A stretch of 42,032 bases of DNA, taken from positions 1-42,032 of the forward strand of contig JABMMM010000077.1 of assembly GCA_013205565.1 (NCBI GenBank). The letters are read 5' to 3'. The stretch comes from Alcaligenaceae bacterium. GTDB lineage: Bacteria > Pseudomonadota > Gammaproteobacteria > Burkholderiales > Burkholderiaceae_B. Numbering within the stretch: the first letter of the stretch is position 1; the number at the start of each line of letters is the position of its first letter. A program made the translations under genes and the position numbers. Under the pieces are notes generated by a model that ran no database searches, was not told the DNA's origin, and worked only from the letters and a program-made list of their open reading frames with translations. Below are positions 1-42,032 of this stretch, piece by piece.

Positions 1-2
1 AA

Positions 3-392
3 GCCAATGCCGAAGAAGATCATCGCATGGCAGAGCTTGCGCTGGCTCGCAATAGCGCCGATGGCTTGGTGCATTCAACGCGCAAGTCGATGACTGAGTA
101 TGGTGATAAGCTCGAAGAGGCAGACAAAACGGCGATTGATGCCGCTTTGAAAGACGTCGAGGACGCCTTAAAAGATAACGCCGATAAAGCTGCCATCGAT
201 GCAAAAGTCGAAGTCTTGGGTACGGCTTCGCAAAAGCTTGGCGAGAAGATGTACGCTGAGGCGCAAGCGGCACAGGCTGCGGCAGGTGCAGCGGGTGAAG
301 GCGCTGGCCCAGGCGCAGCAGGTGGCGGTAAGCCGGTCGATGACAATGTGGTCGATGCTGACTTCAAAGAAGTTAAGCGCGACGCAAAGTGA
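3..392 (+). CDS. dnaK: DnaK chaperone, C-terminal fragment
   Basis: This is the 3' end of an Hsp70 gene; the 5' part lies outside the window, and the reading frame is open to the left edge. About 129 residues are visible. They cover the helical lid, with the family wording [19 protein letters not shown], and a flexible Ala/Gly-rich tail that ends in the acidic [10 protein letters not shown] motif typical of DnaK. DnaK is the cytoplasmic ATP-driven chaperone that works with DnaJ and GrpE. The dnaJ gene follows 90 bases downstream in the same direction, the usual order. An ATG at 27 is internal and is not the start. Identity is secure from the tail motif and the neighbour. Confidence 0.96.
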
Positions 393-420
393 TCACCTTG
401 CCGTTGCAGTAAATCGGCTA

Positions 421-450
421 CGCCCGGAACGCTTTTTAGCCTTCCGGGCG
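421..450 (+). other. Intercistronic hairpin between dnaK and dnaJ
   Basis: CGCCCGGAA (421-429) and TTCCGGGCG (442-450) form a perfect 9-bp inverted repeat around a 12-base loop. The bases that follow (CGTTGTTTAG) are only weakly U-rich. It may therefore be a partial terminator or an mRNA-processing or stability element that sets the DnaK to DnaJ ratio, rather than a full stop. The structure is seen in the sequence; the role is inferred. Confidence 0.5.
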
Positions 451-482
451 CGTTGTTTAGTTTCACTTATTGAGCTCAAAGC

Positions 483-1604
483 ATGGCAAAGCGCGACTTT
501 TACGAAACCCTTGGTGTTGCTAAAAATGCGTCAGACGACGAGCTGAAAAAAGCTTATCGCAAACTTGCGATGAAATATCATCCCGATCGCAACCCAGACA
601 GCAAAGAAGCTGAAGAAAAATTTAAGCAGGCCAAAGAGGCTTACGAGATTCTGTCAGATGACAGCAAACGCGCGGCCTACGATCGCTATGGTCACGCCGG
701 CGTCGATCCTAACGCCGCGGGCGCTGCGGGTGCTGCGGGCTTTGGCGATGCGTTTGGTGACATTTTTGGTGAAATCTTTGGTGGTGCCAGACGTGGCGGC
801 GGCGGGGGTGGTCCGCAGGTGTATCGCGGTGCTGACTTAAAGTACGCGATGGACATTACGCTCGAGCAAGCGGCAAACGGTTTTGATACTGAGATTCGCG
901 TGCCAAGCTGGGAAAACTGCGAAGTGTGTAAAGGCTCGGGCGCGAAGGTAGGTACGAAGCCTAAAACCTGTCACACCTGCGGCGGTGCTGGTGCGGTACG
1001 CATGCAGCAGGGTTTTTTTAGCGTACAGCAAACATGTCCGACTTGCCATGGCAATGGCAAAGAAATCAGCGATCCGTGCGTATCGTGTGATGGCGTTGGA
1101 CGCACCCGCCGAAATAAAACGCTGCAGGTCAAAATTCCTGCAGGCATCGATGACAGCATGCGAATTCGTTCGTCAGGCAACGGCGAACCCGGTATTAACG
1201 GTGGACCATCAGGCGATTTGTTTGTAGAAATTCACATCAAAGAGCACAAGATTTTTCAGCGCGATAACGACGATCTGCATTGCGAACTGACGATTCCGTT
1301 TACCAGCGCGGCATTAGGGGGTGATATTCAAGTGCCAACCTTGAATGGTAAAGCTGAGATTTCGATCCCAGAGGGCACGCAGTCTGGTAAAACCTTCAGG
1401 TTGCGCAGCAAAGGAATTAAGGGCGTGCGGGCGTCGTATCCGGGTGATTTGTATTGTCACGTCGTGGTTGAAACGCCGGTGCGCTTAACCGAAGAGCAAA
1501 AGACGCTGTTGCGTCAGTTTGAGGCTTCGCTTCGTGGCGGGGATGACAAGCATTCACCACAAAGTAAATCGTGGACGGATCGGGTGAAAGACTTCTTTTC
1601 TTGA
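483..1604 (+). CDS. dnaJ: Chaperone protein DnaJ
   Basis: This is a full-length type I Hsp40 of 373 residues, the usual size. The J domain is at about residues 1-70, with the HPD motif at 33-35 that stimulates DnaK's ATPase. A Gly/Phe-rich linker follows (about 75-115). The zinc-binding domain has four CxxCxGxG repeats: [24 protein letters not shown] and CVSCDGVG. The last part is the substrate-binding C-terminal domain with [12 protein letters not shown]. It presents unfolded clients to DnaK in the cytoplasm. The gene follows dnaK and is probably co-transcribed; a strong terminator sits just after the stop. The ATG start gives the canonical MAKRDFYE N-terminus. Confidence 0.98.
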
Positions 1605-1624
1605 GCAGACTTTGTCGATAAGAA

Positions 1625-1652
1625 AACAGCCCCGGTCGGGGCTGTTTTTTTG
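1625..1652 (+). terminator. Rho-independent terminator of dnaK-dnaJ
   Basis: ACAGCCCCG (1626-1634), a GT loop and CGGGGCTGT (1637-1645) form a perfect 9-bp GC-rich stem that runs straight into a T tract (1645-1651). It lies 21 bases after the dnaJ stop. It also separates dnaJ from the convergent M16 peptidase gene. Confidence 0.9.
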
Positions 1653-1699
1653 CCTCAGAGTCGTACGCGTGTCAACAGGCCGCACACGATGCTGAAAGA

Positions 1700-4450
1700 T
1701 CACTTCTTCTTTTCAAAATCGCCTGCTGCCACGCTACTGAACTGAGCGGGTTGCAGGTACTGACGCACGGCAGCATTGAGTTGCTCGGAGGTCAGTGCAG
1801 CGATTTTTTTATCTAAGTTGGCGGCCCAGGCAAAGCTGCGGCCAGTCTCCATGTAACTGACCCAAGCTGAGGCAAGACTTCCCTGCTGTGCCCGCGAGAG
1901 TTTGCGGTAGTTCAGCAGCGCTGTGATGCCGTCTTTGACTTCGGTTGCCTCAAAACCATCTTTGATCAAACGTTCAAGTTCTTGGCGGATAGCGTCTTGT
2001 ACCTTATTACGGTTTTCGGGAGCAAAAATCGCATAGACCCCCCACGAAGCTGACGCTTCAAAGGAAGATACCGACAAGCGACTGCGAACGTTATAAGACA
2101 GACCTTCTTTTTCGCGCACACGCATCCACAGCCGCGATGTCTCAGAGGAGCCCAACAGAAAATTTGCCAGGTACAGGGCAGGGTAGTCTGGATGGGTGTC
2201 TTGCAGCTTTAAGGGTAAGTTCGCCGTATAAAAGGCGTTGGCTTTGTCGGGGGTTAAGGCCTGCATTTGTTCAGGCTTGACGTCGCGGTACGGATTGCTT
2301 AGGCGTACGAACGGTGCGCCTGGTGCCCAAGTGCTGAAGGACTTAGTGACGGTTTGCTCAAAACTTGTTGGGTTAAAGTGGCCCACGATACCGATTGAGA
2401 CTGCGCTCGAACCATAAAAGGTTTTGTGAAAACCCACCAGGTCAGCGCGCTTAAGCGCCGCCACAGAGGCGAGCGACTCGTCGAAGCTTGGCATGTAACG
2501 GATATCGTCTTTCGCCCAGGGGTTGTCGTGGCGCGTGAGCATGCGCGAGGCAATCGCAGTTGGCTCTGTCATCGAGCTTTTTAGGCTGGTCGTCAGTTTG
2601 CTTGTGTATTCGTTCAGTTGCTCTTGGGCAAAACTTGCGTGTTGCACGACTTCAAGAACAAAGGCTGCGAGCGCATCGATATTAGCGTGCGTGCTTGACA
2701 AGCCGATGGTGAGGTCTGAACCCGAGCCCGAGATACCAACTTCGCCGCCTAGCGCATCAATGCGATCGTTGATCTGCTCGCGACTGTATTTGTCGGTGCC
2801 TTTGAGTAACAGATCCGCCGTCACAATCGCGTTCAGACGTTGTCCTTTTAAGGCTTCAAGGGTGCCAAACTGCAACGAAATTGTCGCGTTGACACGATCG
2901 CCACGCGCCTCTTTGGGCAGCATTGCTAATTTGACTGAACCGTTAGGTAGCTTGAGCACTTTACGTTGTGTCAGGGCGTCGATATTGGCGGGATCAGGGT
3001 CAAACGCCTCGGCTTGCTTGAGCTGCGCGTTCCCGGCGTATCCTGCCAAGTCTTTTTGTAGGTCAGGAATCGCCGCTAAGGGTGCGCGCACCGGTTTATC
3101 CGTGGGAATGTATTGGCCTTGGGTGCGATTGGCTTGGGTCAGATAGTCCTGTCCGACCTGCTGCGCCTGCGCAAGCGATACCGCGCGAATACGATCGCGC
3201 GCGACGAACAGCATCCGCCAGTCACCGACGGCGATGGCCTCAGACAAGCCTGCGCTAATTTTTTGGGCGTCACTAAACATCAGATCCCAACTTTTCAGCC
3301 ACTGATTACGCACGCGTTCGAGCTCTTCGGTCGAGAAAGGCTGCTTGGCCAGGCCTTCAATCGTGCTTGTTAGCGTGCCCAGCGCCTTGGCCTGATCCAT
3401 GCCCGGTTCAAGCGTGGCGCCAAACATCACTATGCCGGGTGCGAACTCATCCATCGTAAAACCTAAGACACTCGCGGCTTGCTTGGCGGGGACCATCGCT
3501 TTGTACAGTCGGCCAGACGGCGTGTCGGCAATCATCATGCTTGCCAAATCGAGCGCGGCAAAATCCTTGTGCGTAGCAGGGGGCACGTGGTACATCGCAG
3601 CGACCAGCGGCGAGCCACCGGTCCGACGCAGCGTGAGCGCGCGTTCGCCGTCTTGCACGGGTTCGACGGTGTACTCAGGTGGCAACTTACGCGCGGGCTT
3701 TGGAATGTTTCCAAAAGCGCCGAGCACGTCGGCAAGTGCTGCTTGCGGTGCGAATTTTCCGGCAATAATCAAGACGGCGTTGTCGGGCTGATAGTACGCA
3801 CGATAAAAGGCTTGCAGTTGCGCGATATCGACGTTCTCGACATCAGAACGCGCGCCGATCGGTGTTTTTCCGTAGCTGTGCCATTGAAACGCCAGACTCA
3901 GCATCTTTTGCCAGAGCATCTGAAAAGGATTATTTTCGCCGCTTTCCATTTCGTTGCGCACGACGGTCATTTCGGTGTCAAGGTCTTCGCGCTTAATCGT
4001 CGAGTTGATCATCGCGTCGGCCTGCCAGCCGACGTACCACTTTAGGGTTTCGGGATTTGCGGCAAAGCTCGCGTAATAATTGGTGCGGTCTGTTGAAGTC
4101 GAACCGTTGGCCTGCAGCCCACGTTTTGAAAATTCGCCCAACGCATTTGGTGTGTTTGGCGTGCCTTTAAACAGCATGTGTTCAAGCAAGTGTGCCATGC
4201 CGGTCTCGCCATAATTTTCGTGGCGAGAGCCGACCAAATAGGTCATGTTAACGGTCGTGGTCGGTTTAGAGTCGTCTGGTGCGAGCAAAATACGCAAGCC
4301 ATTGGCGTCAAGTCGATACTCAGTGATCCCTTCGACAGAGGTCACTTGCGAAATACCAGAGGGAAGAGTGAAAGCCATACTGTGGGTTGCCGCCAAAAAA
4401 AACAGAGAACCCAGCAAGAAGCGCTTGAGCGCACGAGTCAACAGCCACAT
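1700..4450 (-). CDS. Exported M16 family zinc metallopeptidase (two modules)
   Basis: This is a pitrilysin/insulinase-type protease of 916 residues with two M16 modules in one chain. The inverted zinc motif HLLEH is at residues 87-91, followed by FKGT, and the third ligand region is VVRNEMESGEN. The second half carries the inactive module with the family wording REKEGLSYNVRS. A hydrophobic N-terminus (LLGSLFFLAATHSMA, then FTLPSG) reads as a signal peptide, so the enzyme probably acts in the periplasm on peptides. I chose the ATG at 4450; a TTG at 4492 would add 14 residues before the signal peptide and looks less likely. It converges on the dnaJ terminator. The natural substrate cannot be read from the sequence. 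Confidence 0.9.
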   Translation of the reverse strand: MWLLTRALKRFLLGSLFFLAATHSMAFTLPSGISQVTSVEGITEYRLDANGLRILLAPDDSKPTTTVNMTYLVGSRHENYGETGMAHLLEHMLFKGTPNTPNALGEFSKRGLQANGSTSTDRTNYYASFAANPETLKWYVGWQADAMINSTIKREDLDTEMTVVRNEMESGENNPFQMLWQKMLSLAFQWHSYGKTPIGARSDVENVDIAQLQAFYRAYYQPDNAVLIIAGKFAPQAALADVLGAFGNIPKPARKLPPEYTVEPVQDGERALTLRRTGGSPLVAAMYHVPPATHKDFAALDLASMMIADTPSGRLYKAMVPAKQAASVLGFTMDEFAPGIVMFGATLEPGMDQAKALGTLTSTIEGLAKQPFSTEELERVRNQWLKSWDLMFSDAQKISAGLSEAIAVGDWRMLFVARDRIRAVSLAQAQQVGQDYLTQANRTQGQYIPTDKPVRAPLAAIPDLQKDLAGYAGNAQLKQAEAFDPDPANIDALTQRKVLKLPNGSVKLAMLPKEARGDRVNATISLQFGTLEALKGQRLNAIVTADLLLKGTDKYSREQINDRIDALGGEVGISGSGSDLTIGLSSTHANIDALAAFVLEVVQHASFAQEQLNEYTSKLTTSLKSSMTEPTAIASRMLTRHDNPWAKDDIRYMPSFDESLASVAALKRADLVGFHKTFYGSSAVSIGIVGHFNPTSFEQTVTKSFSTWAPGAPFVRLSNPYRDVKPEQMQALTPDKANAFYTANLPLKLQDTHPDYPALYLANFLLGSSETSRLWMRVREKEGLSYNVRSRLSVSSFEASASWGVYAIFAPENRNKVQDAIRQELERLIKDGFEATEVKDGITALLNYRKLSRAQQGSLASAWVSYMETGRSFAWAANLDKKIAALTSEQLNAAVRQYLQPAQFSSVAAGDFEKKK

Positions 4451-4562
4451 GGGAAGAATCCAAAAGATGCGAATGAAATCATTGGAGCGCAATTACTCAG
4501 AATGGTTCATTCACGAAGCGATTATTTAACAAGCCGACGCAGCGCGCGGGCGTGACGACTTG

Positions 4563-5735
4563 TTATTTAGAGAGTAGACGCATCGCCTGTTCGATCCCCG
4601 AAACCGTCACCGGAAACATCTTATCTTGCACGATATTTCGGATCAGGGCGATCGACTGTCGATATTGCCAGGAAGCCTGGGGTTCAGGGTTGAGCCATAC
4701 CGCCTTGGGCCAGGTCGTGATCATGCGCTGCAGCCACTCTGCACCAGGCTCTTTGTTGTAGTGTTCGACCGAGCCGCCCGGTTGCAAGATTTCGTAGGGG
4801 CTCATGGTCGCATCGCCAACAAAAATCAGACGCCAGTCGCCATTGAATTTACGCAAGACATCGCGTGTTTCAAAGCGTTCCATTTGACGACGCCGATTTG
4901 ATTTCCACAGATGTTCGTACGGACAATTATGAAAATAATAGACCTCAAGGTGCTTGAATTCGCTGCTGGCAGCTGAAAACAACTCCTCGACCCGAGCAAT
5001 GTGATCATCCATGCTGCCGCCAACGTCAAGCAACATCAAGACTTTGACATTGTTGTGGCGTTCAGGCACCATTTTGATGTCAAGAAAACCTGCGTTGCGC
5101 GCAGTACTCGTGATCGTGTCATTAAGATCAAGCTCAAAATCCGAACCCTCGCGGGCAAAACGCCGTAAGCGTCTGAGCGCAACTTTAAAGTTACGCGTAC
5201 CCAGCTCAATCGAGTCGTCGTAATCCCTGAAGTTGCGTTCATCCCAGACTTTGACTGCAGTGCGGTTTCCACCCGAGGCTCCGCCAACCCGAATCCCCTC
5301 GGGATTGAAGCCGCCGTTGCCAAACGGCGAGGTGCCACCCGTCCCAATCCATTTGCTACCGCCTTCGTGGCGCTCTTGCTGCTCCTCTAGACGCTCTTTG
5401 AACATTTCTAAAAGTTTGTTGAGACCGTGCTTTTCGAGTTCGGCTTTTTGTTCGGGTGTCAGGTGTTTTTGCAGCTCTTTGACTAGCCAGTCAAGCGGTA
5501 TTTTTTTGCCGGGCGGCAAAATCTGCTCAAGGCTGCGGTAATAGCTTGCAAACGCGCGGTCAAAGCGATCAAAGAGGGTTTCATCTTTGACCAAGGTCGT
5601 GCGCGCTAAAAAATAAAAATCTTCTAGCGTTGGCGGCATCAGCGGCGTCGAAAGCGCCTCAAGAAGCGTGAGGTACTCTTTAACCGAGACCTTGAGTTTT
5701 TGCGTGCGCAGATGATAAAAGAAATCAACAAGCAT
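4563..5735 (-). CDS. VWA domain protein, CoxE-like, partner of MoxR ATPase
   Basis: The protein has 390 residues. The N-terminal half is helical and charged, followed by a Gly-rich linker (about 130-157) and then a von Willebrand factor A domain. The metal-site motif DVGGSMD starts at residue 237; Gly replaces the first Ser of the classical DxSxS, which I regard as normal for this subfamily. A later GDATMS segment probably supplies the Thr ligand. These proteins work in the cytoplasm with MoxR AAA+ ATPases to mature or metallate other enzymes, but the client here is unknown. The gene overlaps the acetyltransferase gene by 11 bases, and moxR lies beyond it, so all three are one transcription unit. 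Confidence 0.88.
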   Translation of the reverse strand: MLVDFFYHLRTQKLKVSVKEYLTLLEALSTPLMPPTLEDFYFLARTTLVKDETLFDRFDRAFASYYRSLEQILPPGKKIPLDWLVKELQKHLTPEQKAELEKHGLNKLLEMFKERLEEQQERHEGGSKWIGTGGTSPFGNGGFNPEGIRVGGASGGNRTAVKVWDERNFRDYDDSIELGTRNFKVALRRLRRFAREGSDFELDLNDTITSTARNAGFLDIKMVPERHNNVKVLMLLDVGGSMDDHIARVEELFSAASSEFKHLEVYYFHNCPYEHLWKSNRRRQMERFETRDVLRKFNGDWRLIFVGDATMSPYEILQPGGSVEHYNKEPGAEWLQRMITTWPKAVWLNPEPQASWQYRQSIALIRNIVQDKMFPVTVSGIEQAMRLLSK

Positions 5736-6342
5736 GGCGTTTGAGCTGATAGGTAAGGTGATCGCGAACTTCGGGCCATTCGCCTGCTATGACGCTGTAC
5801 ATGACAGTGTCGCGCACGGTGCCATCGCGGCGTAAGGCGTGATGACGCAGCGCGCCGTCGCGTTTGGCGCCCAGGCGTTCGATCGCTCGTTGCGAGGCAT
5901 GGTTAAAGTTGTCGGTGCGCCAGCCGACAACCGCGGCGCCCAACACGTCAAAGGCGTGGGTCAGCAGCAAGAGCTTACAGGCCGTGTTGACATGCGTGCG
6001 CTGTTGACTTTTTGCATACCAGGTATAGCCAATTTCGAGGCGGGCAACCGCTGGGAGAATATCGTGATAGCGGGAGCTTCCGAGGATTTTTTCTGAAGCC
6101 TCGTCCACGACCACGAAGGGCAGCATGTGCCCCGCTGCCAAGCCCTCAAGGGCGCTTTGAATGTAGGCTGTGGTTTGCTCGGGTTCGGGCACTGACGTGA
6201 CGCGCAGGTTCCAGAGCTCGCCGTCGCGTGCTGCGCGGGCTAAGCCTTCGGCGTGCGTTTGCGATAAGGGCGCAAGGCGCACGCCCCAGCCTTGCAGCGT
6301 ACAGGGCGCAGGCGCCTGCTTGAAGCCTTGCGGATTAACCAT
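5725..6342 (-). CDS. GNAT family N-acetyltransferase, RimJ/RimL-like
   Basis: The protein has 205 residues from the ATG at 6342. That start overlaps the moxR stop in ATGGTTAA (8 bases), which indicates translational coupling. A GTG/TTG-type start further up would add 19 residues but would lie inside moxR. The fold wording is that of ribosomal-protein Ser/Ala acetyltransferases: VRLAPLSQTHAEGL, LGSSRYHDI, RLEIGYTWYAKSQQRT, CKLLLLTHAFD and HASQRAIERLGAKRDG. It should transfer acetyl from acetyl-CoA to an amine, on a small molecule or a protein N-terminus. Its position between moxR and the VWA gene, overlapping both, is notable. The substrate is unknown. Confidence 0.87.
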   Translation of the reverse strand: MVNPQGFKQAPAPCTLQGWGVRLAPLSQTHAEGLARAARDGELWNLRVTSVPEPEQTTAYIQSALEGLAAGHMLPFVVVDEASEKILGSSRYHDILPAVARLEIGYTWYAKSQQRTHVNTACKLLLLTHAFDVLGAAVVGWRTDNFNHASQRAIERLGAKRDGALRHHALRRDGTVRDTVMYSVIAGEWPEVRDHLTYQLKRHAC

Positions 6343-7234
6343 GGCTGGGGCCTGAAGGACGACGGGTGCTGCTGCGAGTGACAGCAGCCAGGCGCTCAAG
6401 CAGTTGCAAGTCTTGTTCGTTCTTTAGCAGTGCGCCAGCCAACATCGGAACCGAAGTGGCTGCGTGCGCATCGATTTCGGCGGGGCTCACATCTTCAGCG
6501 ATCAGCAGGCGCAACCAATCAAGAAACTCTGAGGTTGAAGGTTTTTTCTTGAGTCCTGGCGCCTCGCGCAAGGCGAAGAAGGTATCGAGTGCGGCGCGTA
6601 ACACTTCGGCGTGCAGGTTTGGAAAATGCACGGCAACGATGCTGCGCAGTGTGTCGCGGTCTGGAAAACGGATGTAATGAAAAAAGCAGCGGCGAAGAAA
6701 CGCGTCGGGCAAGTCTTTTTCGTTGTTTGAGGTGATGATCACGAGGGGGCGGTGAATCGCGCTGATGGTTTCGCGGGTTTCATAGACGTGAAACTGCATC
6801 TGATCGAGTTCGCGCAATAAATCGTTTGGAAATTCGATATCGGCCTTGTCGATTTCGTCAATCAGCAGCACAACGGGCGCGGGCGCCGAAAACGCCTGCC
6901 ACAGAACACCCTGCATGATGTAGTTACGAATGTCTTTAACTTTTTCTTCGCCCAGTTGCGAGTCACGCAAACGCGAAACAGCGTCGTACTCGTAAAGGCC
7001 TTGGTGCGCTTTGGTGGTGGATTTGATGTGCCACTGCAAAAGTGGGCGTCCGAGCGCGGCGGCGACCTCTTCGGCCAGCATGGTTTTGCCGGTGCCGGGT
7101 TCGCCCTTGATCAAAAGTGGGCGCTGCAGAGTCAGGGCCGCGTTCACCGCTAGTTTGAGGTCGTCAGTGGCGACGTAGCGTTCGGTGCCGTCAAAGCGAT
7201 TGGTTTGAGTTGGGGTGGATGTCGATGAGGTCAT
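6335..7234 (-). CDS. MoxR family AAA+ ATPase
   Basis: The protein has 299 residues, normal for the family. The Walker A motif GEPGTGKT is at residues 44-51 and the Walker B motif LLIDEIDKAD has D126/E127. Sensor 1 reads ITSNNEKDLPDAFLRRC, and a C-terminal lid helix bundle follows. MoxR proteins form hexamers that remodel clients together with VWA partners; such a partner is encoded two genes downstream. The short N-terminal Ser/Thr-rich stretch before RFDGTERYVA is variable. The start at ATG 7234 faces the divergent cytochrome gene across about 137 bases. This is the first gene of the moxR - GNAT - VWA unit. Confidence 0.94.
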   Translation of the reverse strand: MTSSTSTPTQTNRFDGTERYVATDDLKLAVNAALTLQRPLLIKGEPGTGKTMLAEEVAAALGRPLLQWHIKSTTKAHQGLYEYDAVSRLRDSQLGEEKVKDIRNYIMQGVLWQAFSAPAPVVLLIDEIDKADIEFPNDLLRELDQMQFHVYETRETISAIHRPLVIITSNNEKDLPDAFLRRCFFHYIRFPDRDTLRSIVAVHFPNLHAEVLRAALDTFFALREAPGLKKKPSTSEFLDWLRLLIAEDVSPAEIDAHAATSVPMLAGALLKNEQDLQLLERLAAVTRSSTRRPSGPSHG

Positions 7235-7371
7235 TAGGTGCCGAGGTGTCAGGGTTCAATGGTAAGCGTAGCTGAGTCTAGTTTTAATTTCTTCAATTAT
7301 CGTACAATCTTAACGTTTTGCGGCCGAGGCTATGCTCGGATTGTTATTCTGGCCTGGCCAGACCTCTTTTG
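7235..7371. other. Divergent intergenic region moxR / cytochrome c
   Basis: These 137 AT-rich bases should hold the promoters of both neighbours. Plausible -10 hexamers are TACAAT at 7303-7308 on plus and GATAAT at 7301-7296 on minus. No convincing -35 hexamers are spaced correctly, so neither promoter is claimed. Confidence 0.35.
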
Positions 7372-7830
7372 ATGAAATTGTTCAAAACCATGTTTTTAAA
7401 TCAGATGCGTAATGGTAGTAAAGGTAGCAACGGCAGCGGTAGTAAAGGCAGCAACGGTAGCAAAGGCAGTCACGACCAAGCGCTAACAGTTCGCCGGCTG
7501 ACTCAAGCCTCTGCCAGCCTGGCTTTAGCAGTCTCCTGTGCATTGAGCTCTTTGGCAAGCGCTGCAGATGCTCCAACCGGCAACCTTGAAGCGGCCAAAG
7601 CAAAAGTCTCGATGTGCATTGGCTGTCACGGTATTTCAGGCTACCGCGCCAGTTTTCCTGAGGTGTATTCGGTGCCGATGATTGCGGGCCAAAACGCGGC
7701 CTACCTTCAGGCGGCGCTTCGTGCCTATGCTTCAGGCGAGCGCACACATCCCACGATGAACGCCACCGCAAAAAGTCTGTCAGATCAAGATATTGCTGAT
7801 CTGGCCGCGTACTACTCTCAACTTAAATAA
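7372..7830 (+). CDS. Exported monohaem cytochrome c, class I
   Basis: The protein has 152 residues from the ATG at 7372 (MKLFKTMF). It contains one haem-binding CIGCH motif at residues 82-86. Further wording is PMIAGQNAAYLQAALRAYASGERTHP, with a probable axial Met in PTMN, and a C-terminal SDQDIADLAAYYSQLK, which is the cytochrome c4/c553 pattern. A signal-peptide hydrophobic core is at about residues 47-64, ending ASA before ADAPTG. The N-terminal region ahead of it is unusual: about residues 14-33 are a Gly/Ser/Lys/Asn tandem repeat (units such as GSKGSN). It is a periplasmic electron carrier. The second cytochrome starts 12 bases downstream, so the two are probably made together. The start is less certain than the rest: ATG 7405 (MRNGS) is also possible. 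Confidence 0.85.
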   Translation: MKLFKTMFLNQMRNGSKGSNGSGSKGSNGSKGSHDQALTVRRLTQASASLALAVSCALSSLASAADAPTGNLEAAKAKVSMCIGCHGISGYRASFPEVYSVPMIAGQNAAYLQAALRAYASGERTHPTMNATAKSLSDQDIADLAAYYSQLK

Positions 7831-7842
7831 CCGGAGGCGACC

Positions 7843-8205
7843 ATGAAACGTTTTAAGATTGCCCTCTGTGGCGCAGCATTATTCCTGTCTGCCGGCCTGA
7901 CCCAGGCGAGTGACTTGGCTGCCGGCAAAGCGGTCTGGACCAAGCTAAACTGCGCCTCTTGCCACGGCGCTGACGCTAAATCTCCTATTTTGCCGGCTTA
8001 CCCCATTTTGGCGGGTCAGCATGCTGACTTCTTGGCCCATGCCTTAAAAGCCTACCAGCGTGGTGCAGCGGGTGCACCCACTTCGGCGAACGTGCGTAAA
8101 AATGCGGTGATGGGTGCATTTGCAACCCAGCTGTCTAAGCAAGACGTTGCGAACGTGTCAGCCTGGCTCGCCTCGCAACCAGGCCCGTTGGTCGTCCGTA
8201 AATAG
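7843..8205 (+). CDS. Exported monohaem cytochrome c, class I
   Basis: The protein has 120 residues. The signal peptide is residues 1-22 (MKRFKIALCGAALFLSAG then LTQAS), with CASCH at 37-41. The axial Met is probably in the KNAVMGAFATQLS segment. ILAGQHADFLAHALKAYQRG and LSKQDVANVSAWLAS are typical of the small c4/c553-like cytochromes. A good ribosome site (GGAGG) precedes the ATG. It shares an operon with the cytochrome just upstream; the pair could relay electrons between a periplasmic donor and a terminal oxidase. No oxidase gene is directly adjacent. Confidence 0.9.
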   Translation: MKRFKIALCGAALFLSAGLTQASDLAAGKAVWTKLNCASCHGADAKSPILPAYPILAGQHADFLAHALKAYQRGAAGAPTSANVRKNAVMGAFATQLSKQDVANVSAWLASQPGPLVVRK

Positions 8206-8227
8206 TCGGTTGCTTCGCCCAAGGCGC

Positions 8228-8263
8228 TAGTCTTAGTCTTAGTCTTAGTCTTAGTCTTAGTCT
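8228..8263 (+). repeat. Six tandem copies of TAGTCT
   Basis: Six perfect copies of the hexamer TAGTCT lie between the convergent ends of the cytochrome and DUF1841 genes. On the minus strand each copy reads AGACTA, so an in-frame TAA recurs every six bases. The DUF1841 stop codon (8259-8257) is the first of them. Such a tract can change length by slippage without lengthening the protein. Confidence 0.95.
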
Positions 8264-8685
8264 CGGCTAGCGCGTTGTCTGATCAGTTCTATGTAGGCAT
8301 CGCTGTCCAAGGCGGTGCCTAGGCGCTGAGACTCCCACACCACCTGTCCAAGGCACTCCATAATTTGGTGGGCGGCTTCGTGCCCATTTGCGCGTGAGGC
8401 CATCGTCTCAAACGCTTGTTTGATGCCACGCGGGTGGTCAATCGAAAGCTGTTCGGCAATCGCTAAGTGCATGGAGAGGTGTAAAAAAGGGTTGCTGCGG
8501 CCCTCTTCGACCTTGAACTCTTGCGTGAGCGCCTCTGAGCTTTCAAGTGCCGCGTGATGCTCGGGATGTTGCTCGATCCAGCCAAGCGCCATCGCTTCAA
8601 GCGGCGTCAAGAGCTCGAGCGCGCGGTGTTTGCGCCAAGTGTGAATAAAAAACTCTCGAACCTGATCGCGCGAGGGATTAAACAT
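8257..8685 (-). CDS. DUF1841 family protein
   Basis: The protein has 142 residues from the ATG at 8685 (MFNPSRDQVREFF), the family's usual start; the reading frame continues upstream but without family wording. Recognisable features are FIHTWRKH, LTPLEAMALGWIEQHPEHH, NPFLHLSMHLAIAEQLSIDHPRG and HEAAHQIMECLGQVVWESQR. The many conserved His and Glu residues (HLSMHLAIAE, HEAAHQIME) suggest a helical metal-binding bundle, but no function is established. The C-terminus ends RASRD, with the last codon inside the TAGTCT repeat. The leader carries two alternative hairpins, annotated separately. Confidence 0.87.
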   Translation of the reverse strand: MFNPSRDQVREFFIHTWRKHRALELLTPLEAMALGWIEQHPEHHAALESSEALTQEFKVEEGRSNPFLHLSMHLAIAEQLSIDHPRGIKQAFETMASRANGHEAAHQIMECLGQVVWESQRLGTALDSDAYIELIRQRASRD

Positions 8686-8909
8686 GAGACTCCATGACAA
8701 AAGATCGAGTGGGTCGCTTTCAGACGAAACGCACAGCGGTAAAGCTGTCCATATAGTGAAACAACTGCTAAGAATAGCCCCAACATAGGGCATACCCCAA
8801 TGCCGCAAGAGCCACGCTGGTGCAGAATAAGTTCATGCAGGTGAGGGGACAAAGCTCTGCATGAGCAAGCTGGCAGCATCGGCTTCATAACAAAAATAAG
8901 CACGACTCT

Positions 8910-8972
8910 AAAAATAAGAAAAGGCACAACGGCTGGCACTTTGGTGTCGGCCGTTGTCGCTTAAAAGTGCCA
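8910..8972 (-). promoter_or_regulatory. Alternative hairpins, possible attenuator upstream of DUF1841
   Basis: Two inverted repeats overlap. The first pairs 8926-8939 with 8944-8957 (arms beginning ACAACGGC and ending GCCGTTGT): 14 pairs including two G-U, around a 4-base loop. Read on the minus strand it is followed within 3 bases by TTTTCTTATTTTT, like an intrinsic terminator. The second is a perfect 9-bp repeat, TGGCACTTT (8934-8942) with AAAGTGCCA (8964-8972), which uses part of the first stem. The two cannot form together, which is the layout of a terminator/antiterminator switch for the minus-strand leader of DUF1841. The alternative reading is a protein operator for the plus-strand symporter. 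The structures are seen; the function is inferred. Confidence 0.45.
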
Positions 8973-8983
8973 AGCTGTATATT
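8954..8983 (+). promoter_or_regulatory. Candidate sigma-70 promoter of the DUF4212/symporter pair
   Basis: TTGTCG (8954-8959) and TATATT (8978-8983) are separated by 18 bases, just ahead of the ATG at 8994. The start point would fall almost at the coding start, with only AGGG (8986-8989) as a possible ribosome site. The -35 box overlaps the downstream hairpin arm, so the inverted repeats could act as an operator. This is weak evidence, from consensus matching only. Confidence 0.3.
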
Positions 8984-8993
8984 CTAGGGCATC

Positions 8994-9266
8994 ATGCGCC
9001 CCACTCCCGCCCCTGTGCGAACTCGTTATTGGCGTCAAAACTTAGTTTTGATCGCCGCTCTGTCGAGCCTTTGGTGGCTGATGACTTTCGTGCCTGCCTA
9101 TTTTGCTCTTGATCTGCGCCAGATTTTTATCTTTGGCTGGCCTCTGAGCTTTTGGTTGGCCGCTTTCGGTGCCCCCCTGTTTTTTTTACTGATTATTGGG
9201 GTGTATGCCTGGCAGATGGCACGCCAGGATCAAAAGGTCAGGCGCAGTGCTCAGGGTGACAGCTAA
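8994..9266 (+). CDS. DUF4212 small subunit of a sodium:solute symporter
   Basis: The protein has 90 residues with two membrane segments (about 18-38 and 52-72) and the family wording YWRQNLVLIAALSSLWWLMTF, FIFGWPLSFWLAAFGAPLFFLLIIGVYAWQM. DUF4212 proteins are encoded directly ahead of VC_2705-type sodium:solute symporters and are thought to be their accessory subunit in the inner membrane. Here the stop TAA is followed without a gap by the GTG start of the symporter, so the two are translationally coupled. The cytoplasmic tail is short and charged. Confidence 0.92.
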   Translation: MRPTPAPVRTRYWRQNLVLIAALSSLWWLMTFVPAYFALDLRQIFIFGWPLSFWLAAFGAPLFFLLIIGVYAWQMARQDQKVRRSAQGDS

Positions 9267-11323
9267 GTGGCACCCAAGCACTCTGTCCAAAAAGCCTTTG
9301 GCAAGCAATTATTTCGCGGCTACGCCGTTTATACCCTGGGGTTTTGCCTGTTGGTGCTGTTGCTTGCCCTGTTCGAGTTGATGGGGTTGGCGAGGCAATG
9401 GATTGGCTACGTTTTTTTATTGGTCACAGTCGCGCTCTATGCTGGTATTGGCATCATGTGTCGAACCTCGGATCCGATTGAATATTATGTGGCGGGGCGT
9501 CGAGTACCCGCAATTTATAACGGGATGGCGACTGCAGCTGACTGGATGTCAGTCGCTTCGTTTATTGGCGTAGCCGGGACGCTTTATCTCACGGGCTATA
9601 ACGGGCTCGCCTATATTTTGGGATGGACCGGCGGGTACGTTTTGGTGGCGCTGTTTTTGGCACCCTATTTACGGAAGTTCGGGCGCTATACCATCCCTGA
9701 TTTTCTAGGCGCGCGCTTTGGCGGGAATGCTCCGAGGCTGCTGGGTGTGCTTTGCGCTGTACTGTGCTCGTTTACCTATCTGGTTGCGCAAATTTACGGC
9801 GTTGGGCTGATTACGACGCGCATGACGGGGATCTCGTTTGAACTTGGCATTTTTATCGCGCTGGGCGGCGTCTTAGTCTGCTCATTTTTGGGCGGTATGC
9901 GAGCGGTCACTTGGACGCAAGTCGGGCAGTACATTATTTTGCTGATCGCGTATCTGGTGCCCGTGATCTGGTTGGCGGTCAAGCAAACCGGCGACCCGGT
10001 TCCGCAGTTGGCTGCTGGCGCTGTGCTGCAACAAGTGACTGAACGCGAACGTGAATTAAACGTTGATGCGAGCGAACTTGCGGTGAGAGCGCTTTGGCAA
10101 GCGCGTGCCGAAGACAGACAAGTTCTGTTGGCGGGCCTGCCCGAAAGTCTTGAAGCCGAGCAACAAAAACTTCGATTGCAGTTATTGCGGGCGCGTGCCA
10201 ATGACGCCTCAATGGGCGACGTACGTGCCCTTGAGCGTGAGTTGGCCGCGCATCCAAAAACGGTCGAACAGGCCTTAATGAGTTGGTCGAAGGCGCGCGA
10301 TGAATACGCTTTGCGGGCGACGGCGCCTCAGCCCCATGCAACGCCGTTTGCCAGCCGCACGAACGAGTCGGCAGACGCGCTTAGAAATAATTTTCTTGCG
10401 ATCGTGTTGTGTCTAATGATGGGTACCGCCGGTTTGCCGCATATTTTGATGCGATCGTTCACGACGCCTTCAGTCGACGCTGCGCGTAAATCGGTTTTTT
10501 GGTCATTATTTTTTATTTTGCTGCTTTACTTGATGGCGCCGGCGCTGGCGATCTTGGTTAAGTATGAAATTTATGCGAACTTGGTGGGGTCACAATTCAC
10601 AGAGTTGCCCAGTTGGGTACATGCGTGGTCGGCGGTCGATCGCTCGCTGCTAAGTATTGTGGATTTAAATAAGGACAACATTGTGCAACTGGCTGAAATA
10701 CAGCTCGGTGCCGATGTAGTGGTGTTGGCGGGCCCTGAAATCGGTGGCTTGCCTTATGTGGTCTCCGGCCTGGTAGCGGCGGGGGCGCTAGCGGCGGCGC
10801 TTTCGACCGCCGACGGTTTACTCTTGACCCTGTCAAGCGCCTTATCGCATGACACGCTCTTTAGGGTCTTGTCACCTAAAATGGGGCCTGGGCGGCGCGT
10901 GCTGTTATCCAAAGTCTTGTTGCTAGTGGTCGCCTTCGCTGCCGCCTGGGCGGCTACCGGAACCCCTGCCGATATTTTGTTTTTGGTGGGTGCGGCGTTT
11001 TCTTTTGCCGCAGCAACCTTTTTTCCGGTGCTGGTGCTCGGTATTTTCTGGAAAGGCGCGAATAAGTGGGGCGCTTGTTGCGGAATGCTGACCGGCCTAG
11101 TCATCACGACGGCCTACCTTGTGCAAGCGCAGCCGTGGCTCCGCCATTGGGTTTTTGGTATTTCGACCAGCGAACCCGTCACGTTGTGGTGGGATATTCA
11201 GCCGATCGCCGCTGGTGTGTTCGGAGCACCTGCCGCGTTTGTGGCGATCGTTCTTGTCTCTGCACTGACCCGCCAGACAAACGTCGCGACAGATGCCTTA
11301 GTTGACGAGCTCAGGCGACCGGA

Positions 11324-11327
<4 letters not shown>
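9267..11327 (+). CDS. Sodium:solute symporter, VC_2705/ActP-like
   Basis: The protein has 686 residues from a GTG that touches the previous stop. It has about 13 membrane segments of the SSS fold, with family signatures DPIEYYVAGRRVPAIYNGMATAADWMS split over residues 70-97, IPDFLGARFGG, and ALSTADGLLLTLSSALSHD late in the chain. A hydrophilic insert of about 120 residues (about 250-370, rich in Glu, Arg, Ala and Leu) lies between membrane segments, which makes it longer than ActP. The likely role is sodium-driven uptake of a small carboxylate such as acetate; the exact substrate is not readable. Its stop overlaps the convergent smr stop by 4 bases. Confidence 0.9.
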
Positions 11328-15359
<4,032 letters not shown>

Positions 15360-15360
<1 letters not shown>

Positions 15361-16001
15361 TGTCTCGCCCCACTGGGTTTACGCAGTTTTTTGGTCTGGT
15401 GTTTTCTGGGCTTTATTTGCTTTGCACCCCTGTTTGGGCGAATCCTGCACAACAACAGCTTGAAAGTTTTGTGTCGCAGGTCCAGGCGGCAACAGGTGGG
15501 TTTTCGCAATATACGGTGGGGGCGCAAGGTCAAACCAAACCGGCACAAAGCGGCCAGTTCGCGTTTCAGCGTCCGGGGAGGTTTAAGTGGGATGTGCAAA
15601 AACCCTATGCACAGCAAATTATTTCTGATGGTCTGCAATTATTTCAGTTCGATCCCGATCTAAATCAAGTGACCGTGCGCAAAGTCGACCAAGCGATTGG
15701 GACTTCTCCTGCCGCGATTCTTTTTGGCTCGGGTTCGCTTGAGCAATCGTTCACGGTGATCGCTTTGCCAGACAAAGACGGTTTGTTGTGGTTGCGCGCC
15801 AAGCCTCGCGACGGCCAGGCAGGCTTTGTGCATGTTGACCTTGGGTTTCGCGAGGGCTTGCCTGCGCGCATTATTTTGTTAGATGCCTTTGGGCAAAACA
15901 CGCACATTGATTTTTCTGGCCTAGTGCGTAACCCGTCTATGCCCGATCAGGTTTTTAAGTTTGTTCCCCCTCAGGGCGCCGATGTCGTGCGCATGCAGTG
16001 A
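15360..16001 (+). CDS. lolA: Outer-membrane lipoprotein carrier LolA
   Basis: The protein has 213 residues with a signal peptide (about 1-24, [18 protein letters not shown]). The periplasmic beta-fold wording includes [50 protein letters not shown] and [28 protein letters not shown]. LolA carries lipoproteins from the LolCDE complex to LolB across the periplasm. It is coupled to ftsK at its start and followed 9 bases later by rarA, the conserved ftsK-lolA-rarA order. Confidence 0.95.
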
Positions 16002-16010
16002 GCGTGCTGC

Positions 16011-17327
16011 TTGACTGACCTGTTTAAAACGGCGCCACTGCCCCCCCTTGCCGAGGCCTTGCGCCCGGCCAATCTTGACGAGGTGATCGGTCAGCGTCAC
16101 CTGCTCGGGCCTGGCAAGCCACTGCGAGTGGCCTTTGACTCGGGGCGGCCGCATTCGATGATTTTATGGGGGCCACCGGGCGTGGGTAAAACAACCCTCG
16201 CTCGCTTGACTGCCAACGCGTTTGATTGTGCCTTCATTGCGCTCTCTGCCGTATTTGCGGGCGTCAAAGAGATTCGTGCTGCCATGGAAGCCGCACAACT
16301 GACACTTGATCAACATCAGCAACGCACGTTGCTGTTTGTGGATGAGATTCATCGGTTTAATAAGTCGCAGCAAGACGCCTTGTTGCCCTTTGTTGAGTCG
16401 GGCTTGGTGACCTTCATCGGGGCAACCACAGAAAATCCGTCTTTTGAAGTGAATTCGGCCTTGCTGTCTCGTGCGCAAGTCTATGTGCTTGAATCGCTAA
16501 ATGATTCTGAGTTGCGTGAACTGCTGGCTCGCGCGCAACTGACAGTATTTCAAACGCTGAGCTTTGAAGCGCTCGCAGTTGATACCTTGATAGGTTACGC
16601 CGACGGCGATGCACGGCGGTTTTTAAATTTGCTTGAGCAGGCGGCAAGCGCTGCTCAACATGCAGGGTCGACCCACGTAGACAAAACCTTGGTCGAAAAT
16701 ACCTTGAGCCTGAACGCGCGCCGCTTTGATAAGGGTGGTGATAATTTTTATGATCAAATCTCGGCGTTGCATAAATCGGTGCGCGGTTCAAGCCCAGATG
16801 CCGCGCTGTATTGGCTGACTCGCATGCTAGACGGCGGAGCGGATCCTAAGTATTTAGCCCGTCGGATCGTGCGCATGGCTTGGGAAGACATCGGTTTGGC
16901 TGACCCGCGCGCCATGCAAATTGCGAACGACGCGGCGCAAACCTTCGAGCGCCTCGGATCGCCCGAAGGTGAATTAGCGCTGGCGCAAGCTGTACTTTAC
17001 TTAGCGGTAGCAGCAAAAAGTAATGCGGGTTATAACGCTCATAATCGAGCAGTGGCATTTGTTAAACAAGACCAGTCGCGGCCAGTGCCTGTGCACTTGC
17101 GCAACGCGCCAACCAAGCTCATGAAAGAGCTTGGTTTTGGTCATGCTTATCGCTATGCGCACGATGAACCCGAGGCCTACGCTGCAGGTGAAACCTATTT
17201 GCCAGACGGTCTCAACGAACCCGGCTGGTATCAACCGGTTGCCCGCGGCCTCGAAACCAAGATTGCAGAAAAGCTCGCGCACTTGCGTGAGCTTGATCGA
17301 AAGGCCCAAAAGAAATTAAAGGATTGA
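16011..17327 (+). CDS. rarA: Replication-associated recombination protein RarA (MgsA)
   Basis: The protein has 438 residues from a TTG start at 16011 ([19 protein letters not shown], the usual N-terminus). It is an AAA+ clamp-loader-like ATPase with Walker A GPPGVGKT at 54-61 and Walker [21 protein letters not shown]; sensor 1 is [13 protein letters not shown]. The C-terminal tetramerisation domain shows [18 protein letters not shown] and [18 protein letters not shown]. It acts at stalled replication forks in the cytoplasm. It is 9 bases downstream of lolA and just 4 bases before cioA, so the oxidase genes could be read through from this operon. Confidence 0.96.
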
Positions 17328-17331
17328 ATTA

Positions 17332-18792
17332 ATGGATTGGCTAGATGCACACACTTTGGCACGAATTCAATTTGCGTTTACGGTGAGTTTTCATATTATT
17401 TTTCCGGCGTTTTCGATCGGCCTTGCCAGCTACCTAGCGCTACTTAATGGTTTGCATTTAAAAACAGGGCGTACCGTTTACCTCGAGCTGTTTAACTACT
17501 GGAAAAAAATATTTGCACTGGCCTTTGGCATGGGAGTGGTGTCTGGCTTAGTCATGAGCTATGAGTTTGGTACCAACTGGAGCGTCTTTGCTGACAAAAC
17601 GGGCCCGGTGCTCGGTCCATTGATGGGCTATGAGGTCATGTCGGCCTTTTTTCTTGAGGCCGGCTTTTTAGGCGTCATGCTCTTTGGGCGGTCTCGCGTG
17701 GGCCCGCGCTTGCATTGCTTTGCCACGGCGATGGTCGCGCTTGGTACTTTCATGTCGGCTTTCTGGATTTTGTCGGTCAATAGTTGGATGCAAACCCCCG
17801 CAGGCTTTAGTCAAAATTCGGTGGGCCAGTTTGTGGTCGAAAATTGGTTTGACGTCATTTTTAATCCGTCCTTTCCTTATCGTTTAGTGCATATGATGTT
17901 GGCGGCCTATCTGACAACAGCGTTTGTGATCGGTGGCGTGGCGGCTTACCACTTGTTAAAAATGCGTCTGCAAAAGGTTGAGCTTGCCACACCCGAGCGA
18001 CTTGCCTCGCAACTTGCAGTGCGCACGATGTTTTCGATGGCGATGTGGATGGCGGCTATTGTTGCGCCGTTGCAAATGTTGGCGGGTGATCAGCATGGTT
18101 TAAACACTGTTAAGCATCAACCCCGAAAAATCGCGGCGATCGAAGGGCACTACGAGACGCAGGCGCGCGCACCGCTGATTTTGTTTGGCATCCCAAACAG
18201 CAAAGAAGAACGGATGGAGTACGTGATTGAAATTCCCTACTTAGGTAGCCTGCTTTTGACCCATAGTTTAGACGGTGTGATTCATGGGATGAAAGAGTGG
18301 CCACCGTCAGAGCGGCCGCCGATGGGGATCGTGTTTTACGCGTTTCGAGTGATGGTGGGGATCGGTACGCTCATGCTCGGCGTAGGCCTCTGGAGCCTCT
18401 GGCTGCGCTACCGCGGCAGGCTGTATGAGACGGTGTGGCTGCACCGTGCCGCTCTGTGGATGGGCCCTTCGGGCTTTGTGGCGGTGCTGGCAGGTTGGGT
18501 TGTCACTGAGGTCGGTCGCCAGCCCTACACGGTATATAACCTCTTGCGCACCAGCGACTCGGCGTCGCCGATCTCCGCAGCCGCCGTGGCTGGGTCATTG
18601 ATTGGGTTTGTTGTCGTGTATTTTGCACTATTTGGTGCTGGGGTGGTTTACATCTTGCGTTTGATGCGCGAGCCTCCCAACAATTCGCAGCTCGAACCCT
18701 CGGCGCACGCACCCGCACGTGCGGGTGGCATTGTGCCTGCAGCTGTCTTGACGGGATTTACCGGGGCTGACGACCCAAAGGCGAAAGCATGA
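17332..18792 (+). CDS. cioA: Cytochrome bd-type ubiquinol oxidase subunit I, cyanide-insensitive type
   Basis: The protein has 486 residues, inner membrane, about nine segments. Haem ligands by homology are His21 (TVSFHIIFP), His187 (YRLVHMML) and Met341 (FRVMVG). The short Q loop and the GRQPYTVYNLLRTSDSASP stretch match the CioA/short-loop branch rather than E. coli CydA. It oxidises quinol and reduces oxygen to water without proton pumping. The gene is 4 bases after rarA and its TGA overlaps the subunit II ATG (ATGA). A downstream DUF2474 gene also fits the CIO type. The C-terminal tail is Pro/Ala-rich and extends past the last helix. Confidence 0.92.
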   Translation: MDWLDAHTLARIQFAFTVSFHIIFPAFSIGLASYLALLNGLHLKTGRTVYLELFNYWKKIFALAFGMGVVSGLVMSYEFGTNWSVFADKTGPVLGPLMGYEVMSAFFLEAGFLGVMLFGRSRVGPRLHCFATAMVALGTFMSAFWILSVNSWMQTPAGFSQNSVGQFVVENWFDVIFNPSFPYRLVHMMLAAYLTTAFVIGGVAAYHLLKMRLQKVELATPERLASQLAVRTMFSMAMWMAAIVAPLQMLAGDQHGLNTVKHQPRKIAAIEGHYETQARAPLILFGIPNSKEERMEYVIEIPYLGSLLLTHSLDGVIHGMKEWPPSERPPMGIVFYAFRVMVGIGTLMLGVGLWSLWLRYRGRLYETVWLHRAALWMGPSGFVAVLAGWVVTEVGRQPYTVYNLLRTSDSASPISAAAVAGSLIGFVVVYFALFGAGVVYILRLMREPPNNSQLEPSAHAPARAGGIVPAAVLTGFTGADDPKAKA

Positions 18793-19796
18793 CAATCGAC
18801 TATGCACTGATTTGGGCCGCCTTGATTGCTTTTGTCGTGTTGGCTTACATCGTGCTCGATGGCTTTGACCTAGGCGTAGGTATTTTGTTTCCGTGGGTCA
18901 AAGGACAAGCGCATCGCGATCAAATGATGAACTCAGTTGCCCCGGTGTGGGACGGTAACGAAACCTGGCTCGTGTTAGGAGGGGGTGGTTTATTTGCAGT
19001 GTTTCCGCTAGCCTATTCAATCCTTATGCCGGCACTGTACGTCCCATTTATTGTCATGCTGTTAGCCCTCGTATTTAGGGGCGTGGCTTTCGAATTTCGC
19101 TTTAAAAGTCGTCGTCATCAATGGTTTTGGGATATTGCCTTTGCGGGTGGCTCAACGGTCGCAGCCTTTGCACAAGGGGTCGCGATGGGGGCCTTAGTGC
19201 AAGGCATCCCGGTTGCGGGTCGTGCTTACGCAGGGGGGTCGTGGGATTGGCTGTCGCCTTTCAGTTTGCTCACGGGCGCCGCGTTAGTGGTTGGCTATGC
19301 CTTGCTTGGGGCGACTTGGTTAATGCTAAAAACCGAGGGACACGTCGCCAAGCTAGCGTTACGGGCTGCGCGCAGCCTTGGCGTGGCGCTGTTGCTTTTA
19401 ATTTTGGTGGTGAGTGTGTGGACACCGTTTTTGCATGAACACTTTTTGCAAAAGTGGCTGGCATGGCCCGATCGACTGCTAGTGCTTCCGGTGCCTGCCT
19501 TGGTGCTGCTATGCGCAGCGCTATTTTTCAAAGGCTTGTCGCAACAGCGGCCCCTAATGGCATTTTTGTCGGTGCAAGGCCTGTTTGTGTTGTCCTACGT
19601 GGGTTTATTGGTTAGTTTTTTTCCGTATATCGTTCCATCAGCGGTCACACTTTGGCAGGCGGCAGCGCCCGATAATAGTTTGAAGTTTTTATTGGTCGGA
19701 GCGGTTGTATTGCTGCCAATGATTCTGTCTTATACAGCCTACGCGTATTGGGTGTTTCGCGGTAAAGTGGGCCCCTCGCATCAGTATCACTCATAG
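18789..19796 (+). CDS. cioB: Cytochrome bd-type ubiquinol oxidase subunit II, cyanide-insensitive type
   Basis: The protein has 335 residues with about eight membrane segments. The conserved start YALIWAALIAFVVLAYIVLDGFDLGVGILFP and the segment APVWDGNETWLVLGGGGLFAVFPLAYS mark the CydB/CioB family, and FRGVAFEFRFK is also present. It forms the heterodimeric oxidase with CioA in the inner membrane. Translation is coupled through the 4-base ATGA overlap. A 33-codon DUF2474 gene follows after 61 bases. Confidence 0.94.
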   Translation: MTIDYALIWAALIAFVVLAYIVLDGFDLGVGILFPWVKGQAHRDQMMNSVAPVWDGNETWLVLGGGGLFAVFPLAYSILMPALYVPFIVMLLALVFRGVAFEFRFKSRRHQWFWDIAFAGGSTVAAFAQGVAMGALVQGIPVAGRAYAGGSWDWLSPFSLLTGAALVVGYALLGATWLMLKTEGHVAKLALRAARSLGVALLLLILVVSVWTPFLHEHFLQKWLAWPDRLLVLPVPALVLLCAALFFKGLSQQRPLMAFLSVQGLFVLSYVGLLVSFFPYIVPSAVTLWQAAAPDNSLKFLLVGAVVLLPMILSYTAYAYWVFRGKVGPSHQYHS

Positions 19797-19857
19797 TTAA
19801 GATGTCTGGATTCAAGTACTGCGCGGCTCGCAAGCCTGAGTGCGACGGAGAGAAAAA

Positions 19858-19959
19858 TTGAAACGCTGGGGCTGGCTGGTGCTGATATGGTTGTTAAGCG
19901 TAGGCGCGCTGGGCGCGGTCGCGTGGTTGCTGCGGCGTTTACAATACGTGCTTCATTAG
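19858..19959 (+). CDS. DUF2474-like small membrane protein, CIO accessory
   Basis: A 33-residue protein starts at TTG 19858, preceded by GGAG at a good distance (CGGAGAGAAAAA). It is one membrane helix flanked by basic residues: KRWGWLVLIWLLSVGALG, then a second apolar part ending LLRRLQYVLH. The pattern (basic-Trp start, LVLIW, GALGAVAWLLR) matches DUF2474 proteins encoded after cioAB. They resemble CydX, which stabilises bd oxidase, so an accessory subunit role is inferred. It lies between cioB and serS and is too short for normal gene calling. An unusual TTG start is required. Confidence 0.75.
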   Translation: MKRWGWLVLIWLLSVGALGAVAWLLRRLQYVLH

Positions 19960-19966
19960 TTTTTAA

Positions 19967-21322
<1,356 letters not shown>

Positions 21323-21327
21323 AGGTT

Positions 21328-21663
21328 TCACCGACCGTGATAGCCACGGTTGTAATGTCCGTGGCCGTACCCACGATAGCCGCCGTAATAGCCGTGGCCC
21401 CCGTAATTGCTCGGCGCCACTATCACCGGCGCGTAATATCTAGGTGCAGCCCTTACCACGACGGGCGGGGCCGAGTACACAGGCGCAGGCGCGTAATAAA
21501 TGGGTGCCGGTGCGTAATACACAGGGGCTGGGCGATAGACCGGGGCGCCAATGACAATCTGCGGTATGCCAATGATCACGCCGACCGAGGGCCCCGCCAC
21601 TACGGCGTTTGCACTCACAGACCCAGCGATCGTTACCATCAGCGTTAACAGGATTCTTTTCAT
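21328..21663 (-). CDS. Exported PXPV-repeat protein, Tyr/Pro/Gly-rich
   Basis: The protein has 111 residues from the ATG at 21663 (MKRILLTLMVTIAGSVSANAVVA), which has GGAG eight bases upstream; the longer open frame is not real. The signal peptide is about 1-23. Then come tandem APVYYAP-type units (YRPAP, VYYAPAP, IYYAPAP, VYSAPP), which match the PXPV repeat. The tail is Gly/Tyr/His-rich (GGHGYYGGYRGYGHGHYNRG). Such proteins are common in Burkholderiales, exported, and of unknown function; a wall or surface role is only a guess. The His-rich tail could bind metal. Confidence 0.85.
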   Translation of the reverse strand: MKRILLTLMVTIAGSVSANAVVAGPSVGVIIGIPQIVIGAPVYRPAPVYYAPAPIYYAPAPVYSAPPVVVRAAPRYYAPVIVAPSNYGGHGYYGGYRGYGHGHYNRGYHGR

Positions 21664-21780
21664 TTTTCTCGCTCCATTGAGTCGGGATACTACGTTTAGT
21701 ACTCCGTTGCTTACCGTTAATATTCTAGGTGGATTGGCACAAAAATCTAGGCGTCTGCTGGCGAGCTGATAATATTCACC

Positions 21781-21999
21781 ATGATGACTATTGACCTTGC
21801 CCTCTGTCCCATCTGCAAAAATCCTAATGCTTGTGCCATTGAACGCGCCCGCGTAACTGGTAACAATGCTGAACGTTGTTGGTGTTTTGATGCTGATATT
21901 TCTGAAGAGGTGTTGGATCAGGTACCCGACGAAGCCAAAGGTGTGTCCTGTGTGTGTGGCAAATGTGCTGGCAGTTATACGGAGCAGGTAAATTTCTAG
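21781..21999 (+). CDS. Cysteine-rich CWC family protein
   Basis: The protein has 72 residues, cytoplasmic. CPIC is at 9-12, followed by N-A-C at 18, a CWC at about 33-35, and CVCGKCAGSY near the end. This is the cysteine-rich CWC family, a small putative zinc-binding protein of unknown role. The start may be ATG 21781 or ATG 21784. The helicase gene begins only 4 bases after its stop, and the ribosome site for the helicase (GGAGCAGG) lies inside this gene, so the two are co-expressed. Confidence 0.85.
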   Translation: MMTIDLALCPICKNPNACAIERARVTGNNAERCWCFDADISEEVLDQVPDEAKGVSCVCGKCAGSYTEQVNF

Positions 22000-22003
22000 T
22001 CCT

Positions 22004-24010
22004 TTGGCAGTCTTCGACGTTGTCCCGACCGACCCTGGTGCGATTGAAAAAGAGTTGCGCCATGTGCGTGCGCTCCTGCAACTTGAGCAAAAAGAAGACC
22101 AAACGCAATTCAAACTTAAAAACGCCAAGGCCAGTGTAAAAGCGCGCATCCGGCGCGGCTTGACGTGGTATCCCGTCACGATCACCAATGAAGAAATCGG
22201 CTTTGGCGGCAAAGTGGTGCTTGAGCTAGAGCGCCCAGCCAGTGAGCAGGGCCTGCACCTGTTTCAGGTGGGCAAAAATGCTTCGCTATTTAGTAACGCA
22301 CCGCCCCACTTGGCTGCCGACCGGCCCGTGCTCAATGGCGTCATTACCAGCGTGCGGCGCAATAAGCTATTGCTGGCCACAACCAAAGAAGAGCTTCCCG
22401 ACTGGGTGCATGACGGAAGCAAACTGGGCGTTGACCTCACTTTCGACGAGGTGAGCTACCGCGAGATGGACATCGCCCTTGACGAAGTCATTTACGCCCA
22501 TGAAAATCGATTAGCCGAGCTGCGCGACGTGCTGCTGGGCGCCCGGCAGGCGAGATTTCGCGCGCACAAAGCCGACGACCTGTTTTACCCCAGTCCCCTC
22601 AACGACTCGCAGCTAGCGGCCGTACGCCGAGTGATAGCGGCTCAAGACGTGGCGATCATCCATGGCCCGCCCGGTACTGGCAAAACCACTACCTTAGTGC
22701 AGGCCATCTTAGAAACCACGCGGCGCGAACGGCGCGTGTTGGTGTGTGCACCCTCGAATACGGCTGTTGATCTGCTGACCGAAAAGTTGGCCGAGCGTGG
22801 TGTCAACGTGATCCGGTTGGGCAATCCTAGCCGCGTCTCAGACCTGCTGCTCGAGCACACCTTAGATGCCCGCGTGATGGCGCATTCGAGTTACGGTGAA
22901 ATGCGCGCGATGCGGCAAACCGCCGAGCAACAACGCCAAACTGCCAACGAATACACCCGCGATTTTGGCTTCGAAGAGCGGCAGCAGCGACGGTTGCTGA
23001 GGGAAGAAGCGCGACTGCTGTTTCAGGCAGCAGATAATTTAGAGCGCTTTATTATCGAAGACGTACTTGAGTCGGTGCAGGTCATCACCTGCACACTAGT
23101 CGGCGCTAGTAACCGTAATATCCGGCACCTGATCTTTGAGACAGTCTTTATCGACGAAGCCGCGCAGGCCTTAGAGCCTGGCTGTTGGATTCCGATAGCC
23201 AAGGGCACGCGCGTGATTCTGGCTGGCGATCACCATCAGCTGCCACCCACTGTCAAAAGCGAAAAGGCGGCCCGCGAGGGCCTACGTGAAACGCTGTTTG
23301 AAAAGTGCATTAAGCGGCAGCCAGCCACAGCCCGCATGCTGACCGTGCAGTACCGCATGCACGAGCAAATCATGGGATTCAGTTCCGAGCAGTTTTACGG
23401 CGGTCAATTAAAGCCGCATCCAACTGTGCGCCACGCCGACTTGGGTGCTTACGACCAGAGTTTTGTACATGACCTGCCCGTAGAATTCCTCGACACGGCC
23501 GGCTGCGGCTTCCTTGAGTTCACCCTTTCCGAAAGCCGCTCTACGGCCAACCCCGAAGAAGCAGATTTACTGCTTGAGCGCCTCGCCCAGGTCTTGGAGC
23601 CTTACGATCAGGCCGAGCGCGAGCAAGACCCGCTCACCATCGGCGTGATTGCCCCTTACCGCGCTCAAATTAACTATTTGAAGGACGCCATCGAGCAAAT
23701 CGACGCTCTCAACAGCCTAATGCAGCACCGCATGCTTAGCGTGGGCACCGTCGATTCGTTTCAGGGCCAAGAGCGCGACATCATTGCTATTTCACTCACG
23801 CGCAGTAATCACCAAGGCGAAATTGGCTTCCTTGCGGATATCCGTCGCCTGAACGTTGGGATGACTCGCGCCCGACGTAAGTTGCTACTGGTTGGCGACT
23901 CGTCTACGCTAGCCTCCAATCCGTTTTTCGTCGACTTGCTAGCTTACGTGAAGCACCTTGGTGGTTACCGCAGGGCCTGGCAAATGGCTGATGATGCAGG
24001 ACCGGGTTGA
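22004..24010 (+). CDS. Superfamily 1 DNA/RNA helicase, IGHMBP2/SMUBP-2-like
   Basis: The protein has 668 residues from a TTG start at 22004. A beta-rich N-terminal domain (about 1-180) precedes the motor. Q-motif/motif I is HGPPGTGKTTTL (Walker A at about 221-228), motif II IDEAAQ (D384-E385), and motif III AGDHHQLPPT. Motif IV/V wording is GVIAPYRAQI and VGTVDSFQGQERDII, with motif VI NVGMTRARRKLL. This is the Upf1-like branch, 5'-3' helicases acting on RNA and DNA. The bacterial role is unclear. It is coupled to the CWC gene, and its more C-rich wobble use than its neighbours hints at a separate history, though I have not measured this. Confidence 0.9.
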   Translation: MAVFDVVPTDPGAIEKELRHVRALLQLEQKEDQTQFKLKNAKASVKARIRRGLTWYPVTITNEEIGFGGKVVLELERPASEQGLHLFQVGKNASLFSNAPPHLAADRPVLNGVITSVRRNKLLLATTKEELPDWVHDGSKLGVDLTFDEVSYREMDIALDEVIYAHENRLAELRDVLLGARQARFRAHKADDLFYPSPLNDSQLAAVRRVIAAQDVAIIHGPPGTGKTTTLVQAILETTRRERRVLVCAPSNTAVDLLTEKLAERGVNVIRLGNPSRVSDLLLEHTLDARVMAHSSYGEMRAMRQTAEQQRQTANEYTRDFGFEERQQRRLLREEARLLFQAADNLERFIIEDVLESVQVITCTLVGASNRNIRHLIFETVFIDEAAQALEPGCWIPIAKGTRVILAGDHHQLPPTVKSEKAAREGLRETLFEKCIKRQPATARMLTVQYRMHEQIMGFSSEQFYGGQLKPHPTVRHADLGAYDQSFVHDLPVEFLDTAGCGFLEFTLSESRSTANPEEADLLLERLAQVLEPYDQAEREQDPLTIGVIAPYRAQINYLKDAIEQIDALNSLMQHRMLSVGTVDSFQGQERDIIAISLTRSNHQGEIGFLADIRRLNVGMTRARRKLLLVGDSSTLASNPFFVDLLAYVKHLGGYRRAWQMADDAGPG

Positions 24011-24187
24011 GCGAATGGCATACTGATGTAAACGAGAAAAAATCTGAGTAAAAACAATCAGTCATGAGACGGCACGGCGCAAAGGAATTCCACGTATTCC
24101 GTTACACTAAGGTCGGTTGAGATTTCTTCTGTTTTTGTTGCGTCGCATGCGGTTTGGCGGCTCGACCTACCCATTTGCTTTGCACTG
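24011..24187. other. Intergenic region between helicase and EamA genes
   Basis: Only a short inverted repeat, GGAAT with ATTCC (near 24084), stands out in these 177 bases. No terminator, RNA gene or clear promoter is visible. Confidence 0.4.
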
Positions 24188-25081
24188 ATGCGTCCCTCTA
24201 CTTTGTTGTTTTTAGTGGTTCCGCCCTTGATGTGGGCCAGTAACGCCATCGTGGGTCGGATGGCAGCAGGGGCGATCCCTCCGATTACCTTGAATTTCTT
24301 ACGCTGGGTGGTCGCGATTTTGGTGCTGTTGCCCTTTGTTTGGCGTCGTCTTCGGCAAGATTGGCCCTTGGCTCGCAAAGCCTGGGTGGTGTTGGCAGCT
24401 ACGGGGTTTTTGAGTACGACCACTTACAACGCTTTGCAGTATTTTGCGCTCACGACCTCAAGCCCTATTAACGTGGCACTGATTACCGCCTCGGGTCCGA
24501 TCTTCACCTTGCTGATGGGTTGGTTGTTTTTTCAGGCAACGATTAGCAGGGCGGCTACACTCGGTGCGGTGGTCTCGCTGATAGGCGTCACTTGGGTGCT
24601 ACTGCGAGGTGAATTGATCAATGCCACGCGCATCGACTTTGTCTCGGGTGATTTGTTTATGCTGCTGGCGATTGCCCTCTGGAGCCTCTACACCTGGCTG
24701 TTGCGCGCTCGACCCGCCGAAATGTCGGGCTACAGCGTGCTCATCATGCAGATGGCGTGGGGGTTGCTGTTTGCCGTGCCCATGGTTTTGGCCGAATGGT
24801 TTTGGGGCGGTTATTCGGCCATCGCGTGGTCGCCAAAGATCTACAGCATGATTTTGTTCGTGGCGCTTGGCCCGGCTTTGCTGGCTTACTTGTGCTATCA
24901 ACAGGCGGTCTTGCGCACGGGTTCGCAGTTGCCGATGTTTTTCTTGAATCTGACCCCGGTGTTTGCGGCGCTGTTGGCGGTTGTCTTGCTAGGAGAGTTT
25001 CCTGAGCTTTATCATGTGGTGGGTTTGGTTTTGATTGTGGCTGGAATTGTGTTGGCCAACCCTACTAAAAAATCGGTTTAA
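24188..25081 (+). CDS. EamA (DMT) family transporter
   Basis: The protein has 297 residues with ten membrane segments in two EamA repeats. The wording includes LLFLVVPPLMWASNAIVGRM, LNFLRWVVAILVLLPFVWRR, YNALQYFALTTSSPINVALI and, in the second repeat, FLNLTPVFAALLAVVLLGE. DMT transporters export or exchange metabolites such as amino acids across the inner membrane; the substrate cannot be told. The gene follows the helicase after 177 bases with no clear terminator and precedes an exported unknown protein by 35 bases. Confidence 0.9.
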   Translation: MRPSTLLFLVVPPLMWASNAIVGRMAAGAIPPITLNFLRWVVAILVLLPFVWRRLRQDWPLARKAWVVLAATGFLSTTTYNALQYFALTTSSPINVALITASGPIFTLLMGWLFFQATISRAATLGAVVSLIGVTWVLLRGELINATRIDFVSGDLFMLLAIALWSLYTWLLRARPAEMSGYSVLIMQMAWGLLFAVPMVLAEWFWGGYSAIAWSPKIYSMILFVALGPALLAYLCYQQAVLRTGSQLPMFFLNLTPVFAALLAVVLLGEFPELYHVVGLVLIVAGIVLANPTKKSV

Positions 25082-25116
25082 TTTCGCACGAATTTTTTAT
25101 TTTGAGGCGCTCGATA

Positions 25117-26190
25117 ATGGTTTTGTCTACTTTCTCGCTTAAAGCTGCCGGCGTAAGGCTGCTGCTCAGTTGCGCTTGCCTGTTCGCCGTGGGCCCCGTC
25201 GTTGCAAACGATGTTCAGGGTAAATATCTTTCGACAAGCGCGCAACCGAGCTCCGGTTTTCCATTTTTACAGGGGGCGAACCTGACGCAAGCCGATGCTG
25301 CGTGGCAGTTTTATCAGCAAAATATGGGTCAACCGATGTCGACCTGGGCGCACACCGAGATTCAGCAACCGGCCGGTGGAACAGTTTTTTATCCTTTTTC
25401 AGGCCCAGACTTTGTGACGGCAGCACAGTTGTTTCCACAGGCAAGTCGCTTTGTGATGGTTGCGATGCAGGCTGCTGGAGAGCCAGCGTCGCTTAGCGAC
25501 ATGTCCGGTACGCGGGCGCAAAATTTTCAGGCAAAATTTTTGCGTGAATGGATGAAGTTCAGTCGACTGGCTTTTTTTCGGACAGATGATTTGAACGAAG
25601 ACCTGCGTGATAAGCATGCTCAGATTGGTGTCACCACAATCTTGATCACGTTCGCGCTGTATCTGGGCTATGACGTAAAAGAGGTGTATCCGATTGCGCT
25701 TGACCCGACAAATGGGCAGTTTATACAAACGACCGGTGACTGGAAATCCGTACGGCTGATCATGAGCAAAGCGGGCAAACCGGTGATGCTTGATTATGTC
25801 AGCCTCGATTTGTCAGATGCCCATCTCAGTCAGGTTGAGTCCACTCGCGCTTGGCTCGAGCGCGAGTCACGCAACCCGGTGTTGCTTAAGGCCGCCTCGC
25901 ACTTATTGCAAGAAACCTATTTTTCGATTTTGCGTGATATTTTGGTGGCAAACGCAAAAATGGTGATTCAAGACGAGACCGGTTTGAATTACACGCACTT
26001 ATCGCAGATCGGACCCGTTGATTTGTACGGTGGTTTTTTGTATCCGCACGAATTATTCAACCGAAAAAAACAAGAGTCGTTAGCACAGGCATATAAGGAC
26101 TCTAAAAATATCAAACCCTTGCCGTTTGCCTTTAGTTACAACAAAACGACAGAACGACGCAGCGTTCAGATTGTGCGACGTGCCGACTAA
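25117..26190 (+). CDS. Exported protein of unknown function
   Basis: The protein has 357 residues from the ATG at 25117, which has GAGG about nine bases upstream; a TTG at 25102 would add five residues. The signal peptide is about residues 1-31 (GVRLLLSCACLFAVGPVVA, then ND), so the protein is periplasmic or outer-membrane-associated. I do not recognise a named domain. Distinct stretches are GGTVFYPFSGPDFVTAAQLF, SRFVMVAMQAAGEP, GVTTILITFALYLGYDV and the Tyr/Phe-rich tail. PFSGPDF followed by a FVM..AGEP segment looks like a conserved core seen in uncharacterised exported bacterial proteins. It follows the EamA gene and converges with a hydrolase gene. Confidence 0.75.
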   Translation: MVLSTFSLKAAGVRLLLSCACLFAVGPVVANDVQGKYLSTSAQPSSGFPFLQGANLTQADAAWQFYQQNMGQPMSTWAHTEIQQPAGGTVFYPFSGPDFVTAAQLFPQASRFVMVAMQAAGEPASLSDMSGTRAQNFQAKFLREWMKFSRLAFFRTDDLNEDLRDKHAQIGVTTILITFALYLGYDVKEVYPIALDPTNGQFIQTTGDWKSVRLIMSKAGKPVMLDYVSLDLSDAHLSQVESTRAWLERESRNPVLLKAASHLLQETYFSILRDILVANAKMVIQDETGLNYTHLSQIGPVDLYGGFLYPHELFNRKKQESLAQAYKDSKNIKPLPFAFSYNKTTERRSVQIVRRAD

Positions 26191-26240
26191 GTTCGCTTGT
26201 TAGGCAAAACGGTGAGTTTAACTATGGCGCGTGCGGGGCT

Positions 26241-27134
26241 TTAGCGTCCCGTCTTGCGTGCAAAGGCTGTGGTACTAAAGCTGCGGGTCGCGTCATTAAA
26301 CGTTTGCGGATCGTCTACAAATAACGCGTGACCTGCCCGTGGCAAAATCTTTATCGTGATTAAATCCGCTGGGCGTTTTGCGAGTAAGGCGTCGGCCTGC
26401 TCTTTGAGCCAGGGTCGCGCGATATACAACACGGGTACGCTTTGCTTCTCAAGGGTTTCGCGCCAATATTCGCGCGGGTAGGGCTGATTCATCAATTGGA
26501 TCGCGATGGTTGGCGGCGCTCGTAGAGCCGAGTCCAGTACCGCTTGAGCCAACAGGGGTGGTGGGGGCTCGCGATAGATATCTTTGCAAAATGCACGCAA
26601 ATAGGCCTCGCGTTTTTTGGGGTCGTTCATAGTCTGTTGAAAAGTCGACGAGCGTCCGGCAGGTGGACGTCCTTCACCGACTGAATTGTCAATCAGAATC
26701 AGTCCGCGCAGCCCTTTTGGGTGATAGTTTGCTAAGTAGTCTAACGCTTCAAGCACACCAAGCGACCAACCCGCCAACACAAAGGTGTTGACCTTCGCAG
26801 CTTTTAAAAATTCGTCCATATCTTGCAGGCGTCTTTTTGGAGCGTGCGACAGCGTGGTGAGCTCAGAGAGCCCCTGCGAACGCGGGTCAAAGGCCAAGAC
26901 TCTAAAGTGAGCCGCCAGCCCAAGCAACTGTTGTTCAAACACTGCTGCCGGCATGACCCAGCCCGGAATGAACACCAGTGTTTGTTCGCCTTTGCCCGCT
27001 TCTAGATAATGCAAGCGTACGCCGTCTGAAGTTTTGAAGTAATGATGTTTAATGGGGCTCGCTTGCGCGCAACTGGCCGCGAGCAGGCTCAGAGTGAAGT
27101 AAAAAATTTTCAAAGACGACTGAAGGCGCGTCAT
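26241..27134 (-). CDS. Exported alpha/beta hydrolase
   Basis: The protein has 297 residues from the ATG at 27134 (MTRLQSSLKIFYFTLSLLAAS); a TTG at 27158 is less likely. The signal peptide ends near CAQA, so it is probably periplasmic. The fold is a classic alpha/beta hydrolase: LVFIPGWVMPAAVFEQQL (oxyanion region HG-like), the nucleophile elbow GWSLG, LRGLILIDNSVG, and the His in AGHALFVDDPQTF. It should hydrolyse an ester, lactone or amide of unknown identity. It is divergent from the AroE-like gene across 116 bases and convergent with the unknown exported protein. Confidence 0.87.
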   Translation of the reverse strand: MTRLQSSLKIFYFTLSLLAASCAQASPIKHHYFKTSDGVRLHYLEAGKGEQTLVFIPGWVMPAAVFEQQLLGLAAHFRVLAFDPRSQGLSELTTLSHAPKRRLQDMDEFLKAAKVNTFVLAGWSLGVLEALDYLANYHPKGLRGLILIDNSVGEGRPPAGRSSTFQQTMNDPKKREAYLRAFCKDIYREPPPPLLAQAVLDSALRAPPTIAIQLMNQPYPREYWRETLEKQSVPVLYIARPWLKEQADALLAKRPADLITIKILPRAGHALFVDDPQTFNDATRSFSTTAFARKTGR

Positions 27135-27250
27135 GGCTTTTGGCCTTTGCTGAGTCAAGCGGTAGGCAAAACAGTAAGCTGTATGATAGTGCAGGGTGAG
27201 CTAGACAGATTAGGGTGTTGAGCGCCCACTAAAAAATAAAAGAGAAGCGT

Positions 27251-28045
27251 ATGGCAGACGTTAGCGGCAAGACCAAACTCTATGGCATCGTAGCCGATCC
27301 GATTGGGCAGGTTAAAGCACCTGAAATGATGCGAACGGTGTTTGAGCGGCGCGGTATCGACGGTGTGCTGATGCCAATGCACGTGGCACCTAAAGATTTA
27401 CCGGCGTTTACGCAAGCGCTTCGTGGGATGCAGAACTTTGGTGGCATGGTGGTGACAGTGCCACATAAAACTACCATCGGTGCCTTGTGCGACGAAATCA
27501 CGCCCGCAGCGCGCACAGTTGGCGCGGTTAATATCGTGCGACGCGAGGCTGACGGGCGTTTAGTTGGTGACATTCTGGATGGTAGCGGCTTTGTAGCGGG
27601 TCTGCGGCTTCATGGCATTGAGCCTAGAGCCCAAAAAATATTGTTAGTGGGCGCGGGTGGTGCAGCCAATGCGATTGCCTTTGCCCTTGCCGAGGCGGGT
27701 GCCGCGCAACTGGCAGTTTATAACCGCTCGTCGGATAAAGTCTGGGCCATGTTTGCACGGCTCAGCACACTCTACCCAAAAGTTGAACTCGTGCTGGGCA
27801 CACGCGATCCGCAAGGGGTTGACCTGGTCATAAACGCGACCTCGCTGGGGATGGCAAACGCCGATCCGTTACCACTCGAGGCAAGTTTGCTCAAGCCCGA
27901 GCAAACCGTCGCCGACATCATCATGGCGCCTGCGCTGACCCCCTTGCTTGCCGCGGCACAGGCCAAGGGCTGTCGGATCCAGTATGGCGCGCCCATGCTG
28001 GCGTGTCAGATCGAGTTGATGGCTGATTTTATGGGGGCAAAATAA
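27251..28045 (+). CDS. AroE-like (shikimate dehydrogenase family) oxidoreductase with altered substrate site
   Basis: The protein has 264 residues with the N-terminal substrate domain and the Rossmann domain of the AroE fold (LLVGAGGAANAIAFAL, ATSLGM). The catalytic Lys of VTVPHK and the Asp in the GDILDG segment (NTDG in AroE) remain. However, the shikimate-binding Ser-x-Ser (HSKSP in E. coli) is replaced by QVKAP, and the Asn-Thr before the Asp is Ile-Leu. Shikimate itself is therefore an unlikely substrate, and this is probably a catabolic relative using NAD(P). The TAA overlaps the ATG of the GMC oxidoreductase by one base, so the two act together. I avoid the symbol aroE. Confidence 0.85.
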   Translation: MADVSGKTKLYGIVADPIGQVKAPEMMRTVFERRGIDGVLMPMHVAPKDLPAFTQALRGMQNFGGMVVTVPHKTTIGALCDEITPAARTVGAVNIVRREADGRLVGDILDGSGFVAGLRLHGIEPRAQKILLVGAGGAANAIAFALAEAGAAQLAVYNRSSDKVWAMFARLSTLYPKVELVLGTRDPQGVDLVINATSLGMANADPLPLEASLLKPEQTVADIIMAPALTPLLAAAQAKGCRIQYGAPMLACQIELMADFMGAK

Positions 28046-29643
28046 TGCAGACGTACGATTATGTCATCGTGGGTGGCGGTACCGCCGCCTGTATTTTGGC
28101 CAATCGTTTGACCGCAGATGGCCGTCATAGTGTGCTGCTGCTGGAAGCCGGTGGCGAACCCAAAAGTATTTGGATCAATATCCCCGCCGGCTTTACCAAG
28201 CTACTGAACGATCCCGCTTATAACTGGCGCTTTGAGACGCAGCCCGAAGACGGCACGCACGGTCGTACCATTGCGATCCCGCGCGGTAAGGGCTTGGGGG
28301 GCTCGAGCTTGATCAATGGCATGATCTATGTGCATGGTCAGCGTGAAGATTACGATCGCTGGGCAGACTTGGGGGCGACCGGTTGGTCTTCTAAAGAGCT
28401 GATGCCTTACTTTGCCAAGCTTGAAACCTATTCGAAAGGCGAGGCGCCACGAGGCAAAAGTGGCCCGATGCACATTCACCAAGTCACTGAGCGTTATCCG
28501 TTGGTCGATGCGTTACTCAAGGCCGCAGTGCAAGACGGCCAGCCCTTGAACGAAGACTACAACGGTGCAGGCCAAGAAGGCTTTGGCTACTATCAGGTCG
28601 AGCAAAAAAATGGCCGGCGCTGGAGCGCGTTTGATGGCTATTTGAAACCCGTTCGACACCGAAATAACTTAACGGTGCACACGCGCGCCCACGTCACCCG
28701 CGTCAATGTCGAGGCGGGGGCTTGCACCGGTGTGACATATCAACAAAAAGGCGAGCGCTTCACGGTGCGCGCTGCACGCGAAGTCATCTTGTCGGCTGGT
28801 GCGGTGCAGACTCCGCAGCTGCTTGAGTTGTCTGGTATTGGCGACCCTGCGCTGTTGCAGCGCTTTGAGATCCCCGTGGTGCATGCGGCTAGGCGCGTGG
28901 GTGAAAACTATATCGATCATTACGCGACACGCATGAACTGGCGCGTTAAAAATACGCAGACGCTCAACGAGTTGGCGCAAGGCTGGCGTGTTGGCCTGGC
29001 AGCGTTGCAATATTTTGCAACACGCAAAGGGATTTTGTCGCTGGGCACAGGTTTGGCTCACGGCTTTGTGAAAACACGCGTAGCGTTGCCAACACCTGAT
29101 GTGCAATATTTTTTCATGCACGCGACTTACGCGAACGCCGCTATTCGTAAATTGGATAATTTTCCAGGCATGACGATGGCGGTTTCGGGGTTACGCCCAA
29201 CATCGCAAGGCAGCATTCATATCCAGTCTAAGGACCCGCTAGTTGGGCCCGCGATTAAGCCGAACTTTTTAGCTAACACCGAAGATCAGCAGGCGCTTAT
29301 TGAAGGGATGAAAATCGCCCGGCGGATTGTCGAACGCCCGGCGCTGGCAAACTACATTGATTCTGAAATGAGTCCGGGCGCCAGCGTGTTAACCGACGAA
29401 CAATGGTTGCATTTCGCGCGCGAGAATGGCCAGACGACGTATCACCCGATTGCCACCTGTCGTATGGGTTCTGATGATGAGGCGGTGGTCGATACTCGCC
29501 TGCGCTTTAAGGGTTTGCGTGGCTTGCGTGTGGTCGATGCCTCGGTGTTTAGAGCCATGGTGTCGGGCAATACCCAAGCGGCCGTGATGATGGTGGCCGA
29601 ACGCGGTGCAGATTTGATTCTTGAAGATGCAGCGAAGCGCTAA
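28045..29643 (+). CDS. GMC family FAD oxidoreductase, choline/alcohol dehydrogenase-like
   Basis: The protein has 532 residues. The FAD dinucleotide fold is at the start (IVGGGTAACILANRLTADG, LLLEAGG). The GMC signature 1 region is PRGKGLGGSSLINGMIYVHG and signature 2 is SAGAVQTPQLLELSGIGDP. The catalytic His is in YHPIATCRMG, and the C-terminal VVDASVFRAMVSGNTQAAVMM includes the Asn partner. It oxidises an alcohol to an aldehyde or ketone, passing electrons from FAD to quinone or another acceptor. It is translationally coupled to the AroE-like gene. The substrate is unknown; the neighbour suggests a polyol or cyclic alcohol. Confidence 0.92.
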   Translation: MQTYDYVIVGGGTAACILANRLTADGRHSVLLLEAGGEPKSIWINIPAGFTKLLNDPAYNWRFETQPEDGTHGRTIAIPRGKGLGGSSLINGMIYVHGQREDYDRWADLGATGWSSKELMPYFAKLETYSKGEAPRGKSGPMHIHQVTERYPLVDALLKAAVQDGQPLNEDYNGAGQEGFGYYQVEQKNGRRWSAFDGYLKPVRHRNNLTVHTRAHVTRVNVEAGACTGVTYQQKGERFTVRAAREVILSAGAVQTPQLLELSGIGDPALLQRFEIPVVHAARRVGENYIDHYATRMNWRVKNTQTLNELAQGWRVGLAALQYFATRKGILSLGTGLAHGFVKTRVALPTPDVQYFFMHATYANAAIRKLDNFPGMTMAVSGLRPTSQGSIHIQSKDPLVGPAIKPNFLANTEDQQALIEGMKIARRIVERPALANYIDSEMSPGASVLTDEQWLHFARENGQTTYHPIATCRMGSDDEAVVDTRLRFKGLRGLRVVDASVFRAMVSGNTQAAVMMVAERGADLILEDAAKR

Positions 29644-29647
29644 GACT

Positions 29648-29751
29648 GCGTGAGTCGAATACAAGCTGATGCTCAAAGAGTCAGCAAAGCATTAAAGCCG
29701 CGCGATTCGAATACGAACTAATGCTGCAAGAGCCAATAGAGTGCTCAGACC
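29648..29751 (+). repeat. Imperfect 52-bp tandem repeat between GMC and glpD ends
   Basis: Positions 29648-29699 and 29700-29751 align without gaps at 35 of 52 bases, best in the first 33 (26 identical). Shared cores are TCGAATAC and ATGCT. The repeat fills the whole convergent gap after the GMC stop and before the glpD stop. I found no hairpin terminator there. It looks like an old duplication. Confidence 0.7.
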
Positions 29752-29755
29752 ATCG

Positions 29756-31426
29756 CTACCCAGGTAATTTCAAGTAGTGCAACGCAAGTGCTTTAAACGC
29801 TTCAATGTCCGGGTCGTGGGCGAGGATCTCATCGGCAATAATTTCGCCGACCGACTCAGCCATCGAACCGGCAAGCTTCGCATCTAAAAATAATAAACGT
29901 GAGCGCCGTGCAAGTACGTCTTCGACTGTGCGCGCATATTCGTGGCGCACGGCAAAGCGCACCATGGCCTCGGTGAGACCGCCACCAAGGTGACGTTCGG
30001 CGCCAGGTAACTGAGTGACCTCCTCTGCCTCGTCGCCATAAGCTTTTAAACCGGGAGCCTCGTACATGGGGTGATCGACCTTGCGACCCGTTTGTGCACC
30101 GACTAAGGCTAGGTTGGCTGTGACGCAGGCTTGGCGTTCGGGTAAAAGTTTGGCGTCCACACAGTGCTTCAACACGTCTTGTGCCATGGCACGATAGGTC
30201 GTCCATTTGCCGCCGGTGACTGTCACCATCTTGCTTTGGCTAATTAAAACAGTGTGCTCGCGACTGATCGCTTTGGTGTTGCCATCGTCATCTTTTGGTG
30301 GTTTGACCAGGGGTCGCAGGCCAACCCAGATACTTTTAATATCTTCGCGCGTGGGCGCGCGCGTCAGGTAGCGGGCAGATTCGCGCAAAATAAATTCGAG
30401 TTCTTCTGAATAAGGATCTGGCTCACGGTTCAAATCGTGGCGCGGTGTATCTGTCGTGCCGATAATGACTTTGCCTAACCACGGTACTGCAAACAGTACG
30501 CGTCCATCCGAGGTGTGCGGCACAATGATGGCGTGCTCGCCTGCTAAAAACTCGCGATCGACCACCACGTGTACGCCTTGGCTTGGTGCGACCATAGCGG
30601 TACTTGTTCTGCCCGCAGCCCCATCATCTTGTGCTCGTAGTGCATCGACCCAAACCCCAGCCGCATTGACGACGCAGCTAGCTTTAATTTGATAGGTTTG
30701 TTGCGTGTCGTGATCTTGTGCCACTAAGCCTGTGATTTGACCATTGCTGTGCGTCAGTTCAAGGGCGCTGCAATAGTTAATCAGCAATGCGCCGCGTTGT
30801 GCCGCGGTGCGCGCCAACGCCAGCGCCAGGCGCGCGTCGTCAAACTGACCGTCCCAGTATTTAACCGAGCCTTTTAAGCTCTGAGTGTGAAGATTAGGGA
30901 CGTGCTTGAGCGTTTCTTGTGCACCCCAAAAGCGGGTACGCCCTAAGCTGCGTTTGCCCGAGAGTGCGTCATACAGGATTAAACCGGCGCCGTAGAACGG
31001 GAGCTCCCAAAACTTGTAGCAAGGCAAAACAAAGGCAAGTGGTTGCGCTAAGTGTGCGGCATTATGTAATAAGGTTGTACGCTCGTGTAATGCTTCGTAA
31101 ACGAGCGAGACGTTGCCTTGAGCAAGATAGCGCACACCGCCGTGTACGAGCTTGGTTGAGCGTGATGAGGTACCTTTTGCAAAATCGGTCGCGTCAAGCA
31201 GTACAACGGAATAACCCCGCGAGGCCGCATCGAGCGCTAAGCCCAAGCCTGTAGCGCCTCCTCCAATGATGGCTAGATCGTAGGTTTGATTTTCGGCCAG
31301 ACGTGCAAACAGCTGCGCGCGATCGGTGCGTAGCGGCGGATGCGGCGCCCGATCGGTGCGAAGTGGTGCACCTGGTGCGCGCGAGAGCTGTGTCGCTTGC
31401 GGTGTCTGTAGCGTCTGCGGTGCCAT
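29756..31426 (-). CDS. glpD: Glycerol-3-phosphate dehydrogenase, aerobic FAD-dependent
   Basis: The protein has 556 residues from ATG 31426, which overlaps the glpK stop by one base (TGATG). The FAD motif is IIGGGATGLGLALDAASRG, followed by KGTSSRSTKLVHGGVRYL, the GlpD signature. Further on come IPHTSDGRVLFAVPWLGK and VTVTGGKWTTYR, and the C-terminal helical domain. It is a peripheral inner-membrane enzyme that converts sn-glycerol-3-phosphate to dihydroxyacetone phosphate and reduces quinone. The first about 35 residues before RTDRAQLFARL are an extension with a 10-residue duplication (PLRTDRA twice, DNA period 30 bp near 31317-31376). The real start could be further in, but no better start codon is evident. 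Confidence 0.95.
   Translation of the reverse strand: MAPQTLQTPQATQLSRAPGAPLRTDRAPHPPLRTDRAQLFARLAENQTYDLAIIGGGATGLGLALDAASRGYSVVLLDATDFAKGTSSRSTKLVHGGVRYLAQGNVSLVYEALHERTTLLHNAAHLAQPLAFVLPCYKFWELPFYGAGLILYDALSGKRSLGRTRFWGAQETLKHVPNLHTQSLKGSVKYWDGQFDDARLALALARTAAQRGALLINYCSALELTHSNGQITGLVAQDHDTQQTYQIKASCVVNAAGVWVDALRAQDDGAAGRTSTAMVAPSQGVHVVVDREFLAGEHAIIVPHTSDGRVLFAVPWLGKVIIGTTDTPRHDLNREPDPYSEELEFILRESARYLTRAPTREDIKSIWVGLRPLVKPPKDDDGNTKAISREHTVLISQSKMVTVTGGKWTTYRAMAQDVLKHCVDAKLLPERQACVTANLALVGAQTGRKVDHPMYEAPGLKAYGDEAEEVTQLPGAERHLGGGLTEAMVRFAVRHEYARTVEDVLARRSRLLFLDAKLAGSMAESVGEIIADEILAHDPDIEAFKALALHYLKLPG
31317..31376 (-). repeat. 30-bp tandem duplication inside the glpD N-terminal extension
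   Basis: The core CGATCGGTGCG occurs at 31320-31330 and again at 31350-31360, with flanking similarity. Because the period is a multiple of three, it keeps frame and gives the duplicated PLRTDRA peptide in the variable N-terminus of GlpD. Confidence 0.75.
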
Positions 31427-32928
31427 CAATTTGCCCAGCCTTTTGCGCGTTCGAGTGCTTGATGCCATCTTGCCATTTTTGCCTCACGGTCGGCAGGCGC
31501 CATGCTAGGCTCGAATCTGCGGTCAACCGACCATTGCGTGGCAATGTCTTTGGTGCTTGACCACAAGCCAACAGCCAAGCCTGCCAGATAGGCCGCGCCG
31601 AGTGCTGTGGTTTCGGTTACCTTTGGGCGTACAACTGGCACGCCCAGAAAGTCTGCCTGTAGCTGCATCAATAAATTATTGTTTGATGCGCCGCCGTCTA
31701 CCCGCAATTCGGCCAGTGCAATCCCAGAGTCTTTTGCCATGGCGGCAAACACATCGGCCACCTGCAGCGCAATCGCTTCAAGTGCTGCGCGGGCAATGTG
31801 GGCTTTAGTCGTGCCGCGTGTCATGCCGATGAGCGTGCCACGGGCGTTGCCATCCCAAATGGGTGCGCCCAAACCGGTGAAGGCAGGCACCAGATAGGTG
31901 TCGGCAACGTCGGGTACGCTTGCCGCCAAGGCTTCGACTTCAGAGGCTGACGCAATGATGTTTAAACCGTCGCGTAGCCATTGGATGGTGGCGCCGCCCA
32001 TAAATACCGAGGCTTCAAGGCAGTAGGTGGTGGCGGGCGCTTGAGCAGAGGCTTCAAGGCGTTGCCAACCGACCGTCGTAAGTAATTTGTTTTGACTGAC
32101 CACCGGCGCATGCCCGGTATTCAACAGCATGAAGCAACCGGTGCCGTAGGTGTTCTTCGCCATACCAGGTTCAAAGCAGGCCTGACCGAAAGTTGCGGCC
32201 TGTTGATCACCAATCAATGAGCCGATCGGGATGGCGCGACCAAACAGGCTTGGCTCAGTGTGCGCCACGACACCCGAACTCGGCACGACTTCTGGCAAGA
32301 GCGCACGTGGGATCTTGAGCAAGGCCAGCAGTTCGTCATCCCAGGCAAGGGTGTGCAAATTGAACAGCAGCGTGCGTGAGGCATTGCTCGGGTCGGTAAT
32401 GTGCGCCTGGCCCTTGGTCAGATTCCAGACCAGCCAGCTATCGATGGTGCCAAAGGCTAATTCGCCACGCTCGGCACGTGCGCGTGCGCCGGGAATGTTG
32501 TCGAGCAGCCAAGCGAGCTTGGTGCCTGAAAAATAAGCGTCTAAGACTAAACCGGTTTTTTCTTGGATCAACGCCTGATGGCCTTGTTGCCTTAAAGCGT
32601 CGCAGTGTTCAACCGTACGACGGTCTTGCCAGACGATGGCGTTAGCCAAAGGTTCACCAGTTTTACGATCCCAAAGCACGGTGGTTTCGCGCTGATTGGT
32701 GATGGCGATTGCCGCAATCGCTTGCTTAGGGCTGGTGTCGGCCAGCACTTGCTTGATCACCTGCAGTTGCGTCTGCCAGATCTCAAGCGCGTCATGCTCA
32801 ACCCAGCCAGGCTGGGGAAATATCTGCTTGAACTCGCGCTGCGCACGATGCACCGCGCTTCCCTGCGCGTTGAACAAAATAGCGCGAGAGCTGGTGGTGC
32901 CTTGATCTAGCGCGAGGATGTGGGTCAT
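31426..32928 (-). CDS. glpK: Glycerol kinase
   Basis: The protein has 500 residues from ATG 32928 ([19 protein letters not shown]); a TTG two codons earlier is also possible. FGGY kinase signatures are [37 protein letters not shown] and [23 protein letters not shown]. It phosphorylates glycerol to glycerol-3-phosphate with ATP in the cytoplasm, feeding GlpD encoded directly downstream with overlapping codons. It is divergent from ugpB across a 150-base AT-rich control region. The glycerol facilitator glpF is not in this window. Confidence 0.97.
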
Positions 32929-33078
32929 ATTCAAGAGTTTAAGGGCTAAATATTATTTATATTTTGGGTCGCTCAATGGCGAGATGTCTCATCATAAGCG
33001 CCCCATGCGCGGTTAACATGAACTGTCATAATAAAAAGCTAAGCTAAGAACTCGATCATTCATTAAATGAGGGATGCC
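32929..33078. other. Divergent control region glpK / ugpB
   Basis: These 150 bases separate glpK-glpD from ugpBAEC. The left part is strongly AT-rich (32949-32965). On the minus strand, TTGAGC and TAATAT lie 15 bases apart ahead of glpK, a poor promoter match. On plus, TTAACA (33013-33018) is near a -35 consensus but without a matching -10. The start of ugpB carries AGGG. No recognisable GlpR operator was found by eye. Confidence 0.4.
33023..33031 (+). promoter_or_regulatory. Possible Pho-box half site before ugpB
   Basis: CTGTCATAA at 33023-33031 matches the first 7-mer and spacer of the enterobacterial PhoB box. The second repeat expected 11 bases on is not conserved (AAAAGCT), and the upstream TTAACAT is only a partial match at a 10-base offset. 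The ugp operon is PhoB-controlled in E. coli, so the site is plausible but unproven. Confidence 0.25.
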
Positions 33079-34398
33079 ATGAAATTCAAATTTTCTATCG
33101 CAACGGCTTCGACCGTTTTTGCATTAAGCGCCTCAGTTTTTACACCCGCCCAAGCGCAAACCGAGATTCAATGGTGGCACGCCATGAGTGGCGCCTTGGG
33201 CGAATGGGTCAACGATCTGGCTAAAGACTTTAACGACAGCCAAAAAGATTACAAAGTCATGCCTGTTTTTAAAGGCACCTATGACGAAGCTATGACGGCG
33301 GCGGTGGCAGCTTTTCGCGCCGGTAACGCCCCGCATATTTTGCAAGTGTTTGAAGTGGGCACCGCCACGATGATGGCCAGTAAAGGCGCGATCGTGCCGG
33401 TCACTGAAGTGATGAGCAAAGCCGGCATCAAGTTTGATCCTGCGGCCTACGTGCCGGCCGTGGCCGGTTACTACACCGCGCCAAATGGTCAGATGCTGAG
33501 TTTTCCATTCAACAGCTCAACAACCGTATTTTGGTACAACAAAGACGCGTTCAAAGCGGCCGGCCTGGATCCCGAAAAACCACCACTGACGTGGCCTGAA
33601 GTCACTGCGGCGGCAAGAAAATTAAAAGACTCTGGACACAAATGTCCGCTTACGACCAGTTGGGTCAGTTGGACGCAGCTCGAAAGTTTTAGCGCCTGGC
33701 ACAATACCGAATTTGCCACGCAAGGTAATGGCATGAAGGGCAATGACGCACGCCTGACTCTCAATGGCCCTTTGCAGACGCGTCACATTCAAAACCTGGC
33801 AGACATGTCCAAAGAAGGCTTGTTTGTTTATAAAGGCCGAGCCAACGCGGCTGACCCCACGTTTGTTGCGGGCGAATGCGCGATGACGACGGGCTCTTCG
33901 GCACTGTACGGTAACGTTAAACGTAATGCGAAGTTTGCCTTCGGGACTTCGACCTTACCGTATTACGCTGACGTGCAAGGGGCACCGCAAAACACTGTGA
34001 TTGGGGGCGCGAGCTTGTGGGTGATGGCGGGCCGTAAAGCGGATGAATACAAAGGTGTTGCGCAGTTCTTTGACTTCTTGTCGCGTCCAGAAGAAGCCGC
34101 AAAAAGTCATCAGCGTACCGGCTATCTGCCGTTGACGCTCGCCTCGTTTGAACTAACTGAAAAGTCGGGCTTTTATAAGGCGAACCCAGGCACCGACATT
34201 TCGGTGACGCAGATGATTCGCAAAACAACCGACAATTCGCGCGGGATTCGGCTGGGTAACTTTTTACAAATTCGCACTGCGGTCGATGAAGAACTCGAAC
34301 AGGTGTGGGCTGGTAAGAAACCTGTCAAGGATGCGCTCGACTCAATCGTCAAGCGCGGCAACGAGTTGCTTGAGCGTTTTGAAAAAGCCAACCGTTAA
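33079..34398 (+). CDS. ugpB: Glycerol-3-phosphate ABC transporter, periplasmic binding protein
   Basis: The protein has 439 residues from ATG 33079, placed six to seven bases after AGGG; ATG 33067 is possible but includes that ribosome site. The signal peptide is about 1-24 (FALSASVFTPAQA). The mature protein closely follows UgpB wording: IQWWHAMSGALGEWVNDLA, GTYDEAMTAAVAAFRAGNAP, LQVFEVGTATMMASKG, LSFPFNSSTTVFWYNKDAF and GGASLWVM. It captures glycerol-3-phosphate or its diesters in the periplasm for UgpAEC. It is the first gene of ugpBAEC and is divergent from glpK-glpD, so import and use of the same metabolite are linked. Confidence 0.95.
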   Translation: MKFKFSIATASTVFALSASVFTPAQAQTEIQWWHAMSGALGEWVNDLAKDFNDSQKDYKVMPVFKGTYDEAMTAAVAAFRAGNAPHILQVFEVGTATMMASKGAIVPVTEVMSKAGIKFDPAAYVPAVAGYYTAPNGQMLSFPFNSSTTVFWYNKDAFKAAGLDPEKPPLTWPEVTAAARKLKDSGHKCPLTTSWVSWTQLESFSAWHNTEFATQGNGMKGNDARLTLNGPLQTRHIQNLADMSKEGLFVYKGRANAADPTFVAGECAMTTGSSALYGNVKRNAKFAFGTSTLPYYADVQGAPQNTVIGGASLWVMAGRKADEYKGVAQFFDFLSRPEEAAKSHQRTGYLPLTLASFELTEKSGFYKANPGTDISVTQMIRKTTDNSRGIRLGNFLQIRTAVDEELEQVWAGKKPVKDALDSIVKRGNELLERFEKANR

Positions 34399-34416
34399 GA
34401 GCGCAAGCGGCTTGAA

Positions 34417-35304
34417 GTGATAGAAAAAAAAGTACGCTTCAAGTCGCGTTGGCTGCCTTGGGTGCTGCTCGCACCCCAGTTGGCGATCGTCTTGGTTTTT
34501 TTCTTTTGGCCCGCAGGCCAGGCGTTATATCAAAGCGTGCTCGAAGAAGACGCCTTTGGTATGTCACGCGAATTTGTAGGCATGCAAAATTTCGTGCGAC
34601 TTTTTAACGACCCGCTTTATTTAGAGTCGTTTCAAACTACAGCCTTGTTTTCAGTGTTGGTGGCAGTTTGTGGCTTGAGTTTGGCACTGTTGCTTGCTGT
34701 GATGGCCGATCGGGTGTGGCGGGCGGCCAGTGTGTATAAGACGCTGCTCATCTGGCCCTACGCGGTCGCACCCGCCGTGGCCGGCGTGTTGTGGTTGTTT
34801 TTATTTGCCTCGCCGATGGGGGTCATTGCTTTTGCCCTGCGTTGGTTGGGTGTGGACTGGAATCATCTATTGGATAGCCGTGATGCGATGACGCTCATCG
34901 TGGTGGCTGCAGTCTGGAAGCAAATTTCTTATAATTTTTTATTCTTTCTAGCTGGTTTGCAGTCGATTCCAAAGTCATTGCTTGAAGCGGCAGCGATTGA
35001 CGGCGCAACCCCCTGGCACCGCTTTCGTACGATCGTGTTTCCGTTGTTGTCACCCACCACGTTTTTTTTGCTGGTGATTAACGTGGTGTACGCCTTTTTT
35101 GACACCTTTGCCATCGTCGATGCCACGACGCATGGTGGCCCGGGCAAAGCCACGTCAATCTTGGTTTACAAGGTGTATTACGATGGCTTTAAAGCGCTGG
35201 ATATGGGAAGTTCAGCTGCGCAGTCTGTGATCTTGATGGTCATCGTGGTGTGTCTGACCATTGTGCAGTTTCGGTTTATCGAACGCAAAGTGCAATATGC
35301 TTGA
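34417..35304 (+). CDS. ugpA: Glycerol-3-phosphate ABC transporter, permease UgpA
   Basis: The protein has 295 residues from a GTG at 34417, with six membrane segments. The permease EAA loop that contacts the ATPase reads [20 protein letters not shown] (about residues 191-210). [25 protein letters not shown] is the usual first helix of this family. It is an inner-membrane channel subunit pairing with UgpE. It is spaced 18 bases from ugpB and 18 from ugpE. Confidence 0.93.
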
Positions 35305-35322
35305 GCACCACAAAAAATCATC

Positions 35323-36177
35323 ATGATTGAAAGACGCCCCGGCCTGACCGTCTTGTCTCATCTGGTATTGCTACTAGGTGTCTTGATTGTGGCGTTTCCG
35401 GTGTATGTGACGATCGTCGCGTCAACCCAAACCACTGCACAAATTACGCAAGCGATTCCGATGTCTTTGGTGCCCGGCGAGCATATGCTCGACACCTATC
35501 GCGTCGCGTTGTTTGGCGGCAGCACTGAGTCGGGTGGGCGTATTTCACCGGCCTGGCCGATGATGTGGGTCAGCCTGGTCACCGCGCTTTTAATCAGCCT
35601 CGGAAAAATCACCATCTCAATGCTCTCGGCCTTTGCCATTGTCTATTTCAGGTTTCCGTTTCGGGGGCTTGTTTTTTGGATGATTTTTATCACCCTAATG
35701 CTGCCGGTGGAGGTGCGTATCGGACCCACCTACGAGGTGGTGTCCAATCTTGGCATGCTGAACTCGTACGCGGGACTGACGGTGCCCTTGATGGCATCCG
35801 CTACAGCGACTTTTTTGTTCAGGCAGTTTTTTCTGACAGTCCCCGACGAGTTGGTTGAGGCTGCGCGTATGGATGGCGCGGGCCCCATGCGATTTTTTTG
35901 GGATGTGCTGCTACCGCTTTCGCGTACAAGTATTGCTGCGCTGTTTGTGATTCAGTTTATTTATGGCTGGAACCAATACCTGTGGCCCTTGCTGGTGACC
36001 ACCAACGAGAATATGTATCCGGTGGTGATGGGAATCAGGCGCTTGATTTCGGGTGACGCTTACACCGAGTGGAACGTCGTGATGGCGACCGCAATGCTGG
36101 CGATGCTGCCACCAGCCTTAGTCGTGGTGCTGATGCAAAAATGGTTCGTCAAAGGACTGGTAGATTCTGAAAAATGA
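35323..36177 (+). CDS. ugpE: Glycerol-3-phosphate ABC transporter, permease UgpE
   Basis: The protein has 284 residues with six membrane segments. The EAA loop is [21 protein letters not shown]. Other marks are [15 protein letters not shown] and [20 protein letters not shown], typical of UgpE. It forms the transmembrane channel with UgpA in the inner membrane. The ATG start gives [20 protein letters not shown]. The ATPase gene follows after 81 bases that contain a small imperfect hairpin around TGAGCTCA (near 36192). Confidence 0.94.
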
Positions 36178-36258
36178 AGCGAGCATTGAGTGAGCTCACG
36201 CTCAACAATGCCTAAACAAACAACCACCCAGTAAACAAACCCTCAAGCGTAAATCGAC

Positions 36259-37263
36259 ATGGCTGCCATTTCTTTAAAAAATCTTGTGAAGCAGTATGGC
36301 GTAGGTAAAGCCGCGGTGCAGGTGATCCATGACGTCTCGGCTGAAATCGGCGATGGCGAATTTGTGGTCATCGTGGGCCCTTCAGGCTGCGGCAAGTCAA
36401 CCTTGCTTCGCATGGTGGCTGGGCTTGAAGAGATCACCGCAGGCACCATTTCAATCGGCCCGCGTGTGGTCAATGACCTTGAACCGGCCGAGCGCGACAT
36501 CGCGATGGTGTTTCAAAACTACGCGTTGTATCCGCACATGAGTGTGTTTGACAACATGGCTTATGGTTTAAAGATTGCCCGCGTGCCAACGGCCGAGATC
36601 CGAGCCCGCGTCGAGAAGGCGGCCGGTATTCTTGAGTTGATGCCGTACTTAGAGCGCAAGCCGCGCGCGCTGTCGGGTGGGCAACGCCAGCGCGTGGCCA
36701 TGGGGCGAGCGATTGTGCGTCAGCCCCAAGTATTTTTATTTGATGAACCCTTGTCAAACTTAGATGCAAAACTGCGTGCGCAGACTCGACTTGAAATTCA
36801 AAAGCTGCACCGTGAGTTGGGGATCACGTCGTTGTTTGTGACCCATGATCAAGTCGAGGCGATGACCTTGGCGCAACGCATGTTGGTCATGAATAGTGGA
36901 GTGATGGAACAGTTTGGCACCCCGGAAGAGGTTTATAACCGGCCAGCAAGCACGTTTGTGGCCAGTTTTATCGGCTCGCCACCCATGAATTTACTGAAAG
37001 CGGCACCGGGCGTGGCAGAGGGCTCGATTTTGGGGATCCGACCCGAGCATCTTGAGCTTGGCACCGAAGGTTGGGCGTTAACGGTCGAGGGTATCGAGCT
37101 GCTTGGCGCAGAACGCTTGCTTTATTGTCGCTTGCAAGACGAATCGCTGATTGTGCGTATTCACGAAGAGCAACAGGCACCGAAAGTGGGCGCGACGATC
37201 TATGTCAGACCGCGGCCAGACCGCCTGCACTTGTTTGACGCGCACACCGGGTTGCGCTTGTAA
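36259..37263 (+). CDS. ugpC: Glycerol-3-phosphate ABC transporter, ATPase UgpC
   Basis: The protein has 334 residues. Walker A is GPSGCGKST (about 40-48), the signature [14 protein letters not shown], Walker [17 protein letters not shown], and the switch His is in VTHDQ. A C-terminal MalK-type TOBE/regulatory domain begins near residue 235 ([21 protein letters not shown]). It hydrolyses ATP in the cytoplasm to drive UgpAE. It is slightly shorter than the E. coli protein. It is the last gene of ugpBAEC; no clear terminator follows. Confidence 0.95.
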
Positions 37264-37388
37264 GGGTTTTCGCTAGGGCGTGCAAGACTCGTGCGTCACG
37301 TGCAAAGCGGCTGAACGTGCCTGTCTCAGGCCGTACCCACGAACCCCTAGCTACGGAAGGCTTCACTGTGATATCGTGCCGACATTAA
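37264..37388. other. Non-coding stretch after ugpC
   Basis: This stretch of 125 bases runs from the ugpC stop to the visible edge of the amidohydrolase remnant. The frame of the remnant continues leftwards past a TAA (37386-37388) as an open but unrecognisable peptide, so it may hold further decayed amidohydrolase sequence. I see no terminator, RNA gene or convincing promoter. Confidence 0.5.
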
Positions 37389-37592
37389 TGGGGCACAGAT
37401 TGGCCGCACCCAAATATCGCTGCACCGATGCCAAATGATGGTGATATTGCCGCTGCGGTGTTTAAATGGTTGCCCGAGGCAGTGCTACGGCACCAGATTC
37501 TTGTAAAAAACCCTGAAGTTTTGTATGACTTCGCTCCTTTTATTCACAACACTTTTAAAAATGTTCAACCTTCAAAATCGGAGATTCTATGA
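37389..37592 (+). pseudogene. Remnant 3' end of an amidohydrolase (COG3618/PF04909-like) gene
   Basis: An uninterrupted frame from 37389 encodes about 67 residues beginning WGTDWPHPN, then MPNDGDIAAAV, and HQILVKNPEVLYDF. This is the C-terminal end of TIM-barrel amidohydrolases of the 2-pyrone-4,6-dicarboxylate lactonase-like group: the last-strand GTDWPHP carries the metal-binding Asp, and the NPxxLY helix closes the barrel. The codon before it is a TAA where a Leu (TTA) would fit, and no upstream barrel is present, so the enzyme is destroyed. Its TGA overlaps the dctP ATG (ATGA), suggesting a former operon. A 54-codon frame from ATG 37428 could still be translated. This was recognised by eye; no search was run. 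Confidence 0.7.
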
Positions 37593-38587
37593 AACGTCGT
37601 CACTTATTTGCGCTGTCGGCCCTGGTTGCCGCAACCTTCGCGTTGGGCGCACCTACCCAAGCGTTGGCTCAAAAGACTATTTTAAAATTCGGCTGGACCA
37701 CAGTCGACAGCCCGACTGATCCTTACACAGTGGGTGCAAAGGCTTTTAAGAAGGCTGTTGAAGCCAATTCTAAAGGCTCGATCGAGGTTCAGCTTTATCC
37801 TAATCGCCAACTCGGCGAAGAAAAGCAGGTCATGGAGGCCGTACGTTTCGGCACGGTCGATATGACGATTATGACCAACGCTGTGCTTGCTCAAATCGAG
37901 CCCGCCTATCAAGTCAACGATTTGCCCTTTTTATATTCGAGCGAAGAACAAGCTCGCAAGGCATTAGATGGCAAGCTTGGCAATGATTTGTCGGCGCTGT
38001 TGGCCAAGAAAAATATGCTTGTGTTAGGGTATATGGAAGGTGGCTTTCGCCAGATGATCAACAACAAAAAGCCTGTTGGTGTGCCTGCTGATGTGACCGG
38101 CGTTAAATATCGAGTGATGCAAAATCCGATGTATATCGACATGTTCACCTCGTTGGGTGGCGCAGCCGTGCCGATGGCTTGGGGTGAGGTCTTTACTGCC
38201 GTTCAGCAGGGCACGATTGACGGTCTTGAGATTCCGGTCGCCGTGATTGACAGCTCAAAAATGTATGAAGTGACAAAGTTTTTGTCGATGACTAATCACA
38301 CCTATTCGGCGATTGCGCTCTTGATCTCAAAACGCTCGATGGATAAGCTCACTCCCGAGCAAAAGACAGCGGTGCTCGAAGCCGGCAAGACCGCGACGGC
38401 TGAGCAGCGCGCAGCGGCGCTGGTCAACGAGAAAGCTTTGCTGACAGGCCTGGCGCAAAAAGGCATGATTATTAACAAAGTGGCCGATGTCGCACTTTTC
38501 CGTAAATCGGTTCAACCGATTTACGACAAGTCGCGTGCCGCTGTCGGTGATGCTTTGATTAATCAAGCACTCGACGCAGTGAAATAA
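37589..38587 (+). CDS. dctP: TRAP transporter substrate-binding protein DctP
   Basis: The protein has 332 residues with a signal peptide (about 1-27, LFALSALVAATFALGAPTQALA). The mature protein has DctP-family wording: LKFGWTTVDSPTDPYTVGA, IEVQLYPNRQLGEEKQVMEA, YRVMQNPMYIDMFTSLGG and VPMAWGEVFTAVQQGTIDGLE. It binds an organic acid in the periplasm for the DctQM permease; the conserved Arg in KYRVMQNP normally grips the carboxylate. The ribosome site CGGAG sits in the amidohydrolase remnant. A hairpin terminator follows the gene, before dctQ. Confidence 0.94.
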   Translation: MKRRHLFALSALVAATFALGAPTQALAQKTILKFGWTTVDSPTDPYTVGAKAFKKAVEANSKGSIEVQLYPNRQLGEEKQVMEAVRFGTVDMTIMTNAVLAQIEPAYQVNDLPFLYSSEEQARKALDGKLGNDLSALLAKKNMLVLGYMEGGFRQMINNKKPVGVPADVTGVKYRVMQNPMYIDMFTSLGGAAVPMAWGEVFTAVQQGTIDGLEIPVAVIDSSKMYEVTKFLSMTNHTYSAIALLISKRSMDKLTPEQKTAVLEAGKTATAEQRAAALVNEKALLTGLAQKGMIINKVADVALFRKSVQPIYDKSRAAVGDALINQALDAVK

Positions 38588-38595
38588 GCGGGTTT

Positions 38596-38628
38596 AAAAA
38601 AGCGCTCGGCGACGGGCGCTTTTTTTTT
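38596..38628 (+). terminator. Intrinsic terminator/attenuator between dctP and dctQ
   Basis: GCGCTC (38602-38607) pairs with GGGCGC (38614-38619, one G-U) around a 6-base loop, extended by A6 on the left and a run of nine T on the right (38620-38628). It lies 9 bases after the dctP stop and before dctQM. Partial termination here would give more binding protein than permease. Confidence 0.75.
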
Positions 38629-38656
38629 AACAGTACTTTTGGATTGGAACAGCGCG

Positions 38657-39127
38657 ATGCGGCAGTTTTTTGACAGGCTCGAAAGCGTTTTAAAGATGAC
38701 CGCGGTCGTGATTGTGCTGCTGATGCTCTTGACGCTGAGCGCACAAGTTTTTTTGCGTTATGTGTTTGGTAAAGCTTTGTCATGGAGCGAAGAGCTTTCC
38801 TTGCTTGGCTTTGCCTGGGTCGTGGTGATTTCGACGGTGATTGGTATTCGTCGAATGTCTCACGCACGCATGGACTTGGTTATTGGCTTGTTGCCCAAGT
38901 CCTTGCATCGCACAGCAGAGGCCCTGGTGGCGCTCTTAATGAGTGCCTTGGGCATCTTTATTGCCTACGCAGGCTGGAACTATCTTCTCGAAACACGCGG
39001 CGCAACCTCGGCCGCCATTGGATTTCCGATTGAGTTTTTGTACGCAGCAGCACCCACCTTTGGGGTGTTAATTGCCTTGTTTTCTTTTGAACGTTTACTG
39101 CCCTGGGCGGAGTCGTTAAATGAGTAG
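38657..39127 (+). CDS. dctQ: TRAP transporter small permease DctQ
   Basis: The protein has 156 residues from ATG 38657, preceded by GGAAC; a TTG at 38639 would add six residues but has no ribosome site. Four membrane segments are visible, with the family wording LSAQVFLRYVFGKALSWSEELSLLGFAWVV split across residues 30-60 and RRMSHARMDLVIGLLP. It forms the small membrane subunit with DctM. Its stop overlaps the dctM start by 8 bases. Confidence 0.92.
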   Translation: MRQFFDRLESVLKMTAVVIVLLMLLTLSAQVFLRYVFGKALSWSEELSLLGFAWVVVISTVIGIRRMSHARMDLVIGLLPKSLHRTAEALVALLMSALGIFIAYAGWNYLLETRGATSAAIGFPIEFLYAAAPTFGVLIALFSFERLLPWAESLNE

Positions 39128-40388
39128 CACCGCTTGGTTGTTGTCGGCAGGGTTTGGCGTTTTGATGTTGCTGGGGGTGCCGTTTGCTTTTGCGATCGGT
39201 ATCGTCGTGGCGCTGTCTTTATTGGTCTCTGGCATTGAACCTATGCTGTTGCCGCAGACGGTTGTGGCCGGCACGCAATCGTTTTCGTTGTTGGCGATCC
39301 CATTTTTTATGCTAGCGGGTGAGTTGATGTCTGCGGGCGGGTTGTCGCAACGCTTAATCAAAGTAGCCGAAGTGTTTGTGCGCCATCTGACAGGTGGCTT
39401 GGGGCTTGTCACGGTGTTGGCCGCCGCTATTTTTGCCGCAATTTCTGGCTCTGCGCCTGCGACAACCGCGGCAATTGGCGCGATTATGATTCCGGCCATG
39501 GCCGAGCGCGGCTATAGCAAACCTTTTGCGACGGCGGTTGCGGTGAGCGCCGGCATTTTGGCCCCCTTGATCCCGCCGTCGATTGCGTTTGTGATCTGGG
39601 GTGTGATCGCCGAGCAGTCAATCTCGCGCTTGTTTAGTGCAGGGATTTTGCCTGGATTGTTGATGGCAGCTGGGTTGATGGTGGTTTGCTGGTGGCATGC
39701 CAAAAAACATAAGATCCCCACGCAACCACGCGCGACAATGGCAGAAATCCGCGCGGCCCTGCGCGATGGTATCTGGGCGTTGCTTGCACCCGCCATTGTT
39801 TTAGGGGGCATTTATGGTGGTGTCTTTACCCCGACCGAGGCGGCAGTTGTCAGTTGTGTGTATGCGCTCTTTGTGGGCACGGTCGTTGAAAAGCGTTTGA
39901 AATGGCGCGAATTGCCCGACATTGTGTGGCGCTCAACCAAAGTCACTGCGATTGTCATGTCGATTATTGTATTCTCGGCCGGCTTTGGTATTTTGGTTGC
40001 TCAAGAGCAGCTCGCACCTAAGGCAGCGACTTGGCTCGCCGCAAATATCCAAGAAAAATGGATTATGTTGTTGGTCTTGAATTTGGTGTTTTTCTTGGTG
40101 GCCGCGGTGATGGATGAAATCGCCATCATGGTCGTGTTTGGTCCGCTGCTGATTGCGATTGCCAATAGTTTTGCAATTAGCCCAATCCACTTTGGTGCGA
40201 TTATCGTCACGAACGTGGCGATCGGTATGGCGGCGCCACCGATTGGTTATTGTTTGTTTGTTGGAATGGCGATTAGTGGCTTAAAACTCACAGATGTATC
40301 GCGCGTGATGCTACCGTTTGTGGGGGTGATGCTGATTGTGTTGATGTTAGTGACGTATGTGCCTGGCTTTGCGTTAGCGCTGCAATAG
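39120..40388 (+). CDS. dctM: TRAP transporter large permease DctM
   Basis: The protein has 422 residues, about twelve membrane segments, inner membrane. DctM signatures include LLAIPFFMLAGELMSAGGLS, ISGSAPATTAAIGAIMIPAM, LAPLIPPSIAFVIWGVIAEQS and GVFTPTEAAVVSCVYAL. It is the sodium-coupled transport subunit working with DctP and DctQ. It starts inside dctQ (8-base overlap). It converges on queC across 23 bases. The substrate is not readable, although a link to an aromatic or lactone acid is suggested by the amidohydrolase remnant. Confidence 0.95.
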   Translation: MSSTAWLLSAGFGVLMLLGVPFAFAIGIVVALSLLVSGIEPMLLPQTVVAGTQSFSLLAIPFFMLAGELMSAGGLSQRLIKVAEVFVRHLTGGLGLVTVLAAAIFAAISGSAPATTAAIGAIMIPAMAERGYSKPFATAVAVSAGILAPLIPPSIAFVIWGVIAEQSISRLFSAGILPGLLMAAGLMVVCWWHAKKHKIPTQPRATMAEIRAALRDGIWALLAPAIVLGGIYGGVFTPTEAAVVSCVYALFVGTVVEKRLKWRELPDIVWRSTKVTAIVMSIIVFSAGFGILVAQEQLAPKAATWLAANIQEKWIMLLVLNLVFFLVAAVMDEIAIMVVFGPLLIAIANSFAISPIHFGAIIVTNVAIGMAAPPIGYCLFVGMAISGLKLTDVSRVMLPFVGVMLIVLMLVTYVPGFALALQ

Positions 40389-40411
40389 GTAAAAGGCGCC
40401 CAAGCGGCTTA

Positions 40412-41104
40412 TCACGCAAATTTTGCATCCAGCGGGTCTTTGATCCCCACCTGCGCAAACCCCTTGGCCCGCAGCAAGCACGAGTCACACTGCTTGCAGG
40501 GCGCGCCAGTGGGCGCCGGATCGTAGCAGCTAGTCGTTTCTGAAAAATCGATCCCCAGCTCTAACCCCTTACGAATAATATCGGCCTTACTCATGCTGAT
40601 GAGTGGTGCACGAATCTTGAGCCGTTGTGCACCTTCGACACCCGCCTTGGTGGCAAGGTTGCCTAAGTGTTCAAAGGCCTCAATGAACTCAGGGCGGCAA
40701 TCGGGGTAGCCGCTGTAATCCATTGCATTGACACCCACAAAAATATCTTGCGCACCCAGCACCTCGGCCCAGCCCAAGGCAAAACTTAAAAATATCGTGT
40801 TTCGTGCGGGTACGTAGGTGATCGGGATCCCCGCGCTGATGTCATCCACAGAGTGACCTTTTGGCACGTCAATATCGGCGGTTAACGCCGAGCCGCCAAA
40901 GCTGCGTAGATCGATATCCAAAATCGCATGGCGCGCCACGCCGCGCAACTTGGCAAAGGCGGCAGCCCGCTCAAGCTCAATCGAGTGACGTTGGCCATAA
41001 CGAAAACTCAGCGCATAAACTTCAAAGCCTTCGTGCTGAGCCATCGCCACCACGGTGGTTGAATCTAAACCACCACTTAATAAACAGACTGCTTTCTTAG
41101 ACAT
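40412..41104 (-). CDS. queC: 7-cyano-7-deazaguanine synthase QueC
   Basis: The protein has 230 residues. The PP-loop ATP motif SGGLDSTT is at about 10-17. The C-terminal zinc site Cys residues lie in [20 protein letters not shown]. It converts 7-carboxy-7-deazaguanine and ammonia to preQ0 using ATP, a step in queuosine tRNA modification. The other que genes are not nearby. It follows the mmsA-like gene by 15 bases on the same strand, so it may be read from the same message. Confidence 0.96.
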
Positions 41105-41119
41105 AAGACGTGTGACCTT

Positions 41120-42032
41120 TTACTTCGCTGTCGGCATCACAAATTCAGCACCCTTGCCGATGGTTTCGGGCCAGCGCTGCATGATTGATTTTTGTTTGGT
41201 ATAGAAGCGCACGCCTTCTTCGCCGTACGTATGCATATCGCCAAACAGGCTCTTCTTCCAACCGCCAAAACCATGCCAGGCCATGGGTACCGGAATTGGC
41301 ACATTGATCCCGACCATGCCGACTTGAATGCAGCGACTAAATTCGCGTGCGACGTTGCCATCGCGTGTGTAGCAAGACACGCCATTGCCAAACTCGTGGG
41401 CGTTGATCAGGTCAACCGCCTCGCTAAAGTCTTTGACGCGCACGCAACCGAGCACAGGGCCAAAAATTTCTTCTTTATAAATACGCATTGAGGGGGTGAC
41501 GTGGTCAAACAAACTACCGCCAGTAAAAAAGCCTTGCTCGTGACCCGGCACTTTAATCCCGCGCCCATCGACGACAAGTTTGGCACCTTCTTTGACGCCA
41601 ACTTCGATATAGCCTTCGATGCGTTCAAGTGCCTGACGTGTGACGATAGGGCCCATTTCGGCGTCGAGTTCAAGACCATTTTTGATTTTGAGTGTTTTGG
41701 CACGAGCGGCAAGCAAGGGTACGACTTTGTCTGCCACATCGCCTACTAGTACGGCGACTGAAATTGCCATGCAGCGTTCGCCTGCCGAGCCATACGCTGC
41801 GCCAATTAGGCCATCAACTACCTGATCGATATCGGCATCCGGCATGACTACCATATGATTTTTAGCGCCACCCAAGGCTTGTACGCGTTTGCCTAAATCG
41901 GCACCACGTTGATAGATGTATTGCGCGATCGGTGTTGAGCCCACAAAGCTGATGGCTTTGACGTCTGGATGCTCGAGCAGTGCATCGACGGCGACCTTAT
42001 CGCCTTGCACGACGTTAAAGACGCCGTCGGGC
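41120..42032 (-). CDS. mmsA: Methylmalonate-semialdehyde dehydrogenase (CoA-acylating), partial
   Basis: About 304 C-terminal residues are visible; the N-terminal part lies beyond the right edge, and the frame runs open to position 42032 ([18 protein letters not shown]). Aldehyde dehydrogenase features include [36 protein letters not shown] and the catalytic Cys in [14 protein letters not shown]. The MmsA-type wording is [20 protein letters not shown], near the C-terminus. It converts methylmalonate semialdehyde (valine or myo-inositol breakdown) to propionyl-CoA. queC follows closely downstream. Confidence 0.92.

Follow-up and report, generated by a model that had tools for sequence, protein, structure and literature searches.

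Gene loss from operons and the remnants that deletions leave behind are well known in bacteria. In G006, the closest relative of the genome studied here, as well as in Zwartia hollandica and Z. panacis, an amidohydrolase gene stands before the TRAP transporter genes dctPQM, in the same position and direction as the gene fragment described below. We take the genus to be Zwartia (family Alcaligenaceae), a freshwater member of which has been described (PMC10535154). A literature search covering titles and the openings of abstracts yielded no description of the present locus, which does not exclude that it is treated elsewhere in print. The sequence analyzed here is a stretch of 42,032 nucleotides, referred to as the window (Table 1). 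We consider it highly probable that one deletion of about 0.8 kb took the front of the amidohydrolase gene, and that the remnant forms a mostly untranslated leader of the retained transporter, with the promoter probably kept. This is an event of a known kind, namely ordinary gene loss by deletion in which the transporter is retained.

Table 1. Features around the deletion junction, in window coordinates
Feature	Position	Strand	Basis
ugpC, final gene of the ugp ABC transporter operon that lies upstream	36259..37263	+	NCBIfam NF008653, E 1.4e-154; same position in relatives
TGTGATATCGT, probably the extended -10 element of the promoter that once served amidohydrolase-dctPQM	37367..37377	+	motif present in 11 of 18 relatives, suggesting the promoter role
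TAA preceding the Trp codon, contributed by the sequence upstream of the deletion	37386..37388	+	G006 has ACATCAA here, intergenic
Deletion junction, 797 G006 bases missing	37388..37389	.	blastn against L064
Remaining 3' end of the PF04909 amidohydrolase gene (67 codons plus stop)	37389..37592	+	Pfam, NCBIfam, PDB and G006 matches
54-codon open frame within the remnant, from the first in-frame ATG/GTG/TTG past the junction (37428)	37428..37592	+	ORF reading
GGAG within the remnant, probably the ribosome site of dctP	37580..37583	+	by reading; GGAGACTCTATG or a similar sequence precedes dctP in relatives
dctP, TRAP solute-binding protein	37589..38587	+	PF03480, E 3.8e-79; TIGR00787, E 6.7e-74
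dctQ, TRAP small permease, TTG start	38639..39127	+	PF04290, E 3.7e-27
dctM, TRAP large permease	39120..40388	+	PF06808, E 2.6e-109; TIGR00786, E 4.1e-126

Between the stop of ugpC and the start of dctP lie 325 bases, in which an earlier note on this DNA had recognized the C-terminal end of an amidohydrolase, a reading that the homology searches bear out. The frame at 37389-37589 (WGTDWPHPNIAAPMPNDGDIAAAVFKWLPEAVLRHQILVKNPEVLYDFAPFIHNTFKNVQPSKSEIL, 67 codons) reads WGTDWPHPN, MPNDGD and ILVKNPEVLYDF, and its TGA (37590-37592) overlaps the dctP ATG (37589-37591) in an ATGA arrangement. In a Pfam profile search the frame aligned with positions 243-289 of the 289 of PF04909 (E 8.8e-6; 26.1 bits, slightly under the cut-off of 26.4 bits), in NCBIfam with positions 249-297 of 299 of NF042924 (E 6e-10; 38.8 bits, the cut-off being 500) and among PDB chains with 4mup (E 3.9e-9) and 4d8l (E 4.5e-8). 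The decisive evidence is the match to the intact G006 orthologue, which is 97% identical over the surviving 67 residues (E 1.3e-42). The frame is thus the 3' end of a PF04909 amidohydrolase gene, with 47 of the 289 profile positions left. A working enzyme of this family has a complete barrel, an N-terminal HxH and a C-terminal Asp; here the Asp end is the sole surviving part, the N-terminal portion having been deleted. Taken alone, the 54-codon part from the ATG at 37428 had no Pfam hit with an E-value of 1 or lower, and the 39 residues 5' of the TAA matched no Pfam family.

G006, whose dctP is 99% identical to that of the window, carries the intact gene between ugpC and dctP (304 codons from the ATG, within a stop-free frame of 309 codons) with the same ATGA overlap. 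By blastn against the G006 sequence L064, window positions 29740-37388 align with 16162-8562 (90.0% identity) and positions 37389-42032 with 7764-3066 (91.5% identity). Relative to G006, which defines the extent and the ends of the deletion, 797 bases are absent from the window, of which 86 belong to the leader and the rest to codons 1-237, the start included. The sequence 5' of and including the TAA aligns with the intergenic region of G006, where CAA takes the place of TAA; the stop was therefore joined to the gene by the deletion and did not arise as a nonsense mutation inside it. Gradual decay with a premature TAA, put forward in the earlier note, accordingly gives way to a single cut with the TAA as a product of the junction, and the Leu expected there before the Trp is Val in the intact copies (DRLVWGTDWPH in 17 of 17 listed). 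The remnant contains no additional frameshift or stop, which suggests that the deletion is probably recent. No microhomology was found at the junction in the comparison with G006. As a separate observation, the leader of several relatives contains GGGGC, a sequence that might have paired with the TGGGGC of the junction.

The distribution of the intact gene was assessed in 32 genomes of the genus, including that of the window. A dctP gene was found at E up to 1e-60 in 24 of them, and the upstream sequence was readable in 22; we excluded G030, whose contig starts inside dctP, and G025, whose contig ends about 24 bases before it. The comparison suggested in the earlier note did find the intact gene directly before dctP, in G006 and in total in 19 of the 22 assessable (Zwartia-like) genomes, counting G011, where a contig end cuts it; the gene is lost in three (G000, G021 and G031). 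Of the regions compared, 17 of 20 have it directly before dctP, the exceptions being L077, L079 and L082. G021 and G031 have like junctions, unlike that of the window, with the scrap DAVQILVHNPEVLCDFP before dctP, and in the dctP tree they form a clade with G025 (support 0.998) apart from the window and G006 (0.993). The different junctions together with this tree indicate at least two losses, and from the likeness of their junctions we infer that G021 and G031 share one event. In a scan of named genomes, among the best 80 loci of at least 584 relatives, 22 have a dctP match in the same direction no more than 200 bases after the gene. Fourteen of these belong to a close group (L092-L101, L103, L106-L108) and eight are more distant (L109, L110 Curvibacter delicatus, L113, L115 Bordetella petrii, L118, L123, L126 and L128); L156 was not counted, its weak dctP match (33%) lying about 1.1 kb downstream.

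The ancestor would have had an amidohydrolase-dctP-dctQ-dctM operon after ugpC. A single deletion of about 0.8 kb, beginning just past the promoter of this operon and ending with codon 237 of 304, would have removed the enzyme and spared the transporter, whose usefulness presumably does not depend on the enzyme. The motif TGTGATATNGT is found within 300 nt before the amidohydrolase gene in 11 of the 18 relatives examined (G002 is among those without it; G011, whose contig starts inside the gene, was left out of the count) and is absent in the other seven, as well as in G021 and G031. The window has a single copy, counting both strands, and it lies 11 nt before the junction. Its survival there suggests that the operon promoter was probably kept, so that TGTGATATCGT, judged by conservation, is probably the extended -10 of this promoter, retained after the deletion. 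A sigma-70 consensus scan placed no site at TGTGATATCGT, which says little, since shuffled sequences give only 0.4 sites on average; no -35 element is evident near it. With the extended -10 read as TGA-TATCGT, the start of transcription would fall near 37384, a few bases short of the junction, and the first 200 nt or so of the new mRNA would come from the coding sequence of the dead amidohydrolase gene and would mostly go untranslated. Ribosomes would then enter at the GGAG that dctP itself has five bases before its ATG; the location of this site inside the dead gene and the overlap of the TGA with the dctP start were both correctly recognized in the earlier note. A structured RNA in the gap was considered and rejected: a search of positions 36800-38000 against Rfam (E up to 1) was negative, positions 37262-37392 are single-copy in their own genome, and the fold of the leader is no stronger than that of its shuffled versions (z-score +1.0, 200 shuffles). 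Likewise, a terminator suspected by eye between ugpC and the intact gene of G006 was not found by a scan. In G020 the gap between ugpC and the amidohydrolase gene (L068:8477-8735) is longer, at 257 bases, and holds repeated GGGGCT/AGGGCT units, which are fewer in other relatives.

An incomplete gene in a draft assembly could also mean that the gene is whole in the organism and that 797 bases were lost in assembly. The genome is indeed in 337 contigs and 95.85% complete, and the junction 21-mer occurs in one of the 61 genomes searched, its own; at about 10% divergence such uniqueness is expected and says little. Against an artefact, there is no overlap at the junction relative to G006 that an assembler could have followed, both flanks are collinear with G006 within one contig, and the missing piece does not turn up on another contig: the genome, searched with 1101 G006 bases, returned the two flanks, five matches of 17-27 bases and nothing else. 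The independent loss in G021 and G031 moreover demonstrates that such loss occurs, and we regard an assembly error as very unlikely. Still less credible, to the point of being negligible, is that the short frame is ancestral and full-length genes were acquired, or that the resemblance is due to chance, given the 97% identity to an intact gene, the presence of this gene at the same place in most of the assessable genus genomes and the same gene-transporter order in the eight more distant loci. A short frame conserved among relatives that have no full-length gene, which the earlier note had named as evidence against a dead gene, was not encountered.

The remnant might instead be a functional short gene, its 54-codon product being translated and coupling or regulating dctP translation through the ATGA, as the earlier note had entertained. 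The frame is open and ends in the ATGA with dctP, it differs from G006 by two nonsynonymous and five synonymous changes, and in the second, independent loss, too, a C-terminal scrap survived in front of dctP. The corresponding dN/dS of 0.106 could reflect constraint, but much of the divergence measured against G006 may predate the deletion. The ATGA overlap is inherited, being present with the intact gene in G006, and the scrap in G021 and G031 differs, is shorter and is closed by a TAA about 40 nt before dctP. Between the TAA at the junction and 37428 there is no in-frame ATG, GTG or TTG, and no Shine-Dalgarno sequence was seen by eye before the ATG at 37428. Together with the GGAG that dctP has of its own and an unremarkable fold, which 170 of the 200 shuffles equal or surpass, this makes a translated coupling leader improbable, little speaking for it other than an open frame and an ATGA that was inherited. 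In a broader form, the tail would have been kept for use, its 3' end setting dctP translation as RNA or peptide in both losses; a dead enzyme gene would then have turned into a leader that regulates the transporter once partnered with it, for which we see only a slim chance. The deletion remnant as a mostly untranslated leader thus remains the reading that we prefer.

Downstream of the remnant, PF03480, PF04290 and PF06808 lie side by side, as in a complete DctPQM TRAP transporter. Compared with G006, dN/dS is 0.012 for dctP, 0.039 for dctQ, 0.014 for dctM and 0.056 for ugpC. A cleaner comparison is the one between G021 and G031, which both lack the enzyme and where dN/dS of dctP is 0.048 over 307 codons; if their loss is shared, the transporter is under purifying selection without an amidohydrolase at that place, and it has been maintained there without the enzyme. 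We considered whether the remnant is unusually conserved, as it has 7 differences in 201 bases relative to G006, a lower rate than in ugpC or dctP overall, and rejected this: identity spans 73 to 100% per 100 bases over 36001-42032, so that the remnant's conservation is not read as selection. Identity to G006 falls to 73-86% per 100 bases at the 3' end of dctP (window positions 38301-38600), below its surroundings, which might reflect recombination. In another relative, G027, two tandem ugpB-like genes (L065:3035-5735) are 83.8% and 93.9% identical to the ugpB of the window.

The transporter module is eroded from the other side as well. In G008, G017 and G024 a family III CoA-transferase-like gene precedes the amidohydrolase gene; that of G008 matches PF02515 (E 1.2e-114), and the likeness in G017 and G024 was judged from the starts of the sequences only. 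G003 (L102:4703-6873) and G026 (L105:4725-6873) have the CoA-transferase-like gene and the amidohydrolase gene with no dctPQM match after them, and in G028 the same two genes are followed by the contig end. The module hence erodes in both directions, the situation in G003 and G026 being the reverse of the loss in the window. As dctP is under selection without the enzyme and the enzyme gene occurs with no dctPQM after it, the substrate of the transporter should not be inferred from the amidohydrolase alone.

By sequence, the intact orthologue of the lost protein is nearest to structures of the type of LigI, the 2-pyrone-4,6-dicarboxylate lactonase (PDB 4d8l). The intact G006 orthologue scores 155.9 bits against PF04909 and aligns with LigI over residues 17-283 (E 3.7e-37), the alignment including DCHFH and WGTD. 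Four arginines serve as substrate ligands in LigI; two of the four, R130 and R183, are replaced in the G006 protein by Ala and His. The sole NCBIfam family matched by the intact orthologue is NF042924 (4-sulfomuconolactone hydrolase), and with 166.2 and 161.9 bits two intact orthologues fall outside it, the curated cut-off being 500 bits. The hint of the earlier note at 2-pyrone-4,6-dicarboxylate as a clue to what DctPQM imports is therefore not supported. For DctP, the best-scoring solved chains are 4nq8, 4pdd and 4p47. Further amidohydrolase relatives are encoded on other contigs of the genome itself, the best (41% over 50 residues) in a 302-codon open frame on C262, so a related activity may remain.

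Set beside deletion remnants in bacteria generally, the window is alike in that a 3' end is left beside the ribosome site of the downstream gene with the neighbours intact. The exact ends show an operon losing its first enzyme and keeping its transporter and probably its promoter. The case is the same in kind as those remnants; here, two separate losses in one genus spared the transporter.
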